Origin: Lactobacillaceae bacterium
GTDB taxonomy: Bacteria; Pseudomonadota; Alphaproteobacteria; RF32; CAG-239
DNA length: 64,000 nt
Direction of reading: 5' to 3'
Assembly: GCA_031271345.1 (NCBI GenBank)
Contig: JAISVX010000001.1
Span: 124,001 to 188,000, forward strand
In this document: positions 1 to 64,000 of the stretch, in pieces
Numbering within the stretch: the first letter of the stretch is position 1
Layout of the letters: the number at the start of each line of letters is the position of its first letter
Notes under the pieces: generated by a model
Told to the model about the DNA's origin: nothing
The model's database searches: none
Seen by the model: only the letters and a program-made list of their open reading frames with translations
Translations under genes and position numbers: made by a program

Positions 1-323
1 TCAAAGCCAGAATCTCTGTTTTTTAGAGAATCTAAATCTCCTTTTAGTCCCGTTACTTCTTCACAAACTTTTTGATGTTCTTTGCCAAGTTTCTTATTTT
101 GCATTTTCAGCGTTATTAAGTTCTTTCTCAGCGGAAGATACGCAATCCAGGCAGAAACCCTGCCCAGTATAAAACCTAAAAGAATAAACGCGATAACGAC
201 AACGCTGAAAGAAGACGTAACTTCAAGCTCGGACCACAAAGTGAATGTTACCAGCTCGTTATTAACAAATGCAAATAATAAAATCGCGGCGATTATCGGT
301 ATGCTTATCAACATTCGTATCAT
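1..323 (-). CDS. lapA: LapA-domain (DUF1049) inner membrane protein, partial at window edge
   Basis: The reverse-strand frame opens with ATG at 321-323, preceded by GGGAGG about 8 bases upstream, and runs off the window start, so the C-terminus is missing. The visible 107 residues show two hydrophobic segments (about 1-20 and 38-62) separated by a short polar loop containing VNNELVTFTLW, then a basic and charged helical tail. This is the layout of LapA/DUF1049 proteins, which in enterobacteria help assemble or regulate lipopolysaccharide export. It lies directly downstream of ihfB, the usual place for this gene in proteobacteria, and is probably co-transcribed with it. The name rests on topology, context and short motifs. 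Confidence 0.75.
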   Translation of the reverse strand, partial: MIRMLISIPIIAAILLFAFVNNELVTFTLWSELEVTSSFSVVVIAFILLGFILGRVSAWIAYLPLRKNLITLKMQNKKLGKEHQKVCEEVTGLKGDLDSLKNRDSGF

Positions 324-361
324 GGTTCTGGCCTCCCAGCCCTAGTAAAAAAGCGCGTCGA

Positions 362-640
362 TTACTTATTTAGTAATTCGTGCAATTGTTTTCCAGTCTT
401 AAAGTGCGGAATCATTCTTTCTTCAACAGAAACTTTTTCGCCGGTGCGAGGGTTTTTTGCCACTCTTGGCGAACGTTTACGAACAGAAAAAGCTCCAAAG
501 CCCCTGAACTCCACTCTTTGGTCGTTAGCTAATGCATTAGTTATACTGTCAAATATTACCGTTACAATCTTCTCAACCTCTTTAACCGAAAGATGAGGGT
601 TTTTACCTGCAACTTTTTCTATTAGTTCTGATTTTGTCAC
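362..640 (-). CDS. ihfB: Integration host factor subunit beta
   Basis: This 92-residue HU/IHF family nucleoid protein has the full family length. It begins MTKSELIEKVA and contains EFRGFGAFSVRKR followed by the arm motif KNPRTGEKV, whose proline (NPRTG) intercalates in bent DNA. The MTKSELIE start and PHFKTGKQL near the end favour IHF-beta over HU. The start is GTG at 640, with AGAGG five bases upstream. The partner IHF-alpha is not in the window. The gene precedes the LapA-like gene, a conserved order. HU cannot be fully excluded from sequence alone. Confidence 0.88.
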   Translation of the reverse strand: MTKSELIEKVAGKNPHLSVKEVEKIVTVIFDSITNALANDQRVEFRGFGAFSVRKRSPRVAKNPRTGEKVSVEERMIPHFKTGKQLHELLNK

Positions 641-769
641 TTTTACCTCTTAAATTTAATTATTAATATACGTTTACATTAGCCCTTAAATTATACTGAT
701 TAATTTTAGAAATCAATAGGCTGATTTAAAAATTTCACCTTATTAACAATTGCGCGGCTATAGAATAAC

Positions 770-799
770 AAAAAAAGCTCCGTTGACGGAGCTTTTTTT
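770..799. terminator. Bidirectional rho-independent terminator
   Basis: A run of A, the stem AGCTCCG, the loop TTGA, the stem CGGAGCT and a run of seven T form a symmetric terminator usable from both strands. On the reverse strand it follows the Lon-like protease gene and separates it from the ihfB transcription unit. Confidence 0.85.
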
Positions 800-873
800 C
801 ATCTAAATTTTCCATTCTTTTGTATTGTCGAAAGATCCTGAAGACGGGTTTTTGTCGGCATATATTTTCAACA

Positions 874-3318
874 TTAGCCGCCTTTTTTCTGGTCTCCGCG
901 ACAGATTATTTCGCGGGCAAACTTCACATATTGATTATAATATTCTTCAATGCTGGTTTGAACCATGCTGTTTACGGTTCCCTTTGGATATTTGCCGTCT
1001 TTTCCCGGCTTGCCGGCTTTAATCCCAGTTAAAATTTCAATGCCGTCATCAACGGAATCAATCGCATAAATATGAAATCTCTTCTCGTTTACCGCTTCTA
1101 AAATCTCTTCTTTCAGCATTAAGTTTACAACATTTGTCCGCGGAATAATCACGCCCTGACTTCCGGTTAAACCATTATGCCTGCAGACATCAAAAAAACC
1201 TTCGATTTTTTCGTTTACGCCGCCGATTGGCTGAATTTCGCCAAACTGGTTAATCGAACCCGTTACCGCTATCGACTGCTTAATCGGAATATTGGCAATC
1301 GCCGAAAGCAGGCAATAATATTCGGTTGAAGACGCGCTGTCTCCGTCAACTCCGCCGTAAGACTGCTCAAAAACTATCGACGCCGATAAAGACAGCGGCG
1401 CATTTTTTGCAAAACGGTTGGTAAGCAAAGACTGCAAAATCAATACGCCCTTGGTATGAATAGGTCCGCTTAAATCTATTTCTCTTTCAATATCAAAAAA
1501 CTCTCCGTTGCCAAGCCTTACCTGAGTTGTTATGCGGGTCGGTTTGCCAAAGGCAAATCTTGATAAATTATAAACGACCAAGCCGTTTATCTGTCCAATT
1601 CTCTCGCCTGTAACATCCATCAAAATTGTGCCGCGCTCGATTTGCTCAAGCATGATTTTGTTAATTCTGCCAAAGCGGTATTTTTGAGCGTCTATAGCTT
1701 GCTGGATGTGGTTTTTGCCAATTTGGTTGGCTTTTGATTTTCTCGCCCAATAATCCGCCTCTCGGAGCAAGTCGCCGATAGACGCGATATGCGCGGTAAG
1801 TTTTAAAGAATCTCCCGCTAACCGCGAAGAATATTCTATCACTTTCGCAACCGCCTGCTTGTTTAGAGAGCGGATTTGTTTTCTTTTTGACAATGAACCG
1901 ATTAATTTTGCGTATTCAAGTTCGGTTTTCTCATTTCTATCCATCAAAGTTGCAAAATCCGCCTCAACCTTGAAAAAGTCGGAGAAATCCGGGTCTCTTT
2001 CGACAAGAACGCCGTACAGTTCCTCATCGCCTGTCAAAATAACTTTAACATCCAACGGTATCGGCTCGGGGTCCAAGGATATGCTGTTATATCCCATATC
2101 ATCACCGGGAGCCTCTATTTTAATCTGCTTAGAAGCCAAAGCCCTTTTTAGCGAATCCCAGGCAAAAGGCTGAGATAAAATTTTGTGGGCGTCCACCAAT
2201 AAGAAGCCTCCGTTTGCTTTATGCAAGGCGCCGGCTTTAATCAGCGTAAAATCGGTTAGTAATGAACCGTGCTGCTGCATACGCTCGATTTTACCAATTA
2301 AGTTGCCCTGGGTCGGGTGGTCAAGGTGAATTATCGGCGCGCCTTTTGTCTTGTCATTTTTTACAATGACATTAACTCTGAATTTTCCATATTTATCTTC
2401 TTCCGGCTTTGCCCTCATCAAAAGGCTTGCAAGCGCATCATCTTCCATCTGGGGCATTCCCGCCGCATCGGAAGACAGATAATCGTCAATATTTTCAATT
2501 ATGTGCTTTTGGATGTTTTTAAGAAAATCTGAAGCCTGTTTATGGGATTTATATTTTTTGCGAAGATTATCAATCGGCTTTTCCAAAACGATTTTTAAAA
2601 ACTTCTCTCTTAAGGCATTGACTTCGCCTCTTTGTTTTTCTTCCCATGAAGGAATATCCTGAGCAGAATTTTCTATTTCTTTCTGCATTGCGTTCAAATC
2701 TTCAATAAGCTCTTTTTTCTCGTTTTCCGGCAACTCGTCAAAGGCTTCCGGGGTAAGGACCTCGCCATCTTTAATCGGCGCAACCACAAGCCCCATAGGC
2801 ATGTGAAGAAGCGCGACTCTTTTTCCTTTGGCTTTCTTTTGAAGCAGCTTTATATACTGCTCTTTCTTTTGCTTATATTTCTCGCTGACAATACTAATCC
2901 CCGCCTTATATTCATCGCTGTCAACAATAGCGGGTATCGCAATTTCTAAATCTTCAATAAGTTTCGCAACATCTTTGGCAAAAACCAATGCTTCTCCCGC
3001 AGAAAAAGACATTGCATGCGGTTTATGAGGCTCGTCAAAATTATAAACATAGGTCCAGTCTAAAGGCGTCGGTCTCAAAATTGCTTCTTCTTCCAAAACT
3101 CTTTTTACCAGACTTGTTTTTCCCGTACCTTCTGGTCCTAAGCAAAACAGGTTATATCCTTTTGATTTAATGTTTATGCCCAGCTCAACGGCGCTCAAGG
3201 CTCTGTCCTGTCCGAGCGCCGAAAGCTTTTCCCCAAGCTCCGCCGTCGTATGAAACTTAAACTTGTCATAATCACATTTGTTATAAAGTTCTTTAGCTTT
3301 TAATTTTGATATAGCCAT
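874..3318 (-). CDS. Lon-like ATP-dependent protease (AAA_32 / Lon S16 family)
   Basis: This 814-residue protein belongs to the large bacterial Lon-like group (COG1067), not to canonical Lon: it has no N-terminal LAN substrate domain. The Walker A is GPEGTGKTS at 61-69. A long helical insertion spans about 150-300, followed by the rest of the AAA+ module. The C-terminal serine-lysine peptidase has GDSAS with Ser661 and NEK with Lys704, a spacing of 43 residues as in Lon proteases. It should be a cytoplasmic ATP-dependent protease; its substrates are unknown. The gene stands alone, has AAGGA upstream of its ATG, and ends before the terminator at 770-799. Confidence 0.88.
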   Translation of the reverse strand: MAISKLKAKELYNKCDYDKFKFHTTAELGEKLSALGQDRALSAVELGINIKSKGYNLFCLGPEGTGKTSLVKRVLEEEAILRPTPLDWTYVYNFDEPHKPHAMSFSAGEALVFAKDVAKLIEDLEIAIPAIVDSDEYKAGISIVSEKYKQKKEQYIKLLQKKAKGKRVALLHMPMGLVVAPIKDGEVLTPEAFDELPENEKKELIEDLNAMQKEIENSAQDIPSWEEKQRGEVNALREKFLKIVLEKPIDNLRKKYKSHKQASDFLKNIQKHIIENIDDYLSSDAAGMPQMEDDALASLLMRAKPEEDKYGKFRVNVIVKNDKTKGAPIIHLDHPTQGNLIGKIERMQQHGSLLTDFTLIKAGALHKANGGFLLVDAHKILSQPFAWDSLKRALASKQIKIEAPGDDMGYNSISLDPEPIPLDVKVILTGDEELYGVLVERDPDFSDFFKVEADFATLMDRNEKTELEYAKLIGSLSKRKQIRSLNKQAVAKVIEYSSRLAGDSLKLTAHIASIGDLLREADYWARKSKANQIGKNHIQQAIDAQKYRFGRINKIMLEQIERGTILMDVTGERIGQINGLVVYNLSRFAFGKPTRITTQVRLGNGEFFDIEREIDLSGPIHTKGVLILQSLLTNRFAKNAPLSLSASIVFEQSYGGVDGDSASSTEYYCLLSAIANIPIKQSIAVTGSINQFGEIQPIGGVNEKIEGFFDVCRHNGLTGSQGVIIPRTNVVNLMLKEEILEAVNEKRFHIYAIDSVDDGIEILTGIKAGKPGKDGKYPKGTVNSMVQTSIEEYYNQYVKFAREIICRGDQKKGG

Positions 3319-3391
3319 ATTGCAAAAATCCTTATATATATTCTTTAATACTATACATATAACCCTTAAAACCTAACATAGCGTAAATTTT

Positions 3392-4861
3392 ATGATTTTT
3401 TTTATATGCTGCATAATCATTTTTTCTATTTTGCTTTCAATAATAAGTATTTTTGCGTTGTATAAAAAAATCAGTCTGGACCATTATTATAGAATAGCGC
3501 TAAAATCTTTTGTACAGAAGCAGCACAAAATCGGCGGAGACAGATATTTCTGCTCTTATGCCATATTGGAGACTATTAAAATTCTTCGAAAAAAAAGAGA
3601 AAAAGACGCTCTTATAAATCTTGCCTTCGCGAGGGTTGACAAAGCCATGAAAATTCTTAAAAATCTTAACAGAAACGATTTAAGAATCTCAGTTGCCGCG
3701 CATTTTGATTTTGAAGAGGCATTAATAGAATTTGAAATGCTCATAAAAAAACAGCCGCAAAATATGTTTATTTTAGGAGAAATGGCGGAATTATATTATA
3801 TGACCAGCCAATATTCCTTATTAAATATGGTTTTAAGCAAAATTGATGAAAAAAAATCGCTATCTTATACAAATGCGAAAAAAGCATATTTTACAATTTT
3901 TCTAAATATGAGAGACGGCGATTTCCTTCCCGCATCAATGGACGGGAACAATGTTATAAAAGTTTTTAACAAAAACAAAGCTTATGTGGAAGAGGCGAAA
4001 ACATATCTGCTTATGGGCATAATATATAAAGCTTCAACTATTTTTGATACCGCGCAGTTTATGTTTACAACCGCTCTTGAGGCGTTCAAAAGGCTTAATG
4101 ATAAAATCGGGATGATTGAAACCTACGGAAACCTTGCAATGCTGATGTCTGTTCAGGAAAGATATGAAGAAACAGAAGCGTATCTGAACAAAGCGGAGGA
4201 ATTAAGCGACAACAACAAAGCCAAGGCTTATATCCTTAACCAAAAAGGTCTTACAAACTTTTTGCAGAACAAAAACGAAGAAGCTCTTAATTTATTGAAG
4301 GAAGCGGCAAAGGTAAATTCTGAAAACAATAATATGGGGGGACTGGCATTCAGCAATGAAATTATTGCTTATATTCTATATGAGCAGAATGATTTTATCG
4401 GCGCCATAGACCATTCCGCCGGCGCGGAAAAGATATATAAAGAATTATCCAATTTTTCCGCAATGCTTGAGACAAAATACATACAGGCATTATCATTATA
4501 TGAACTTGACAAGCTGGATGCTTCAGAAAAAATCGCGCGGGAAATTATTGATACCGCAAAAAAAGAAACAACCAGCTTTCATCTTGCCAATACTTACAAT
4601 CTTTTGGGCGTGATATATATTGCAAAAAAAGACCTGCCCAGAGCAAGAACTTTAATCAAAGAATCCTTAAGGCTGGAACAAAAGAACGAGAGAATCGAAG
4701 GTATAGCCACAGACTATTTTAATTTAGGACTGATTGAATCAAAGATTGGCGAGAGAAAAGACGCCCTTCTTTCAATGGAAAACGCTTTGGAGTTTGCCTC
4801 AAAATTTGGGGAAACAAAGCTGTCAAAAATCATCAAAGATAAAATTAAAACACTAACTTAA
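3392..4861 (+). CDS. Membrane-anchored tetratricopeptide-repeat protein
   Basis: This 489-residue protein has an N-terminal hydrophobic anchor (about 2-24) followed by a long all-helical region of TPR-like repeats. The clearest repeats run from about 215 to 480, for example GMIETYGNLAMLMSVQERYE and a later repeat around HLANTYNLLGVIYIAKKDLP. TPR arrays mediate protein-protein contacts, and no catalytic domain is visible. No Shine-Dalgarno sequence precedes the ATG; the leader is AT-rich. Its 3' end overlaps the end of the convergent EEP-fold gene by 17 bases. A second TPR membrane protein lies at 5803, so the pair may act together, but that is inference. Function unknown. Confidence 0.75.
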   Translation: MIFFICCIIIFSILLSIISIFALYKKISLDHYYRIALKSFVQKQHKIGGDRYFCSYAILETIKILRKKREKDALINLAFARVDKAMKILKNLNRNDLRISVAAHFDFEEALIEFEMLIKKQPQNMFILGEMAELYYMTSQYSLLNMVLSKIDEKKSLSYTNAKKAYFTIFLNMRDGDFLPASMDGNNVIKVFNKNKAYVEEAKTYLLMGIIYKASTIFDTAQFMFTTALEAFKRLNDKIGMIETYGNLAMLMSVQERYEETEAYLNKAEELSDNNKAKAYILNQKGLTNFLQNKNEEALNLLKEAAKVNSENNNMGGLAFSNEIIAYILYEQNDFIGAIDHSAGAEKIYKELSNFSAMLETKYIQALSLYELDKLDASEKIAREIIDTAKKETTSFHLANTYNLLGVIYIAKKDLPRARTLIKESLRLEQKNERIEGIATDYFNLGLIESKIGERKDALLSMENALEFASKFGETKLSKIIKDKIKTLT

Positions 4862-5720
4862 ACAATATCGGGTGTTTAGCATTATGCCCTTTTGGCAGAA
4901 AGCTTACCTTTTCCAGCCCCATATTTTTATATCCTAAAACATTTATTGTCGGAATATCAAATATATTGAACCGATATTTTCCATCAGTTAAAATTATTCT
5001 GTTTTTAACTTCCAGATTTGTAGAGTTAGTAAAGTTGATAAGCCTTTTATTCCACGCTGAAAGCCCAAAGTCTCCAAAAACTATAACAGGATTTTCCTGA
5101 AGATTTACAAACTCGGCTAAGTTTGCGTAAACAATTTTCGCCTCTTTCATTGATATACCTGAAAAATCGACGCTGACCAGAACAACTTCTTTATTATCAA
5201 TATCAAAAACCGCAAAATAAGAATTGTAGTTATTAGACAATCTGATAATTCCTTCCCTTAACGCATCAGCGTTACCCAAAATCATGTTAACCGTTTCAGA
5301 CCCTTCCTGCTTTCTTTGCCCATTCACTGCGACAAAATCCGTATCAAGGCTTTTTGCCCTGCTCAGAACATCGTCATAATTGCTTGAATCTACGGCATTG
5401 ACATACAGCAAAGAAATTTCTCTGCCGTCTTTTTTGGTCATATTAAATAAAACGCCGGAAGAATATCCTATACTCACAAAGCTGAACACAAGCAGCAGTA
5501 CAAAGAAAAAACTATACATGAAAAACCGGCGGTATAAACAATAAATCAGAGTAACAAAGATTATAAGATAGTAGTGAAAACGCAATGCGTTTATATAATA
5601 GAACATCCCTTCGCTGCCGCCATAAAAGCTGGCTGCTATGAGAGCAAACATTACAAATAAAATGCCCTTAAGAATTATATCCGTACGCCGCTCATTTTTT
5701 CTTTGTCTTAAATATCCCAT
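4845..5720 (-). CDS. Membrane protein with degenerate EEP (endonuclease/exonuclease/phosphatase) fold
   Basis: The protein has 291 residues from the chosen ATG at 5720. Three hydrophobic segments (about 16-33, 48-63, 68-88) precede a domain whose outline matches membrane EEP-family proteins: VNAV, TDFVAVNGQ, PVIVFGDFGLSAW, and a C-terminal KHPILFKL. In active members these sites read with Glu, GDFN and SDH; here the Glu is replaced (VNGQ), Asn becomes Gly, and the Asp before His is Ala-Lys. It may be a catalytically dead relative. A longer start at 5861 would overlap the divergent gene at 5803 and gives unconvincing N-terminal sequence; ATG at 5747 is another option. Function unknown. Confidence 0.6.
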   Translation of the reverse strand: MGYLRQRKNERRTDIILKGILFVMFALIAASFYGGSEGMFYYINALRFHYYLIIFVTLIYCLYRRFFMYSFFFVLLLVFSFVSIGYSSGVLFNMTKKDGREISLLYVNAVDSSNYDDVLSRAKSLDTDFVAVNGQRKQEGSETVNMILGNADALREGIIRLSNNYNSYFAVFDIDNKEVVLVSVDFSGISMKEAKIVYANLAEFVNLQENPVIVFGDFGLSAWNKRLINFTNSTNLEVKNRIILTDGKYRFNIFDIPTINVLGYKNMGLEKVSFLPKGHNAKHPILFKLVF

Positions 5721-5802
5721 AAATTTTACTTTAAGTTTTATTAACATGTTATATACTAGATTGTAACAACAAAAACTAATTTGTAAATGGTTCCCGTTAA
5801 AT

Positions 5803-6906
5803 ATGTTTGAAAATATAATTGCCAAACTCGGCTCATATATAAACAATGCATTAATGTACATAAAAAATACATTGATGGATTTTTTCTACGAATCTCTCGG
5901 GTTGTCCATCGAAGATTTAAGGTTTATTTCTTTAATCGTAATTCTCATAACTTTTTCCTCCTTAATCATAATGACCTTCATAATTTATCTAAGGTCGCTG
6001 GTATCTTTAGTAATGGGGGCTAAAGAAAACGCCGGCGAACCGGCTCTTGAAAACAAAAGTGATGATAAAGAGACCAAGCTTCTTGAAGCGCCGGAGGCAA
6101 AAGAAGAAGTTAGAGAAGAATTAAGAGTTAAAGAACCCTACGGCTATGACATCGGGCTTATTCTGGATATGATAAGCAGAGGAGTTACAGAGTTTAAAGC
6201 CTCTCAAGCCATAATGTTTCAAACAGATAAAACCCAGCCGGAAGAACAAATTTTGCAAATTGTAAGCGCGATTAAAGACTTTGCCTCTTTCTGCAAACAG
6301 GGCATATTTAAGAACACTCTGAAAGAAAATGGTCCAGATGAGAGAAAAGCTCTCGAAAGCATAATAAACGGCAGCATTACCGACGCCATGACGCTGCTCA
6401 TGGATTTAATCGAAAAAGAAGTAACCAGAGCCGCAAAGCTTGATAATAAGAAAAAGAGAGAATCTATATTTAAAAGGCTTTCGGATACATGCTGTCTGTT
6501 CGGAACACTGGCAAGCCTGAAAGATGTTAAGCTGGCTTTGAAAAGCTTTGAAATGGCTGCCGAACTTAGACCGGATAATATTAATGCATGGTCAAGACTT
6601 GCCGACATGTATTTTCAGACATCCCAATATCAAAAAGCCATCGATACATATAAAATGATTACCGATAATGCCAATGAGGAAGATAAGAGACAGGTTGCAA
6701 ACGCAAACATAATGATGTCAAAATACCACTATGAGCGTGAAAACTCTTTTGAAGCTCAAAGATTATACGATATGGGCAGACCATATTATGTCGATCTGAG
6801 TATCGGAACAGATTTGAACGAACGCGAAAAAGAGGTTTTAGAGTTTATAAAAGACAATCAAATCGCAAACTTAAACAAAACAATCGCGAGACTGATTGAA
6901 ATTTAA
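5803..6906 (+). CDS. Single-pass membrane protein with C-terminal TPR motifs
   Basis: This 367-residue protein has an amphipathic N-terminus, one strong transmembrane helix (about 40-63), an acidic linker (about 72-115), a helical middle and TPR-like repeats near 235-290 (ALKSFEMAAELRPDN, then WSRLADMYFQTSQYQKA). The soluble part would be cytoplasmic if the start is inside and the single helix crosses once, but this orientation is not certain. It is divergent from the EEP-fold gene and ends 5 bases before the convergent tsaB stop. I do not recognise a named family. Its closeness to another TPR protein at 3392 suggests a shared envelope-linked role, which is inference. Confidence 0.65.
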   Translation: MFENIIAKLGSYINNALMYIKNTLMDFFYESLGLSIEDLRFISLIVILITFSSLIIMTFIIYLRSLVSLVMGAKENAGEPALENKSDDKETKLLEAPEAKEEVREELRVKEPYGYDIGLILDMISRGVTEFKASQAIMFQTDKTQPEEQILQIVSAIKDFASFCKQGIFKNTLKENGPDERKALESIINGSITDAMTLLMDLIEKEVTRAAKLDNKKKRESIFKRLSDTCCLFGTLASLKDVKLALKSFEMAAELRPDNINAWSRLADMYFQTSQYQKAIDTYKMITDNANEEDKRQVANANIMMSKYHYERENSFEAQRLYDMGRPYYVDLSIGTDLNEREKEVLEFIKDNQIANLNKTIARLIEI

Positions 6907-6911
6907 TACTC

Positions 6912-7571
6912 TTATCCGCACCTGCAAATATCCGGCGCCCTTAAATACAACGGCTTGGGAAAAGCTCCTATCCCGTTTTTTTGTTTTTCTTCCGCGCACA
7001 GCGCTATTTTGTTAACAGGCGGATACATTTCCATTTTAATCGCATTGAAGTTAAGACCCGAAGGCGTTGCTAAAAATCTTTCGACGCCATCGCCTATTAT
7101 CGTAACTTTTTTGCCTTTCATCTCTGACAAGATTTCATCCCTATAAGCTGTGGAAGGCTCCGTAATTTTATTGCGGCGGCTGTCAAACAGCTGATAATAG
7201 AAATCTTCCCGTTTTGTTTCGATTATAACGGCGTTAACCTCCGCAAGCTCGTCAGGAGCAAGGCTGTATAAATACGCGTCAAATGCCGAAACACCGATTA
7301 TGGGCAGATTTTTATCGGCTATTCCAAAAGCGCGGGCTGCCGAAATACTTGCGCGAACCCCGGTAAAAGATCCGGGTCCGACACAAACAGCGACAATTCC
7401 TATATCTGAAAAGCTTTTTTTTATACTGTCTAAAATTTTCTTTATTTCAGGCAATAGATATTCCGACTGACCAAATTCCATTCTTTGGGTAGTTTTAACT
7501 ATCTCAATATTATCTTTCATTAAACAGACCGAACAACTTGAAGCCGTTGTATCAAAAGCCAAAATATACAT
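6912..7571 (-). CDS. tsaB: tRNA threonylcarbamoyladenosine biosynthesis protein TsaB
   Basis: This 219-residue TsaB (YeaZ) has the ASKHA-fold start MYILAFDTTASSCSVCL and the conserved block VCVGPGSFTGVR at about 62-73. TsaB is the non-catalytic partner of TsaD; with TsaE it supports formation of t6A37 on ANN-decoding tRNAs. TsaE is present at 49295, tsaD is not in this window. GGGAA lies upstream of the ATG. The length is close to other TsaB proteins. Confidence 0.93.
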   Translation of the reverse strand: MYILAFDTTASSCSVCLMKDNIEIVKTTQRMEFGQSEYLLPEIKKILDSIKKSFSDIGIVAVCVGPGSFTGVRASISAARAFGIADKNLPIIGVSAFDAYLYSLAPDELAEVNAVIIETKREDFYYQLFDSRRNKITEPSTAYRDEILSEMKGKKVTIIGDGVERFLATPSGLNFNAIKMEMYPPVNKIALCAEEKQKNGIGAFPKPLYLRAPDICRCG

Positions 7572-7663
7572 GTTATTCCCAATTTGAATTTTTAAGTTTT
7601 ATAAATAGGATTTATATTATAGAATTAGCGAACAGACAATTAATTTTTTAGATAAAAGAAAAA

Positions 7664-9343
7664 ATGAGCCAGGAATTACTGATAAATATGTTCTATGCCG
7701 CTCCAGAACTATGGTATGTTCTCGGGCTGCTGATTTTTATGCTTTTGGGGCTGGTCATTTATTTAGGAATAAAAACTCTTAAGCTGAAGCAAAAAAACTA
7801 TTTTATCAATAGAGACAGAGAAAGATATATCGAAACTATTTACGCCTCGAAAGACGGCTTCTTTTCTTTTGTTTATCCCGATGATAACGTTAACGACCCG
7901 ATAAAAGAAGTTCGCGAAAAATGCTCAAGAAGGCTCGCGGTGCTTCTAAACCTGGACAACGGCATAAACGCGGCATTTGATGACGTTATAAAATGTTTTT
8001 ATAAAGACGACGCGAAAAGAATCATAAAATACATTGAACTATTGCGCGAAGAAGGCGTGTCTTTTGAAGATGTTTTTGTTGCAAAAAACGACAACAAGCA
8101 AATAAATATTTCAGGATGCAGGATAAACGGAGCGGACGGAACCTTATATTCGGACATAATCTGGTTTCGGGACGTTACCAATGAAAAAATGAACATTATA
8201 AACCTGATTGAAGAAAAAGACGTTTTTTCAAGAAAGATTATACAGCTGGAGGATATGATTAATAATATACCGTTTCCTGTCTGGCTGAGAGACGAAAACC
8301 TAAATATAATTACCGCGAACAAAAAATATTATGAGTTTTTGGGAAATAAAGACGGCAAATCTGACGCCGACAACGAATTAAAAGATGCAAACGGAGAAAA
8401 TGTTTCAAAAAACCTGGCTTTTCTTGCGGTTGCGACAAATAAACCAAAAACAGACAAGACAAATATTATTATCGGCGGACAGATAAAAATTTTTGAAGTT
8501 GCGGAAACTCCTTTTTATTCCGAACTTAATCTGGAAAAAATACGAACCGTCGGCGCCTTAAAAAATATTTCCGAGCTTGAAGAAATTAAGCGAAATCTAA
8601 AATTTAACCAAGAAACACAATTAGAAATATTAGGATCTCTCGGCAACACCGCTTTTGCAGTTTTTGACAATAAATATAAACTGTCGTTTCACAACAAATC
8701 ATTTAAAAAGATGTGGAACCTGGAAGATATAGCAATAGAACAAGGGCTGTCATACACAAACTTTCTGGATATGATAAGAGAAAAAAGACTGCTGCCGGAG
8801 GTTTCAAACTTTATGAACTATCGCGATGAAGAAATAGAAGATTTTAACAGACTAATTGAAGCAAGCGAAGATATGCTCCATATCCCGGATGGCAGAACAA
8901 TCAGAAGAGTCCGTGCGCCTTTCCCGTCCGGCGGCATAATTTTTGCATTTGAAGATGTTTCGGACAAACTTGCGGCAAGGCGGGCGTATAATTCTTTATT
9001 ATCTATTCAAAACGAAATAATCGACAATGTTTTTGACGCCGTGCTTATTTTTGACTCAAACGGCAGGCTCGGCTCATATAACCAGTCTTATGTAGATTTA
9101 TGGAAAGCCAATAATAAGCTGCTTTCGACAGAACAAAGCATTTTTGACGTGATTAATGCCCAAAAGAAATTTTTTAGCCACGTCGAAAACTGGAATGAGT
9201 TTTTGGATACAATAATAAGCCACATTACAAATGTAACCACCAAGTCTTTTGTTCTTGCGCGCAAAGATAATATAGAAATTGATGTAAAATCTAAAACACT
9301 GTCCGACGGCTCAATAATGGTTACATACAGAAAAATTTCTTAA
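7664..9343 (+). CDS. Membrane-anchored multi-PAS protein lacking a kinase domain
   Basis: The protein has 559 residues with one transmembrane helix (about 15-38) and a string of PAS-like domains. A clear PAS is at about 190-230 (NNIPFPVWLRDENLNIITAN), another at about 325-360 (TAFAVFDNKYKLSFHN, PAS_7 style), and a last one at about 460-500 (VFDAVLIFDSNGRLGSYNQ). Alphaproteobacterial proteins with this PAS arrangement normally continue into HisKA and HATPase domains. Here the frame ends right after the last PAS strand (SIMVTYRKIS), and no H-box, N-box or G-box follows in the next gene. It may be a sensor adaptor or a shortened kinase. Signal unknown. Confidence 0.72.
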   Translation: MSQELLINMFYAAPELWYVLGLLIFMLLGLVIYLGIKTLKLKQKNYFINRDRERYIETIYASKDGFFSFVYPDDNVNDPIKEVREKCSRRLAVLLNLDNGINAAFDDVIKCFYKDDAKRIIKYIELLREEGVSFEDVFVAKNDNKQINISGCRINGADGTLYSDIIWFRDVTNEKMNIINLIEEKDVFSRKIIQLEDMINNIPFPVWLRDENLNIITANKKYYEFLGNKDGKSDADNELKDANGENVSKNLAFLAVATNKPKTDKTNIIIGGQIKIFEVAETPFYSELNLEKIRTVGALKNISELEEIKRNLKFNQETQLEILGSLGNTAFAVFDNKYKLSFHNKSFKKMWNLEDIAIEQGLSYTNFLDMIREKRLLPEVSNFMNYRDEEIEDFNRLIEASEDMLHIPDGRTIRRVRAPFPSGGIIFAFEDVSDKLAARRAYNSLLSIQNEIIDNVFDAVLIFDSNGRLGSYNQSYVDLWKANNKLLSTEQSIFDVINAQKKFFSHVENWNEFLDTIISHITNVTTKSFVLARKDNIEIDVKSKTLSDGSIMVTYRKIS

Positions 9344-9419
9344 AAAGCGTATCCAATTGACAAGATTTAAGTTTTATGGAATGTTTAGAGTTAATAAGGT
9401 TTAACAAATAGGGGCGGTC

Positions 9420-10490
9420 ATGGTCGAAGATACCACAAAAAAAGAAATCAGCAAAAATGAAGAAAATTCTGATGACCTAAAACAAGTTCTTAATGTTCTT
9501 AACGAGCTTGAAGCTTCCATTGATAAAAAAATTGAAGAAGAAGCCGGCAAAGCTCCTAAAGAAGACGAAGATAAAACCCTCCAAGAAAAAAAAGACGACG
9601 ACAGCGAAGAAACCCCGCCGAACACTGTTGTAAATCAGCAGCAGTCAGCTTTTGCATGGAAAGAATCTGGAGCCGACTTCAATGAGATGGCATCGAGAAG
9701 AATAAACCGAAAAAAAGCCGAGGAAAACGAAGAAAAATCAAAAACAAGCCTAAAAAGCAACGATGGGAAAAAAATTGCTCCCAAAGAGCTTATGGGCGCC
9801 GGGCTGCAAAAATTAAAAACCAAAGTAAAGCAAAATACGTATGACGACGATGAAGATGAAAACAGTTATATAATTGTCGGAACTTTAAATGATAATTCTT
9901 TAGCTGACGCTTTAACGCTTGAGGAAAACAAAGAGCTAAAAAATCAAAAAGAAAACTTAACTAATAAAATTCTGCAAACCGCCGGCAAACTCGAAGCGGT
10001 TAATAATGCCGAAAAACTGGCGAATCAGGCTGGCGTCACTCTTGGGGCAAAAATGGCGGACAAAAACATTGCTTCCGCAACATATACCATGGACCAGATG
10101 ACTAAAACCCTCAATAAAGACATCGGCAAAGAACTGAAAATTAAAAACCCCGGTAAAATCCCCGCATCTCAGCATAAAGAATTAATACACGGTATTAAAA
10201 AGATTAAGGAAAAAGGCGGCAAGGTCGACAATATGAAAGTGGACGATGTAGCCAAAGCTGGAACCGCCAGCGACAAAGGCGTTGCCGAAATAATCTACAA
10301 AACGGCAAATACGGCGGATAAAAAGAAGATTCACCAGCAGACCGATGTTAAACATCTTATAGAAAAATCTGGAAGAGCATCTTCCAAACCAACAAATAAA
10401 GAAAAAGAAAGCAACGCCGTCAAACAAATTGAAAAGGGCAATGTTCAGCTTGAACGCCCGCAAAAGATGAAAGAACAAAACGGCAGATAA
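9420..10490 (+). CDS. Highly charged, cysteine-free protein of unknown function
   Basis: This 356-residue protein is rich in Lys, Glu, Asp and Asn and contains no cysteine. The first 110 residues are very acidic and basic and probably disordered or coiled-coil. An acidic patch YDDDEDE lies near 141-147, and helical segments follow to the end, which is strongly basic. There is no signal peptide or transmembrane segment. The ATG at 9420 follows AGGGGCGG. I recognise no family. It is 76 bases downstream of the PAS gene in the same direction and could be co-transcribed. Confidence 0.6.
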   Translation: MVEDTTKKEISKNEENSDDLKQVLNVLNELEASIDKKIEEEAGKAPKEDEDKTLQEKKDDDSEETPPNTVVNQQQSAFAWKESGADFNEMASRRINRKKAEENEEKSKTSLKSNDGKKIAPKELMGAGLQKLKTKVKQNTYDDDEDENSYIIVGTLNDNSLADALTLEENKELKNQKENLTNKILQTAGKLEAVNNAEKLANQAGVTLGAKMADKNIASATYTMDQMTKTLNKDIGKELKIKNPGKIPASQHKELIHGIKKIKEKGGKVDNMKVDDVAKAGTASDKGVAEIIYKTANTADKKKIHQQTDVKHLIEKSGRASSKPTNKEKESNAVKQIEKGNVQLERPQKMKEQNGR

Positions 10491-10523
10491 TATTACAGAT
10501 AGTATTGGGGATTACTTTTTTGA

Positions 10524-11036
10524 CTAAGTAAATTTATTCAACAGATATTTGTAGGCAACGCTCAAACGCTTAAATTTTTCTTCCATCTCTTTATCGCCCT
10601 GATTCATGTCAGGGTGATATTTTTTTACAAGCTTTTTATATTGTTTCTTTATTAATTCTAAAGTTGCTTCTCCCGGCTTGATGTCCATAATTTCAAAATA
10701 TTTCAGCTCTTCTTTTGTATATAAAAAAGAAAAGTCATTATTATAGTTGTCAAAATCGCCCATAAAATTATATTTTACATTTGGACCAAAACCCTTGAAA
10801 TGCAGGTCAAAATCCTCACCTTCCTCAGGAGCATCAGTTGATATTCCCTCATAGTAGTTCCATTTAGAATTATATGCCTGAACATGGTCAAGACAAAACC
10901 AGTAATAATCCTTAAGGCTTCTGTCCTTAGGAGCTTTATATTCGCCTTTACAGGTACAGCCTTCAAAGTCGCAGATTCTTGAAGTGTCTTCTGTCTGAGG
11001 AGCAAAATATTTTTTACTATGCTTAGTCTTCTTCAT
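10524..11036 (-). CDS. DnaJ-domain protein with N-terminal cysteine cluster
   Basis: The protein has 170 residues. The C-terminal J domain (about 113-168) carries the Hsp70-activating HPD at 141-143 in KKYHPDMNQGD. The N-terminal part has a possible metal-binding set, Cys22, Cys27, Cys29, Cys48 and His51, around RICDFEGCTCKGEY and WFCLDH. This two-part layout matches a conserved alphaproteobacterial J-domain family with no defined client. It should be a cytoplasmic co-chaperone stimulating DnaK. The genes on both sides are read from the other strand, so it is monocistronic. Confidence 0.85.
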   Translation of the reverse strand: MKKTKHSKKYFAPQTEDTSRICDFEGCTCKGEYKAPKDRSLKDYYWFCLDHVQAYNSKWNYYEGISTDAPEEGEDFDLHFKGFGPNVKYNFMGDFDNYNNDFSFLYTKEELKYFEIMDIKPGEATLELIKKQYKKLVKKYHPDMNQGDKEMEEKFKRLSVAYKYLLNKFT

Positions 11037-11139
11037 TTGTTCTTTTTCATTTTTTAGTTGTATTTAACGCGCGTACAGATATATTTAATTATTATGTATT
11101 TGTTTCGGCTGTACCTTATTTCAATAAAGAGTTTAATCT

Positions 11140-11427
11140 ATGACTAAATTATCCAACAAAGTATTATTCATAAACAACAGACGTACCAGCATGAGGCTTT
11201 GCAATAAGGAATGGACCGTTTTAGATAATATATGTAAAAAAGAAAATATATCAAGGAATAAACTTATTGAAGCCGTAGAGAACAATAATATAAAAGGACT
11301 TGGTCTGACATATTTAACAAGGCTTTTTGTGATTATGTACTACTACGAATTATCCAAAACTGATAAAAAATCCGCCATATCCGTTGCAGGAATCATGGAC
11401 ACGCTGCGCCTGCCGTTATCTAATTAA
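11140..11427 (+). CDS. Ribbon-helix-helix domain protein
   Basis: This 95-residue protein begins with a beta-strand region (LFINNRRTSMRL) followed by helices (WTVLDNICKKENISRNKLIEA). This fits the alphaproteobacterial RHH_4 family, where the RTSMRLE-type strand contacts DNA and the protein dimerises. The C-terminal LTYLTRLFVIMYYYEL also matches the family. It is probably a small DNA-binding regulator, target unknown. No convincing Shine-Dalgarno precedes the ATG. mutM follows 64 bases downstream. Confidence 0.75.
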   Translation: MTKLSNKVLFINNRRTSMRLCNKEWTVLDNICKKENISRNKLIEAVENNNIKGLGLTYLTRLFVIMYYYELSKTDKKSAISVAGIMDTLRLPLSN

Positions 11428-11491
11428 GCTTGATATAAGCATTTTTATACTTTAATAATATCCGTAAGAAAACTTTTCTTTAGGAGCATTT

Positions 11492-12331
11492 ATGCCTGAA
11501 CTTCCAGAAGTAGAAACCATAAAAACAGCCATCAGCGAGTCGGTTGGAAATGGTAGAATAAAAAAAGTAAACATAAGAAACAGAAAATTTAAAGAACCGA
11601 TACCTTTAGATTTTGAGAACGTTGTTTCCGGCGCTAAAATTATATCATTTAAAAGAATCGCCAAATATATAGTAATTGAACTTGATAACGGAAACAGCAT
11701 TATCTGGCATTTAGGAATGAGCGGAAGAATCAAGATTCTCGACAGCATGCCGGAAGAGCTTGAAAAACACGACCACATAATTATTGAGCTGGATAATAAG
11801 ACGCTGATATATAACGACGCCAGAAGATTTGGACTTATAACCCATTGCAAAACCAAAGACCTAAAGAGTCACAAGCTCTTGAGCAAAATCGGTCTTGACC
11901 CCTTTGATGAAAATTTGACCGCGGAATATCTTTATAAAAACTTAAAAACCAAAAAGAATCCTATAAAAACGGCTCTCTTAGACCAGACCATAATTAATGG
12001 AATCGGAAATATTTATGCCTCGGAGATTCTCTTTTTAGCAGGCATTTCTCCTTTAAGACTGTCTAACGCCATAACAAAAAAAGAAAGCCAAAAAATTATC
12101 GAGGCAACGATAGAGGTTTTAAAAAAAGCAATAAAAGCAGGAGGTTCAACACTCAAAGACTATCGCAAACCAGACGGCGGCATAGGCTATTTTCAAAATT
12201 CGCATTGCGTTTATAACAAAACCGGGCAAAAATGCTGTAACTGCACCTGCGATACATCTAAGACAGGCGGAATAAAAAAAATAACCCAAGCAGGCAGGTC
12301 AACTTTTTACTGCCCTGTTAAACAAAACTAA
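11492..12331 (+). CDS. mutM: Formamidopyrimidine-DNA glycosylase
   Basis: This 279-residue Fpg/MutM excises 8-oxoguanine and other oxidised purines by glycosylase and beta/delta lyase activity. The mature N-terminus PELPEVE supplies the catalytic Pro and Glu. The helix-two-turn-helix region contains DQTIINGIGNIYASEILF. The C-terminal zinc finger is odd: CCNC provides the first pair, but the last pair, normally CxxC in GRSTFYCPxCQ, reads GRSTFYCPVKQN, so the fourth canonical cysteine is lysine. Extra cysteines nearby (NCTC) could compensate. AGGAG precedes the ATG. The downstream secreted-protein gene starts 12 bases after the stop, so the two are co-transcribed. Confidence 0.95.
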   Translation: MPELPEVETIKTAISESVGNGRIKKVNIRNRKFKEPIPLDFENVVSGAKIISFKRIAKYIVIELDNGNSIIWHLGMSGRIKILDSMPEELEKHDHIIIELDNKTLIYNDARRFGLITHCKTKDLKSHKLLSKIGLDPFDENLTAEYLYKNLKTKKNPIKTALLDQTIINGIGNIYASEILFLAGISPLRLSNAITKKESQKIIEATIEVLKKAIKAGGSTLKDYRKPDGGIGYFQNSHCVYNKTGQKCCNCTCDTSKTGGIKKITQAGRSTFYCPVKQN

Positions 12332-12342
12332 ACGAGGAAGAC

Positions 12343-12699
12343 ATGAAGACTCTATTTACTTTATTTGCTTTTTTCTGTTTTGCGCATTCAGCCTTCGCGA
12401 CAGATTTTATCGAGGGTATGGAAGATGTGCCGATGATGAGCGGGCTAATGCAGACAGAATCCGACAGTATAGCTTTTGGAAATGAAGAGAGCCGGTTTAT
12501 TGAAACATATCTTTCGGGCGACTTTTCTTTTTCCGAAGTTGAAGATTTTTATTTAGAAACTTTGCCGCAGTTAGGATGGAGCTTTGAAAGCAGAAAACAA
12601 AACGCCTTATCTTTCAAAAGAGATAAAGACGTTATAGATATTGTAAGAGAAGAAGCAAGCCCGTTATTGGTTAGAATAACCTTAAAAAGCAGAGAATAA
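12343..12699 (+). CDS. Small secreted protein of the mutM-rpsT neighbourhood
   Basis: This 118-residue protein has a signal peptide (about 1-19, ending FATD) and a mature part with pattern DSIAFGNEESRFIETYLSG followed by FYLETLPQLGWS and a C-terminal beta-rich segment. The same pattern (short leader, phosphate-loop-like ESR segment, LPQLGW) occurs in an uncharacterised alphaproteobacterial family encoded near mutM and rpsT. It should be periplasmic. GAGGAAG precedes the ATG, and it is coupled to mutM. Function unknown. Confidence 0.75.
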   Translation: MKTLFTLFAFFCFAHSAFATDFIEGMEDVPMMSGLMQTESDSIAFGNEESRFIETYLSGDFSFSEVEDFYLETLPQLGWSFESRKQNALSFKRDKDVIDIVREEASPLLVRITLKSRE

Positions 12700-12860
12700 A
12701 AAACGGACTCGCCCGTCGAATCGAGCCGGCGGCGGATTTGGTAAAAATGCGGCAAAATGTTTAGCGGATTCCAATTTCAGGCAAGCTCTTACAAATCTTC
12801 AAAATAAAAAGAAATAAGGTGGAGAAAAGCACTGAAAAAAAAGATTTTTTAAAATTAATG

Positions 12861-12890
12861 TTGACTTAAGAGGCAACTAGAGTTTATAAA
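12861..12890 (+). promoter_or_regulatory. Sigma-70-like promoter of rpsT
   Basis: TTGACT at 12861-12866 and TATAAA at 12885-12890 are separated by 18 bases and lie about 46 bases before the rpsT start. The -10 region sits within AGTTTATAAA, which recurs before dnaN and the PBP gene. The remaining sequence between 12700 and 12860 shows no gene; a short GC-richer stretch at about 12705-12740 is unexplained. Confidence 0.6.
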
Positions 12891-12936
12891 GCATACCAGA
12901 AAAATCGTTTAAACTATAAAAAACAGGATAAGAGAA

Positions 12937-13197
12937 ATGGCCAATCATAAATCGGCAAAAAAGAGAATTCTTAGCAATAAAAAGAAAGCTATTGTAAACG
13001 GCGCTCGCAGAAACAGCGTTCGTACTTACGTGAAAAAAGTTGAAGCTGCCATCCTTGAAGGAAATAAAGACGCGGCTGCTGAAGCTTTGAAGGTTGCAGA
13101 GTCCAAATTAGCTAAAGCTGCAGGCAAGGGTGTCTTCAATAAAAATATGGCTTCTCGCAAAACTTCACGTTTAGCGCAAAGAATCAAAGCTTTATAA
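12937..13197 (+). CDS. rpsT: 30S ribosomal protein S20
   Basis: This 86-residue basic helical protein begins MANHKSAKKRI and contains NKNMASRKTSRLAQRI near the end, both typical of S20, which binds 16S rRNA early in 30S assembly. Length is standard. AGGATAAGAG precedes the ATG. It has its own promoter and is followed by a strong terminator. Its position between mutM and dnaA is a typical alphaproteobacterial order. Confidence 0.97.
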   Translation: MANHKSAKKRILSNKKKAIVNGARRNSVRTYVKKVEAAILEGNKDAAAEALKVAESKLAKAAGKGVFNKNMASRKTSRLAQRIKAL

Positions 13198-13222
13198 TTT
13201 ATCGTTAAAGCAACAAAGTAAA

Positions 13223-13273
13223 AACACAACCTAAAACGTCCATTAATGGATTATTTTTGGTTGTGTTTTTTTC
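13223..13273 (+). terminator. Rho-independent terminator after rpsT
   Basis: The stem AACACAACC (13223-13231) pairs with GGTTGTGTT (13259-13267) followed by a T run. The loop is long and contains a small inner palindrome (TCCATTAATGGA). The region from here to dnaA at 13440 is AT-rich leader sequence with no gene and no DnaA-box cluster that I could find. Confidence 0.75.
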
Positions 13274-13439
13274 GTTGAAAACGTTGAATTGTATACGAAT
13301 CTATAAAAAACCTCTTGTCAAGAAGTTTAATTTCAATGTTCGGAAAATGTTCTGTTGTTTTTATTTTTTTTAGTGTTTAGTATTCATTCAATAAGAGAAA
13401 ATGTTATGAATAATGTAATTTAATTTGCGGGGAGCAGCT

Positions 13440-14879
13440 ATGGCTGAGAAAGGACTAAATATTGATAACTCTGTCCATGAACAATGGGGACAAATCTGCA
13501 GCCAGTTAAGAGGGGAAGTCGGTGAAACCGCTTTTGACAGCTGGCTAAAACCTTTGACTCCAGGTTCTTTTTCCGACGGCGTTATGAACATTTGCGTACC
13601 AACAAGATTCATGAGAAACTGGGTAATTACCCACTACTCCGACAGAATCCATAAAATATGGGAAAAGAAGAATCCAGAAATTAAGGGAGTTAACTTTATC
13701 GTCCAAACAGCTATGGAAGATAATAAAGGTCTGCATAATTCGTCTTGCCGTTCTCTATTAAAGAAAATTTCTACAAGCCCTACTCCTCAAAGCCTCTACA
13801 AGCTTTCAAACAATAACTTTGAAGCTCCGGCAGAGTTTTCCAGCCAAAACGAGTCTTTGTCTGTTCCGTTAAATCCAGGATATACTTTTGAAAGTTTTGT
13901 TGTCGGAAAAACAAACGAATTTGCTTATGCGGCAGCAAGAAAAGTCGCAGAGTCCAGAAACGTTTCTTTTAATCCTTTATTTCTTTATTCCGGCGTCGGT
14001 TTGGGGAAAACCCATCTCATGCACGCAATCGCATGGCATATTAAAAAACAGGACTCCAGCCGCAACATAGTATATTTGTCAGCTGAAAAGTTTATGTATA
14101 AATTTGTCCGCGCTTTAAGATATAAAGATACCGCGGCATTTAAAGAGCAGTTTCGTTCGGTTGACGTTTTAATGGTTGATGACGTTCAGTTTATGGGCGG
14201 CAAAGATACTACTCAGGAAGAATTTTTCTACACTTTCAATTCTTTAATTGAAGAAGGTCGCCAGATAATAATTTCTGCAGACAAATCTCCGGCGGATTTG
14301 GAAGGAATTGAAGCAAGATTAAAATCAAGATTGGGATGCGGTCTTGTTGCCGATATTCACCCTACAGATTTTGACTTGAGAATCGGAATTTTGGAAAGCA
14401 AAGCCAGAGAACTCGGCGTTGAGCTTCCAACAAAAGTAGCGGAGTTTTTGGCTCAAAAGATAACCTCAAATATCAGAGAGCTTGAAGGCGCGCTGAGAAG
14501 AGTTATCGCCCATTCGCAGCTGCTGTCGAACAAAGAAATCACTCTCGATATGACTCAGGACGTATTAAAAGACATGCTCCGTTCTTATGACAGAAGAACA
14601 ACAATAGATGAGATTCAAAGGAAAGTTGCCGAACATTTTAATATTTCTGTTAAAGAAATGCAGTCTTCCCGCAGGGCAAGAAATGTTGCGAGACCAAGAC
14701 AGATTGCCATGTATCTTGCAAAACAGCTCACTTCCCGCTCGCTTCCCGAAATTGGACGTAAGTTTGACCGCGACCACACAACTGTTATGCACGCTGTCCG
14801 CAAAGTTGAAGAGCTAATGATGGAAGAAATAAGTTTAGCGGAAAATGTTGACGCTTTACGCAGAATGTTAGAGGCATAA
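13440..14879 (+). CDS. dnaA: Chromosomal replication initiator protein DnaA
   Basis: This 479-residue DnaA has all four domains: an N-terminal DnaB/DnaA-interaction domain (WGQICSQLRGEVGETAFDSWL), a variable linker (about 95-145), the AAA+ module with Walker A GVGLGKTH at about 185-192 and Walker B VLMVDDVQF at 243-251, and the C-terminal DNA-binding domain with RPRQIAMYLAKQLT and FDRDHTTVMHAV. It binds DnaA boxes and opens the origin. I chose ATG at 13440 because GGGGAG lies 7 bases before it; an in-frame TTG at 13425 would only add five residues. Two terminators follow. Confidence 0.98.
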   Translation: MAEKGLNIDNSVHEQWGQICSQLRGEVGETAFDSWLKPLTPGSFSDGVMNICVPTRFMRNWVITHYSDRIHKIWEKKNPEIKGVNFIVQTAMEDNKGLHNSSCRSLLKKISTSPTPQSLYKLSNNNFEAPAEFSSQNESLSVPLNPGYTFESFVVGKTNEFAYAAARKVAESRNVSFNPLFLYSGVGLGKTHLMHAIAWHIKKQDSSRNIVYLSAEKFMYKFVRALRYKDTAAFKEQFRSVDVLMVDDVQFMGGKDTTQEEFFYTFNSLIEEGRQIIISADKSPADLEGIEARLKSRLGCGLVADIHPTDFDLRIGILESKARELGVELPTKVAEFLAQKITSNIRELEGALRRVIAHSQLLSNKEITLDMTQDVLKDMLRSYDRRTTIDEIQRKVAEHFNISVKEMQSSRRARNVARPRQIAMYLAKQLTSRSLPEIGRKFDRDHTTVMHAVRKVEELMMEEISLAENVDALRRMLEA

Positions 14880-14888
14880 AATTCTTAA

Positions 14889-14919
14889 AACAAGCCCCGC
14901 CCAAAGGGGCTTGTTTTTT
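14889..14919 (+). terminator. Rho-independent terminator after dnaA
   Basis: AACAAGCCCC pairs with GGGGCTTGTT around a 7-base loop, followed by a T run. It ends the dnaA transcript ten bases after the stop codon. Confidence 0.9.
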
Positions 14920-14921
14920 AT

Positions 14922-14962
14922 AAAAAAACCGAGAAAGGATAGAATCCAATCTCGGTTTTTTT
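14922..14962. terminator. Second, bidirectional terminator
   Basis: A-run plus CCGAGA pairs with TCTCGG plus a T-run, with a 15-base loop. On the forward strand it backs up the dnaA terminator. On the reverse strand it would end any transcript coming from the 15.1-15.65 kb region, including the orphan lipoprotein and the folded element beside it. Confidence 0.75.
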
Positions 14963-15099
14963 GTTGCCGGCTTGCTTACTTTAGAAAAAGAAGAAGCCGC
15001 ATTCCCGGATAAACCTAAGGAAAAAGAGGATTCCTAATTTATCTATAGGTTTTTGGCATGGCTGCATTTTGCTAATTGTGCAAATATTTTAAGCCTTTT
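14963..15099. other. Intergenic stretch between terminator and folded element, no gene seen
   Basis: No reading frame with a plausible start was seen. On the reverse strand the segment contains several short complementary runs (AAACCTA with TAGGTTT; GCCGCATTC near GGCATGGC), so it could be the 3' part of a structured transcript ending at the terminator at 14922-14962. I could not match it to 6S RNA, tmRNA or RNase P RNA by motif. Confidence 0.3.
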
Positions 15100-15170
15100 A
15101 AAGCTGAGAAGCCGAGAATGGGTGGCGACATGCGCCTCCCAAACTCGACTTCCTGCCTTCTCCTAGCTTT
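15100..15170. repeat. 71-base imperfect palindrome with nested hairpins
   Basis: AAAGCTGAGAAG (15100-15111) pairs with CTTCTC-CT-AGCTTT (15157-15170, two-base bulge). Inside it CGAG (15113-15116) pairs with CTCG (15144-15147), and GGG-T-GGCG (15120-15127) pairs with CGCC-T-CCC (15133-15140) around a five-base loop. It directly abuts the stop codon of the reverse-strand lipoprotein gene. It has no T tail, so it is not a standard terminator. It could be a 3'-UTR stability element, a small RNA or a palindromic repeat; no second copy was noticed in the window. Confidence 0.6.
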
Positions 15171-15653
15171 TTAGCTTGTATGTCCTGTGTAAATCAGACT
15201 TTCGTCCTCGTATACGCAAAACAAATCGGCTGTAACAGAAATTCTGTACCTGCCAATCCTCTTAGTGTATTGTCCCTGTCCGCTGAAAACAGATAGGCGA
15301 CGAAGCTGTCCATAATCAGTATAATATACCGATATGAACGATGGAGACTTCATTTCTTCCGCACCTTTGATTTTGGCACTCTCGCGAGTAATCACAATTT
15401 CATTGGTGTTTCGGATAACGTCGTCGGTCCATACAGCTTCTTCCGAATAGTGGCTCACAATCTCTTGGATCGTAAAACCTTGAACTACCCGGTCGTTGCC
15501 ATAAACTTCACCCTCCGCACTGCTTCCAAACGCTACATAATCTTTCAGAATCTGAGGACCTTCACGGTAATCAAACCCATCGGAACATGCACTGAAAACA
15601 GCACAGAAACTCAACACAAGAATACTTACTAAAAAACCTCTTTCTTTCTTCAT
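15171..15653 (-). CDS. Orphan lipoprotein
   Basis: This 160-residue protein has a signal peptide with lipobox FSAC (Cys23), then a mature domain of alternating beta strands (EIVSHYSEEAVWTDDVIRN, SVYYTDYGQLRRLSV, RYRISVTADLFCVYEDES). It should be a lipid-anchored envelope protein. I recognise no family. It is read against dnaA and dnaN, which it separates. No clear Shine-Dalgarno is visible: the leader is A/T-rich (TTAAAAAAAGTTTT). It may be a lineage-specific acquisition. Confidence 0.65.
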   Translation of the reverse strand: MKKERGFLVSILVLSFCAVFSACSDGFDYREGPQILKDYVAFGSSAEGEVYGNDRVVQGFTIQEIVSHYSEEAVWTDDVIRNTNEIVITRESAKIKGAEEMKSPSFISVYYTDYGQLRRLSVFSGQGQYTKRIGRYRISVTADLFCVYEDESLIYTGHTS

Positions 15654-15966
15654 AAAACTTTTTTTAAATTAAACAATATGTTAACTACAAAGATTAAAAT
15701 CCGAATTTTCCTGTTGGAGAAGATTCTAATAATAGAAAACAGTTTAATAGGGATAATAATTCTTTGTAAGTTTGATATTAGCACAATTATTTTTGACCTT
15801 CAATAAGATATATGCCAAAAATTGAAAATTTTGACAAAAAAGCCAGCAAAAAACAAAAAGATTTCCATCGAAAAAATTGTTGATTAGACGTATTTTTCGT
15901 TTTTGATTTACATAGGTTATGGTATCATTTGTACAGTTTATAAACTTTAGATGTGGTAGAAAGACT
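15654..15966. promoter_or_regulatory. Divergent intergenic region between the orphan lipoprotein and dnaN
   Basis: This 313-base AT-rich stretch has no gene. It must hold the promoters of both flanking genes. Just before dnaN lies AGTTTATAAA (15935-15944), with TATAAA a possible -10 box, but no good -35 box at 16-18 bases. A second candidate -10, TATCAT at 15923, is preceded by TTGATT with a short spacer. No DnaA-box cluster or tRNA was seen. Confidence 0.45.
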
Positions 15967-17085
15967 ATGAAATTTACTATTGAACGTGCAAGCTTACTAA
16001 AAACTTTAAGTCACATGCAGAGCGTTGTTGAAAAAAGAAACACCATCCCCGTGCTTTCAAACGTCAGGATTGAAGCCCTTGGCGACGGCATAAGCTTTAA
16101 AGCAACCGACATGGATACTGAAATTACGGAAGTTGTTGACGCAAAAATCGGAGAAAAAGGCGCGACTACCGCGCCGGCTCACATGCTTTATGATATTACG
16201 CGAAAACTCGTCGACGGTTCGGAGGTTGAAATTGTTTTTCCTGACGATAAAGGTCAATTGACAATTTCTTCCGGAAGGTCAAAGTTCTCGCTGTCGACAA
16301 TCGGCGTCGAAGACTTTCCTGTTATCTCAGGCGATCAGCTTCCAGTTGAGTTTGTTATGGAAAAAGAAGAGCTTAAAGACGTGATTGACAGAACAAAATT
16401 TGCCGTTTCCACTGAAGAAACAAGATACTATCTAAACGGCATTTATATGCACGCGAAAAACGAAGGCGAAACTAAAATGCTGCGAGTGGTCGCAACTGAC
16501 GGTCACCGTCTCGCATGCGTTGAGTCTCCCCTGCCCAACGGCGCGGAAAAAATGTCCGGGATTATCATTCCGCGCAAAACCGTCGCAGAAGTTAGAAAGC
16601 TCCTTGATGACAGCAATGTCGACCAAATCACCGTCGCTCTTTCTGAAAACAAAATCAGATTTACCATGGAAGATGTCGCGCTTACTTCAAAGCTGATTGA
16701 CGGAACTTACCCTGATTATGAAAGAGTCATTCCAACTGACAATGACAAAGAGCTTGAGCTTAACGTTAAAGAGCTTTCAGCGGCAGTTGACCGCGTATCT
16801 GTGGTTGCGGAAAGAACCCGCGCTATTAAGGTTTTAACTTCTAAAAACAAAGTCGTTATCACAACTTCAAGCCCGGACTTAGGCTCGGCGATGGAAGAAT
16901 TAGAAGCTAAGTATGACAGCGGAAACTTAGAAATCGGATATAACTTTAGATACCTTTTGGATATTCTGAACGAAGTTAAAGGCGATACCGTGCGTCTTAG
17001 TTTTGCGGACGCTTCGTCTCCTTCGGTTATTCATGACACATCCGACGCCAGCGCAATATACGTTCTTATGCCTATGCGCGTATAG
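15967..17085 (+). CDS. dnaN: DNA polymerase III beta subunit (sliding clamp)
   Basis: This 372-residue clamp has the standard length, starting MKFTIERASLLKTLSHMQ. Three repeated clamp folds are expected; recognisable pieces are FKATDMDTEI, RVVATDGHRLA and the C-terminal YVLMPMRV with the MPMR end typical of beta clamps. It encircles DNA and tethers polymerases, MutS and other partners. I chose ATG at 15967 since it gives the family N-terminus; the upstream ATG at 15919 adds 16 unrelated residues inside the promoter region. Confidence 0.97.
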   Translation: MKFTIERASLLKTLSHMQSVVEKRNTIPVLSNVRIEALGDGISFKATDMDTEITEVVDAKIGEKGATTAPAHMLYDITRKLVDGSEVEIVFPDDKGQLTISSGRSKFSLSTIGVEDFPVISGDQLPVEFVMEKEELKDVIDRTKFAVSTEETRYYLNGIYMHAKNEGETKMLRVVATDGHRLACVESPLPNGAEKMSGIIIPRKTVAEVRKLLDDSNVDQITVALSENKIRFTMEDVALTSKLIDGTYPDYERVIPTDNDKELELNVKELSAAVDRVSVVAERTRAIKVLTSKNKVVITTSSPDLGSAMEELEAKYDSGNLEIGYNFRYLLDILNEVKGDTVRLSFADASSPSVIHDTSDASAIYVLMPMRV

Positions 17086-17117
17086 GCGGCTGCCAGCCAA
17101 GGTGACAAAGAATTAAT

Positions 17118-18314
17118 ATGGTATTGAATAATCCAAATAATAAAATAGCAAAGTCAGGTATAACACGCCTGACTTTGACTAATTTTAGAAATTACAAATC
17201 TTTAAGATTAAACACCGACTTATCTTCTATTGTTATCTCCGGCGAAAACGGCACGGGCAAAACCAACATTCTTGAAGCAATTTCTTTTCTAACGCCAGGT
17301 AAAGGGCTTAGAGGCTCGCGTTTAGCCGATATAAAGAGAATATCAGACGATGAGGATGACGCGCTAACAGCCCGAGGATGGGCGGTCGCGGCGGGGGTTG
17401 TTAAAGACGATGAAGAATTTGAAATCGGCACAGGAGTCGAAAAAATAACCCGCGAGGATGATGAAAGCTCGTCTTTATATGATAAAAGAATTGTTAAAGT
17501 CGATGGAGAAAAGCTGGCTTCCCAAGGAGAGCTTGGAAAATACATCTCCGCGGTCTGGCTCACTCCGCAGATGGACAGGCTTTTTCGCGGAGGCTCGCAG
17601 CCGCGCAGAAGTTTTCTGGACAGGCTGGTTTATACCTTTGATAATGAGCATGCGAAAAGAACTTCGTCTTTCGAACACCTTTATAAAGAGCGGTACCATC
17701 TGCTCAAAACAGGAAAAAACGATGATTATTGGCTCGGCTCCATAGAAGAAAACATGGCGGAGCTTGGAGTGGCTATTGCGGCAGCCAGAAGAGAGCAGAT
17801 TGCCAAGCTTAATAATTTTATTGAAAAAGATCCGGACGATGTTTTTCCCGATGTGTCTTTGGAGCTTGACGGGACAGTTGAAAAAATGCTTGATAACATG
17901 TCCGCTCTTGACGCGGAAGACAAATATCGGAGCATATTAAAGTCTCAAAGAAAAAATATTTTGTATAACGAAACTACAGAAGGCGTTAATCGTACTGATT
18001 TTAAGGTTTATTACCAAAAAAAATCCATGCCAGCGGAACTTTGTTCAACAGGAGAACAAAAATCTCTTTTAATTAGCATAATTTTAGCGCAAACTAAACT
18101 TATGAGCATTGATAGAGGATTCAGTCCGATTATGCTTCTTGACGAGGTAGTGTCCCACCTTGACGAATATAGAAGGGAAGCCTTAATTGAGAAAATCAAA
18201 GCATTAAATGTGCAGGCATGGATAACCTCTACTGATGCCGCGTTGTTTTCATCTCTCAAAAAAGACGCGCAGTTTTTTATTGCTAAAGACAACTCTATAG
18301 TTCAAGGAGAATAG
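17118..18314 (+). CDS. recF: DNA replication and repair protein RecF
   Basis: This 398-residue SMC-like ATPase has the RecF start TRLTLTNFRNYKSLRL, Walker A GENGTGKT (42-49), the signature STGEQKSLL near residue 312, and the Walker B region SPIMLLDEVVSHLDE. RecF acts with RecO and RecR in loading RecA at gapped DNA; recR is at 48290. It follows dnaN by 32 bases in the common dnaN-recF order. The usual gyrB neighbour is absent; gyrB is at 24.9-27.3 kb on the other strand. Confidence 0.95.
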   Translation: MVLNNPNNKIAKSGITRLTLTNFRNYKSLRLNTDLSSIVISGENGTGKTNILEAISFLTPGKGLRGSRLADIKRISDDEDDALTARGWAVAAGVVKDDEEFEIGTGVEKITREDDESSSLYDKRIVKVDGEKLASQGELGKYISAVWLTPQMDRLFRGGSQPRRSFLDRLVYTFDNEHAKRTSSFEHLYKERYHLLKTGKNDDYWLGSIEENMAELGVAIAAARREQIAKLNNFIEKDPDDVFPDVSLELDGTVEKMLDNMSALDAEDKYRSILKSQRKNILYNETTEGVNRTDFKVYYQKKSMPAELCSTGEQKSLLISIILAQTKLMSIDRGFSPIMLLDEVVSHLDEYRREALIEKIKALNVQAWITSTDAALFSSLKKDAQFFIAKDNSIVQGE

Positions 18315-18316
18315 AT

Positions 18317-18913
18317 ATGAGGTTATTGTTTTTTGTACTTGCATGGAGCTTAATTTTTCCGACGCTGGTTAGCGCCCAGTATTTTGGCAACAGCGCAGAC
18401 GAGCAAAACAGCGCCGCTTCCGCACAGGCTCAAAAACCCGCATGGAGCGGAATGAACAATCCGAGGGCAGTGAGAACAAGAGCCGCTCAAAAAGCTCCCG
18501 TATGGGGAAACAGCGCCGATAAAGCAACAGCGGAACCTGTTCAAAACTCGCAGACAGTTCAGCGGCAGCAAGCCAATACAAATGCTCCAGCCGCAGATAT
18601 ACAAACCGAAGAGCTTCCAACGCCAAGAAAATTTATACAGCCGACAAATGCCCGCGGACAAAAGATTCCTCCTTTGGATTATGACACCGTAATATCTATA
18701 AGCGAGAGAAGAGGAAACGCCCTGACCTGGCAGGACTTTGATAATTACCCCTACGAAGAAAGCGATGAAGACACCGGCTATATATCCAGAAGATATGAGC
18801 TTGTTGACGGTTATGCGCTAATCCTCGGAGGTCCAGATCTTGATTATGAGCCAAGATATATATACATAACCGATGGCGGTATAATTGTTATAAAATCGAT
18901 AAAAGGATATTAA
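18317..18913 (+). CDS. Secreted protein of unknown function
   Basis: This 198-residue protein has a signal peptide (about 1-20, cleavage likely at VSA-QY). A low-complexity Ala/Gln/Asn/Pro linker follows (about 25-110) that repeats the pattern WGNSAD / FGNSAD. The compact C-terminus (about 115-198) contains DYDTVISISERRGNALTW and the beta-rich YALILGGPDLDYEPRYIYIT. Expected location is periplasm or outer envelope. It starts 3 bases after the recF stop, with GGAG inside recF, so it is co-translated with recF. No family recognised. Confidence 0.65.
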   Translation: MRLLFFVLAWSLIFPTLVSAQYFGNSADEQNSAASAQAQKPAWSGMNNPRAVRTRAAQKAPVWGNSADKATAEPVQNSQTVQRQQANTNAPAADIQTEELPTPRKFIQPTNARGQKIPPLDYDTVISISERRGNALTWQDFDNYPYEESDEDTGYISRRYELVDGYALILGGPDLDYEPRYIYITDGGIIVIKSIKGY

Positions 18914-19004
18914 AATCCATATAGCAACTCAAAATTGACAGTTTATCTTTATTGTAATATGATTATGCCAAATGTCGTTTTATCAACATCCGCAGGAAAA
19001 AATT

Positions 19005-19415
19005 ATGGAAACACAATACTACACACTAATTGAAAAACAAGACTTCTACGAAATCATCGAAAATAAATACGGAGAGCTTGCTATATTTATCGACGCCAGA
19101 GACGGCATGCCTTTGAACCCTGTTTTGGAATTTGACGGCAGGAAAACGGCTCTGCTTAAACGCGACGACAGGCTTGCGGTTCGTCTTGATGATATTCATG
19201 AAGAAACTAAAGGTCCTTTGGCAGAATCTGAATTTGTAATGATTGTAGAGCTTAAGGGAAAAACTGTTGAGCGTGTATATGGTGTTCCTGTCGACAATGT
19301 TGAAGAAATCACGTTTAAAGGACGTCAAACCAGAGCGGACGAAATTGTCAGGGCAAAAAACCGCGACGATGTCATTAAAGGCTTTGGAGCAATAAAATCT
19401 TGGTCCAGCAAATAA
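19005..19415 (+). CDS. Unknown conserved-looking protein leading the PTS gene cluster
   Basis: The protein has 136 residues from ATG 19005, chosen because AGGAAA lies just upstream; an earlier in-frame ATG at 18972 lacks a ribosome site. It is soluble with an alpha/beta pattern (AIFIDARDGMPLNPVLEF, LAVRLDDIHEE, MIVELKGKTVERVYGVP). I recognise no domain. It sits 16 bases upstream of the PTS EIIA gene, with HPr following, so a link to this regulatory PTS is possible but not shown. Confidence 0.6.
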   Translation: METQYYTLIEKQDFYEIIENKYGELAIFIDARDGMPLNPVLEFDGRKTALLKRDDRLAVRLDDIHEETKGPLAESEFVMIVELKGKTVERVYGVPVDNVEEITFKGRQTRADEIVRAKNRDDVIKGFGAIKSWSSK

Positions 19416-19431
19416 TTTTCCAGGTGAAAAA

Positions 19432-19830
19432 ATGATAGGTCTAATTTTAGTTACGCATGGCAACTTAGCAAAAGAGTTTATTTCCGCAATGCAGCATGTT
19501 GTCGGACCGCAAGAACAGATAGAAGCTATCTGTATCGGACCAGAAGATGACATGGAAGCCAGACGGGAAGAAATTCTTAAAAAGGCTCATAAAGTTGATT
19601 CCGGCAGCGGCACAATCGTATTAACGGATATGTTTGGCGGAACGCCTTCAAACCTGGCAATTTCTATTATGGATCAGGCAAAGGTTGAGGTCATTGCCGG
19701 CATTAATCTTCCGATGTTGATTAAACTCGCTTCTCTGCGTAAGGATAAAAACATCAAAGACGCGGTTGAAGGCGCTCAGGAGGCAGGTCGAAAATATATT
19801 AATGTAGCTTCAAAGCTTTTGAGTGCATAA
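19432..19830 (+). CDS. PTS mannose-type EIIA component
   Basis: This 132-residue EIIA-Man domain protein starts MIGLILVTHGNLA, with phospho-acceptor His9, and contains IVLTDMFGGTPSN, the second family signature. It accepts phosphate from HPr. No sugar-specific EIIB, EIIC or EIID gene is nearby, as in many alphaproteobacteria where this protein belongs to a regulatory PTS and does not transport sugar. AGGTG precedes the ATG. The HPr gene follows after 3 bases, and hprK is at 48885, far from this cluster; enzyme I is not in the window. Confidence 0.93.
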   Translation: MIGLILVTHGNLAKEFISAMQHVVGPQEQIEAICIGPEDDMEARREEILKKAHKVDSGSGTIVLTDMFGGTPSNLAISIMDQAKVEVIAGINLPMLIKLASLRKDKNIKDAVEGAQEAGRKYINVASKLLSA

Positions 19831-19833
19831 TGA

Positions 19834-20109
19834 ATGACTGGTAAAATCTCCGCCGAACTAAAAATACAAAATCAAAAAGGGTTGCATGCGAGAGCTGCAG
19901 CCGCTTTTGTACGCACAGTTGAAAACTTTGACGTAGACGTTAATGTTTCACGCGCGGGACAAACTGTCGGTGGAAGCTCCATTATGGGACTAATGATATT
20001 ATCAGCCTCAAAAGGAACAAAAATCCTTATAGAAGCGGTTGGACCCCAGGCAGAAGAGTTTATAAAAGCTATCAAAGCCTTGATAAACGGCAAATTTGGT
20101 GAAGATTAA
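19834..20109 (+). CDS. ptsH: Phosphocarrier protein HPr
   Basis: This 91-residue HPr has the active-site motif GLHARAAA with His18 and the regulatory-serine region GGSSIMGLMIL (Ser48 or Ser49). It can be phosphorylated on His by enzyme I and on Ser by HPr kinase; the truncated-type HprK at 48885 supports both. The gene lies directly after EIIA, and the methyltransferase gene starts on the very next base after its stop, so the three are probably one transcript. Confidence 0.94.
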   Translation: MTGKISAELKIQNQKGLHARAAAAFVRTVENFDVDVNVSRAGQTVGGSSIMGLMILSASKGTKILIEAVGPQAEEFIKAIKALINGKFGED

Positions 20110-21039
20110 ATGGTAAAACAAAAAGCTCCCAGAAACAAGACTATCGAACTTTCACCACGCGAAGTATCCGCTTACGCAAAACAAGCCGTAAAATTAAAAC
20201 AAAAAACTTCCATAAACGAACTCGAAAACAAAATTATCTTTCAAGACAGTTTTAAGGCTTTGAAATATATTCCAGATAATTCGGTTGATTTAATCGTTGT
20301 CGACCCTCCTTATAATTTAACCAAAATCTTTGGAACAACAAAATTCAAAGAATGCGGGCTGGACGATTATAAAAAATGGTTCAGCCAATGGCTCAAACAA
20401 TGTTATAGGATATTAAAGCAAAACGGAACCATTTATATTTGCTCCGACTGGAAAACATCAATTGCCATACCAGAGATTGCCTGCAAATATTTTACTCTGC
20501 AAAACCGAATTTCTTGGGAAAGGGAAAAAGGCAGAGGCGCAAAAAACAATTGGAAAAACTGTTTGGAAGATATTTGGTTTTTTACAAAATCAAATGAATA
20601 TACCTTTAATTTAGACAGCGTAAAAGTGCAGAGAAACGTTTTAGCTCCATACCGCGATACAAACGGAAAGCCCAAAGACTGGGTTGAAAACGGCGATGCT
20701 AAGCTGAGATATACATACCCTTCAAATATTTGGACCGATATTTCCATACCTTTTTGGTCAATGCCTGAAAATACAAGTCATCCAACGCAAAAACCCGAAA
20801 AATTAATCGCAAAACTTATCCTGGCTTCAAGCAATGAAGAGGACATTGTTTTTGACCCGTTTTTAGGCTCGGGAACAACTGCCGTTACCGCTAAAAAACT
20901 TAACCGAAAATTTCTTGGAATTGAAAGGGAAAAAGAATATGTCGCCTTAGGTCTGAAAAGACTGGAGATGGCGGAGCAAAACAAGAGAATACAAGGCTTC
21001 GAGGGTGGAATATTTAAAATAAGAAACAGTCAGGTTTAA
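20110..21039 (+). CDS. Orphan DNA methyltransferase (beta-class amino-methyltransferase)
   Basis: This 309-residue N6-adenine or N4-cytosine DNA methyltransferase has the catalytic motif DPPY at 65-68 before the AdoMet-binding motif DPFLGSGTT at 249-257, the beta-class order. HPTQKPEKL precedes motif I, as usual. No restriction endonuclease gene adjoins it, so it looks solitary. Its start codon directly follows the HPr stop with no spacer, implying translation coupled to the PTS genes. It lacks the C-terminal extension typical of CcrM, so I do not call it CcrM; recognition sequence unknown. Confidence 0.88.
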   Translation: MVKQKAPRNKTIELSPREVSAYAKQAVKLKQKTSINELENKIIFQDSFKALKYIPDNSVDLIVVDPPYNLTKIFGTTKFKECGLDDYKKWFSQWLKQCYRILKQNGTIYICSDWKTSIAIPEIACKYFTLQNRISWEREKGRGAKNNWKNCLEDIWFFTKSNEYTFNLDSVKVQRNVLAPYRDTNGKPKDWVENGDAKLRYTYPSNIWTDISIPFWSMPENTSHPTQKPEKLIAKLILASSNEEDIVFDPFLGSGTTAVTAKKLNRKFLGIEREKEYVALGLKRLEMAEQNKRIQGFEGGIFKIRNSQV

Positions 21040-21168
21040 TACTATTTATTCATAAAATATAAAAAAATATCTAATATCTTTTTTTCCCTATTGATTTTTA
21101 TTTTTTTGAACTTAATTCTATAGTTATGTACAAGCAATCGTGCGAAGTACAAATTATGGAGAAAAAAC

Positions 21169-21240
21169 ATGGCTACTGCTAAAAAACCAGCTTCTAAACC
21201 TGCTTCTAAACCAGCTTCTAAACCAGCTAAAAAGAAATAG
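21169..21240 (+). CDS. 23-residue Ala/Lys/Pro-rich micro-protein
   Basis: ATG at 21169 has GGAG seven bases upstream and opens a 23-codon frame made of three repeats of PASK after MATAKK, ending AKKK. A perfect terminator follows 17 bases after the stop, so the unit looks like a real free-standing micro-gene. The sequence resembles histone-H1-like or basic tail proteins, which hints at nucleic-acid binding, but nothing proves it. A second micro-gene with the same MAT start lies 170 bases downstream. Confidence 0.55.
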   Translation: MATAKKPASKPASKPASKPAKKK

Positions 21241-21257
21241 TTTTTTTCTGAAGGTCT

Positions 21258-21290
21258 AAACTCTTCTTTCCATAAAGAAGAGTTTTTTCT
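21258..21290 (+). terminator. Rho-independent terminator after the first micro-gene
   Basis: AAACTCTTCTTT pairs perfectly with AAAGAAGAGTTT around a CCAT loop, followed by T-rich sequence. Confidence 0.88.
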
Positions 21291-21409
21291 TTTTAAACAT
21301 TTTTTTCAAAATCCCTCTTGTTTTTATGAAAAAAAACACTAGTTACATAATAAGCACTTATAAAATTTGGTGTGATTGCGTAACAATACAAGTTAAGGAG
21401 TTTATCAAA

Positions 21410-21508
21410 ATGGCTACAACTAAATCTTCAAGTTCAAAAAGTTCATCCTCTGCAAGCAGCACAAAGAAATCTGGATGCGGATGCGGTTGCGGAAGCAAAA
21501 AGAAATAA
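21410..21508 (+). CDS. 32-residue Ser/Lys/Cys-rich micro-protein
   Basis: I start this frame at ATG 21410, which has AAGGAG nine bases upstream; the longer frame from 21326 lacks such a site. The peptide begins MATTKSSSSKSSSS and ends with a cysteine-glycine alternation, GCGCGCGSKKK, so three Cys alternate with Gly. The alternating CG tail could bind metal or a cluster, which is inference. A terminator follows 23 bases after the stop. Shared start, basic C-terminal KKK and adjacency suggest it is related to the micro-gene at 21169. Confidence 0.6.
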   Translation: MATTKSSSSKSSSSASSTKKSGCGCGCGSKKK

Positions 21509-21531
21509 TCATACATATCCCTCGATATAAT

Positions 21532-21560
21532 AAAAACCCTCCTTCGGGAGGGTTTTTATT
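21532..21560 (+). terminator. Rho-independent terminator after the second micro-gene
   Basis: AAAAACCCTCC pairs with GGAGGGTTTTT around a four-base TTCG loop, a very stable tetraloop hairpin. Confidence 0.92.
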
Positions 21561-21643
21561 TTGTAAGAATATTTTACTATATTTTTTCATTGAAAAGCTT
21601 TAATATTGCTTAAAAGAAAATTTATTTTACGTAAAGGTTTATA

Positions 21644-22246
21644 ATGAAAAACATTTTTGGGATTGTCGCCATTCTGCTCTCTTTTTCATCAATTGCGCAA
21701 GCTGATGAAGCCGAAAGCATTCAAAAAATTGAAATTTATTTAAATAGCATTAAAACAATGGAAGCGGATTTCATCCAGATTGCGAGCAATGGCGCGTCTT
21801 CTCAAGGCAAGCTTTTTATAAAAAAACCTAATAAAATAAATATGGAATATACCGATGATACAAATATATCTCTTATCGGAGACGGTAAATACGTCGTATA
21901 TCACGATAAAGACCTGGACCAGGTAACTCATATAAGTTATAAAGATATTCCAGCGACATTAATCCTCGCGAACGACATCAAAATAGACGGCAAAAAGCTT
22001 AAAGCCCACAACTTTTATAAGGACGGCGGCATTACCTCCGTTACTTTCGAATATACAGAAAGCGACAACATCGGTCCGATTACCCTTGTCTTTAACAACG
22101 AGCCTTTTGAACTAAAACAATGGAAAATTATTGACCCTCAGGGCATAGAAATTTCTTTGTCTTTGTATAATATCAAAAGAGACATGAAGCTAAACGACAG
22201 CATGTTTAGATTTAAAGACAAGAAATTTGACCCGCTGAGCAATTAA
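21644..22246 (+). CDS. lolA: Outer-membrane lipoprotein carrier protein LolA
   Basis: This 200-residue periplasmic protein has signal peptide 1-20 (SIAQA-DE) and a LolA-type half-barrel: MEADFIQIASNG, SQGKLFIKKPNKINMEY, and the C-terminal KQWKIIDPQGIEISLSLYNI. LolA takes lipoproteins from LolCDE and passes them to the outer membrane. It immediately precedes xthA, whose ATG follows the stop without a gap, a frequent alphaproteobacterial pair. Confidence 0.9.
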   Translation: MKNIFGIVAILLSFSSIAQADEAESIQKIEIYLNSIKTMEADFIQIASNGASSQGKLFIKKPNKINMEYTDDTNISLIGDGKYVVYHDKDLDQVTHISYKDIPATLILANDIKIDGKKLKAHNFYKDGGITSVTFEYTESDNIGPITLVFNNEPFELKQWKIIDPQGIEISLSLYNIKRDMKLNDSMFRFKDKKFDPLSN

Positions 22247-23044
22247 ATGTCTCTTAAAATCGCTACATGGAATGTAAACTCAATAAGAATACGAATTGAC
22301 GGGCTGAAGAATCTCATTGATAAGGTTAATCCAGACATTGTATGCATACAAGAAGTTAAAGCCAAAGAAAGCGATTTTCCTTCTGAAGAAATAAAAAATC
22401 TTGGATACGGGCATATCGCCCTTAACAGCATGGCTGGTTATAACGGCGTGGCGATATTATCAAAACTGCCGCTCAAAAATATCGAAGCCCATAGCTGGTG
22501 CGGGAAAGCTGACGCAAGACATATAAAAGCCGATGTCGGCGATATTGAGATTAATAATATCTATATTCCCGCCGGAGGCGATATTCCTGACATAAATATA
22601 AACCCTTCTTTTGCGCATAAATTAAAATTTATTGACGAGCTGGCTCTATATTTTAGAAAAAACAAAGAAAAATATCAAAACAAAAAATTGGTCTTATGCG
22701 GAGATTTCAACGTCGCTCCTCTGGAAAACGACGTTTGGGGACACAAGGAAATGCAAAAGACCGTTTCTCATACTCCGATTGAGGTTTTGAAGATTACCAG
22801 CCTCCAAAGCTCTCTAAACCTCATAAACGTTATAAGAAAAATTTATCCAGAACCTCAAAAGGTCTATTCATGGTGGAGCTATCGAAATCCAAACTGGAAA
22901 ACAAATGACAAAGGACGCTTATTGGACCACATTTGGGTCACCCAAGCATTAAATGACTATATAGAATCCGTAACCATACTAAAAGAGCAAAGAACCTCCG
23001 AACGGCCTTCCGACCACGTTCCCATAATTCTTAAAATCCGCTAA
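22247..23044 (+). CDS. xthA: Exodeoxyribonuclease III
   Basis: This 265-residue EEP-family AP endonuclease/3' exonuclease has the motifs IATWNVNSIR, IVCIQEVKA (metal-binding Glu), CGDFNVAP and the C-terminal SDHVPIIL with catalytic Asp-His. It cleaves 5' of abasic sites in base excision repair and complements MutM in this window. It is coupled to lolA and its stop overlaps the convergent response-regulator stop by 4 bases. Confidence 0.95.
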   Translation: MSLKIATWNVNSIRIRIDGLKNLIDKVNPDIVCIQEVKAKESDFPSEEIKNLGYGHIALNSMAGYNGVAILSKLPLKNIEAHSWCGKADARHIKADVGDIEINNIYIPAGGDIPDININPSFAHKLKFIDELALYFRKNKEKYQNKKLVLCGDFNVAPLENDVWGHKEMQKTVSHTPIEVLKITSLQSSLNLINVIRKIYPEPQKVYSWWSYRNPNWKTNDKGRLLDHIWVTQALNDYIESVTILKEQRTSERPSDHVPIILKIR

Positions 23045-23670
23045 TACACTATTTTGTAGCCGCCGTCCTCGGTAACGATAATCGGCGAACAGTTTTCGCT
23101 GTTTTCGACCTTGCTTCTCAACCTGTATATATGAGTTTCTATCGTATGGGTCGTCGAATCCGGGCTATATCCCCAAACCTCTTGCAAAAGTTCGTTCTTG
23201 GATACTATTCTGCCCCTGGCTTTGTAAAGATATTTAATTACGGCAACTTCCTTTTCGGTAAGCTTGACAACTTCGTTTGTCTTCTTATTGACAATCTCTT
23301 TTTTAGAAGGAAGCAGCTCATATTCATTAAAACCAATGCTTCCGTCAGAACTGTTGTCAAACATTTGTATGCTCGATTTCAAAAAATCCAAAAAATTATC
23401 AAGCACAAAAGGTTTTTTTACAACTATATCCGTCGGAGTAAACGGAACTTTTTTGTTTTCATTCGACTGAAAATAGATAATTGGAACCATGACGCCGCTT
23501 TCCTTAATATGATTAATTATGTGCGGCATATCATCTATCATGACCAATTCATATACAAGCTCCGGGTCATATTCGTTATATACGTTATATTCCTTTGCAT
23601 ACAAACCAATTTGCTCTTTTATGTCCTCAACAAAGCCTTTGTTTTCTGATAAAAATAAGATATTTGGCAT
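23041..23670 (-). CDS. Response regulator, OmpR/PhoB-type winged helix
   Basis: The protein has 209 residues. The N-terminal receiver is short and divergent: the acidic pair after the first strand is reduced (LFLSEN), while Asp46 in VMIDDMP and the KKPF lysine are kept. The C-terminal winged helix (about 115-209) contains LTEKEVAVIKYLYKA, a recognition-helix region and HIYRLRSKV with a final DGGYKIVY hairpin. It binds DNA as a transcription regulator. No histidine kinase gene adjoins it. A response regulator next to xthA is common in alphaproteobacteria. Confidence 0.85.
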   Translation of the reverse strand: MPNILFLSENKGFVEDIKEQIGLYAKEYNVYNEYDPELVYELVMIDDMPHIINHIKESGVMVPIIYFQSNENKKVPFTPTDIVVKKPFVLDNFLDFLKSSIQMFDNSSDGSIGFNEYELLPSKKEIVNKKTNEVVKLTEKEVAVIKYLYKARGRIVSKNELLQEVWGYSPDSTTHTIETHIYRLRSKVENSENCSPIIVTEDGGYKIVY

Positions 23671-23679
23671 ATACTTGTC

Positions 23680-24825
23680 CTAAAAGTTAACTCCTGCGCC
23701 GGCTATAAAAGCATAGCCTTTGTTTCTATTGGCGTCTTGTTTGTCAACGCCCCTGCTGTTTAAGTAAGCCCCGATTGCATAAATATCAAGCCACTTATTA
23801 CAGGCATAATTATTAGACCAGATAATTATATCGTCTTTGTTCGGCGTATTATCCGCCTTAGTGTGGAGATATGATATGCTGGTTTCAACTGGTCCGATTT
23901 CATAACCAAGGCTAAAATCCCACGACTGTGATTCTCTATAGTTATCATAGTATGCCGGACGCCTAGGGTCTATAGCTGCCGTTGTTATCTGATTTTTCTT
24001 GCCGTCAATATAAGATTTTCTATACCCGGCTGCGGCTGTCCACCCTCCTTTTACAAGAGTTAAGCCAAGAGAAAGCTCTTTGTCCGTGCGGTTAAACAAG
24101 CCATAGCCGGCGGATGTATATATATCCGCAAAATCAAGCTCCCACTCATTATGCATTGCCGCAACATAAGCATCATCTCTTTCATAAGTATTATACCTGC
24201 TGGTCAAACCCCTTCTGCTCGGAGTATCGGGGGTGTAGCTAAACCCTAGCAGCGTATTTCCAAGCTTAGGCGTTACATAGCTGACTTTTGCAGCTCTGCC
24301 GTCAGTTAATATTGATGTCGATTTGGGAGTTAGGAAGCTTACGGCTTTTTTTCCGTTTTTCCAGTTATGGTTTGATACAAACCATGTAAGGTTTGTATCC
24401 GTTATTCCCATAGGACCGACATCTTTTGCGCCTTTATGGAACAAATAAGCCGCATTAAAATCTTCTCCGGCAGAAAACCTGCCATAAGGAGTATCAACTA
24501 TTCCCCAGTTATAAAATCTCCACTCCCCATCATGCTCATAACGGCTGTCATGCTGTCTGAAAATTAAAGAAGAACTATTGTTCCAGCTTATCTTATAATC
24601 ATCATTGAAAGCATATTCAGCTTTTATTTTTGCATCGTTCCTATTTACAAAACGATTTGGCAAGTTGTTATGGCTATCCTTTTTATGGGTTTCACTTACC
24701 CCATAATAACCTCTTATATTAACTTTATAATCCAGGCTAAAGTTATCGGAACTGTATTCTCCCGCATTCGCAATTGATGACAGGAGAAAAGGTAAACCAA
24801 AGATTGCTAATTTTACTATTTTCAT
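23680..24825 (-). CDS. Outer-membrane porin
   Basis: This 381-residue protein has signal peptide 1-21 (SSIANA-GE) and a mature part of alternating beta strands with aromatic girdles, ending in Phe (AGAGVNF), the outer-membrane targeting signal. GRFSAGEDFNAAYLF and WDFSLGYEIGPVETSISYLH fit general alphaproteobacterial porins. It should form a trimeric diffusion pore. It is read in the same direction as gyrB upstream but is separated by a hairpin at 24844-24871. Confidence 0.85.
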   Translation of the reverse strand: MKIVKLAIFGLPFLLSSIANAGEYSSDNFSLDYKVNIRGYYGVSETHKKDSHNNLPNRFVNRNDAKIKAEYAFNDDYKISWNNSSSLIFRQHDSRYEHDGEWRFYNWGIVDTPYGRFSAGEDFNAAYLFHKGAKDVGPMGITDTNLTWFVSNHNWKNGKKAVSFLTPKSTSILTDGRAAKVSYVTPKLGNTLLGFSYTPDTPSRRGLTSRYNTYERDDAYVAAMHNEWELDFADIYTSAGYGLFNRTDKELSLGLTLVKGGWTAAAGYRKSYIDGKKNQITTAAIDPRRPAYYDNYRESQSWDFSLGYEIGPVETSISYLHTKADNTPNKDDIIIWSNNYACNKWLDIYAIGAYLNSRGVDKQDANRNKGYAFIAGAGVNF

Positions 24826-24843
24826 TCTATGACCTTAAACAAC

Positions 24844-24871
24844 AGCGCTCTCAAACCAAATTGAGAGCGCT
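24844..24871 (-). terminator. Hairpin between gyrB and the porin gene
   Basis: AGCGCTCTCAA pairs perfectly with TTGAGAGCGCT around a six-base loop. The T tail on the reverse strand is poor (GTTGTTTAAG), so it may be a weak terminator or a processing/stability element after gyrB. Confidence 0.6.
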
Positions 24872-24878
24872 AATTTAA

Positions 24879-27619
<2,741 letters not shown>

Positions 27620-28045
27620 ATGACACAAGCAGCATTTATCAATGTCCGCAGAAGTTTTACATCATCCAAAACTTTTGCGTACGGCATCGTTCTTCCCTTG
27701 TGTTTTTGGGGAGCGATTACCGTCTTATCAATCGGCTACCTCGGATTGACCCTTCTCATCGGAATCATATTCTTCGGCGTGATGGGAGCAATTTCTGAGA
27801 TAGCGGAAAAAAAGTGGCTGACAAACACCTGTCTTACCTTGCTCTACACTTGGATGGTCGGGCTTTATGTCGCTATCTTTGCGGGAATGGCGTACCTTCC
27901 CTGCCACTGGCTGTCACCGCCCGAATCTTCCGCCCCCGCAATAGGCGCGGTCGCAGGGTTCTCTCTGGGTGTAATAACCGCGGTTATGCTTATCAGAATG
28001 TGCATAAGAGCGAAAAAAGATCCCAAAGAGGCAGGCGAAGATTAA
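27620..28045 (+). CDS. Small multi-pass membrane protein of unknown function
   Basis: This 141-residue protein has four probable transmembrane segments (about 20-40, 42-62, 70-95 and 105-128), ending in a basic and acidic cytoplasmic tail (RAKKDPKEAGED). I recognise no family. The leader AACCAAAACAATC shows no Shine-Dalgarno. A strong terminator follows. It sits alone between gyrB and polA, which are read on the other strand. Confidence 0.6.
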   Translation: MTQAAFINVRRSFTSSKTFAYGIVLPLCFWGAITVLSIGYLGLTLLIGIIFFGVMGAISEIAEKKWLTNTCLTLLYTWMVGLYVAIFAGMAYLPCHWLSPPESSAPAIGAVAGFSLGVITAVMLIRMCIRAKKDPKEAGED

Positions 28046-28062
28046 GCCTTGTAAAACTTCTT

Positions 28063-28096
28063 AAAAAAGAAACGCTTTTAAGCGTTTCTTTTTTTG
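28063..28096. terminator. Bidirectional terminator between the membrane-protein gene and polA
   Basis: A-run plus GAAACGCTT pairs with AAGCGTTTC plus T-run around a two-base loop. It can end both the forward membrane-protein transcript and the reverse polA transcript. Confidence 0.88.
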
Positions 28097-28099
28097 TCT

Positions 28100-30853
28100 T
28101 TAATGGGCTTGCTCCCAATTATCTCCGACACCGACTTCGGCAACAAACTTGACATGGTAAAAATTTACGGCGTTTTCCATAACGTCTTTTATCATTTTGC
28201 CCACCTTTTCAACTTCTTCAACAGGCGCTTCAAAAACCAGCTCGTCATGCACCTGCAGGAGCATTTTGGTTTTATAGCCGTCATCTTTAAGTATCCGCCT
28301 GATTTTGTTCATGGCAAGCTTGATAATATCCGAAGCCCCTCCCTGCAAAGGCGCGTTTATTGCCGCTCTTTCTGCAAATGATGCTATTCTTTTGTTCTGG
28401 TCGTTAATCCCCAAAACAGATATTTTTCTGCCAAACGGGGTTATCACATATCCATTTTTTCTGGCAAATTCAGTTGTGCTTTCCATATAGCTTTTAATCT
28501 CGGGCATTTTTGCAAAATATGCGTCAATATAAGCTTTGGCAGCTTCATTAGAAATGCCTAACTGTTTGGCTAAACCATATTGAGATTGTCCGTAGATAAT
28601 GCCGAAATTAATCGTTTTAGCGTCTCTTCGCATATCAGGGTTAACCTTATCCGTCGGTACGCCGAAAACCTGAGACGCCGTTGCCGTATGAATATCTATG
28701 CCATTGGCAAAGGCTTCCTGCAAAGCTTTTACGTCCGCTATGACCGCCATCAGTCTAAGCTCGACCTGCGAATAGTCGGATGAAATAATTTTCCAGCCGG
28801 CTCTCGGAATAAAACACTGTCTTATCTTTTTGCCTTCAGCGCTTCTTATGGGGATATTCTGCAGGTTCGGATTATTGGACGACAAGCGCCCCGTATTGAC
28901 AAACGTTTGGTTATATGTTGTGTGAACCCTGTTGTTGCCGTTGGTAAGCTCCAGCAGACTATCTGTATATGTAGATTTCAGCTTGGCAAACCCGCGCCAA
29001 TCCAAAATCTTGCGCGGAAGCTCATAATCTTCAGCAAGTTTTTCAAGCTCGCTTGCGCCTGTCTGCATTGCTCCCGTAGCGGTTTTCTTGCCTTTAATGC
29101 TGAGAACCTTTGTTAAAATATTGCCAACCTGTTTGGGCGAAGCAAGATTAAACTCCTCACCGGCAAGAACATAAGCCTCTTTTTCAAGTTCTGACATTTT
29201 TTCTTCAAATTCTTTTTTCAGCTCATGCAGACGCTTTACGTCAACCGTAATACCCAAGTCTTCCATTTCTTTCAATGTCGTAATTAAGGGTCTGTCAAAA
29301 TGTTCATAAATTTTTGCCATACCTTCCGCAGTTAATCTGGGCTTTAACACATTATAAAGTCTCAAGGTAATATCCGCGTCTTCCGCCGCATAATCCAAAG
29401 CTTTATTTAAATCGACCTTGTCAAAAGTAATTCTGTTTTTGCCCGAACCTGTAACCTCGTCATAAGCAATGGTTTTATAGTTCAAAAACAGTTCCGCAAG
29501 CTCATCCATTCCATGACCGTGCGACGAAGAATCCAAAACATAAGAAATTACCGCGGTGTCTTCTATCGGCTCAATGACAAAATCATTTCCCAGAACCTGC
29601 GATATAAAATGCATATCAAATTTAATATTATGACCGATTTTTAAGACCGACTTGCTGGCAAATATTGGTTTTAAGTATTTTTTTATCACATCAAAAGGCA
29701 GCTGCTTAATCGCTTTATTGTCAGAAAACAAATCGCCGTTCTCGCCTTTTTCAAGCTCCCCGTGAGCCAGCGGAATATAACACGCAATGCCTTCCTCTGC
29801 CGCAAGGGAAAATCCGACTATCTTATCAAAAACAGAACTAAAACCCGTTGTTTCCGTATCAAATGCAAAGACTCTTTTTGCCATTATCATATCAACCCAT
29901 TTTTTAAGAGATGCTTCATCTTGCACCAGCTCATATTTTTTCTTTATTTCCCGGGAAGCTGAAACCGCTGTGTTTTCGCTGGATGAACACTGTACATAAA
30001 CCCATTTTTCCGCCCGCGGACGAAGGCTTTTCATTGCATATTCGTCAATAAAATCAAAGACCTGTTTTATCTCCGGCTTCTTGCATTTAAAACCATCAAA
30101 ATTTTTCTCAACGGGAACATCTGTTTTAAGACTTGCAAGCTGATAAGAAATGCGGGCATTCTCAATATTATCTTTTAATGTCTGCCTGCGCTTATCCTGC
30201 TTAATATCGTCAAGATTATCCAGCAATCCCTCCAACGAGCCATATTGGTTTATTAGTTCTGACGCTGTTTTCGGTCCTATTCCCGGAACTCCAGGGATAT
30301 TGTCAGAGCTGTCGCCCATAAGGGCCTGAACATCCACAACCCTATCGGGACCGACGCCAAATTTTTCGATAACATCTTTTTCTTCTCTGTAAGTATCTTT
30401 CATGGGGTCATAATATTTTACATCGGGACCTATCAGCTGCATCAAATCTTTATCCGCGGAAACCACAATAACTTCCAGCCCCTGCTCTTTTGCAATTTTG
30501 GCATAAGTGGCTATCAAATCGTCCGCCTCATATCCTTCCATTTCAAGATGATTGATGTTTAATGCGGTTACGGCTTTCCTTATAATCGGAAACTGAGGAA
30601 TTAAATCTTCAGGAGTTTCCGCTCTGTTTGCTTTATAATCGGGAAAAATGTCGTTACGAAAATTTTTGCGTTTGGCATCAAACAAAACCAAACTATAATC
30701 ACAGTCAATATTGCTTGTAAGCTTAAAAAACATATTGGTAAAACCATAAACCGCGTTCACAGGCGTGCCGTCTGGACTTGTCATTGGCGGAAGAGCATAA
30801 AAAGCTCTAAAAATGTATCCCGAACCGTCAATAAGGCATATTTTCTTTGTCAT
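28100..30853 (-). CDS. polA: DNA polymerase I
   Basis: This 917-residue PolA has all three domains: a 5'-3' nuclease (about 1-290, with GYEADDLIATYA and DSSDNIPGVPGIGPKTA), a 3'-5' exonuclease with AFDTETTGFSS keeping the DxE pair, so proofreading looks intact, and the polymerase (SSDYSQVELRLMAVIAD, RRDAKTINFGIIYG, QVHDELVFE). It fills gaps in repair and removes RNA primers. AAAGGA precedes the ATG. It is monocistronic and ends at a bidirectional terminator. Confidence 0.97.
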   Translation of the reverse strand: MTKKICLIDGSGYIFRAFYALPPMTSPDGTPVNAVYGFTNMFFKLTSNIDCDYSLVLFDAKRKNFRNDIFPDYKANRAETPEDLIPQFPIIRKAVTALNINHLEMEGYEADDLIATYAKIAKEQGLEVIVVSADKDLMQLIGPDVKYYDPMKDTYREEKDVIEKFGVGPDRVVDVQALMGDSSDNIPGVPGIGPKTASELINQYGSLEGLLDNLDDIKQDKRRQTLKDNIENARISYQLASLKTDVPVEKNFDGFKCKKPEIKQVFDFIDEYAMKSLRPRAEKWVYVQCSSSENTAVSASREIKKKYELVQDEASLKKWVDMIMAKRVFAFDTETTGFSSVFDKIVGFSLAAEEGIACYIPLAHGELEKGENGDLFSDNKAIKQLPFDVIKKYLKPIFASKSVLKIGHNIKFDMHFISQVLGNDFVIEPIEDTAVISYVLDSSSHGHGMDELAELFLNYKTIAYDEVTGSGKNRITFDKVDLNKALDYAAEDADITLRLYNVLKPRLTAEGMAKIYEHFDRPLITTLKEMEDLGITVDVKRLHELKKEFEEKMSELEKEAYVLAGEEFNLASPKQVGNILTKVLSIKGKKTATGAMQTGASELEKLAEDYELPRKILDWRGFAKLKSTYTDSLLELTNGNNRVHTTYNQTFVNTGRLSSNNPNLQNIPIRSAEGKKIRQCFIPRAGWKIISSDYSQVELRLMAVIADVKALQEAFANGIDIHTATASQVFGVPTDKVNPDMRRDAKTINFGIIYGQSQYGLAKQLGISNEAAKAYIDAYFAKMPEIKSYMESTTEFARKNGYVITPFGRKISVLGINDQNKRIASFAERAAINAPLQGGASDIIKLAMNKIRRILKDDGYKTKMLLQVHDELVFEAPVEEVEKVGKMIKDVMENAVNFYHVKFVAEVGVGDNWEQAH

Positions 30854-30935
30854 AATTTTTCCTTTAATAAATTTATATAAATATAATCATTTTTAAAAGA
30901 TATGTGAACTTATAAGTTTATTTTATCAAATAAAA

Positions 30936-30972
30936 AACCTCTTTCAGAAAACCATCTGAAAGAGGCGTGTTT
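30936..30972 (-). terminator. Terminator downstream of the small reverse-strand membrane protein
   Basis: CCTCTTTCAGA pairs perfectly with TCTGAAAGAGG. On the reverse strand it is followed by TTTTTTATTTG and ends the 30973-31386 gene transcript before the polA leader. Confidence 0.85.
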
Positions 30973-31386
30973 TTACCGACTTGTTGTTCCTTCGCAAATA
31001 CGGTGTATTACCGCGAAAAAAGGAGCCAGAACGGAGGCAAGCGCTGCAAGACCCATCGGTATTCCCAACAGGTATACCCACATAAAATTGTTTATGTCCG
31101 TCCCCAGATCCTTTACCAGCATATCCAAAGACGTTGCCTCTGGATTCATGTTGAAGATTAAAGCGATGAGAAAAAGAATGCCAAAACGATATAAAGAAGC
31201 TATTGTCAGCTTCTTAAAGCGTCTGTTGATAATCTTCTTTTTAGCGCTTTCCTGATTCAGGGTTAGAACATTGTTGCTGCCGTTAAAAGGCATGTACTTC
31301 CAATAGTAGTACTTGAACTGCGTGACAATAAATGAAACAAACAGAACAAAAACTATCGCCAAGTCGAGCGTCAATAATACCCACAT
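30973..31386 (-). CDS. Small membrane protein of unknown function
   Basis: This 137-residue protein has hydrophobic segments at about 1-22, 65-80 and 100-125 separated by a basic loop (SAKKKIINRRFKKL). No family recognised. No Shine-Dalgarno is evident (leader CTAAAAATTTTAGC). It has its own promoter and terminator, so it is a free-standing gene between polA and the PBP gene. Confidence 0.6.
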   Translation of the reverse strand: MWVLLTLDLAIVFVLFVSFIVTQFKYYYWKYMPFNGSNNVLTLNQESAKKKIINRRFKKLTIASLYRFGILFLIALIFNMNPEATSLDMLVKDLGTDINNFMWVYLLGIPMGLAALASVLAPFFAVIHRICEGTTSR

Positions 31387-31427
31387 GCTAAAATTTTTAG
31401 AGAGTTAATTACTTTTTATCATTTAAT

Positions 31428-31456
31428 ATTTTATATTCTTTTGGACAAAAAGTCAA
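31428..31456 (-). promoter_or_regulatory. Sigma-70-like promoter for the 30973-31386 gene
   Basis: On the reverse strand TTGACT (31451-31456) and TAAAAT (31428-31433) are separated by 17 bases, about 40 bases before the start codon. Confidence 0.6.
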
Positions 31457-31547
31457 AAACTTTATTGATATTTTGATAAAGTTAAATTTAACCTATTTGC
31501 TGTATAGTTTATAAAATCAATAATCACCCTTGTTTAGGAATAGTTAA

Positions 31548-33404
31548 ATGGCGAAAAAAACCACCGCTAATAAAACAACCGAAAAAAGTGAAAAAACAAA
31601 GAAAAAAGCGGTAAAAAAACCTGTTTTGAAAAAAACTTCTGGTAAAAAAACTAAAAAACCTACCAAATCTTTCGTAAAAAAAGCGCTGTTTTTATTTTCT
31701 CTAGCCTTAGCTGCCGCTCTCGCGTGTTATATTTTATACTGCATTCTGACCATGCCGAATATTGAAAAAGCCATGCTGCGAACAAGGCAGCCAATGACGA
31801 CAATAATTGCGGAAAATGGAAACGACATAACAACCGTTGGAAACATTTACAGCGATGTCGTTATGCTTTATGATGTTCATCCTTATGTGATAAACGCCAT
31901 TCTTGCCACCGAAGACAGGAGGTTTTATTCTCATTTTGGGTTTGATCCGATAGCTTTTGCCCGCGCTATGAGCGTAAATATTCTTTCCGGAAAATATGCC
32001 CAGGGCGGAAGCACTATTACCCAACAAGTTGCAAAGAACCTTTTTCTCACCCAAAACAAAACAATAAAACGCAAGATACAGGAATTGTTTTTGGCTTTTT
32101 GGCTTGAATATAAGTTTTCTAAAGACCAGATTTTAACGCTCTACATAAACAGAGTGTACCTGGGCGCTGGAACTTACGGCATCCAATCCGCGTCACGAAG
32201 ATATTTTCAAAAACCTGCCTCGGACCTCAATCTGAAAGAAGCCGCCATTCTGGCAGGAATCTTAAAAGCTCCTTCAAAATATAACCCTCTGGCAAATCAG
32301 GCAAATGCCGACGAAAGAGCAAAAATCGTATTGCAAAATATGGTAAACAACAATTTTATCGATGAAGATCAGTATAAGTATGCTTTGACTCTTGATACCG
32401 GCTCAGGCGAGCAAAGCAGAGTAAAGGGAGCAAAGCATTTTGCCGACTGGGTATATCAGGAAACCAATGCCCTTCTGGGAGAAAGAGAAAACGACATATT
32501 GGTATATACGACTTTAGATCAGCATTTACAGGAAAAAGCCCAAAATATTTTAGAAACCAAAATCGCCCAAAACTCCGATAAAAATGTCAATGAAGGAGCA
32601 ATCGTCGTTCTTGACAACAATACGGGGGCGGTTAAAGCCATGGTTGGAGGCATTGATTATGGCTCCAGCCAGTTTAACAGAGCAACCCAGGCATTAAGAC
32701 AGCCTGGCTCGGCATTTAAAACTTTTGTTTATCTTACCGCACTGCAAAACGGCTTTAATATAACCGATAAAATTGAGGACTATCCGATTACCATCGGAAA
32801 ATGGACTCCAGAAAATATAACTGGAAAATATTATGGCACGGTTACCCTAAAACAGGCTTTTGCAAATTCATACAATCTGGCGGCTGTGGATTTATCTCAA
32901 AGGCTGTCTTTGGATAAAATTATAAAAACCGCAAGAAGCTTGGGAATAACCACACCGATGAAAAAAAATCCCTCAATAGTTTTGGGAACCGCGGAAGTTA
33001 AAGTAATCGACATGGCGGCGGCTTACGCCGCCATCGCAAACAATGGAAATCTCGTTATTCCTTACGCGATAACGGAGGTTTATACAAAAGACGGGTATCA
33101 GATATACCAGCACAGCCTGCAACAAGAAAAAAAGGTCGCAAAAAGAAAAGCTGTCGAAGAAATGATCAGGCTGCTCGAAATTGCTGTCAGAAGCGGAACA
33201 GGACAGAAAGCCAAGTTAGAAACTTTCAGCGCCGGAAAAACCGGAACATCCCAAGGTTACAGAGACGCGTGGTTTGTTGGATTTACGGACAAATATACAA
33301 TTGCCGTATGGGTTGGAAACGATGATAATTCGCCAATGAACAAAATATCCGGCTCGGGACTGCCCGCCGAAATATGGAAAGAAGTTGCAAAAAGTATAAA
33401 ATAG
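31548..33404 (+). CDS. Class A penicillin-binding protein (glycosyltransferase and transpeptidase)
   Basis: This 618-residue bifunctional peptidoglycan synthase has a very Lys-rich cytoplasmic tail (1-42) and one transmembrane helix (about 44-68). The GT51 glycosyltransferase has EDRRFYSHFG with catalytic Glu122 and GGSTITQQVAKNL. The transpeptidase has SAFK (Ser388, Lys391), SYN (441-443) and KTGTS (564-568). It polymerises lipid II and cross-links glycan strands in the periplasm. The class A subtype is left open. AGGAAT precedes the ATG, and AGTTTATAAA (31506-31515) lies upstream as a possible -10 region. It is not overlapped with gpmI downstream. Confidence 0.94.
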   Translation: MAKKTTANKTTEKSEKTKKKAVKKPVLKKTSGKKTKKPTKSFVKKALFLFSLALAAALACYILYCILTMPNIEKAMLRTRQPMTTIIAENGNDITTVGNIYSDVVMLYDVHPYVINAILATEDRRFYSHFGFDPIAFARAMSVNILSGKYAQGGSTITQQVAKNLFLTQNKTIKRKIQELFLAFWLEYKFSKDQILTLYINRVYLGAGTYGIQSASRRYFQKPASDLNLKEAAILAGILKAPSKYNPLANQANADERAKIVLQNMVNNNFIDEDQYKYALTLDTGSGEQSRVKGAKHFADWVYQETNALLGERENDILVYTTLDQHLQEKAQNILETKIAQNSDKNVNEGAIVVLDNNTGAVKAMVGGIDYGSSQFNRATQALRQPGSAFKTFVYLTALQNGFNITDKIEDYPITIGKWTPENITGKYYGTVTLKQAFANSYNLAAVDLSQRLSLDKIIKTARSLGITTPMKKNPSIVLGTAEVKVIDMAAAYAAIANNGNLVIPYAITEVYTKDGYQIYQHSLQQEKKVAKRKAVEEMIRLLEIAVRSGTGQKAKLETFSAGKTGTSQGYRDAWFVGFTDKYTIAVWVGNDDNSPMNKISGSGLPAEIWKEVAKSIK

Positions 33405-33471
33405 TGCTTTCAGAAAATGTTTAATTATATATAATACTGTAAGTTTTAATTTATTTTGGAGATAAGGTAAA

Positions 33472-35004
33472 ATGGCACAAAGACCTGTGATGCTGCTCGT
33501 GTTGGACGGGTGGGGATATAGAGAAAAGATTACATCCGATAACGCGATTGAAAACGGAAACACGCCTAACTGGCACAACCTATTAAAAGAATATCCTCAC
33601 TGCTTCGTTGAAACATCTGGTCTTGCCGTCGGGCTTCCCGAAGGACAAATGGGCAACTCGGAAGTCGGACATACAAATCTTGGCGCGGGTCGCGTTGTTA
33701 TGCAGGACCTGCCTCGCATAGATTTGGCAATTAAAGACGGCAGCTTGGAGAAAAACCCCGTGCTGCAGGAAGCAATCAAAAATTTAAAAACATCCGGCAA
33801 GACATGCCATGTTATGGGCTTAATGTCTCCGGGCGGCGTGCATTCTACGCAGGCTCACATTACCGCTTTGTGCAGAATTCTTGATAAAAACGATATAAAA
33901 GTTGATGTCCATGCCTTTACCGACGGAAGAGATACCCCTCCGGAATCAGCAAAAGGATATATTCAAAACTTTGAAAAAGACATCGCAGGCTGTAAAAACA
34001 TTAAAATTGTGACAGTTGAAGGCCGCTACTACGCAATGGACCGAGACAACCGCTGGGACAGGGTCGAAAAAGCTTATAACGCGATTGCTTTTGCCGAGGG
34101 ACAAAGGTTTAAAACAACTGCGGAAGCTATCGGACAATCTTACAAGGATAAAGTTACCGACGAGTTTATTATTCCATGCGTAATCGGAGATTATAAAGGC
34201 ATAGAAGACGGCGACGCGATAATTATGGCAAACTTCCGCGCCGACCGCGCAAGAGAAATTATGTATGCTCTGGCTGACAGCAAGTTTAGCGGTTTTGAGC
34301 GCAGAAAGTTTTTCAAATTTTCCAATGTAATCGGAATGACGGAATATTCCGTCGACCACAAGCGGTTTATGAAGACTTTATTCGCCCCTGAATCTTTAAC
34401 CCACATATATGGCGAAGTTGTTGCCGAACACGGTTTAACTCAGCTGCGCATTGCCGAAACAGAAAAATATGCCCATGTTACATTTTTCTTTAACGGCGGA
34501 GAAGAAAAAGAGTTTAAAGGGGAAGAAAGAATTCTTGTTCCAAGCCCCAAAGTCGCAACTTATGATTTGAAGCCTGAAATGTCGGTTTATGAAGTGACCG
34601 ACAAACTGGTTGACGCCATTGAAAGCAAAAAGTTTGACACTATTATCTGCAACTTCGCAAACGGTGACATGGTGGGTCATACGGGAAGCATCAGCGCGAC
34701 TCTAAAAGCTGTTGAAGCGGTTGATAAATCTTTGGGAAAAGTTTGCAAGGCAATTAAGGACGTCAACGGCGTTTTAATCATAACCGCCGACCACGGCAAC
34801 GCGGAGAAAATGGTTGATGAAACAACCGGCGAACCTTATACCGCCCATACGGCAGGAAAAGTTCAGGCGGTTTTATATAATGATAAATCGGGAGTAAAAT
34901 CTTTGAAAGACGGCAAACTTTCAGATATTGCCCCAACAATGCTGGAACTGCTTAATATTAAGCAGCCGGCGGAAATGAACGGAAAATCTTTATTGGTAAA
35001 ATGA
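33472..35004 (+). CDS. gpmI: 2,3-bisphosphoglycerate-independent phosphoglycerate mutase
   Basis: This 510-residue alkaline-phosphatase-superfamily enzyme interconverts 3- and 2-phosphoglycerate in glycolysis and gluconeogenesis. Asp12 in LLVLDGWGYR and nucleophile Ser63 in GQMGNSEVGHTN bind the two metals; later metal ligands lie in NFANGDMVGHTG and ITADHGNAE. Length is standard. It heads the operon gpmI - envC-like - ctpA - polysaccharide deacetylase - rppH, conserved in alphaproteobacteria. Confidence 0.97.
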   Translation: MAQRPVMLLVLDGWGYREKITSDNAIENGNTPNWHNLLKEYPHCFVETSGLAVGLPEGQMGNSEVGHTNLGAGRVVMQDLPRIDLAIKDGSLEKNPVLQEAIKNLKTSGKTCHVMGLMSPGGVHSTQAHITALCRILDKNDIKVDVHAFTDGRDTPPESAKGYIQNFEKDIAGCKNIKIVTVEGRYYAMDRDNRWDRVEKAYNAIAFAEGQRFKTTAEAIGQSYKDKVTDEFIIPCVIGDYKGIEDGDAIIMANFRADRAREIMYALADSKFSGFERRKFFKFSNVIGMTEYSVDHKRFMKTLFAPESLTHIYGEVVAEHGLTQLRIAETEKYAHVTFFFNGGEEKEFKGEERILVPSPKVATYDLKPEMSVYEVTDKLVDAIESKKFDTIICNFANGDMVGHTGSISATLKAVEAVDKSLGKVCKAIKDVNGVLIITADHGNAEKMVDETTGEPYTAHTAGKVQAVLYNDKSGVKSLKDGKLSDIAPTMLELLNIKQPAEMNGKSLLVK

Positions 35005-35008
35005 TAAA

Positions 35009-36220
35009 ATGAACTTTAACGCCGCAATAAAAAAAATAACATTAAGCACCTGGGTCTTAGCTCTGACGCTTAATGTCGCTTTTGCGGCGGTTTCTAATAA
35101 AGACCTGGAAGACATGGAGAAAAAAGTTCAGCAGCAGGCTCTTGAGCATAAAAAACTTCAGGCTCAGGCAATAAAGATAAACCTTGAAATAAGCTCGATA
35201 AGCAGGGAAATGGTCAAAAGAGCAAGGCGCATTCAAAATCAGGAAGAAGAAGCGTCTAAAATGGAGGCTGAACTCAAAAAGCTGGCGGAAGACCTGAAAA
35301 AAGCGGAGGAAGATTTTATAAAGCAGGATGAAAATCTTATAAAAACCTTATCAGCATTGCAAAACCTGGCGCTTAAACCAACCGAGGCTTTATTGGTACA
35401 GCCTTTGACTCCCGTCGAAGTCATAAGAAGCGCCATGCTCCTGAGAGAAACAATACCAACTTTGGAGCAGAGCGCGACAAGAATAAAAAAAGACTTGGAG
35501 CAGATTGAAAAAAAGAAAAAACTTGTTGAGACTCAAATGAAAAAAATCGGTGAGCAGAATAAAAAGCTTGAAAAAGAACAAGTTCAGCTCAAAGATTTGG
35601 CTAAAAGAAAATCTAAAATAAAACAGGCTGTGGAAAAAAGAACCCTTGAGGCAAAAAAAGAAATGGATAAACTGGCATCTCAAGCAAGCGATATTAGAGA
35701 TTTGTTAAGCAAATTGGAAAAAGAGCGCCAGACAAGGCTGAAAAAAGAGGAAGACGAAAGAAAGCGTCTGGCTCAAGAGCAAAAAGAAACCGGCTTGAAA
35801 AAAACTCAGGCAGAGAGTATAAAAGAAATTGAGGCGGCATTTGTCAAAGCAAAAGGAAGACTTACCATGCCTGCCCGCGGCGCCGTAATAATATCTTATG
35901 GACAGGAAACTGCCAAAGGCGTTACCTCAAAAGGCATAACTATTCAGACCAGAAGCTATGCCCAGGTAACTTCCATATTTGACGGAACCGTTATTTTTGC
36001 CGGACCATTTAGAGGATATGGAAACCTAATTATTATTGAGCATGGTGAAGGCTATCTTTCTTTGCTTGCAGGGCTGGAAACTATCGACTGCGAGCTTGGT
36101 CAAATGCTTCTGGCAGGCGAGCCTGTGGGGCAGATGGGAAGTGATATGGACACCAATCTTTATGTAGAAATTCGTGAAAACAATAAACCAATTAATCCTT
36201 TTAGCTGGATTAAAAGATAG
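35009..36220 (+). CDS. envC: EnvC-like murein hydrolase activator (coiled coil plus M23 domain)
   Basis: The protein has 403 residues with a signal peptide (about 1-27, FAAV), a long coiled coil (about 35-280) rich in Lys, Glu and Gln, and a C-terminal LytM/M23 domain (about 285-403, with GAVIISYGQETAKGV, GYGNLIIIEHGEGYLSL and ENNKPINPFSW). The normal zinc-binding His of HxH is altered (EHGEGYLSLLA lacks the second His), as in EnvC, which activates amidases and does not cut peptidoglycan itself. It starts 5 bases after gpmI and is followed by ctpA. Confidence 0.88.
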   Translation: MNFNAAIKKITLSTWVLALTLNVAFAAVSNKDLEDMEKKVQQQALEHKKLQAQAIKINLEISSISREMVKRARRIQNQEEEASKMEAELKKLAEDLKKAEEDFIKQDENLIKTLSALQNLALKPTEALLVQPLTPVEVIRSAMLLRETIPTLEQSATRIKKDLEQIEKKKKLVETQMKKIGEQNKKLEKEQVQLKDLAKRKSKIKQAVEKRTLEAKKEMDKLASQASDIRDLLSKLEKERQTRLKKEEDERKRLAQEQKETGLKKTQAESIKEIEAAFVKAKGRLTMPARGAVIISYGQETAKGVTSKGITIQTRSYAQVTSIFDGTVIFAGPFRGYGNLIIIEHGEGYLSLLAGLETIDCELGQMLLAGEPVGQMGSDMDTNLYVEIRENNKPINPFSWIKR

Positions 36221-36234
36221 GATGGAACCCAGAT

Positions 36235-37554
36235 ATGTTTAGAAGAACTCTTGTTGCCGTTACTTGTTTATTAACTTTTGTTATGACTTCGTCTTGCGCA
36301 AGCGCCGGCACAAATGCGGCGGAAAAAGAAATTAATGCCGAAACTTACGAACTTTTAAATCTTTTTGGAGAAGTTTTGGAAAGATCAAGAAACTCTTATG
36401 TTGAAGATGTTACGGATAAAAAACTTATTGAAGCCGCAATCAACGGCATGCTGACATCTTTAGACCCTCACTCAAGTTTCTTAGATGAAAAAAGCTTTAA
36501 GCAAATGACCGAGCAGACTAAAGGAAAATTTGGCGGACTTGGCATAGAAGTTACTATGGAAAATGGTTTGGTTAAGGTTGTTTCTCCCATAGACGATACT
36601 CCCGCATTCAAAGCGGGGCTAAAACCCGGCGATTATATTATCGAAATTGACGGCGAGCCTGTTATGGGGCTGACATTAAACGAAGCCGTCGAAAAAATGC
36701 GCGGAAAACCCGGAACAAAAATTAAGCTAAAAATATCAAGAGCTGGCGAAAAACCATTTGACGTTACGCTTAAACGCGAAGAAATAAAAATTCAATCGGT
36801 CAAAAGCGAAGTTCTTGACAATGACGTGCTTTATGTACGCGTAACATCCTTTAATGAAGAAACCGATAAAATGGTTAGAAAGGCGGTTGAAAAAACCAAA
36901 GACGAGCTTAAAAAAGACTTGAAGGGAATTGTTATCGATGTCAGAAACAATCCGGGCGGACTGCTTGATCAGGCTATCAGCGTTTCCGACCTGTTTATTG
37001 ACAAAGGAGAGATTGTTTCGACCCGCTCAAGAAACGAGGAAGACACAATAAAATATACTGCCGAACCCGGAGATATTGCCGAGGGTCTTCCTATTGTGGT
37101 TATCATTAATGACGGTTCCGCATCTGCTTCAGAGATTGTGGCAGGCGCTTTGCAAGACCATAAGAGAGCAATTGTTTTAGGCGAAAAATCGTTTGGCAAA
37201 GGCTCCGTTCAAACAGTAATACCTTTGGGCAGAACTATCGCTATGAGGATTACAACCGCCCGCTACTACACTCCTTCCGGTCGTTCAATTCAGGCAAAAG
37301 GCATAGAGCCGGATATTACGGTGAAACCTTCCAAAGTTGAAGTTATTGATAAATACTCATTCAGCGAAGCCGGTCTAAAGAACGCCCTGAAGAACGATGA
37401 AGTTAAGCAGGAAAAGCAAGAAAAAGACAACGGCAAAGCTAAAATCTCCGAAGACGAAGCTTTGGCAAAAAAAGAAAGAATTGAAAAAGATTATCAGCTT
37501 TCAAGAGCGATTGATTTGGTAAAGGCGTTGAAAATATATAATGCCGGAGAATAA
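36235..37554 (+). CDS. ctpA: Carboxy-terminal processing protease (S41, CtpA type)
   Basis: The protein has 439 residues with a signal sequence (1-22; a possible lipidation Cys21 in TSSC, not a strong lipobox). A PDZ domain (about 95-180) has KFGGLGIEVT and the binding-site region PAFKAGLKPGD. The peptidase core has Ser297 in GSASASEI and Lys322 in SFGKGSVQ, the 25-residue spacing of the S41 dyad. It is a periplasmic protease acting on C-termini and is usually linked to control of peptidoglycan hydrolases, in keeping with the EnvC-like neighbour. Confidence 0.94.
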   Translation: MFRRTLVAVTCLLTFVMTSSCASAGTNAAEKEINAETYELLNLFGEVLERSRNSYVEDVTDKKLIEAAINGMLTSLDPHSSFLDEKSFKQMTEQTKGKFGGLGIEVTMENGLVKVVSPIDDTPAFKAGLKPGDYIIEIDGEPVMGLTLNEAVEKMRGKPGTKIKLKISRAGEKPFDVTLKREEIKIQSVKSEVLDNDVLYVRVTSFNEETDKMVRKAVEKTKDELKKDLKGIVIDVRNNPGGLLDQAISVSDLFIDKGEIVSTRSRNEEDTIKYTAEPGDIAEGLPIVVIINDGSASASEIVAGALQDHKRAIVLGEKSFGKGSVQTVIPLGRTIAMRITTARYYTPSGRSIQAKGIEPDITVKPSKVEVIDKYSFSEAGLKNALKNDEVKQEKQEKDNGKAKISEDEALAKKERIEKDYQLSRAIDLVKALKIYNAGE

Positions 37555-37588
37555 TTCAGTCAGTATTGAAAATTAAGGAGTAAATGAC

Positions 37589-38488
37589 TTGGTAAAAGCG
37601 CAGAAAAAATCTTTTAGTTTGACGTTTTGGCTGCTTATGTTTGCAGCCTTAGCCGCTTTTGGCTTTTTCATTCTAAAGAACGAGACCAGACCAGAAACTC
37701 CGAAGTTTGTTTTAACATTTTCACAGCCGGTTTATACTGACGCCGCTTACGACGATACGGAAGATGACAACGAGCTTGAAAACTTAAGAGCTGCAATGCC
37801 TCTTGAGCTTTCCCGGAACACAGCTCCAAAAATCGCGGTAATAATTAATGACGTAGGGTTAAACCAAAATCTTAACGACATTATCAATAAATCTCTGGGA
37901 GAAAATATATCTCTTGCCTTTTCTCCTTACAGCAGAAACTTGGACAACGCCATAACCGCGGCTCAAAACGACAATAAAGACACATATATAAAGCTCATTA
38001 CGTCTTCGGAAAATTATCTTATTGAAGACACGGGACCGAAGGCGCTTAATTTAGAAGCAAACAGCGATAGCGATATAACGCTGTTAAACGGTTTGCTTAA
38101 CGCCATAGACCGTATTGACGGCTTTATAATCGACGGATACGTAGGTCCTGAGAAAAAAGCCGGCTTGGAAAAAATCTTAAGCATGTTCAGCCAAAGGCAT
38201 TTAATCTTAATAGACGCTACCGATAATGAAACCATAAACAGCATTAACGTAAACGGGCTGCAAAAAATAAGAGCCGATATTGTTATTGATGATGATATTA
38301 ACAGAGAAAACCTGCAGGTTCTTATAAGCACGGCGGAAATAATCGCGAAAGAAAAAGGTCAGGTCGTCATGGTCGTTAACCCAAAGCCAATAAATATACT
38401 TATGCTTGTCGAGTGGATTAATGCTATTTCTAATAATGAAGTTGAAAGCGTGTCTTTTGTTCCAATTTCAACCCTAATGGTCAGATAA
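37589..38488 (+). CDS. Divergent polysaccharide deacetylase family protein
   Basis: The protein has 299 residues with one N-terminal transmembrane anchor (about 10-28) and a NodB-like but divergent deacetylase domain (DUF610/YibQ). Markers are PKIAVIINDVGLNQ, ISLAFSPYSRNLD and LILIDATDNE. The start is TTG at 37589, chosen because AAGGAG lies 8 bases before it and no ATG is in frame. It is a periplasmic member of the gpmI-rppH operon. Whether it is an active deacetylase is unknown. Confidence 0.88.
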   Translation: MVKAQKKSFSLTFWLLMFAALAAFGFFILKNETRPETPKFVLTFSQPVYTDAAYDDTEDDNELENLRAAMPLELSRNTAPKIAVIINDVGLNQNLNDIINKSLGENISLAFSPYSRNLDNAITAAQNDNKDTYIKLITSSENYLIEDTGPKALNLEANSDSDITLLNGLLNAIDRIDGFIIDGYVGPEKKAGLEKILSMFSQRHLILIDATDNETINSINVNGLQKIRADIVIDDDINRENLQVLISTAEIIAKEKGQVVMVVNPKPINILMLVEWINAISNNEVESVSFVPISTLMVR

Positions 38489-38489
38489 A

Positions 38490-38987
38490 ATGAAAAAATA
38501 CCGTAAAAACGTCGCCATTGTTGTTTTTAATAAAGACCGCAAAATTTTGGTATGCGAAAGAATCGGCAGGCATAGAACTCCCGCGTGGCAGTTTCCGCAA
38601 GGAGGAATTAACGAAAATGAAAATGTCGAAGCTGCGGCATACAGAGAGCTTTTTGAAGAAACTTCAATAGTTTCCGCCAAACTGATAAAAATTCTTGATG
38701 AGCCGATTATTTACGAATACCCAAATGACGTTAGAAAAAGCCTAAAAAAACACAACAACAATATCGAGTATTTCGGTCAGGAACAGCAATGGGTTCTTTT
38801 ATATTTTTACGGTGAAGACAACGAGATAAACCTAAGCACAAAAGAACCTGAATTTAAGTCGTATAAATGGGAAAGCGCAGAGTTTGCGGTCAATAATGTC
38901 GTAGATTTTAAGAAAGCAAGCTACATTAAAGCTCTTAACCTTATTAAGCCCCATATTCTAAACTATGATGTTTCGTTAAAATTTTAA
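38490..38987 (+). CDS. rppH: RNA pyrophosphohydrolase
   Basis: This 165-residue Nudix hydrolase has the box GGINENENVEAAAYRELFEETS and the RppH/Ap4A-hydrolase pattern PAWQFPQGG. It removes pyrophosphate from the 5' triphosphate of mRNAs, starting RNase E-dependent decay. It starts 1 base after the deacetylase stop. The order matches the alphaproteobacterial cluster. Confidence 0.93.
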   Translation: MKKYRKNVAIVVFNKDRKILVCERIGRHRTPAWQFPQGGINENENVEAAAYRELFEETSIVSAKLIKILDEPIIYEYPNDVRKSLKKHNNNIEYFGQEQQWVLLYFYGEDNEINLSTKEPEFKSYKWESAEFAVNNVVDFKKASYIKALNLIKPHILNYDVSLKF

Positions 38988-39044
38988 TAGATTCATAAGC
39001 CGTTTCATGATATTATTTTTTAGTTTTAAGCTGGAGAGTTTTAC

Positions 39045-39875
39045 GTGAAAAGAATCGCCGATAATAGTGCCAACAATGAAAAGGTTCAAAAGATAATATA
39101 CGAGATTATCTCAAGGGCTATAAATGTTAATATTGATTCAAATATTCCTTTTTCAGAAGAACACATTGAAGTTCTTAACTCTTTAAATGAATACAGCGTT
39201 AACCACATTTTATCAGACCCCGAAATAATCAGAGACCCTCGAAAAATACCTTACAAAGCAAATGAAGAGCTTAAAATCTGCCTGGTTGCAATCTGTCTGT
39301 CTCAATCGCTGACAAACCCCCTCAGAAAACACAGGGAAACCAAAGAGTTTTTTATTGAAAATATTAATATCGGAATTAACGCGGATAACCAGAAGTTTTT
39401 ATCTTTTGGAAATCTTGAGCCTGAGAACGTGCTTGAAGCGATAAACTGGGAAATTGCCGAGGATTGGAAAATATTTCGAGACCGCGAAGGACACGGCATA
39501 ATTTCTTTAATAAACGAAAAAACCAACCTCACAGGGCTAGACAACTACAAAGTTGGCGGAGATTTGCTTTATGAATTTGCTCGTTTCCAACGCAAGTTTA
39601 CCGAAAAAGAGAGAAAAAAAGAAGAAAAAGCGCGGGAAAGCGCGCAAGAAGCTTTTAGAAACGCGATTGTTCAGTCTTTGGCGACAGAAGTTGCCAAGCA
39701 GCAGCTTCTGGAAGGAAAGAACCCCTTTGAGCTTGTAGATTTGCTGTTTGCGCCCTCAAGAAACCGAAAAGAAATAAAAAGTCTCAAAAACAGCGGGAAA
39801 AAAATAGAGAGTCAGATACAAAACAGTATCACTCTGCTGTTGGAAGGCAAAACGCCGAAAAGCGAAGAAGATTAA
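39045..39875 (+). CDS. Protein of unknown function
   Basis: The protein has 276 residues from GTG 39045, with GGAGAG upstream. It is soluble and mostly helical: a first half (ISRAINVNIDSNIPFSEEH) followed by a charged coiled coil (about 185-215, FTEKERKKEEKARESAQEA). No known motif was recognised. It is read with rppH but separated by 57 bases. Convergent with the 39877 gene, 1 base apart. Confidence 0.55.
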   Translation: MKRIADNSANNEKVQKIIYEIISRAINVNIDSNIPFSEEHIEVLNSLNEYSVNHILSDPEIIRDPRKIPYKANEELKICLVAICLSQSLTNPLRKHRETKEFFIENINIGINADNQKFLSFGNLEPENVLEAINWEIAEDWKIFRDREGHGIISLINEKTNLTGLDNYKVGGDLLYEFARFQRKFTEKERKKEEKARESAQEAFRNAIVQSLATEVAKQQLLEGKNPFELVDLLFAPSRNRKEIKSLKNSGKKIESQIQNSITLLLEGKTPKSEED

Positions 39876-39876
39876 T

Positions 39877-40401
39877 TTATTTTATCGCTTTTTCTTTTGC
39901 AATATAAAACCCTTTGATTATTTCATAGTTAAAACTGAAATAATCGTCAAGCCTTTCAAACGAACACACCTTATCGGCAAGACAATCTAAATCCAGCGGT
40001 GCAATTCTTATTATTAATTTTTTGAAAAATATAAAGTTAAGATAGATGATATTTGCAATAAAGCCTCTTCTTGATTCTGAAGTTTTTATCACATCCGCCA
40101 GATAATCGTCATCCGAAATCATGGTTGTTGCCAAAATCATCGGCGTACAGATAAACAGTTTTTTTACATCCTCAACTTCTATACAATAAATTCCGCGGTT
40201 TTGCATGTCATATAGAACAAAAAACTCTTCGCTTGAGTTTTTCGACGCCCTAAGCTTTTTGGTATATACTTCGTCATCAAACAGACTGATAGTTTTAGGC
40301 TTGCCCTTATACCAATGATCATAAATAGTTTTATTGCTGTCCAAATATGCCAAAATAAGAAGGACGACAACAAACATCAATAAAAAGACAAAAACCCTCA
40401 T
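39877..40401 (-). CDS. Membrane-anchored protein of unknown function
   Basis: The protein has 174 residues from ATG 40401 (AGGGG upstream); the longer start at 40491 would overlap rlmN. There is one N-terminal transmembrane helix (about 3-19), then a soluble domain (FFVLYDMQNRGIYCIEVEDV, CTPMILATTMIS). It starts 5 bases after the rlmN stop on the same strand, so the two are probably co-transcribed. No family recognised. Confidence 0.55.
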   Translation of the reverse strand: MRVFVFLLMFVVVLLILAYLDSNKTIYDHWYKGKPKTISLFDDEVYTKKLRASKNSSEEFFVLYDMQNRGIYCIEVEDVKKLFICTPMILATTMISDDDYLADVIKTSESRRGFIANIIYLNFIFFKKLIIRIAPLDLDCLADKVCSFERLDDYFSFNYEIIKGFYIAKEKAIK

Positions 40402-40406
40402 AAATG

Positions 40407-41465
40407 CTACCCCTTCTTTGTTTTTAGTTGTCCGCAAGCAGCCAGAATATCCTGCCCCCTGGAAGCCCTGACAGGAGCGGCATAGCCGCATTTTTCAAGC
40501 TCTTTGGCAAAGGCATACATCCTGTTTTTGGGAGTCGGCTCGTAACCGCATCCCGGCCAAGAATTAAAACCTATTAAGTTAAACTTAACACCTATTTTAT
40601 ACTTTTTCATCAACGAAATCAATTCATGCGCATTTTTTATAGAATCATTAATATCTTTCAGCATTAAGTATTCAAATGTAATATAGCGGGAAGTAACGAT
40701 TTTTTGATATTCCTGACAAGCTTTAAGAACATCTTCTATGGGATACTGATTATTAATCGGCATTATCTGCGAACGAATCTCGTTATTGGGAGCATGAAGA
40801 CTTACCGCTAGCTTAACCCCCGTTTCTTTTGCGAGCTGAACCATTTTAGGAACCACTCCAGAAGTTGAAACCGTTACTCTTCTTTTCGATAAAGCTATTC
40901 CGCTTCCATCCGTAATTATGTTTAAAGCCTTGATGGTGTTTTCGGTATTATGCAGCGGCTCTCCCATGCCCATTACGACAATATTGGACAGCTTGCGCTC
41001 GGAACCGTTTGAAGGACTCGGCCATTCGTCATAAACATCTCTGGCGACCATAAACTGGCTCACTATTTCTCCAGCCGTTAAATTTCGCGTTATTTTCTGG
41101 CTTCCCGTATGACAAAACTTGCAGCCGACGCCGCAGCCGACCTGAGTTGATATGCATATTGCCCCTCTGTCCTCTTCAGGAATATAAACCGTTTCCACCC
41201 TTTGACCATCTGAAAATTCCAGAAGCCATTTTCTGGTTCCGTCGCCGGATATTTGCTCTGTTACGATTTTTGGTCTGGTTATAGTATAGTTTTGCTTTAG
41301 CTTTTCTCTAAAATCTTTTGAAAAACTTGTCATTTTATCAAAATCAGCAGCGCCATGAAAATATATCCACTGCCACAGCTGGTCTGCTCTGAACTTTTTT
41401 TCGCCTAAAGTCTCTATTTCTTTTCTTATTTCTTCTTTACTTAGACCGACAAGCTCTGTTTTCAT
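40407..41465 (-). CDS. rlmN: Dual-specificity RNA methyltransferase RlmN
   Basis: This 352-residue radical-SAM enzyme methylates C2 of A2503 in 23S rRNA and A37 of some tRNAs. The 4Fe-4S motif is Cys111, Cys115, Cys118 in CGVGCKFCHTG; the C-terminal partner Cys344 in ASRGQDILAACGQL and GEPLHNTENT are also typical. The IalB-family gene lies upstream on the same strand, as in many alphaproteobacteria. Confidence 0.96.
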   Translation of the reverse strand: MKTELVGLSKEEIRKEIETLGEKKFRADQLWQWIYFHGAADFDKMTSFSKDFREKLKQNYTITRPKIVTEQISGDGTRKWLLEFSDGQRVETVYIPEEDRGAICISTQVGCGVGCKFCHTGSQKITRNLTAGEIVSQFMVARDVYDEWPSPSNGSERKLSNIVVMGMGEPLHNTENTIKALNIITDGSGIALSKRRVTVSTSGVVPKMVQLAKETGVKLAVSLHAPNNEIRSQIMPINNQYPIEDVLKACQEYQKIVTSRYITFEYLMLKDINDSIKNAHELISLMKKYKIGVKFNLIGFNSWPGCGYEPTPKNRMYAFAKELEKCGYAAPVRASRGQDILAACGQLKTKKG

Positions 41466-41518
41466 TGATATTCTTTCTAAAAGAAGAACCGAAACCTTAT
41501 AAGCTTCGGCTCAAAACT

Positions 41519-42028
41519 TTACTTACATTTAGCAGTGATTGCTTTATATGCAGATGTAAAACCTCTAAGAGAGTATGTATCTTTTGTTGTAGTTCCGCGC
41601 GATGATGTTCCGGAAACAATCATTCTGTCGCCTTTTCTCATGGTATCTACCAAATCTTTGTCAATTTGATCGTTTATCGCCCACGCCTTATCGCCGTCAG
41701 TAAAGATTTTATCTATTGTTTTTTTGCCGATTTTAACTGTTACGGCAGCTCCCGGCTTATAATCATAACCGGCTACAAAGTTAACAACGCCAAAGCTTTT
41801 TTCTTTCGGTCTATGAGTTACGACAACATAAATATCGCCGCGTTTAGTATATTTTCCCTCGTCCTTTTTAGGAGTTGAAGCCATATAACAAACCATTCCG
41901 CCGGCATCTTTATAAGAATATGCAATCCAATCGTCATATTCCCCCAGAGTTGCCGGCGTGGAAGAAGCATTAGCCGCGCTAACAGAAACAACTAATGACA
42001 AAGATAAAACTGATAAAATTTTTTTCAT
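41519..42028 (-). CDS. Invasion-associated locus B (IalB) family protein
   Basis: This secreted protein has 169 residues from ATG 42028 (MKKILS start; the GTG at 42043 is less likely). The signal peptide is about 1-21 (ANA-SS). The mature part has WIAYSYKDAGGMVCYMASTPKK and SYSLRGFTSAYKAITAKC-type elements with the terminal cysteine kept. The family is periplasmic and widespread in alphaproteobacteria; the name comes from Bartonella ialB but a general role is unknown, so invasion should not be assumed. It lies just upstream of rlmN. Confidence 0.85.
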   Translation of the reverse strand: MKKILSVLSLSLVVSVSAANASSTPATLGEYDDWIAYSYKDAGGMVCYMASTPKKDEGKYTKRGDIYVVVTHRPKEKSFGVVNFVAGYDYKPGAAVTVKIGKKTIDKIFTDGDKAWAINDQIDKDLVDTMRKGDRMIVSGTSSRGTTTKDTYSLRGFTSAYKAITAKCK

Positions 42029-42128
42029 TTCGCATGTACCCACAAAAATTAATATTTCCTCGGATTATAATTGAAAAATCTATAAAAACTGTTAATTTAT
42101 TTCAAGATTTAATTAAAAGAGTTGCCTA

Positions 42129-43361
42129 ATGATAAGAGATAAATACTTAGACATCAATAAAATTATCAAAGATCCTGAAATTTTTAAACTTTTCAGAGCT
42201 GTTGACAATTATGGCGGCATATTAAGATTTGTCGGCGGCTGCGTACGCGACGCGATTGTCGGCATTGAAGGATTCGATTTAGACCTTGCAACAGATTTAA
42301 CTCCCGACGAATTAGTTGAAGCTTGTCAGGAAAATGACATTAAAACCGTGCCAATCGGGATAAAATACGGAACGGTTGGCGCTGTTGTCAATGGACAGGT
42401 TTTAGAAATCACATCTTTGCGAAAAGACATCAAAACGGACGGGCGGCACGCGATAGTCGAGTTTACGGACGACTGGAGCGTAGACGCTTCAAGGCGCGAC
42501 CTGACCATAAATGCTGTCTACGCCGATGAAAACGGCAATGTTTTCGACTATTATAACGGCATTTCCGACCTTGAAAACGGCATAGTAAGATTTATTGGAA
42601 AGCCAAAAAACAGAATTAAGGAAGATTATCTTAGAATCCTGAGATTCTTTAGGTTTTATTCAAAATTTGGCAAAACCGAAATCGATGCCGACGCCCTAAA
42701 AGCATGCGTCGAAAATAAGGATGGGCTAAAAAATATATCAATGGAGCGGGTTCGCGACGAACTGCAAAAAATTTTGGTAACCCCAAATGCCGTCAAAACA
42801 TTTAAAATTATGTATGAAAACGGCATAATCACCGATTATATGCCGTATCCCAAAGATTTAGAGGCTTTAACTTTTCTCACAAGCTGGTTTGACGATACAA
42901 AATATCCCAATTCCGAGATCAGAAGAATGTTTATCATTTTGAATCCCGATAAAAAGGCTGCTGAAAAAGTCTCCAACATGCTAAAATACAGCAATAAAAA
43001 GAAAGACTATCTCATTAAGCTGGCGGCAGCAAAAATAGCCGTTGAAGACCTTTTAAACGAAGACAATATAACAAAGTTTGTTTATTTATACGGAAAAGAA
43101 TTTCTTATAGATAAGCTCATAACTTCTTTGGCTTTGGAAAAATTTAAGGTCATTGATATTGAAAAAAGAATAGAAAATATAAAAGACGCCGTTGTTCCCA
43201 TTTTCCCTATAAGAGGAAAAGACTTGCTCGCGCTTGGAGCTAAAGATAAAAAAATCGGCGAACTTTTAGACCTTTTGCAGGACTTATGGGTCAGAAGCAG
43301 TTTTACTATCAATAGAGATGAGCTGCTTGAAGAAGCGAAAATCATAATAAAATCTATGTAA
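42129..43361 (+). CDS. cca: CCA tRNA nucleotidyltransferase
   Basis: This 410-residue class II nucleotidyltransferase has the catalytic motif RFVGGCVRDAIVG with FDLDLATD (Asp-x-Asp), RRDLTINA, and RIKEDYLRILRFFRF. It adds or repairs the CCA end of tRNAs. The head and neck pieces are complete; the C-terminal body is helical. Its 3' end overlaps the convergent yraN by 8 bases. PolyA polymerase cannot be fully excluded, but the size and motifs favour Cca. Confidence 0.9.
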   Translation: MIRDKYLDINKIIKDPEIFKLFRAVDNYGGILRFVGGCVRDAIVGIEGFDLDLATDLTPDELVEACQENDIKTVPIGIKYGTVGAVVNGQVLEITSLRKDIKTDGRHAIVEFTDDWSVDASRRDLTINAVYADENGNVFDYYNGISDLENGIVRFIGKPKNRIKEDYLRILRFFRFYSKFGKTEIDADALKACVENKDGLKNISMERVRDELQKILVTPNAVKTFKIMYENGIITDYMPYPKDLEALTFLTSWFDDTKYPNSEIRRMFIILNPDKKAAEKVSNMLKYSNKKKDYLIKLAAAKIAVEDLLNEDNITKFVYLYGKEFLIDKLITSLALEKFKVIDIEKRIENIKDAVVPIFPIRGKDLLALGAKDKKIGELLDLLQDLWVRSSFTINRDELLEEAKIIIKSM

Positions 43362-43716
43362 AATCTTCCCAGGCGTTTTGTATATGCTTAATATAAAATG
43401 GAAACATTACAAGGATTGCGTCAAATCGTTTATCGTAGTTTTCATACCTGGAGTTTCTTTTAAGAAAAGATTTTGCTCCGTTTATAATTCGATGTTTTTG
43501 ATTGTCTGATATGGAATATGCCGCAGTATCTATATTTTTGCGTTTTTTTACTTCAACAAAAACTATCGTCCTGCCTTTTTGGGCGATAAAATCAATTTCT
43601 CCCGCATGGGTGCCGTTGCCTGTTTTGAAATTGCAGACAAGTATTTTATATCCTTTTAAAAAAAGGAGCGTTCTTGCCAAAAACTCCGAATATCTGCCTG
43701 ACTTATTATTGTTCAT
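43354..43716 (-). CDS. yraN: YraN family protein (UPF0102)
   Basis: This 120-residue PD-(D/E)XK-like fold protein has the motif GEIDFIAQKGRTIVFVEVKKR, keeping Glu/Asp and the ExK pair. It follows rsmI with an 11-base overlap, and the LpoA-like gene lies nearby, the same trio as E. coli yraLMN. Its activity is unknown, but the fold suggests a nuclease-like role. Confidence 0.9.
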   Translation of the reverse strand: MNNNKSGRYSEFLARTLLFLKGYKILVCNFKTGNGTHAGEIDFIAQKGRTIVFVEVKKRKNIDTAAYSISDNQKHRIINGAKSFLKRNSRYENYDKRFDAILVMFPFYIKHIQNAWEDFT

Positions 43717-44539
43717 CTTTTATTTTCAACGCTAAATTGTATGCTTCTTTTTTGCTCAGATTATATTTTGAAGAAATAATTTGAACAGTGTCTTTAAGGG
43801 AAGATTTTTTCATTTCTTCTCTCAAAAGCCTTTCAACGTCAATCTCTTCTTTTTCATCTTCAGTTTTTGGAGCAACCAAAAAAACAATCTCGCCTTTCGG
43901 CTCTTTTTCGCTATAAATTTTTATAAGCTCGTCCGCGGAAGCGGTAACAGCCTCTTCATAAAGCTTTGTTATCTCTCTTACAACGCTCATATCTCTGTTG
44001 CCGAAAACTTCTTTTGCCGCCTCTAAGCTTTTAAGAATCCTCGGTGCAGTTTCATAAAAAATTAAAGTCGCATTAATGTTTTTATGTTCGCCAAGAAAAT
44101 CTTTTCTGGCTTTTTCTTTGTTGGGAATAAAGCCCGCAAACATAAACTTATTTGTCGGAAGCCCGGAAAGCTGCAGCGCGCATATCAAAGCGCAGCTTCC
44201 TGGTATTGTCGTAATATAAACGCCGGCTTTCCTGCATTCGTTTATCAACTTATATCCCGGGTCGGAAATGAGCGGAGAACCAGCATCGCTGACCAAAGCT
44301 ATAGACTTTCCTTCATTTATCAAGCCTATAATCTTTGACGACTGTTCTTCTTCATTATAGTTGTGCAGAGGAACAAAGCTTTTTTTCAAACTTATTCCAA
44401 GCAGAGAAAACAGCTTTTTTGTGACTCTTGTATCTTCGCAGGCTATTATCTCAGCTTCTTTCAAAACCTCCGCCGCTCTTTCGGAAATATCCTTAAGATT
44501 GCCAATTGGAGTCGCAACTATATATAAACCGTTTTTCAT
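43706..44539 (-). CDS. rsmI: 16S rRNA (cytidine(1402)-2'-O)-methyltransferase
   Basis: This 277-residue tetrapyrrole-methylase-fold protein starts LYIVATPIGNLKDISERA and contains IACEDTRVTKKL, SDAGSPLISDPGY and IPGSCALICALQLSGLPTNKF, the RsmI signature set. It modifies C1402 of 16S rRNA in the P site. It overlaps yraN and is divergent from the LpoA-like gene (97 bases between). Confidence 0.96.
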   Translation of the reverse strand: MKNGLYIVATPIGNLKDISERAAEVLKEAEIIACEDTRVTKKLFSLLGISLKKSFVPLHNYNEEEQSSKIIGLINEGKSIALVSDAGSPLISDPGYKLINECRKAGVYITTIPGSCALICALQLSGLPTNKFMFAGFIPNKEKARKDFLGEHKNINATLIFYETAPRILKSLEAAKEVFGNRDMSVVREITKLYEEAVTASADELIKIYSEKEPKGEIVFLVAPKTEDEKEEIDVERLLREEMKKSSLKDTVQIISSKYNLSKKEAYNLALKIKDEQ

Positions 44540-44635
44540 TATCTTGCTACTTTACAATATCTTTTTTTTATTCTAAAACCTACTATAATACTTAGGATGG
44601 TATTATGAACGAATTCTTTTATATTTTGGGATAAA

Positions 44636-46108
44636 ATGCAAGTGTTAAAAAAAGTCGGCGTTATAATAATATTTTTTGCCTTGGCTGCGTGTACTACCGC
44701 CGGGTCGCCTGGCGACCGCATAAGTCTTGTTGAAAGCGCTAATATTGCGACAGATAATTTTGGACAAGCGACAAACTTTAGAGTCGGCATGCTTCTGCCT
44801 CTTACCGGACCAGCGTCTAAACAGGGGCAGGGACTGAGAAATGCGGCATTAATGGCTTTAGAGGACGTAAAAAACCCAAATATGCTGCTCCAGTTTTATG
44901 ATACGAGAAGTTCTGCCAACGGCGCAAAAGCAGCCGTAGAAAGCGCTATAAGACAAAATACCCAGCTTATAATCGGACCATTAACCGGCGATGAGGTTAA
45001 GTCCATATCCGAAAGAGTTATAAAAAAGAGAATACCCGTTGTTACATTTTCTACAAACACTGACGCGCTGAGACCCGGCATTTTTTCTTTGGGGCTTTTA
45101 GTCAACGAGCAGGTCGACAGAATTATGACTTATGCGGTTGACAGAGGAAGAACCAAATTTGCTTTGCTGGTTCCCGATAACGGCACAGGAATCTCCGTTG
45201 CGCGCGCAGCAATCATATCCGCTCAAAAAAACGAAGCCGCGATAACAGGAATAGCTTTTTACCCTCCAGATACCAGCGATTTTTCCGAAGCGCTAAAAGG
45301 TCTTACAGATTATGACAAACGCTCGGAGAGGGTTAACAAAATAAGAAATAACTTAATGGCAAAAGCTTCTGCCGGAAATGACGCCGCGGCAAAAATTTTG
45401 GCAAGACTCAAAAAAATCGACACCTTGGGTGATGTTGATTTTGACGCAATCATTATACCAGAACACGGCACAAAGCTTAAGTCCGCCGCCGCTATGCTTG
45501 GATATTACGATGTAACTTCTCCAAAAGTAAAAATCCTGGGAACATCTATATGGGAAAACTCCAGCCTTAATAACGAAAGCAACATTATAGGCAGCTGGTA
45601 TCCCGTTTTATCAAGAAAGCATAACGCTTATTTTATCAATAAATATACCAAAATCTTCGGCGAAGCTCCGAACAGCATTTATGCTTTTGGCTATGATGCG
45701 GTGGCTTTGGCTTCAGCCTTGACCAACACCAACCGCAGCGATTTAGAGTTGTCAATAACCAGTCCCGACGGATATATCGGAATTAACGGGGCATTTAAAG
45801 TTTTTGCCAACGGCACAAACAAACACAGTCTGGATATTTTGGAAGTAAAAAGAGACGGCGACGCCGTTGTTAACCCCGCGGATAAATCTTTTTCTATGAG
45901 CAGAGGCTATAATTTGAGGGAAATTATAATTGACGAAGATTATCAGGCGCCGAAAATTTTTGGCAAAGACAAGGCGCTTGCGCAGTCCCTAATATACGGC
46001 GGACAGCTTCCGCGTTATGAGATGACAACATATTATGACCCCGAAGCAGGTACAGAAGAAGAGATTGTGCGCGACGCTCTGGCAAAGCATAAAATCGTAA
46101 TACCATAA
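44636..46108 (+). CDS. LpoA-like penicillin-binding-protein activator lipoprotein
   Basis: The protein has 490 residues with lipobox LAAC (Cys19). The mature protein is a Peripla_BP-type two-lobed domain: FRVGMLLPLTGPASKQGQGLRNAALMAL, QLIIGPLTGDEVKS, AFGYDAVALASAL and GYIGINGAFKVFANG. It is probably an outer-membrane-anchored partner of class A PBPs in the LpoA (YraM/LppC) group; the PBP at 31548 is a candidate partner. Context with rsmI and yraN supports the call. It lacks the extra TPR N-terminus of E. coli LpoA. Confidence 0.85.
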   Translation: MQVLKKVGVIIIFFALAACTTAGSPGDRISLVESANIATDNFGQATNFRVGMLLPLTGPASKQGQGLRNAALMALEDVKNPNMLLQFYDTRSSANGAKAAVESAIRQNTQLIIGPLTGDEVKSISERVIKKRIPVVTFSTNTDALRPGIFSLGLLVNEQVDRIMTYAVDRGRTKFALLVPDNGTGISVARAAIISAQKNEAAITGIAFYPPDTSDFSEALKGLTDYDKRSERVNKIRNNLMAKASAGNDAAAKILARLKKIDTLGDVDFDAIIIPEHGTKLKSAAAMLGYYDVTSPKVKILGTSIWENSSLNNESNIIGSWYPVLSRKHNAYFINKYTKIFGEAPNSIYAFGYDAVALASALTNTNRSDLELSITSPDGYIGINGAFKVFANGTNKHSLDILEVKRDGDAVVNPADKSFSMSRGYNLREIIIDEDYQAPKIFGKDKALAQSLIYGGQLPRYEMTTYYDPEAGTEEEIVRDALAKHKIVIP

Positions 46109-46166
46109 AATAACATAAATAAAGAGAATAAAAGTGATTTTTTCCTTGAAAATTTGTACGTTTTCA

Positions 46167-46172
46167 TAATAC
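46167..46172 (+). promoter_or_regulatory. Candidate -10 box of the SRP RNA promoter
   Basis: TAATAC lies eight bases before the inferred 5' end of the SRP RNA, with TTGAAA at 46146-46151 as a suboptimally spaced (15 bases) -35 box. Confidence 0.4.
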
Positions 46173-46180
46173 TAACAACA

Positions 46181-46266
46181 GGAGGAATTTGGGTCAGCTT
46201 GTCGCCAATCTGGTCAGGTTCGGAAGGAAGCAGCCACAACGATTTAACTGGGGTCAAATTTCCTCC
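46181..46266 (+). ncRNA. ffs: Signal recognition particle RNA (small 4.5S type)
   Basis: The forward strand holds the SRP RNA core GGTCAGGTTCGGAAGGAAGCAGCC-type signature at 46212-46235, with the GGAAGGAAGC asymmetric loop sequence that binds Ffh M domain. The ends pair: GGAGGAATTTG (46181) with CAAATTTCCTCC (46255-46266), so the molecule is a hairpin of about 86 bases without an Alu domain. It binds Ffh and targets nascent membrane proteins. It lies 28 bases before dnaX, the usual alphaproteobacterial place. Confidence 0.9.
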
Positions 46267-46293
46267 GCATAAACATTTTTGCAGAAGAAAATA

Positions 46294-47955
46294 ATGAACC
46301 AAAAACAAGACAATCAATATGTAGTTTTAGCCCGCAAATACCGCCCGCAGAATTTTGACGATTTGGTGGGGCAGGACGCTTTGGTTCAAACCCTGACAAA
46401 CGCCATAAAAAACAACCGTCTTCATCATGCCTATATTTTAACCGGCATAAGAGGCGTCGGAAAGACGACAACGGCGCGTATAATCGCAAAAGCTCTCAAC
46501 TGCATAGGACTTGACGGAAAAGGCGGTCCAACCCCTCATCCGTGCGGCGTTTGCGAAAACTGCGTCGCAATTGCCAACGACAGACATATAGACGTTATTG
46601 AGCTTGACGCGGCAAGCCGTACCGGCGTTGATGATGTTAGAGAGATTTTAGACGGCGTCCGTTATAAACCTGTTACCGCCCGTTATAAAATATACATCAT
46701 CGACGAGGTTCACATGCTTTCCAAGAGCGCTTTCAACGCCCTGTTAAAAACTTTGGAAGAGCCTCCGGCGCATGTGAAATTTATCTTTGCGACAACCGAG
46801 ATCAGAAAAGTTCCCATAACTATTCTTTCCCGCTGCCAAAGGTTTGACTTACAAAGAATTACAATTGAAGACCTGACCAATCTTTTTAAGAAAATCGCGC
46901 AAAATGAGGGAATTAAAGCGGATGATGAGGCTTTGCATATTATTGCGAAGGCTGCCGACGGTTCTGCCAGAGACGGAGAATCTCTTCTTGACCAGGCAAT
47001 TTCTTTAGGCGGAGGAAATATTAAGCTGGAAACTGTAAAAGAAATGATTGGTCTCGCCGATAGAAACCAGACTTTTGATTTATTTGAAAGCCTTTTAAGC
47101 GGCGATATTGAAAAAGTGGTTAAAAATCTTAACACGCAATATAAAAACGGCGCCACTCCCATGCTGCTGCTCCAAGACTTGGTAAATATAACCCATTTAA
47201 TCGCAAAAACAAAGATTGTGCCAAGTTTTATCAATGACGCTTCATTAACTGAAAGCGAAAAAGATTTGTGCAAAAAGCTTAATGGCGCATCTATCGCGGT
47301 TCTTTCAAAAATATGGCAAATGCTGCTTAAGGGCATCAGCGAGCTGCAGATTGCTCCCGTGCAGATTGACGCCTTGGAAATGATATTAATCAGAGTGGCT
47401 TACTCGGCTGGTCTCCCTACTCCAAACGAGATTTTGACCGACGTAAAAAAAAACTCTAATTTAACCCAGCCGCAGATATACAGCCCAACCCCCGTTAAGC
47501 GGGATATTAAACCGATAGAAAACGGTTCGGCTGTTTTAGCGTCCGTTGAAGACCTAATTTCTTATTTGGAAAAAAACAAAAAAGCATTGATGGCCTACAG
47601 CCTAAAAAATGATTTATCAATTGAAGAGTTTAGAGACGGTTTTATGAAAATCGCCGTTTCTGAAAGACTGCAGCCGGATTTTATTATGAGTCTGCACAAA
47701 ATCTTTGAAGAGCTAACAGGCAAGGCTTGGGAAATCGACATAATCAGAGGCGCTTTGGGAGAGACAATCGCCGATAAAGAAAACGCCCGCAAAGAAGAGG
47801 ACAAAAGAAACGTTTCCGAGGTTCCTCTTGTAAGGGCAATTTTGGAAGAATTTAAAGGCGCAAAAATTGATATTGCAACGAGAAAAATTCTTTCAGGCGA
47901 AATAGATAATAATAATATTAATGACGAGCCAGAATTTTTTAGTGAGGAATTTTAA
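46294..47955 (+). CDS. dnaX: DNA polymerase III subunits tau/gamma
   Basis: The protein has 553 residues from ATG 46294 (the TTG at 46279 lies against the SRP RNA and is less likely). It has the AAA+ clamp-loader motor with Walker A GIRGVGKTT, a four-Cys zinc module (CGVCENC), Walker B IDEVHML with SKSAFNALLKTLEEPP, domain III to about residue 375, and a tau tail. A9 at 47445-47453 (codons 385-387 region) follows domain III; in the -1 frame it is followed two codons later by TAA, which would give a 388-residue gamma-like product. It is followed by ybaB and recR in one operon. Confidence 0.96.
   Translation: MNQKQDNQYVVLARKYRPQNFDDLVGQDALVQTLTNAIKNNRLHHAYILTGIRGVGKTTTARIIAKALNCIGLDGKGGPTPHPCGVCENCVAIANDRHIDVIELDAASRTGVDDVREILDGVRYKPVTARYKIYIIDEVHMLSKSAFNALLKTLEEPPAHVKFIFATTEIRKVPITILSRCQRFDLQRITIEDLTNLFKKIAQNEGIKADDEALHIIAKAADGSARDGESLLDQAISLGGGNIKLETVKEMIGLADRNQTFDLFESLLSGDIEKVVKNLNTQYKNGATPMLLLQDLVNITHLIAKTKIVPSFINDASLTESEKDLCKKLNGASIAVLSKIWQMLLKGISELQIAPVQIDALEMILIRVAYSAGLPTPNEILTDVKKNSNLTQPQIYSPTPVKRDIKPIENGSAVLASVEDLISYLEKNKKALMAYSLKNDLSIEEFRDGFMKIAVSERLQPDFIMSLHKIFEELTGKAWEIDIIRGALGETIADKENARKEEDKRNVSEVPLVRAILEEFKGAKIDIATRKILSGEIDNNNINDEPEFFSEEF
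47445..47453 (+). promoter_or_regulatory. A9 slippery run in dnaX with immediate -1-frame stop
   Basis: Reading GTA AAA AAA AAC TCT in frame, nine consecutive A occur. A -1 ribosomal shift or insertion of one A by the RNA polymerase changes this to AAA AAA AAA CTC TAA, so translation stops right after domain III. This is comparable in place and design to the E. coli and Thermus dnaX sites that produce gamma. No strong downstream stem-loop or upstream Shine-Dalgarno stimulator was seen. Confidence 0.6.
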
Positions 47956-47957
47956 AT

Positions 47958-48278
47958 ATGATGAACATTCAGTCAATTATGAAACAAGCGCAAACTATGC
48001 AAAAAAAGATGGAGGAGCAGCAAAAAAAATTAGAAGCATCTGAATTTGAAGGCTCAAGCGCCGGCGGAATGGTAAAAATCACAATTAACGGCAAGTTTGA
48101 AACAAAAAAAGTTGCGATTGATAAAACTCTTGTAGTTGCCGACGAGGCTGACATTCTGGAAGACCTAATCGTCGCCGCGTTTAACGACGCAAAAACAAAA
48201 GTCGATAAAACAACGTCTGAAGCTATGCAGGGCGCTGCCGGAGGATTAAACCTCGGCGGACTGAAGCTTCCTTTCTAA
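47958..48278 (+). CDS. YbaB/EbfC family nucleoid-associated protein
   Basis: The protein has 106 residues: a helical start (MKQAQTMQKKMEEQQKKLEA), a central beta domain (GGMVKITINGKFETKKVAID) and a C-terminal helix ending in a Gly-rich tail (AAGGLNLGGLKLPF). It binds DNA as a dimer. It lies between dnaX and recR as in E. coli, 2 bases after the dnaX stop. Confidence 0.95.
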   Translation: MMNIQSIMKQAQTMQKKMEEQQKKLEASEFEGSSAGGMVKITINGKFETKKVAIDKTLVVADEADILEDLIVAAFNDAKTKVDKTTSEAMQGAAGGLNLGGLKLPF

Positions 48279-48289
48279 AGAGATATGAT

Positions 48290-48883
48290 GTGATAGGCAA
48301 AGATATTGAAAAACTAATTAAGATTATTTCTAAGCTGCCTTCTTTGGGTCCCAGATCTTCAAGAAGAATTGTTCTGCACCTTCTAAAAAAGAAAGACAGC
48401 TCCATGCAGCCTTTGATTGAGGCTTTATCAAGTATATCTCAAAATATTAAAACCTGCGAGATTTGCGGTAATTATGACACCGCAAGCCCATGCTCAATAT
48501 GCTCTTCTGATAAAAAGTTATCCGACATCTTATGCGTAGTGCAGGATGTCTCAGATTTGTGGGCAATGGAAAAAGTTTCCTCCTTTAACGGCAGATACCA
48601 CGTTTTGGGCGGTGTATTATCGGCGTTGGACGGAGTGGCGCCGGAAGACCTGAATATTGAGAATCTCCTCTACAGGATTAAAAAAGAAGGCATAAACGAG
48701 GTTATTTTAGCGCTGCCGGCAACTGTGGACGGACAAATTACCGCGCATTATCTTTTATCAAAGCTGAAAGAAGTTAACGTCAATGTCACAACACTGGCTC
48801 AAGGCATCCCTATGGGCGCGGAATTAGATTATATGGACGAAGGAACCCTGCAGCTTGCCTTTAGCTCCAGAAAGGCTTTATAG
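48290..48883 (+). CDS. recR: Recombination mediator protein RecR
   Basis: This 197-residue RecR has a helix-hairpin-helix start (KLPSLGPRSSRRIVLHLL), a zinc finger with CEICGNYDTASPCSIC and a TOPRIM domain (ILCVVQDVSDLWAMEK, YHVLGGVLSALDGVAPEDL). With RecF and RecO it loads RecA on SSB-coated gaps. The start is GTG at 48290; the nearby ATGATGTGA is out of frame. It ends the dnaX-ybaB-recR operon. Confidence 0.96.
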   Translation: MIGKDIEKLIKIISKLPSLGPRSSRRIVLHLLKKKDSSMQPLIEALSSISQNIKTCEICGNYDTASPCSICSSDKKLSDILCVVQDVSDLWAMEKVSSFNGRYHVLGGVLSALDGVAPEDLNIENLLYRIKKEGINEVILALPATVDGQITAHYLLSKLKEVNVNVTTLAQGIPMGAELDYMDEGTLQLAFSSRKAL

Positions 48884-48884
48884 G

Positions 48885-49292
48885 CTATAACAGGATGTCT
48901 ATTTTCTCCAATACTGAAGATTCAAAAGAATAAAGTTTGATTTTAGGAAGTTTTATTCCTTTATACTCAAAAACCTCCGGCTCGGGAAGTCTTTCCACTT
49001 CGCAAATGTCTTTTACAAGCTCTATAACCAGGTCTATTTTGGCTTCGTCGAGGTTCTTAAATTCTTTTAAGCCAATCCCTCTAACCTCAAGAAGCCCCTT
49101 GATTACTTTTGGGCATAATGCGTAGATTTCTCCCGCTCGAACTTCTATATCGGTTCTGTCATCAGCAATCATGGTCGCTTTTTTTGACATTATTAAACGA
49201 AAGCATAAATCAGATTTTCCAACTCCCGACGGTCCGATAATCAGAAGCCCTTTATCTTTATATTTTATACTTGAAGCATGAATGTTTTGCAT
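48885..49292 (-). CDS. hprK: HPr kinase/phosphorylase, short alphaproteobacterial type
   Basis: The protein has 135 residues, only the C-terminal catalytic domain of HprK, as usual in alphaproteobacteria. Walker A GPSGVGKSD is at 20-28, and LEVRGIGL is the HprK signature region. It phosphorylates the serine of HPr; HPr and EIIA are at 19.4-20.1 kb. GGAG lies upstream inside tsaE, 2 bases before, so tsaE and hprK are coupled. Confidence 0.93.
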   Translation of the reverse strand: MQNIHASSIKYKDKGLLIIGPSGVGKSDLCFRLIMSKKATMIADDRTDIEVRAGEIYALCPKVIKGLLEVRGIGLKEFKNLDEAKIDLVIELVKDICEVERLPEPEVFEYKGIKLPKIKLYSFESSVLEKIDILL

Positions 49293-49294
49293 AA

Positions 49295-49765
49295 TTAAAA
49301 CTCCATGGCGTTGAGGCGGTCATTTTTTTCTTTTGAAACAACGCTGATTTCAACTATTCGGCTTGAATTGTCGTTAACATCGGGCAATATTTTTATATTA
49401 AAAGCGTCTTTGGGTCTGAAGTTTTCCATCTTTTCCGGCCACTCAATCAGGCTTATACCGCCATATAACGCTTCTTCTATGCCAAGCTCAAATATTTCCA
49501 CCGGGTTTTTCAGCCTATATAAATCGTAGTGATATATTTCGGATTTTCTGCTTGGATAGCACTGAAGAAGAGTAAAAGTTGGACTTGGAATTTCTTCCGC
49601 ATCCGAAAGCTCTTGAATAAAAGCCCGCGCAAAAACAGTTTTGCCCATACCAAGGGTGCCGTCAAGCAGAAATATATCCCCCTTTTTGGCTATCCTTGCC
49701 AACGCAACCCCTAACTCCACAGTTTTATTTTCTGCAGAACAAACATATTTATGAGTGAACTCCAT
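49295..49765 (-). CDS. tsaE: tRNA threonylcarbamoyladenosine biosynthesis ATPase TsaE
   Basis: This 156-residue P-loop ATPase has Walker A GTLGMGKTV at 36-44, the sequence SPTFTLLQ and HYDLYRL, then SLIEWPEKM, all TsaE markers. It hydrolyses ATP to recycle the TsaBD complex in t6A synthesis. It lies between the nuclease-fold gene and hprK in a three-gene operon; tsaB is at 6912. Confidence 0.94.
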   Translation of the reverse strand: MEFTHKYVCSAENKTVELGVALARIAKKGDIFLLDGTLGMGKTVFARAFIQELSDAEEIPSPTFTLLQCYPSRKSEIYHYDLYRLKNPVEIFELGIEEALYGGISLIEWPEKMENFRPKDAFNIKILPDVNDNSSRIVEISVVSKEKNDRLNAMEF

Positions 49766-49774
49766 ATAAACTCT

Positions 49775-50815
49775 CTATAAGTCTAAAATGCTTCTCTTTT
49801 CGGACTTTGGTTTTATAACCTTAATTTTCGGTTTTTTAGTCTGCAATGTACGCCAATCCCAAGGCATATAAAATTTTCCCTGCCATAAGCCTCTTTTATT
49901 CGCTTTTGCCTGGCGTTGGTAAGGAGCGTATATTTCCGAACTGTTAATATCGGCAACCGCCCATCCTGCATTAACCAGCGCCGCTCCTATGTCATAGTCT
50001 CCCAGAGAGCAGATTCCCAGCATATTGCCTTTTTTATCTTTCTTAACAATCCTGCATTCAACATTATTTCCCGTAATCCAGCTTCTGAGCCATAACGCCG
50101 CTTCTCTGCCGCATTGATACGAACGACCGTGGCGGTCTGCGCAGGCTTGGTTAGCCTCCGGCGCATCAATTCCAAAAAGCTTCAGATAGCCTCCCTGAAT
50201 AGCTATTGTGTCGCCGTTAATAACCCGTGGCAATCCATAAACCGACGGATAATTTTCCGGGTTAAACGCCTGCGGCTCCTCCTGCGGTTGTTGCTGAGGC
50301 TGACCAGTTAATGCGTTAATCAACTCTCCGAAACCTCCGCCAATCCCGCCGTGCGGCTGTTGCTGAGGCTGTGGAGCCTGCTGCTGTTGAACGTTGCTGA
50401 CAGGCGTTTCCGCATCATATTCCACCGGCTCGTCAAACTCGTCTATATTCTCTTCAAAATCTGATATTACGTCTTCATCCGAAACTATATCCATATCGAC
50501 AGCCGCTTCGTTTTGTTGAGCGCCCTGCCCCATAAAGCTTTTAAGGCTGCTGCCAAAATTTCCTACGCCGTTTGTAAATGCGCCGATTGCATAAAGAATA
50601 AAAAATACGACTATAGAAAACATTATAAAAGACGGCAGACATCCCATAGCCCGCCATGCCATCTTAAAAAAGATGTATAGAACTATCATACCAAGTATAA
50701 GCCCTACAAACCCCCCGCCCTGAGCCAGCAAGCTTCCGCTTTGTGTTCCTGAGCCGCCCAAAAAGATAAAGCCGAGAGCTAAAAAGCCTAGAATAAGTCT
50801 TTTAAGAAAAAGCAT
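49775..50815 (-). CDS. Membrane-anchored thermonuclease (SNase)-fold protein
   Basis: The protein has 346 residues from ATG 50815. Three hydrophobic segments (about 6-20, 36-50, 62-82) lead into an acidic then Gln/Pro-rich linker (about 105-185), then an SNase fold (about 195-325) with VINGDTIAIQGGYLKLFGIDAPE, CGREAALWLRSWI and LVNAGWA. At the two catalytic arginine positions I read Lys212 (KLFGIDAPE) and Asn264 (KKGNMLG), while Glu220 is kept. The domain could be inactive or altered. It starts the operon with tsaE and hprK. An upstream TTG start (50830) adds five residues. Confidence 0.78.
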   Translation of the reverse strand: MLFLKRLILGFLALGFIFLGGSGTQSGSLLAQGGGFVGLILGMIVLYIFFKMAWRAMGCLPSFIMFSIVVFFILYAIGAFTNGVGNFGSSLKSFMGQGAQQNEAAVDMDIVSDEDVISDFEENIDEFDEPVEYDAETPVSNVQQQQAPQPQQQPHGGIGGGFGELINALTGQPQQQPQEEPQAFNPENYPSVYGLPRVINGDTIAIQGGYLKLFGIDAPEANQACADRHGRSYQCGREAALWLRSWITGNNVECRIVKKDKKGNMLGICSLGDYDIGAALVNAGWAVADINSSEIYAPYQRQAKANKRGLWQGKFYMPWDWRTLQTKKPKIKVIKPKSEKRSILDL

Positions 50816-50878
50816 GTTCAAATCTTTCAAATATTATAATTATTTAACATTCTAAAGAGAAATTAAAAAAATTCAATG

Positions 50879-50905
50879 AAAAAGGAGGAAATTTTCATTC
50901 CTCCT
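50879..50905 (-). terminator. Terminator after the FTR-like gene
   Basis: AGGAGGAA pairs with TTCCTCCT around a 7-base loop; on the reverse strand it is followed by TTTTTCATT. It separates the parAB side from the SNase-tsaE-hprK side. Confidence 0.8.
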
Positions 50906-50931
50906 CATAAAACTTTATGTTTAAAGTTTAA

Positions 50932-51162
50932 TCATTTGTCCTTTGCATAGCAATTACAATGACATATCCCTTTTGTTTCTATATCGTTTTTGCATAACTC
51001 CGATATGCAGCGCCTCTTGGAATTGTTGCCGTCGCACGGACATCTGTACCACTCTTCGCGCCCGAACATCAAATTTTTTGCGCGGGCAATTTTCTCTACA
51101 TTTTTTGTAGGATAATATCCGACCTTGGCGCATTCCAGCAACATTTTTTCTAAAATATCCAT
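50932..51162 (-). CDS. Small ferredoxin-thioredoxin-reductase-catalytic-chain-like protein
   Basis: The protein has 76 residues and 8 cysteines. The pattern CPC (41-43), Cys52, Cys57, then CHCNC (67-71) resembles the catalytic chain of ferredoxin-thioredoxin reductase, which has CPC ... CPC ... CHC around a 4Fe-4S cluster and a redox-active disulfide. The leading helix has TKNVEKIARAKNL. Here the middle cysteine pair is CxxxxC and not CPC, so cluster binding is likely but ligand assignment is open. It starts 7 bases downstream of the parB stop. An oxygen-evolving lifestyle is not implied; redox role unknown. Confidence 0.65.
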   Translation of the reverse strand: MDILEKMLLECAKVGYYPTKNVEKIARAKNLMFGREEWYRCPCDGNNSKRRCISELCKNDIETKGICHCNCYAKDK

Positions 51163-51169
51163 TTTACTT

Positions 51170-52120
51170 TTAAACCTTATTTCTTTCTAAAAACTCTATT
51201 ATTCTATCAAGCTCTGCTACCGACGAGTAGTTTAACACGACTTTTCCGCCGCCGTTTTTGCCCGGAGAAATTTTAAGCTTTAATCCAAGTTTCCTGGTTA
51301 AATCCTTTTCTATGTCTTTTATATCAGCTGCCGCCGCTTTATTTTTCGCCGGCTTAACTTCATTTTTAGGAGCTTTTTGCTTTGAGACCAAATCTTCAAC
51401 TTGACGAACATTTAAATCCTTCTCAACGACTTTCCTAGCTAAAGAGCTGGCATTTTCCAAACCAACCAATGCTCTGGCATGACCCGCAGAAATTTTGTTT
51501 TCTTTTATCAGGCTTTTTACATCTTCCGGCAAGGTTAAAAGTCTTACCGTATTGGCAATGTGGCTTCTTGATTTGCCGACAATATTTGCCAAAGCCTCCT
51601 GCGTGTGAGAAAACTCGTTCATCAGTCTTTGAAAACCTTCCGCCTCTTCAATTGCCGACAAGTTTTCGCGCAGCAGGTTTTCAACCAGCGCGACTTCCAA
51701 AACTTCTTTGTCATTAAAATCTTTTTCAATTACGGGAACTTGTTTTAAGCCCGCAATTTTAGAAGCTCTCCAGCGACGTTCTCCAGCTATAATTTCATAG
51801 CCGTCTCCTTGTTTTCTAACTAATAACGGCTGTAAAACACCTTTTTCTTCAATTGATTTAACTAAAGATTCCAACGCCTCTTTATCAAAGTCTTTTCGCG
51901 GCTGATATTTGCTCGGAGCCAATAGCTCGACATTAACAAATGTTGCGCCTGATTTTATCATATCCTTCGGCGTTAAATCTATGTCAAAATCATCATCGCC
52001 CAAAAGGGCTACAAGACCTCTGCCCAAACTTTTTCTTTTTCCAGATTTGTTTGGCTTTTCTTCTTTTATTATATCGTCCAAGCTTATATCTCCCACGTTT
52101 TGAAATTCTTTTTCTAGCAT
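51170..52120 (-). CDS. parB: Chromosome-partitioning protein ParB
   Basis: This 316-residue CTPase clamp has an N-terminal RGLVALLGD element that contacts ParA, the CTP-binding box GERRWRAS at 113-120, ENLLRENLSAIEEAEGF, then the HTH with TQEALANIVGKSRSHIANTVRLL for parS binding. The C-terminal dimerisation domain ends about 316. It overlaps parA by 7 bases. Two matching parS sites are within 10 kb. Confidence 0.96.
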   Translation of the reverse strand: MLEKEFQNVGDISLDDIIKEEKPNKSGKRKSLGRGLVALLGDDDFDIDLTPKDMIKSGATFVNVELLAPSKYQPRKDFDKEALESLVKSIEEKGVLQPLLVRKQGDGYEIIAGERRWRASKIAGLKQVPVIEKDFNDKEVLEVALVENLLRENLSAIEEAEGFQRLMNEFSHTQEALANIVGKSRSHIANTVRLLTLPEDVKSLIKENKISAGHARALVGLENASSLARKVVEKDLNVRQVEDLVSKQKAPKNEVKPAKNKAAAADIKDIEKDLTRKLGLKLKISPGKNGGGKVVLNYSSVAELDRIIEFLERNKV

Positions 52121-52893
52121 GCTAATGTTTCCTTCTCTCTTTTAAGCAGCTCTCCCGTTAAGCTTATATACGCCTGCGAACCGTTGCAGTTGAAATCATA
52201 AAGCAAAACTGGTTTGCCGTGCGATGGCGCTTCGGAGATACGGACATTTCTTGGTATTACGGTATCATATACTTTTTTGCCGAAGAAATTTCTGACATCC
52301 TGCTCAACCATTTGGCTTAGATTGTTGCGGCGGTCATACATTGTTAAAACAACTCCCTCCAGCTCAAGTTTAGGATTAAATCTTTTCTTTATTTGGTTGA
52401 TGTTGCGAATCAAATCCGTAATGCCTTCAAGGGCCAAAAACTCGCATTGCAGGGGAACGACGACGGCATTTGCCGCAACCAGCGCGTTTACGGTTATAAG
52501 ACTTAGTGATGGAGGGCAGTCAATTAAAACATAGTCATAATTAACCGCGCTTTTTTCAATGGATTTGCGAAGAGCATATTCTCTTTCCTCAACGTCAATA
52601 AGCTCCACCTCGGCGCCTGCCAAGTCTGGAGATGACGGTATAATTGAAAAATTGGGAACTTCGGTCCAAACTATTGCGGACGATAAATCCACGTTTCCAA
52701 GCAATACGTCATACGAAGACGGCATGTGTCCTCTTTTACTGATTCCCATTGAGGTTGAAGCATTTCCCTGCGGGTCCAAATCTATTACCAAAACTTTTTT
52801 CCCAACAGCCGCCATCGCGGTGGCAACATTTACTGTTGTCGTCGTTTTTCCCACTCCGCCTTTGCGGTTAGCTACAGCTATAACTCTCGGCAT
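52114..52893 (-). CDS. parA: Chromosome-partitioning ATPase ParA
   Basis: This 259-residue deviant Walker A ATPase has KGGVGKTTT at 11-19, IDLDPQGNASTSMG, LIDCPPSLSLITVNAL and a C-terminal RNVRISEAPSHGKPV as in chromosomal Soj/ParA. It forms the gradient that moves ParB-parS. It shares its start with the rsmG stop (one-base overlap), so rsmG, parA and parB are one operon. Confidence 0.97.
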   Translation of the reverse strand: MPRVIAVANRKGGVGKTTTTVNVATAMAAVGKKVLVIDLDPQGNASTSMGISKRGHMPSSYDVLLGNVDLSSAIVWTEVPNFSIIPSSPDLAGAEVELIDVEEREYALRKSIEKSAVNYDYVLIDCPPSLSLITVNALVAANAVVVPLQCEFLALEGITDLIRNINQIKKRFNPKLELEGVVLTMYDRRNNLSQMVEQDVRNFFGKKVYDTVIPRNVRISEAPSHGKPVLLYDFNCNGSQAYISLTGELLKREKETLAC

Positions 52894-53519
52894 TATTTTG
52901 CTCCTTTAGCCTTTGATATATTTGTTACTACCAAAATTACCCCTTCGTCGCTTTGCTCGTTTTCAAGAACCTCTAAATTAAACTTCCAAAGCTTTTTTGC
53001 TTCCTCTACCTCATTCTGATAGCTTCTGCCTTTGGGAAAGATACATTTTGTTTTTTTCCCGCAAAACCTCTCGACATATCCCAAAAGCTTATCAAGAGAA
53101 GCCATGGCTCTAGATGTTATAACATCCGCGGTTTGAGGTTTGATATTTTCAACTCTGTCGTTTATAATGTTTACGTTCGTGCGGGTTATTTTCTTGACCT
53201 CATTTAAATACACCGTTTTCTTGCCAATGCTTTCAATCAAATTAATATTTAAATACGGCGTTCTATTCTTTAACATAATAGCTAAGACCATGCCGGGAAA
53301 CCCCGCCCCGGAACCAAAGTCATATATGACCTTCGCATCATCAGGGATAAGCTTGTACAGCTGCATAGAATCTAAGAAATGGCGATTCCACGCATCTTCC
53401 AAAGATGCTCGACTCACGAGGTTGAGCTTGGATTGCCACTCTTTTAAAGAGGCTTCGTAAGCCCTTAGCTCTGAGATTGTTTCACGTGAAACATTATATT
53501 TTTTTTCTAAACTTTCCAT
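52893..53519 (-). CDS. rsmG: 16S rRNA (guanine(527)-N7)-methyltransferase RsmG
   Basis: This 208-residue methyltransferase has the AdoMet region VIYDFGSGAGFPGMVLAI and LIESIGKKTVYLNEV, then VITSRAMASLDKLL. It methylates G527 of 16S rRNA. The codons for NVSRET at residues 9-14 form a perfect parS site at the beginning of the gene. Normally mnmG lies immediately upstream; here it is 6.5 kb away, separated by an accessory cluster. Confidence 0.96.
   Translation of the reverse strand: MESLEKKYNVSRETISELRAYEASLKEWQSKLNLVSRASLEDAWNRHFLDSMQLYKLIPDDAKVIYDFGSGAGFPGMVLAIMLKNRTPYLNINLIESIGKKTVYLNEVKKITRTNVNIINDRVENIKPQTADVITSRAMASLDKLLGYVERFCGKKTKCIFPKGRSYQNEVEEAKKLWKFNLEVLENEQSDEGVILVVTNISKAKGAK
53478..53493. 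promoter_or_regulatory. parS site inside rsmG
   Basis: TGTTTCACGTGAAACA is a perfect 16-base palindrome matching the bacterial parS consensus. It starts 26 bases after the rsmG start codon and encodes NVSRET. The site lies upstream of parA-parB, so ParB bound here could spread and affect its own operon. Confidence 0.9.
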
Positions 53520-53714
53520 ACATTTTTTATATTATTTTTATGATTGATTTAAAACAAAAAAACTCAAGTTATGAACAAACAAAAATAATTTTCAAAAATT
53601 AACTCTTTACTTACCGCCTTTGATATAAAAAAGAACAATGCGCTACTGGAAAACCTAAATAATTCAATTATATATATTATATAATTAAAGTTACAGGAAA
53701 AGAGGAAGGTTAAA

Positions 53715-54293
53715 ATGGATATTTTTCATTTAGAATGCTCGGTAAACGACAGCGAACACTCGCTTACAAGAAAATACTCAAGAATGATTGTGGAAAAAAT
53801 AAAAAGCAAACACACCAACGTCAACATATCATACGTCGATTTAATAAAAGAAAACATTCCCTTTATAGATAAGGCTTATGAGACAGCGATGTTTAAGCCT
53901 GAAAGCGCCAGAACGCCAGAGGATGAGAAAATCCTCGCTTCTTTTGACTTAACCTCTTTCGTAAACGCCGACGCTTATGTCTTGGGTATACCGGGATATT
54001 TCTATAATGTACCGGCTATTTTCAAAAATTGGTTTGAGCATCTTTTCAGGATTGACACAACTTTAACCGAAAACTGGGTCGGTCTACTGGGCGGTAGAAA
54101 AATATACATTGTATCTGCCTGGGGCGGAGAATATTTAAACACCGCAATCGAACACAGCTTTGAAACCATTATAAGAAAATCTTTTGACTTATTTGGGTTG
54201 ACCGATATTACATTTTTCAATATTTATCATGATAAGATAACGGAAACAGACAATATTAAAGCCATTGAAAGGGCAATAAATGAAATAATTTAA
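53715..54293 (+). CDS. FMN-dependent NADH-azoreductase-like flavodoxin-fold protein
   Basis: The protein has 192 residues with a flavodoxin-like fold (AzoR/NQO1 group): MDIFHLECSVNDSEHSLTRKYS, VLGIPGYFYNVPAIFKNWFEHLFR and GRKIYIVSAWGGEY. It probably uses FMN and NADH to reduce quinones or azo compounds; the physiological substrate is unknown. GGAAGG precedes the ATG. It is read on the other strand from its neighbours and is flanked by AT-rich DNA on the rsmG side (195 bases, no gene). Confidence 0.8.
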   Translation: MDIFHLECSVNDSEHSLTRKYSRMIVEKIKSKHTNVNISYVDLIKENIPFIDKAYETAMFKPESARTPEDEKILASFDLTSFVNADAYVLGIPGYFYNVPAIFKNWFEHLFRIDTTLTENWVGLLGGRKIYIVSAWGGEYLNTAIEHSFETIIRKSFDLFGLTDITFFNIYHDKITETDNIKAIERAINEII

Positions 54294-54360
54294 ACATATC
54301 TGTTTTTTAATATGGTTTATTTCGCCGTTCTCGTCTTAACTTTAAATACATTGTTTCAAG

Positions 54361-55185
54361 CTATAACTTCCAGCGATTTGCATAATTCATATCATGAAGT
54401 ATCTGCTCTGCTTTTTCAAAGCCTTTTCCCAGATTTTCTATTTTATGGGCGTCATCGCTGATTATTATCGGCACGTCTTTTTTCTGAAGCTCTTTTATCA
54501 TCCAGCGCGCAGGATAAAAATCATCGAACTTGCTTTCATATCTCATCTCATAAGGCATATTGGTTTTAGACAAGGCTTCTATTATGCCTGCCCTTTCTTC
54601 CTTAAACCCTTCTTCTCCGCAAATCCCGCTTAAGCGCGCATAATCCAGATGAGCAACAAAGTCATAAATGTTTGTTTCTATGGCGTTTTTTATTGTTCTA
54701 AAATGCTGGGAAATCAATTCCTTCTGCAGCCCTTCGTCTTTGACATACTGCTTAAGCCTTAAAACGTGCGCTATTTCATCGCCATAAGAACAAAAGTGAG
54801 CGCCTAACAACAGATAATCTGTATCCAGACCTTCCATCATTTTTTGAAAAGATTCAAACCATCCGTCATAACCAAAAACATCAGCCTCAAAACCAATAAG
54901 AACTTTTATCGGATAATTCTTTGAAACTATGCGTATTTTCTCTATCCGCCTTTTCAAAAGTTCTTTTGTCGCGAGAAAATCCGAATGATATTTATTATCC
55001 GCCTTGCGCATTATGGCATCTTTGTAATACCGCATATCTTTCATATTATGATGGACCGCCAAGTGATCGCTTACACCTATTTCAGACCATCCTAATCTTA
55101 CAGCCTGTTCTATCATTTCTTCCAGAGTGTTTTTGCCATCGGAAAAATCTGTGTGGGTATGATAGCTGAAATCTTGTATTTTCAT
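54361..55185 (-). CDS. PHP-domain phosphoesterase, copy 1
   Basis: The protein has 274 residues with a PHP fold as in HisJ-type phosphatases: metal ligands at HTH (9-11), Asp16, DH (40-41), FEADVF, HFCSYGDE, HLDYAR and SDDAHK near the end. It should hydrolyse a phosphoester or phosphonate using metal ions. It lies at the 3' end of a five-gene operon, its ATG overlapping the HD-HD stop (TAATG). It resembles the 56420 gene along its whole length, including NRW near the end. Confidence 0.85.
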   Translation of the reverse strand: MKIQDFSYHTHTDFSDGKNTLEEMIEQAVRLGWSEIGVSDHLAVHHNMKDMRYYKDAIMRKADNKYHSDFLATKELLKRRIEKIRIVSKNYPIKVLIGFEADVFGYDGWFESFQKMMEGLDTDYLLLGAHFCSYGDEIAHVLRLKQYVKDEGLQKELISQHFRTIKNAIETNIYDFVAHLDYARLSGICGEEGFKEERAGIIEALSKTNMPYEMRYESKFDDFYPARWMIKELQKKDVPIIISDDAHKIENLGKGFEKAEQILHDMNYANRWKL

Positions 55186-56420
55186 TAATCTACCCCCAAA
55201 ATCTTATAAACGTCTTTGCCGCATATTTTATCAAAATATTCTTTAAGCATATTGCCTTCTTGCAGCAGCCTTTCCTTTTCTATCGAAGACAGGCCGTATC
55301 TTTCAACAATCTTTTCCATGCGTTCCTCAACTCTTACAATATTTTCTTCTTCGCAAAGCTTATCGCACAACTGAATCAGCCTGTCATAGTCATCATATTC
55401 AACATCCGCAAGTTTTTCTTTTGCCCATGCTTTCCATTCGTTAGGATACTGCATCTCGTCTATTCTGGCATCTTTATAAGGAAACGTATGTGTCAGACAT
55501 ACCCGCGCAACATCCGAATAGTTTTTTTCAAGCATATATTCATAGCCCTCTCTGCCATGAAACTTTTTGGATTCTTTTTCTTTCAGTCTTTTTCCACAAT
55601 CATGCAGCAAGCCTAATACATAAGCTTTTTCTGGTATAAGTTTTGCTGTACTCTCCGCAATTAGCTTCGCTGCTTTCGCAACATTATGCGAATGGTTTAT
55701 GTAACTGCAAGTAAGCGGCTTATGGGGAAAATGCTCTTTTCTGTAACTAATAACATCCTCAAACACTTTCTCGGCTTCCCAAATAGTCGGATACCCCGCA
55801 GGCTCTGTTTTAATCCCTAAAAGTTCATATAAATCCTTGCCGCACAAACCATCAAAATATCTTTTTAATTTCTGCCCTTCTTCCAAAAGCTCCGATTTTC
55901 TTTCTTTCGGTAAATTATAACGGCCTGCGATGGCCTCGACTCTATTTTCTATTGAAGTTTTCCAGCCCTCATCGTGAAACTTGTCGCATAACTGGATTAG
56001 CCTGTCATAATCATCATATTCAATATCTTGTAATTTTTGTTTTGCCCACAGCATCCATTCTTCAGGGTATCCTGTTGATTTGACATCAAAGTCTTTGTTA
56101 GGAAAAGTGTGAGTCAAGCATATTCTAGCAGAAATAAAATAGCCTTTTTCCATCATTTTTTCATAACCTTCCTGACCATGAAACTTATTTAGCGCTCTTT
56201 CAAGGATTCTGTGTCCATAATCATGGAGCAGACCTAAAACATAAGCTTTTTCAGGGTTTAAATACAGTGTTTGAACAGCTATTTTCTTTGCCGCGTCCGC
56301 CACTTTTATCGCGTGTTCAAGATAAGGTCTACTGTCAACGCCGGAAGTTTCTTTTTTATAAGCCGCCGCTTCTCTAAGAAGTTGTTTTGCCTCTGATAAT
56401 GCAGGAAATCCAATTGGCAT
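55185..56420 (-). CDS. Tandem HD-domain phosphohydrolase (HD-HD fusion)
   Basis: The protein has 411 residues made of two similar halves of about 205 residues. Each half has a complete H...HD...D set: His36, His66-Asp67, Asp146 in the first, His243, His273-Asp274, Asp353 in the second. Shared blocks are EKAYVLGLLHD, CLTHTFP.KD, EYDDYDRLIQLCDK and CGKD.Y. HD domains hydrolyse phosphomono- or diesters, often of nucleotides. Family members in gut Firmicutes are single domain, so this is a duplication. It overlaps both neighbours (one base each). Substrate unknown. Confidence 0.88.
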   Translation of the reverse strand: MPIGFPALSEAKQLLREAAAYKKETSGVDSRPYLEHAIKVADAAKKIAVQTLYLNPEKAYVLGLLHDYGHRILERALNKFHGQEGYEKMMEKGYFISARICLTHTFPNKDFDVKSTGYPEEWMLWAKQKLQDIEYDDYDRLIQLCDKFHDEGWKTSIENRVEAIAGRYNLPKERKSELLEEGQKLKRYFDGLCGKDLYELLGIKTEPAGYPTIWEAEKVFEDVISYRKEHFPHKPLTCSYINHSHNVAKAAKLIAESTAKLIPEKAYVLGLLHDCGKRLKEKESKKFHGREGYEYMLEKNYSDVARVCLTHTFPYKDARIDEMQYPNEWKAWAKEKLADVEYDDYDRLIQLCDKLCEEENIVRVEERMEKIVERYGLSSIEKERLLQEGNMLKEYFDKICGKDVYKILGVD

Positions 56421-57244
56421 TATTTATTCAATCTCCAGCGATTTGTATAGTTTAAGTCTTGCAAAAGCTTTTCAGCGGTTTCATAGTGCGCTCCTAACTG
56501 CTCTGTTTTATGAGCGTCATCGCTGATAACTATAGGTACATTCCTTTTTTGCAGCTCCTTAAGCATCCAGACTGCCGGGTGCTGTTCGCCTGTCTTTGTT
56601 ATTCCGCTTGTATTAAGCTCATAAGGATGTTTGTGTTTTGCAATCGCCTCTATCGCTTCCATTTTCTTATCATCCCATTCGCTTCCCACACACAGTCCTT
56701 GGACTCTAATTACGTCTAAATGACCGATAAAATCAAAATATCCGCTTTTAGCTATTTCCGCTAAATTATCCCAATGGTTAGATATAAACTTTTTCATAAG
56801 TTCGGGAGTCAAAAAATCATCATATAAAAAAAGTCTATAGAGGTTTATTATCTTCGTCAGGTCCTTGTCCCATATATAATGGTTAGAGCCGATAAGATAG
56901 TCATAATCCAGCTCTTTTAACAGTTTTTCAAACAGTTTTCTCCATTCTGCAGATGGAAAATAATCAACCTCCCAGCCAAGATAAACTTTTATTTTGCTTT
57001 TTGTTCCGACTTCTCTTATCTCATCCGCTGTTCTTTTATATAAATCCAGAGCCTTGTTATAGTCGTTAAAAAACATCCTGTGATCCAAAGGCATATTGGG
57101 ATGGAAGATTAAATGGTTTGAAACGCCAATCTCCGAATAACCGATTTCTTCGGCTTTTCTAACCATTTCTTCCGTTGTATTAAAAGCGTCATAAGCATTG
57201 AAAGCGTTTGAGTGCGTGTGGTAGCTAAAGTCCTGTATTTTCAT
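56420..57244 (-). CDS. PHP-domain phosphoesterase, copy 2
   Basis: The protein has 274 residues and is a clear paralogue of copy 1 (both start MKIQDFSYHTH and end SDDAHK...NRW). HTH (9-11) and the last SDDAH metal sites are kept. The usual DH pair is NH (Asn43-His44), and the early Asp region differs (NAFNAYDAFN), so metal binding may be altered. Its ATG overlaps the end of the HD gene (20-base overlap), and its stop overlaps the HD-HD start (TAATG). Confidence 0.85.
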   Translation of the reverse strand: MKIQDFSYHTHSNAFNAYDAFNTTEEMVRKAEEIGYSEIGVSNHLIFHPNMPLDHRMFFNDYNKALDLYKRTADEIREVGTKSKIKVYLGWEVDYFPSAEWRKLFEKLLKELDYDYLIGSNHYIWDKDLTKIINLYRLFLYDDFLTPELMKKFISNHWDNLAEIAKSGYFDFIGHLDVIRVQGLCVGSEWDDKKMEAIEAIAKHKHPYELNTSGITKTGEQHPAVWMLKELQKRNVPIVISDDAHKTEQLGAHYETAEKLLQDLNYTNRWRLNK

Positions 57245-57851
57245 TTTTTAAACCTATTATCTCATAAACATCTTTATTACACATATTGCCGAAATATATT
57301 TTTAAACCATTCAGGCTATCTATCAAAGGCTGAAGGCTTTCCAACGATACATTGTACCTCTCGGCGATATCTTTATATCTTTCTTCAATTGTGCAGGGCA
57401 TTCCAAATTTATTTATATTGTCGCAAAGCTGAATCAGCCTGTCATAATCGTCATACTGTATATTTCTGATTAAGGGAATACACCCCAAAAGCATTTCTCT
57501 TGGCATAGGTTTTTTCTCAATGTCTAAATCTTTATCTGGAAAACTGTGTGTAAGACAAATCTTTGCAATGTCTGGATAGTCATTAATCAGCGCATAATAA
57601 CCGGCCAAACCGTGAAAGATTCCTTCCCGCCTTTCATCAACAATGCGCCCATAGTCATGCAAAAGCCCATAAACATAAGATTTTTCAGGGTTTAAATACG
57701 GTGTATTTTCAGCTATGGTTTTTGCTATTTCTGCCGTTGCTACCAAGTGGTTTATTAACTCTGTTTGATGTTTTTCTGAAAACGGATACGGGGAACTGTT
57801 GCGTTTTTCAAAAAGCGAATTAAACAGCCTCTCTGCCTCCTTTATTCCCAT
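57225..57851 (-). CDS. Single HD-domain phosphohydrolase
   Basis: The protein has 208 residues, one HD module equivalent to half of the HD-HD fusion: His35, His65-Asp66, Asp144, with EKSYVYGLLHD, CLTHSFPDKD and QYDDYDRLIQLCD. Start: ATG at 57851, with AAGGA six bases upstream inside murA-like; the earlier ATG at 57857 overlaps that gene's stop (ATGA) and lacks spacing. It is the second gene of the operon. Substrate unknown. Confidence 0.87.
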   Translation of the reverse strand: MGIKEAERLFNSLFEKRNSSPYPFSEKHQTELINHLVATAEIAKTIAENTPYLNPEKSYVYGLLHDYGRIVDERREGIFHGLAGYYALINDYPDIAKICLTHSFPDKDLDIEKKPMPREMLLGCIPLIRNIQYDDYDRLIQLCDNINKFGMPCTIEERYKDIAERYNVSLESLQPLIDSLNGLKIYFGNMCNKDVYEIIGLKNENTGL

Positions 57852-57853
57852 AA

Positions 57854-59281
57854 TCATTCCTTTATACGGTATATCGGAAGCGAGCTAATGCAGCTGCCTT
57901 CTTTGGAAAAGACAACTTCTATGCCCAAGCCCTCTAAGTTTTTAACTAAATTAGGATACCCTCTTAAGGCAAACTCCGGGTTTTTGATTGTGCTTTTACC
58001 CTTTGCAATCGAGGCTAAAACTATTATTCCCATTGTTCCCCTCAAATCCATGCCTTTTGCTGTTGCCGGCTTGATTTTTGAAGGAATAATATGAGCGAAC
58101 AAAGCTTCGCTGCTTGTGTTTTGACTGCTTGCAACGTCAAGCTTCCAAAACTCGCTCTGCAGACCGAATTTTTGCATTTCTAACAAATGCGCGCTTCTTC
58201 CCGGCCATATCATATCAACGATAACAGAATCCGTTTTTGCCAAACCTAAAACCGCACACCAGATTTGCTGAACATCCGTCTCAAAGCCCGGGTATGGAGA
58301 CATTTGCATTACAAAACCGTCAAAACCGTCAATATCTCTAAAGTCTAAAATCATTTCTTTTTTATCTAGAGAATAATAAATGCCGTTTCTTGCAACTTTG
58401 GTAAGCTGCTTCAACCATGGGGAACAGTGGTCAAGGTTGATTCCTTTAATCTGCACGGTTCCTCGCGCGCCGAGAGCGAGCAGGGCGTAAGTCGCCGCTT
58501 CCAGCCTATCGGGAATTACCTCAAATATTCCGCCTTTTAAAAGACTGCGGTTTTTGCCGTTATAAACAAGACCCGTACTCTCGTTTCCTATAACGTCCAA
58601 CCCCATTTTCTGAAGCATTGATATTAGGTTTGAAACTTCCGGCTCAAGAGACGAATTGTACATCATCTTAAAATCTTTTGTTCCCGCAATAGATAAAAGC
58701 CAGTGGAATGTCGCGCCGTGCGAAACTTTTGCCGTTGTATAAATGGGGTTAACGTTTTCAGGCTCCTCTTTCGGCAGGCCGAAAACAAGATAGTTTTTAT
58801 CTCCATCATGCTCTTCGGTTATTTCCGCGCCAAATATGTTTTTTATCAATTGCTCGTGGAAATCGGTTGGTCTTTTACCGCCGAAAGAACAGCCTCCAGG
58901 TACGCAGACTTTCAAGCTGTTAAACTCGTTCGTATGCTTAAATCTTGCCAACAGAGATCCCCACAAATAGTAGCTTGCCCTAAATTTTAGCGCCTTATCG
59001 TTTAAAACATTGTTTGTAATTTTTTTTGCATGAAGATAAAGAATCTTTTTTTCGGGATTAAATTGTACATTAACGCCCAAGTCCAGCATTATATGCCCCA
59101 TTTCAAGGACGTCCGTAATATACGGCACATTGTGAAGAACAATCTCTTCATCAGTAAGAAGAGCCGCCGCCATAAGTCCTAAAATGGAGTTTTTCGCTCC
59201 GCTTATCTCAACTGTTCCTTTTATAGCCTTGCCGCCCTTAACACTTAGTTTTTCTGGAATAAAAAAGCTTTCACTGTTCAT
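57854..59281 (-). CDS. MurA-family enolpyruvyl transferase, divergent
   Basis: This 475-residue EPSP-synthase-fold protein is longer than typical MurA (about 420-430). MurA active-site residues are conserved: Lys30 in ISGAKNS, Arg101 (FRASYYLWG), Cys131 in PGGCSFGGKRP, Arg137, an Asp in FETDVQQ and Arg in LRGYPNL. The expected reaction is transfer of enolpyruvate from PEP to UDP-GlcNAc or a related sugar, but an insertion after the Cys loop and linkage to HD/PHP genes make another substrate possible. AAGGA precedes the ATG. A -10-like TATAAT lies 33 bases upstream. A canonical murA is not in the window. Confidence 0.85.
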   Translation of the reverse strand: MNSESFFIPEKLSVKGGKAIKGTVEISGAKNSILGLMAAALLTDEEIVLHNVPYITDVLEMGHIMLDLGVNVQFNPEKKILYLHAKKITNNVLNDKALKFRASYYLWGSLLARFKHTNEFNSLKVCVPGGCSFGGKRPTDFHEQLIKNIFGAEITEEHDGDKNYLVFGLPKEEPENVNPIYTTAKVSHGATFHWLLSIAGTKDFKMMYNSSLEPEVSNLISMLQKMGLDVIGNESTGLVYNGKNRSLLKGGIFEVIPDRLEAATYALLALGARGTVQIKGINLDHCSPWLKQLTKVARNGIYYSLDKKEMILDFRDIDGFDGFVMQMSPYPGFETDVQQIWCAVLGLAKTDSVIVDMIWPGRSAHLLEMQKFGLQSEFWKLDVASSQNTSSEALFAHIIPSKIKPATAKGMDLRGTMGIIVLASIAKGKSTIKNPEFALRGYPNLVKNLEGLGIEVVFSKEGSCISSLPIYRIKE

Positions 59282-59313
59282 AGCGTAATCCTTAATCTGT
59301 GTAATCTTAATTG

Positions 59314-59319
59314 ATTATA
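59314..59319 (-). promoter_or_regulatory. Candidate -10 box of the murA-like/HD/PHP operon
   Basis: On the reverse strand a perfect TATAAT lies 32 bases before the murA-like start. No convincing -35 box is present at 16-18 bases. The 127-base gap to the Nudix gene gives room for a separate promoter. Confidence 0.4.
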
Positions 59320-59408
59320 AAGCAGGCTTGTTTAATTTTTATTTAACTGCATTTTATTAATTTATAAACCTTTTGCGAAGCAATGGCAATGGATAAAACA
59401 AAACTATG

Positions 59409-59975
59409 TTATTTGAGTTTTTTTGTTTTTTCCATTATTCTTTTATAGATAGGAAGAACTTCGTCCTCGGTAACGGTTGCCAGCACATCCTCATTATTAA
59501 CCCATTTAATCGCCGAGTTCTCATCCTGTGCAATGCGAAAAACCTCTTCTTCAGAAACCTCAAAAACATACGCCGGCGCATAATGAAGATGATCCGCCAA
59601 AGTTCTGCCTTTTTTTATATGGCTTAATACCTTTAAAACTATATAATCTATAGGAGTTCTATTGTTTAAAACCTTAAAGTTAGGTATCCCGGTTTCTTCT
59701 TCAAACTCTATCATAGCGTTTTTCAGAAGGTCTTTTTCTCCATCGGCATGACCGCCAAACCAGGTAAAAGTTTTAAATAAATTATGATAGCCCATTAAAA
59801 CTTTTGTTCTTTTCGGGTTAACAATCCAAACCACCGTTGTCAGATGCCCGGGCAGGCAGTCTCTGGAATAGGCAAAATCTCCAAAAGCATTTAAAAACTG
59901 CTTTAATGACTCAATCGTTGTTTTTTCAAGCTCATCATAAGGCTCATAGTTTTCTAATTCTTTTAACAAATCCAT
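59409..59975 (-). CDS. Nudix hydrolase
   Basis: The protein has 188 residues with Nudix box GGHADGEKDLLKNAMIEFEEETG, a variant with DGE in place of the usual first glutamate arrangement and Ile at the position of the conserved Arg. Upstream CLPGHLTTVVWIVNPKRTKVLM is the usual first strands. It hydrolyses a nucleoside diphosphate-linked compound, substrate unknown. AAAGGTG precedes the ATG. It lies 27 bases after mnmG and 127 bases before the murA-like gene on the same strand, so it may belong to either unit. Confidence 0.85.
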   Translation of the reverse strand: MDLLKELENYEPYDELEKTTIESLKQFLNAFGDFAYSRDCLPGHLTTVVWIVNPKRTKVLMGYHNLFKTFTWFGGHADGEKDLLKNAMIEFEEETGIPNFKVLNNRTPIDYIVLKVLSHIKKGRTLADHLHYAPAYVFEVSEEEVFRIAQDENSAIKWVNNEDVLATVTEDEVLPIYKRIMEKTKKLK

Positions 59976-60002
59976 ATCACACCTTTAAATACACTGTTTA
60001 AA

Positions 60003-61850
60003 CTATTTTTTTATATAGCTTAATATTGCCATAATTGCCGCCGGGGTAACGCCCGGTATACGGGAAGCCTCTCCAATCGTCGAGGGCTTAACTTTTGTCA
60101 GCTTTGCAACCATTTCATTTGACAGACCGCCGATTTTTGAATAATCAATATCTGATTTTAATTTAAGTTTTTCATCTTTTTTAAATAACTCAATGTCCGC
60201 CATTTGTCTTTTGATATAACCAGAATATTTTGCCTCAATCTCAATGCTTTCATAAACATCCTCAGGCATACCTCTCAGCTCCGGCCATATAGATACAACT
60301 GTTTCACGTGAAACATTATCGTACGACATCGCGTTAAAAGCGCTTCTCCTGATGCCGTCTTTTTTGGTTTTTATGCCGAACTTTTCCATCTCCTGCGGGC
60401 TGACGTTCAGCTCTTCGACAAGCTTTCTATAATGCCGGATCATATCGTGTTTTATTTTATAATTATTGTATCTGTCTTCCCCAACAACGCCGATATTATG
60501 ACCTTGTTCGGTTAATCTTGCATCGGCATTGTCCGCCCTTAAAAACAAACGATATTCGGAGCGGGAGGTAAACATGCGATATGGCTCGTCAACGCCTTTG
60601 GTAATCAAATCGTCTATCATTACGCCGATATAAGCCATGCTCCTGTCAATTGCAAATTCCTGTTCTGACGCGGCAGAATAAAGGGCGGCGTTGACGCCGG
60701 CAACCAGCCCCTGAGCAGCCGCTTCTTCATATCCTGTGGTTCCATTGATCTGCCCAGCCAAAAATAGCCCGGGAATTTTCTTTACACCAAGCTTTGAGTT
60801 CAGCTCCTGAGGATTGACAAAGTCATATTCAATCGCATAGGCATATTGAAGAATTTCAACATTCTCAAGCCCTTTCATCGTATGAATAAACTTTTCTTGA
60901 ACATCCGCAGGCAAAGAAGTGGATATTCCGTTTGGATAAACCACATCGGTATTTAACCCTTCTGGTTCAAGAAAAATTTGATGGCTTGTTTTGTCTGCAA
61001 ACTTAACCAGTTTATCTTCAATACTCGGACAGTATCTCGGACCAACACCCTTAATCAAGCCGGAAAAAAGCGCGCATTTATCAAAATTATCTCTTATAAT
61101 TTTGTGCGTCGCTTCATTTGTATACGTTATATAACAGCTTACCTGCGGATTTGAAATTTTTTTATTCATATATGAAAAAGGAACAACGTTGTCATCGCCG
61201 TCCTGGCGTTCCAATATATCCCAATTGATTGTTTTTCCATCAAGCCGGGCAGGGGTTCCCGTTTTCAGCCTGCCAATTTCTATGCCTTTAGACTTTAAAT
61301 ACGGCGTTATACCAATGCAGGTCACATCATTTATCCTTCCGCCTTCTGACGTTGTATGACCAATAAACATTATGCCGTTTAAAAATGTGCCTGAGGTTAA
61401 AATTACCGCTTTAGACTTTATTTCTTCGCCAGAAGCAAGCTTTACGCCAGATATTTTATCTTCGTCAAAAATCAGACCTTCAACGGCGGCTTCCATAATT
61501 GTCAGTTTTTTTTGGACGTTTAATTCTTCCAGCATATATTTTTTATAAAGCTCTCTGTCTGCCTGCGCTCTGGGACCCTGAACTGCCGGACCTTTTGACG
61601 CGTTGAGCATTCTAAACTGGATTCCCGCCTTATCAATTACTTTGCCCATCAATCCGTCCAGCGCATCAATTTCACGAACCAAATGTCCTTTGCCGAGACC
61701 TCCTATTGCGGGGTTGCATGACATTTCGCCAATTGTATCTATTTTATGTGTAATTAAAACCGTGTCCGCGCCCATACGCGCCGCCGCCGCACATGCTTCC
61801 GCACCCGCATGACCGCCGCCGACAACAATTACATCAAAATCTTTCGACAT
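60003..61850 (-). CDS. mnmG: tRNA uridine 5-carboxymethylaminomethyl modification enzyme MnmG
   Basis: This 615-residue FAD protein (GidA) starts FDVIVVGGGHAGAEAC, the dinucleotide-binding loop, and has SCNPAIGGLGKGHL, GLFLAGQINGTTGYEEAAAQG and a C-terminal helical domain. With MnmE it makes cmnm5U34 in tRNAs. Residues around 512-517 read NVSRET, encoded by a perfect parS site. The protein has the usual length and domains, so the site is not an insertion. Confidence 0.97.
   Translation of the reverse strand: MSKDFDVIVVGGGHAGAEACAAAARMGADTVLITHKIDTIGEMSCNPAIGGLGKGHLVREIDALDGLMGKVIDKAGIQFRMLNASKGPAVQGPRAQADRELYKKYMLEELNVQKKLTIMEAAVEGLIFDEDKISGVKLASGEEIKSKAVILTSGTFLNGIMFIGHTTSEGGRINDVTCIGITPYLKSKGIEIGRLKTGTPARLDGKTINWDILERQDGDDNVVPFSYMNKKISNPQVSCYITYTNEATHKIIRDNFDKCALFSGLIKGVGPRYCPSIEDKLVKFADKTSHQIFLEPEGLNTDVVYPNGISTSLPADVQEKFIHTMKGLENVEILQYAYAIEYDFVNPQELNSKLGVKKIPGLFLAGQINGTTGYEEAAAQGLVAGVNAALYSAASEQEFAIDRSMAYIGVMIDDLITKGVDEPYRMFTSRSEYRLFLRADNADARLTEQGHNIGVVGEDRYNNYKIKHDMIRHYRKLVEELNVSPQEMEKFGIKTKKDGIRRSAFNAMSYDNVSRETVVSIWPELRGMPEDVYESIEIEAKYSGYIKRQMADIELFKKDEKLKLKSDIDYSKIGGLSNEMVAKLTKVKPSTIGEASRIPGVTPAAIMAILSYIKK
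60300..60315. promoter_or_regulatory. parS site inside mnmG
   Basis: TGTTTCACGTGAAACA, identical to the rsmG site, encodes NVSRET in the mnmG frame. It lies 6.8 kb from the first site. Confidence 0.9.
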
Positions 61851-61921
61851 TTTTAGTTCCCATCACTTATTTTTGCATTAGCTATATACACCAAACCAAT
61901 TGTTTTAGCAATATTTTTATA

Positions 61922-61951
61922 AACAAAAACCGCCGGCTAAAAAGCCAGCGG
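61922..61951 (-). terminator. Terminator after the 61974-62345 gene
   Basis: On the reverse strand CCGCTGGCT, loop, AGCCGGCGG, then TTTTTGTTT form a strong hairpin, so mnmG must have its own promoter in the next 70 bases. Confidence 0.85.
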
Positions 61952-61973
61952 TATGTTGAGTGTGAGACAATAA

Positions 61974-62345
61974 TTAGTTTGCAAAAAGACCGTGTTTTTC
62001 CAGGTCCTTTATAAACACCTCCATCTGCGCTTCATGGCAGATGTTGGGGTGATAGTAATAGCAGAGAACGAGCTGCCTGCCAGCGGTTGACACATGAAAA
62101 TCCACATCGCCGCCTTCTTTTTCCACCATCTTAGCGACCTGGCTAAGAATGGAATGGAAAGAGCTTTTGGCGTTGTAAAAGGCTATTGAGCCTTCTTCTT
62201 TTCCTGCATCGCGAATAACGCTCGGGAGCATTGTTAAATGCGCCGCATTGTAATCGCTGATGTTTTGCGCGGTTCTTACCACTTGGTTAATCTCGGGTAT
62301 TTGACCACCAAACACCTTGAGAATCAATTCAGAATTTCCGTTCAT
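61974..62345 (-). CDS. Protein of unknown function
   Basis: The protein has 123 residues, soluble, mixed alpha/beta (helical first half with NISDYNAAHLTMLPSVIRDAG, strands DVDFHVSTAGRQLVLCYYYHP). Leader TTAAAAAACAAAAAATTT shows no Shine-Dalgarno. It lies 14 bases after the 62360 gene in the same direction, so they form a pair ended by the terminator at 61922. No family recognised. Confidence 0.55.
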   Translation of the reverse strand: MNGNSELILKVFGGQIPEINQVVRTAQNISDYNAAHLTMLPSVIRDAGKEEGSIAFYNAKSSFHSILSQVAKMVEKEGGDVDFHVSTAGRQLVLCYYYHPNICHEAQMEVFIKDLEKHGLFAN

Positions 62346-62359
62346 AAATTTTTTGTTTT

Positions 62360-63004
62360 TTAAATGTTTAACAATTCGTCGTATGCTTTTTCCGCATAAG
62401 ATTTTATCGATTCTTCAAACTCTGGAACATAGTTAAAACAATGGGGGACGCCCAAAAGCTCCGCCAGCTCTTCAACCATTTCGGATCTGTCAAGCTCTCC
62501 GACATTAATGTCTTCAAACGCCGCCCATTCATTGGAAAGCTTTGCCGGAGAAACATTGAGTTTACTGACCAGAATAACCTTACAGAGTTCGTAAATTTCT
62601 TTTACAGCTTCTTTGTACGGAAGACTGGAAAGAAAAAAGGCTTTTCTCTCTGTAAGAAGCATGCCGGCAACAACAGCAAATTTCTTCATACGCTCTTCAG
62701 AGGCAATGCGGTTATCCAGAAGATACAGCGATAACAGTGCTTTAGCCGCCGCAATCAACGCAGAGGGAAAATATTCGTCCCGATTACAGTTGTGGTAATC
62801 CTGCTCGATAACCGAAAGCATCTGATCGTAGCTTGAAACGGCTTTTTCCGAGCAGCCGTTTTCAAGCAAATCTTTTAAATCAAGAAAATTCAGCTTTTCA
62901 GTAATCACCGGGTCACTCACATTGTTTGCCAAAGCAAGCAATTCTTCTTTATCCGCTTTAACCCTTAAAAGGCTTTCAAAGATCTTTGGAATTTCAATAC
63001 TCAT
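62360..63004 (-). CDS. Protein of unknown function, paralogue of the 63187 gene
   Basis: The protein has 214 residues, helical and soluble. It resembles the 63187 product in a central block (ALLSLYLLDNRIASEERMKKF here, MILGCYFIDNTLASEKEMERF there) and in a terminal Asn-Ile. Leader lacks a Shine-Dalgarno. A sigma-70-like promoter is at 63082-63110. No domain recognised. Confidence 0.6.
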   Translation of the reverse strand: MSIEIPKIFESLLRVKADKEELLALANNVSDPVITEKLNFLDLKDLLENGCSEKAVSSYDQMLSVIEQDYHNCNRDEYFPSALIAAAKALLSLYLLDNRIASEERMKKFAVVAGMLLTERKAFFLSSLPYKEAVKEIYELCKVILVSKLNVSPAKLSNEWAAFEDINVGELDRSEMVEELAELLGVPHCFNYVPEFEESIKSYAEKAYDELLNI

Positions 63005-63081
63005 AAACCATTAAAATTTAAATTGTTAGAAAATCTATTTATTTTGGGGGAATAATATGCTCATAAGACTTAGTGTCGGGC

Positions 63082-63110
63082 ATTGTCCGATAAAAAGCCT
63101 CTTTTGTCAA
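63082..63110 (-). promoter_or_regulatory. Sigma-70-like promoter of the 62360/61974 pair
   Basis: On the reverse strand TTGACA (63105-63110) and GACAAT (63082-63087) are 17 bases apart, giving a leader of about 70 bases. Confidence 0.6.
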
Positions 63111-63120
63111 GAACTTAAAA

Positions 63121-63157
63121 AAGAAAGAATCCTTATCTTTGGAAAGATAAGGATTCA
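63121..63157 (-). terminator. Perfect hairpin terminator after the 63187 gene
   Basis: GAATCCTTATCTTT pairs perfectly with AAAGATAAGGATTC over 14 base pairs with a two-base loop. On the reverse strand it is followed by a T-rich tail (TTTCTTTTTT). Confidence 0.88.
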
Positions 63158-63186
63158 ATCTGCTGCTCAGTATGCCGAGAAAAACA

Positions 63187-63825
63187 TTAAATATTAAAAA
63201 TATCTCCGCATATACTGTCTACCACCGACGAAACAGTGTCGTCTTCATTAACGCTGAAGTCAAAAGGAAGGTTTAGAGTTTCGCATAAATAGTTTCGCAC
63301 ATAAATAAGGTCGATGGTGCTTACTAATTCGGCAAAAGTCTTGTCCTCGTTGTCTTCCGTTATAACAACGCGACCTTCGGCGAGCAGAGCTTCGTGTACA
63401 AGGTCCTCCACATAGTTGTAAAGGTCTTCTTCGGAAAGACAGAAAAAGTAGAAAGCCCTTATTGCCAATAAAAATCTTTCCATTTCTTTTTCCGATGCCA
63501 AAGTGTTATCAATAAAATAACACCCGAGGATCATCCTGATTAAGACGGCATAATCCACTGTAGATTTTGTTCCGACATCAGCTCTCGCAATTTGCAAAGC
63601 CTTCCTGAACTCCGCCGCTTTCTTGTCCCGGTCGCCAGATTCCATTAAAATGGTCTCAAACGAGCAGGCATTGTAAGCGGGTTTTTTCAAGTGTGCTGCA
63701 ATCACGCTCAACTCTTTTCTGCCAAAAGTCTTCCCACCGAGAAGATTTTGAATCTCAGGCATAAGTTTACGTTTCATACTGGTTTTTTTATTTAGTTTGT
63801 ATTTAGGGTTAGAATAACTGTTCAT
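63187..63825 (-). CDS. Protein of unknown function, paralogue of the 62360 gene
   Basis: The protein has 212 residues, helical, starting at ATG 63825 or possibly 63777 (Met17). The middle block YFIDNTLASEKEMERFLLAIRAFYFFCLSEEDLY matches its neighbour. It has its own promoter and a perfect terminator, so it is a separate unit inserted between mnmE and the 62360 gene. No known domain. Confidence 0.6.
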   Translation of the reverse strand: MNSYSNPKYKLNKKTSMKRKLMPEIQNLLGGKTFGRKELSVIAAHLKKPAYNACSFETILMESGDRDKKAAEFRKALQIARADVGTKSTVDYAVLIRMILGCYFIDNTLASEKEMERFLLAIRAFYFFCLSEEDLYNYVEDLVHEALLAEGRVVITEDNEDKTFAELVSTIDLIYVRNYLCETLNLPFDFSVNEDDTVSSVVDSICGDIFNI

Positions 63826-63842
63826 AATTTCAAAGATAGCTA

Positions 63843-63871
63843 ATTCTTAACCCTATTGACGTTTTTGTCAA
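63843..63871 (-). promoter_or_regulatory. Sigma-70-like promoter of the 63187 gene
   Basis: On the reverse strand TTGACA (63866-63871) and AAGAAT (63843-63848) are 17 bases apart. The -35 box starts immediately after the mnmE stop codon. Confidence 0.6.
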
Positions 63872-64000
63872 CTATTTTCCAATACAAAAATCGCTAAATA
63901 TTTTATCTAAAACATCATCGACTTCTATTCTGCCAGTAATTTTTCCCAAAGCTCTGGCAGCCATTCTTATATCTTCCGCGGATAATTCTATTTGTTTATC
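63872..64000 (-). CDS. mnmE: tRNA modification GTPase MnmE, C-terminal fragment at window edge
   Basis: Only the last 42 codons are present. They read [29 protein letters not shown] and end SDFCIGK, the MnmE C-terminus whose CIGK motif holds the catalytic Cys. The start lies beyond the window. It is in the usual position upstream of mnmG, but three accessory genes lie in between. Confidence 0.92.

Follow-up and report, generated by a model that had tools for sequence, protein, structure and literature searches.

The window, by which we mean the whole stretch of DNA analysed here (64,000 nucleotides), belongs to a genome (G000) whose assembly spans 1.50 Mb over 5 contigs at a completeness of 99.8%. 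The closest named matches to this genome are MAGs of uncultured Alphaproteobacteria, several of them labelled as animal gut. Five overlapping ORFs on the minus strand, in the order MurA, HD, PHP1, HDHD and PHP2, were confirmed in the window (Table 1). The junctions were read from the sequence: MurA and HD share an ATGA overlap, HD and PHP1 overlap by 20 bases, and PHP1/HDHD and HDHD/PHP2 each meet at TAATG, all of which agrees with the initial annotation. Its assignment of HD and PHP domains was upheld by Pfam (PF01966 and PF02811), and the motifs that it described as common to the HD modules and to the two PHP copies are genuine.

Table 1. Genes of the cluster and of its surroundings in the window
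Gene	Coordinates	Strand	Product and remarks	Profile match
mnmG (gidA)	60003..61850	-	upstream slot border	TIGR00136, 842 bits
Nudix-family protein	59409..59975	-	same slot	PF00293, E=2.5e-6
MurA	57854..59281	-	475 aa, long clade	PF00275, E=2.9e-40
HD	57225..57857	-	210 aa, single HD-domain metallohydrolase	PF01966
PHP1	56420..57244	-	274 aa, HisJ-type PHP metallohydrolase	PF02811
HDHD	55185..56420	-	411 aa, fused tandem of two HD modules	two HD stretches
PHP2	54361..55185	-	second PHP metallohydrolase	PF02811
flavodoxin-fold/azoreductase-like gene	53715..54293	+	between PHP2 and rsmG	PF02525
rsmG (gidB)	52893..53519	-	downstream slot border; then parA, parB	

Two further genes of the slot, the Nudix gene and the opposite-strand flavodoxin-fold gene, were found there in the window genus only, where both are also present in G013, the other genome of that genus. 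The initial annotation had proposed that the Nudix hydrolase might work with the five genes. It recurs in the same slot in G013, but a gap of 127 bp lies between it and MurA. The Nudix box of this protein looks degenerate. No structured RNA was found in the cassette at the Rfam gathering score, and promoter-like sites in the region were no commoner than in shuffled sequence. Elsewhere in the window, a bacterial small SRP RNA (RF00169) was seen at 46178-46272, just upstream of a dnaX-like gene. A degraded PHP gene in G013 was ruled out; the 109-aa ORF there gave no PHP profile match.

We searched 126 genomes of the GTDB family of the window, small-genome and mostly gut-living Alphaproteobacteria, for HD, MurA, PHP and RsmG. 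An RsmG homologue was found in 119 of the 126. The mnmG-rsmG regions were taken from most of the RsmG-positive genomes and the slots annotated by BLAST and home-made HMMs, which yielded a census of 102 complete mnmG-rsmG slots from up to 16 genera (labelled g1, g3, g14 and so on). A slot contains zero to three HD genes, zero or one MurA gene and zero to three PHP genes. HD and PHP were both present in 49 slots, HD alone in 7, PHP alone in 26 and neither in 20; MurA was present in 15 of the 102. Every HD, MurA and PHP member was co-oriented with mnmG and rsmG (0 on the opposite strand), and HD preceded PHP in 48 of the 49 slots with both, the sole exception being the window (HD-PHP-HDHD-PHP). 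HD and PHP co-occurred with a Fisher p of 6e-4, in which phylogeny is not corrected for. The genes are thus not adjacent only here, and the layout is conserved across the family.

The slot contents varied among genera. Genera g3 and g6 carried only PHP, and in g14 PHP was found in 2 of 4 slots and HD in none; two whole genera, and the greater part of a third, had PHP but no HD. Both were missing from the slots of g4 and g5, which were empty. Given that both are missing there and that PHP occurs without HD elsewhere, the HD-PHP pair is neither essential nor obligate. Slot MurA was restricted to genera g1, g7 and g8. The same two families, HD and PHP, were repeatedly expanded in tandem, and few other genes occurred in the slots. 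We found no description of an HD-PHP-MurA slot layout in the open-access full-text literature, in line with the initial annotation, which knew of no such system. Neither the conserved cassette nor its position in the genome seems to have been described there.

The MurA of the window had been noted as a divergent MurA-family enzyme. PF00275 bore out the family, and in a tree the long MurA clade is separate from the E. coli-type and Firmicutes MurAs. The protein is, however, the sole PF00275 (EPSP-synthase-fold) protein of this nearly complete genome, and an extra, dedicated MurA-like enzyme was therefore ruled out. It is about 50 residues longer than canonical MurA and lies below the curated MurA cutoffs (255 bits vs. 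392.7 for TIGR01072 and 265.8 vs. 297 for PRK09369). Residues K30, N31, R101, C131, R137, D336, R362, D412, R414 and R440 were invariant in alignment A1; they match what we take to be the catalytic positions of E. coli MurA (K22, N23, R91, C115, R120, D305, R331, D369, R371 and R397). Since it is the only PF00275 protein, retains all catalytic residues and is accompanied by MurB, the window MurA is most probably the cell-wall UDP-GlcNAc enolpyruvyl transferase, a displaced and relocated housekeeping enzyme and not the enzyme of a dedicated pathway. With a PF00275 count of one, assigned to MurA, G000 would lack AroA. Given no AroA and no HisD, auxotrophy of G000 for aromatic amino acids and histidine is probable.

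Two MurAs were distinguished in the family, a long clade (60-70% identical; g1, g7 and g8) and the canonical MurA (~31% identical). The canonical enzyme was found in nearly all other family genomes with a match. The long MurA replaces it in g1, g7 and part of g8; both coexist in three g8 genomes and in G105, which is 8% contaminated. MurB was present in every family genome with the long MurA only. Related long MurAs (L098-L107; 41-47% identity; 464-514 aa) were found in termite-gut, marine and Rickettsiales-labelled Alphaproteobacteria. No HD, PHP or mnmG adjoined these distant genes, and in most of those small genomes the long MurA was the only PF00275 match.

The putative ligands of the single HD protein (H37, H67, D68, H82, H104 and D146) were 96-100% conserved among 96 slot homologues. 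A set of six such ligands has been published as diagnostic for dinuclear HD sites like that of YqeK (PMC8177086), and YqeK is a versatile diphosphatase of NaAD analogues, 8-oxo-GTP and Ap4A (PMC9426524). The AlphaFold model of HD had a pLDDT of 94.6. Foldseek placed YqeK (8wmy/2ogi) at the top for this model, but the match was weak (E=6e-3, TM 0.38), and a profile search of solved chains with HD returned an HDOD protein first and then YqeK. Against TIGR00488 (YqeK), HDHD scored 28.9 bits vs. a cutoff of 70.15, and the single HD was not listed. HD is best described as apparently YqeK-like in architecture and not as a YqeK member. In the class, the protein was rare outside the family (9 of 380 other genomes vs. 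4 of 5 same-family genomes). A Clostridia genome also had a homologue, as did plasmids from Lachnospira, Subdoligranulum and Deinococcus; the plasmid contexts in Lachnospira and Deinococcus gave no clear functional clue. A phage origin was ruled out by 0 HD matches in 50,697 phage records. A role in anti-phage defence was also rejected, as PADLOC gave only weak HD-domain matches (Cas3 and one candidate model) and none for PHP or Nudix.

The putative metal ligands of PHP (H9, H11, D19, H44, E92, H122, H175, D243 and H245) were conserved among 85 homologues, eight of the nine at 100%, D243 and H245 among them. The PHP model (pLDDT 97.1) matched the fold of HisJ (2yxo; E=1.6e-16, TM 0.74-0.77), which is also the closest protein by sequence; RNase P protein 3 and the PHP of PolX were weaker fold matches. 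The TIGR01856 (HisJ) cutoff of 90.2 bits was not reached by PHP1 (85.1) or PHP2 (74.5). HisD, the histidinol dehydrogenase, was missing in 125 of the 126 family genomes, G000 included. Because the hosts are without HisD, PHP does not serve histidine synthesis, and a histidinol phosphatase role in that pathway was ruled out.

We also compared the copies within the window. The two halves of HDHD share 52% identity, and each shares 43-46% with the single HD; PHP1 and PHP2 are 40% identical. HDHD forms its own clade. In the trees, HD and HDHD belong to separate slot-wide clades of HD, and PHP1 and PHP2 to separate slot-wide clades of PHP. These placements indicate ancient paralogues, and a local duplication of an HD-PHP unit was ruled out. 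The fusion is specific to the genus, in which the G013 counterpart is an HD protein of 441 aa. The window cassette thus keeps and reshuffles old paralogues.

Several copies lie outside the slot. In both G000 and G013, the gene right after valS is a third PHP gene (L082:5064-5900 and L083:1745-2593); it is the closest relative of PHP2, with which it groups at a support of 0.89. PHP also directly follows gltX in three g14 genomes (L272, L290 and L294), and lies 182 bp after aspS (L271) and 321 bp after glyS (L282). Aminoacyl-tRNA synthetase (aaRS) genes thus account for 4 of 13 distinct co-directional PHP contexts, for which a rough chance probability, calculated post hoc, is 5e-5. Other non-slot PHP genes come after a TrmN-like methyltransferase gene at a distance of 15 bp (the TrmN call scores below the curated cutoff), after murQ at 33-37 bp in two g12 genomes (L269 and L270), and after a HAD-like gene at 3-5 bp. 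The neighbours of non-slot HD copies were varied: four genomes had an IDI/YfcD-like Nudix gene alongside, one had a Nudix gene of another type (L064, L247-L249 and L068), and in one genome mnmA was nearby. A longer HD subfamily adjoins a MurU-like uridylyltransferase gene, mostly convergently and with short overlaps (L235-L239, L243, L246 and L256).

We favour, at a probability of roughly 0.42, the explanation that two unrelated things share one slot: a housekeeping MurA, and a lineage-specific HD/PHP clean-up cassette tied to translation. The long-clade MurA would stand in for the canonical enzyme from its place in the mnmG-rsmG gap of three genera. HD and PHP would form a lineage-specific cassette of small metallohydrolases, predicted to be active, presumably co-transcribed and expressed together with mnmG, rsmG and parAB. 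In this reading the HD modules would most likely cleave phosphoanhydrides or phosphoesters in small nucleotides, like the Np4N/dinucleotide diphosphatases of the YqeK kind, and PHP would most likely dephosphorylate a small metabolite, as HisJ does, the substrate being other than histidinol phosphate for histidine synthesis. Together they could carry out a metabolite or nucleotide clean-up linked to translation. Against the clean-up part stand the weak fold match and differing spacing of HD and YqeK, the post hoc nature of the aaRS link with its sometimes large gaps, the varied neighbours of non-slot HD copies, and an HD-PHP pair that is neither essential nor obligate. A more specific version, seems to us quite improbable. 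In it, HD and PHP would catalyse successive steps of an undescribed turnover pathway whose substrate is a nucleotide arising from translation, perhaps Np4N, an aminoacyl-nucleotide or some other aaRS by-product; the pathway would have been incorporated into the mnmG-rsmG-parAB operon, with copies placed next to aaRS genes.

The strongest rival holds that the mnmG-rsmG gap is a permissive landing site in which HD, PHP, MurA and Nudix are unrelated passengers sharing a promoter. The slot contents do differ by genus, down to the empty slots of g4 and g5, and the Nudix and flavodoxin genes landed there too. We nonetheless regard it as unlikely, since order and strand are fixed in 48 of 49 slots, HD and PHP co-occur (again with phylogeny not corrected for), and these two families, with few other genes in the slot, have expanded in tandem repeatedly. 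HD and PHP might instead act on RNA, as in the repair of tRNA ends or the removal of damaged or modified ones. The tRNA- and rRNA-gene neighbours (MnmG, RsmG, MnmA and aaRS) in the slot and at several other loci would suit this, as would the appearance of RNase P protein 3 and PolX among the weaker fold matches of PHP, but the best matches are small-molecule phosphatases (HisJ and YqeK) and Pfam gave no RNA-binding domain; we consider RNA processing improbable.

Readings that connect the cassette with cell-wall chemistry fared less well. HD and PHP could be sugar-phosphate phosphatases of amino-sugar or peptidoglycan recycling, which is decidedly improbable. The PHP genes behind murQ, the longer HD genes beside MurU-like genes and the presence of MurA in the slot of three genera would suit this, but the murQ case is limited to one genus, the HD genes linked to MurU form a group of their own with mostly opposite orientation, and most cassettes are without a nearby wall gene. 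Least likely of all, and in our view very unlikely, is one dedicated pathway in which a MurA-like enzyme makes an enolpyruvyl nucleotide-sugar and HD and PHP process the product. The tight gene overlaps of the window, the location of MurA inside the cassette, flanked by HD and PHP, in g7 and in a single g8 genome, and the presence of NikO, the MurA-like enzyme of nikkomycin synthesis, among the distant PDB matches would accord with it. However, NikO scored far below true MurAs, 87 of the 102 slots are without MurA, relatives of this MurA are located without HD or PHP, and the genome, which makes peptidoglycan, has no other enolpyruvyl transferase. Of the dedicated pathway suggested in the initial annotation, the conserved neighbourhood, the HD-PHP co-occurrence and the intact ligands stand, and a single pathway including MurA is not supported; the proposed nucleotide-sugar compound found no backing, as nothing about HD and PHP is specific to nucleotide-sugar chemistry.

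Through these observations, two orphan hydrolase subfamilies gain a genomic address, conserved throughout the family, that is testable genetically and biochemically. They also call for caution with the label histidinol-phosphatase, which on PHP proteins here cannot mean the histidine pathway. Finally, a lineage with a deep, long MurA clade as its only MurA bears on the biology of the fosfomycin target and on the displacement of essential genes.

The enzymes themselves are divergent members of known folds. The window MurA shares with known MurA the fold, every catalytic residue and its status as sole copy in a genome with MurB; it differs in its additional length, its sub-cutoff score and its separate deep clade. 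PHP has the fold, length and all metal ligands of HisJ/HisK (PHP family, PRK07328/TIGR01856), but is below both curated cutoffs, resides in hosts without HisD and is linked to mnmG or aaRS genes. HD shares with YqeK (Ap4A hydrolase; NadD-YqeK) the fold, the H..HD..H..H..D ligand set and the small single-domain size. It differs in having ~13-18% identity, another histidine spacing and a score far below the NCBIfam cutoff, and in occurring in tandem or fused copies with no nadD seen adjoining. As for the mnmG-rsmG-parA-parB operon, the window has the same border genes in the same order and differs by the HD/PHP cassette between mnmG and rsmG.
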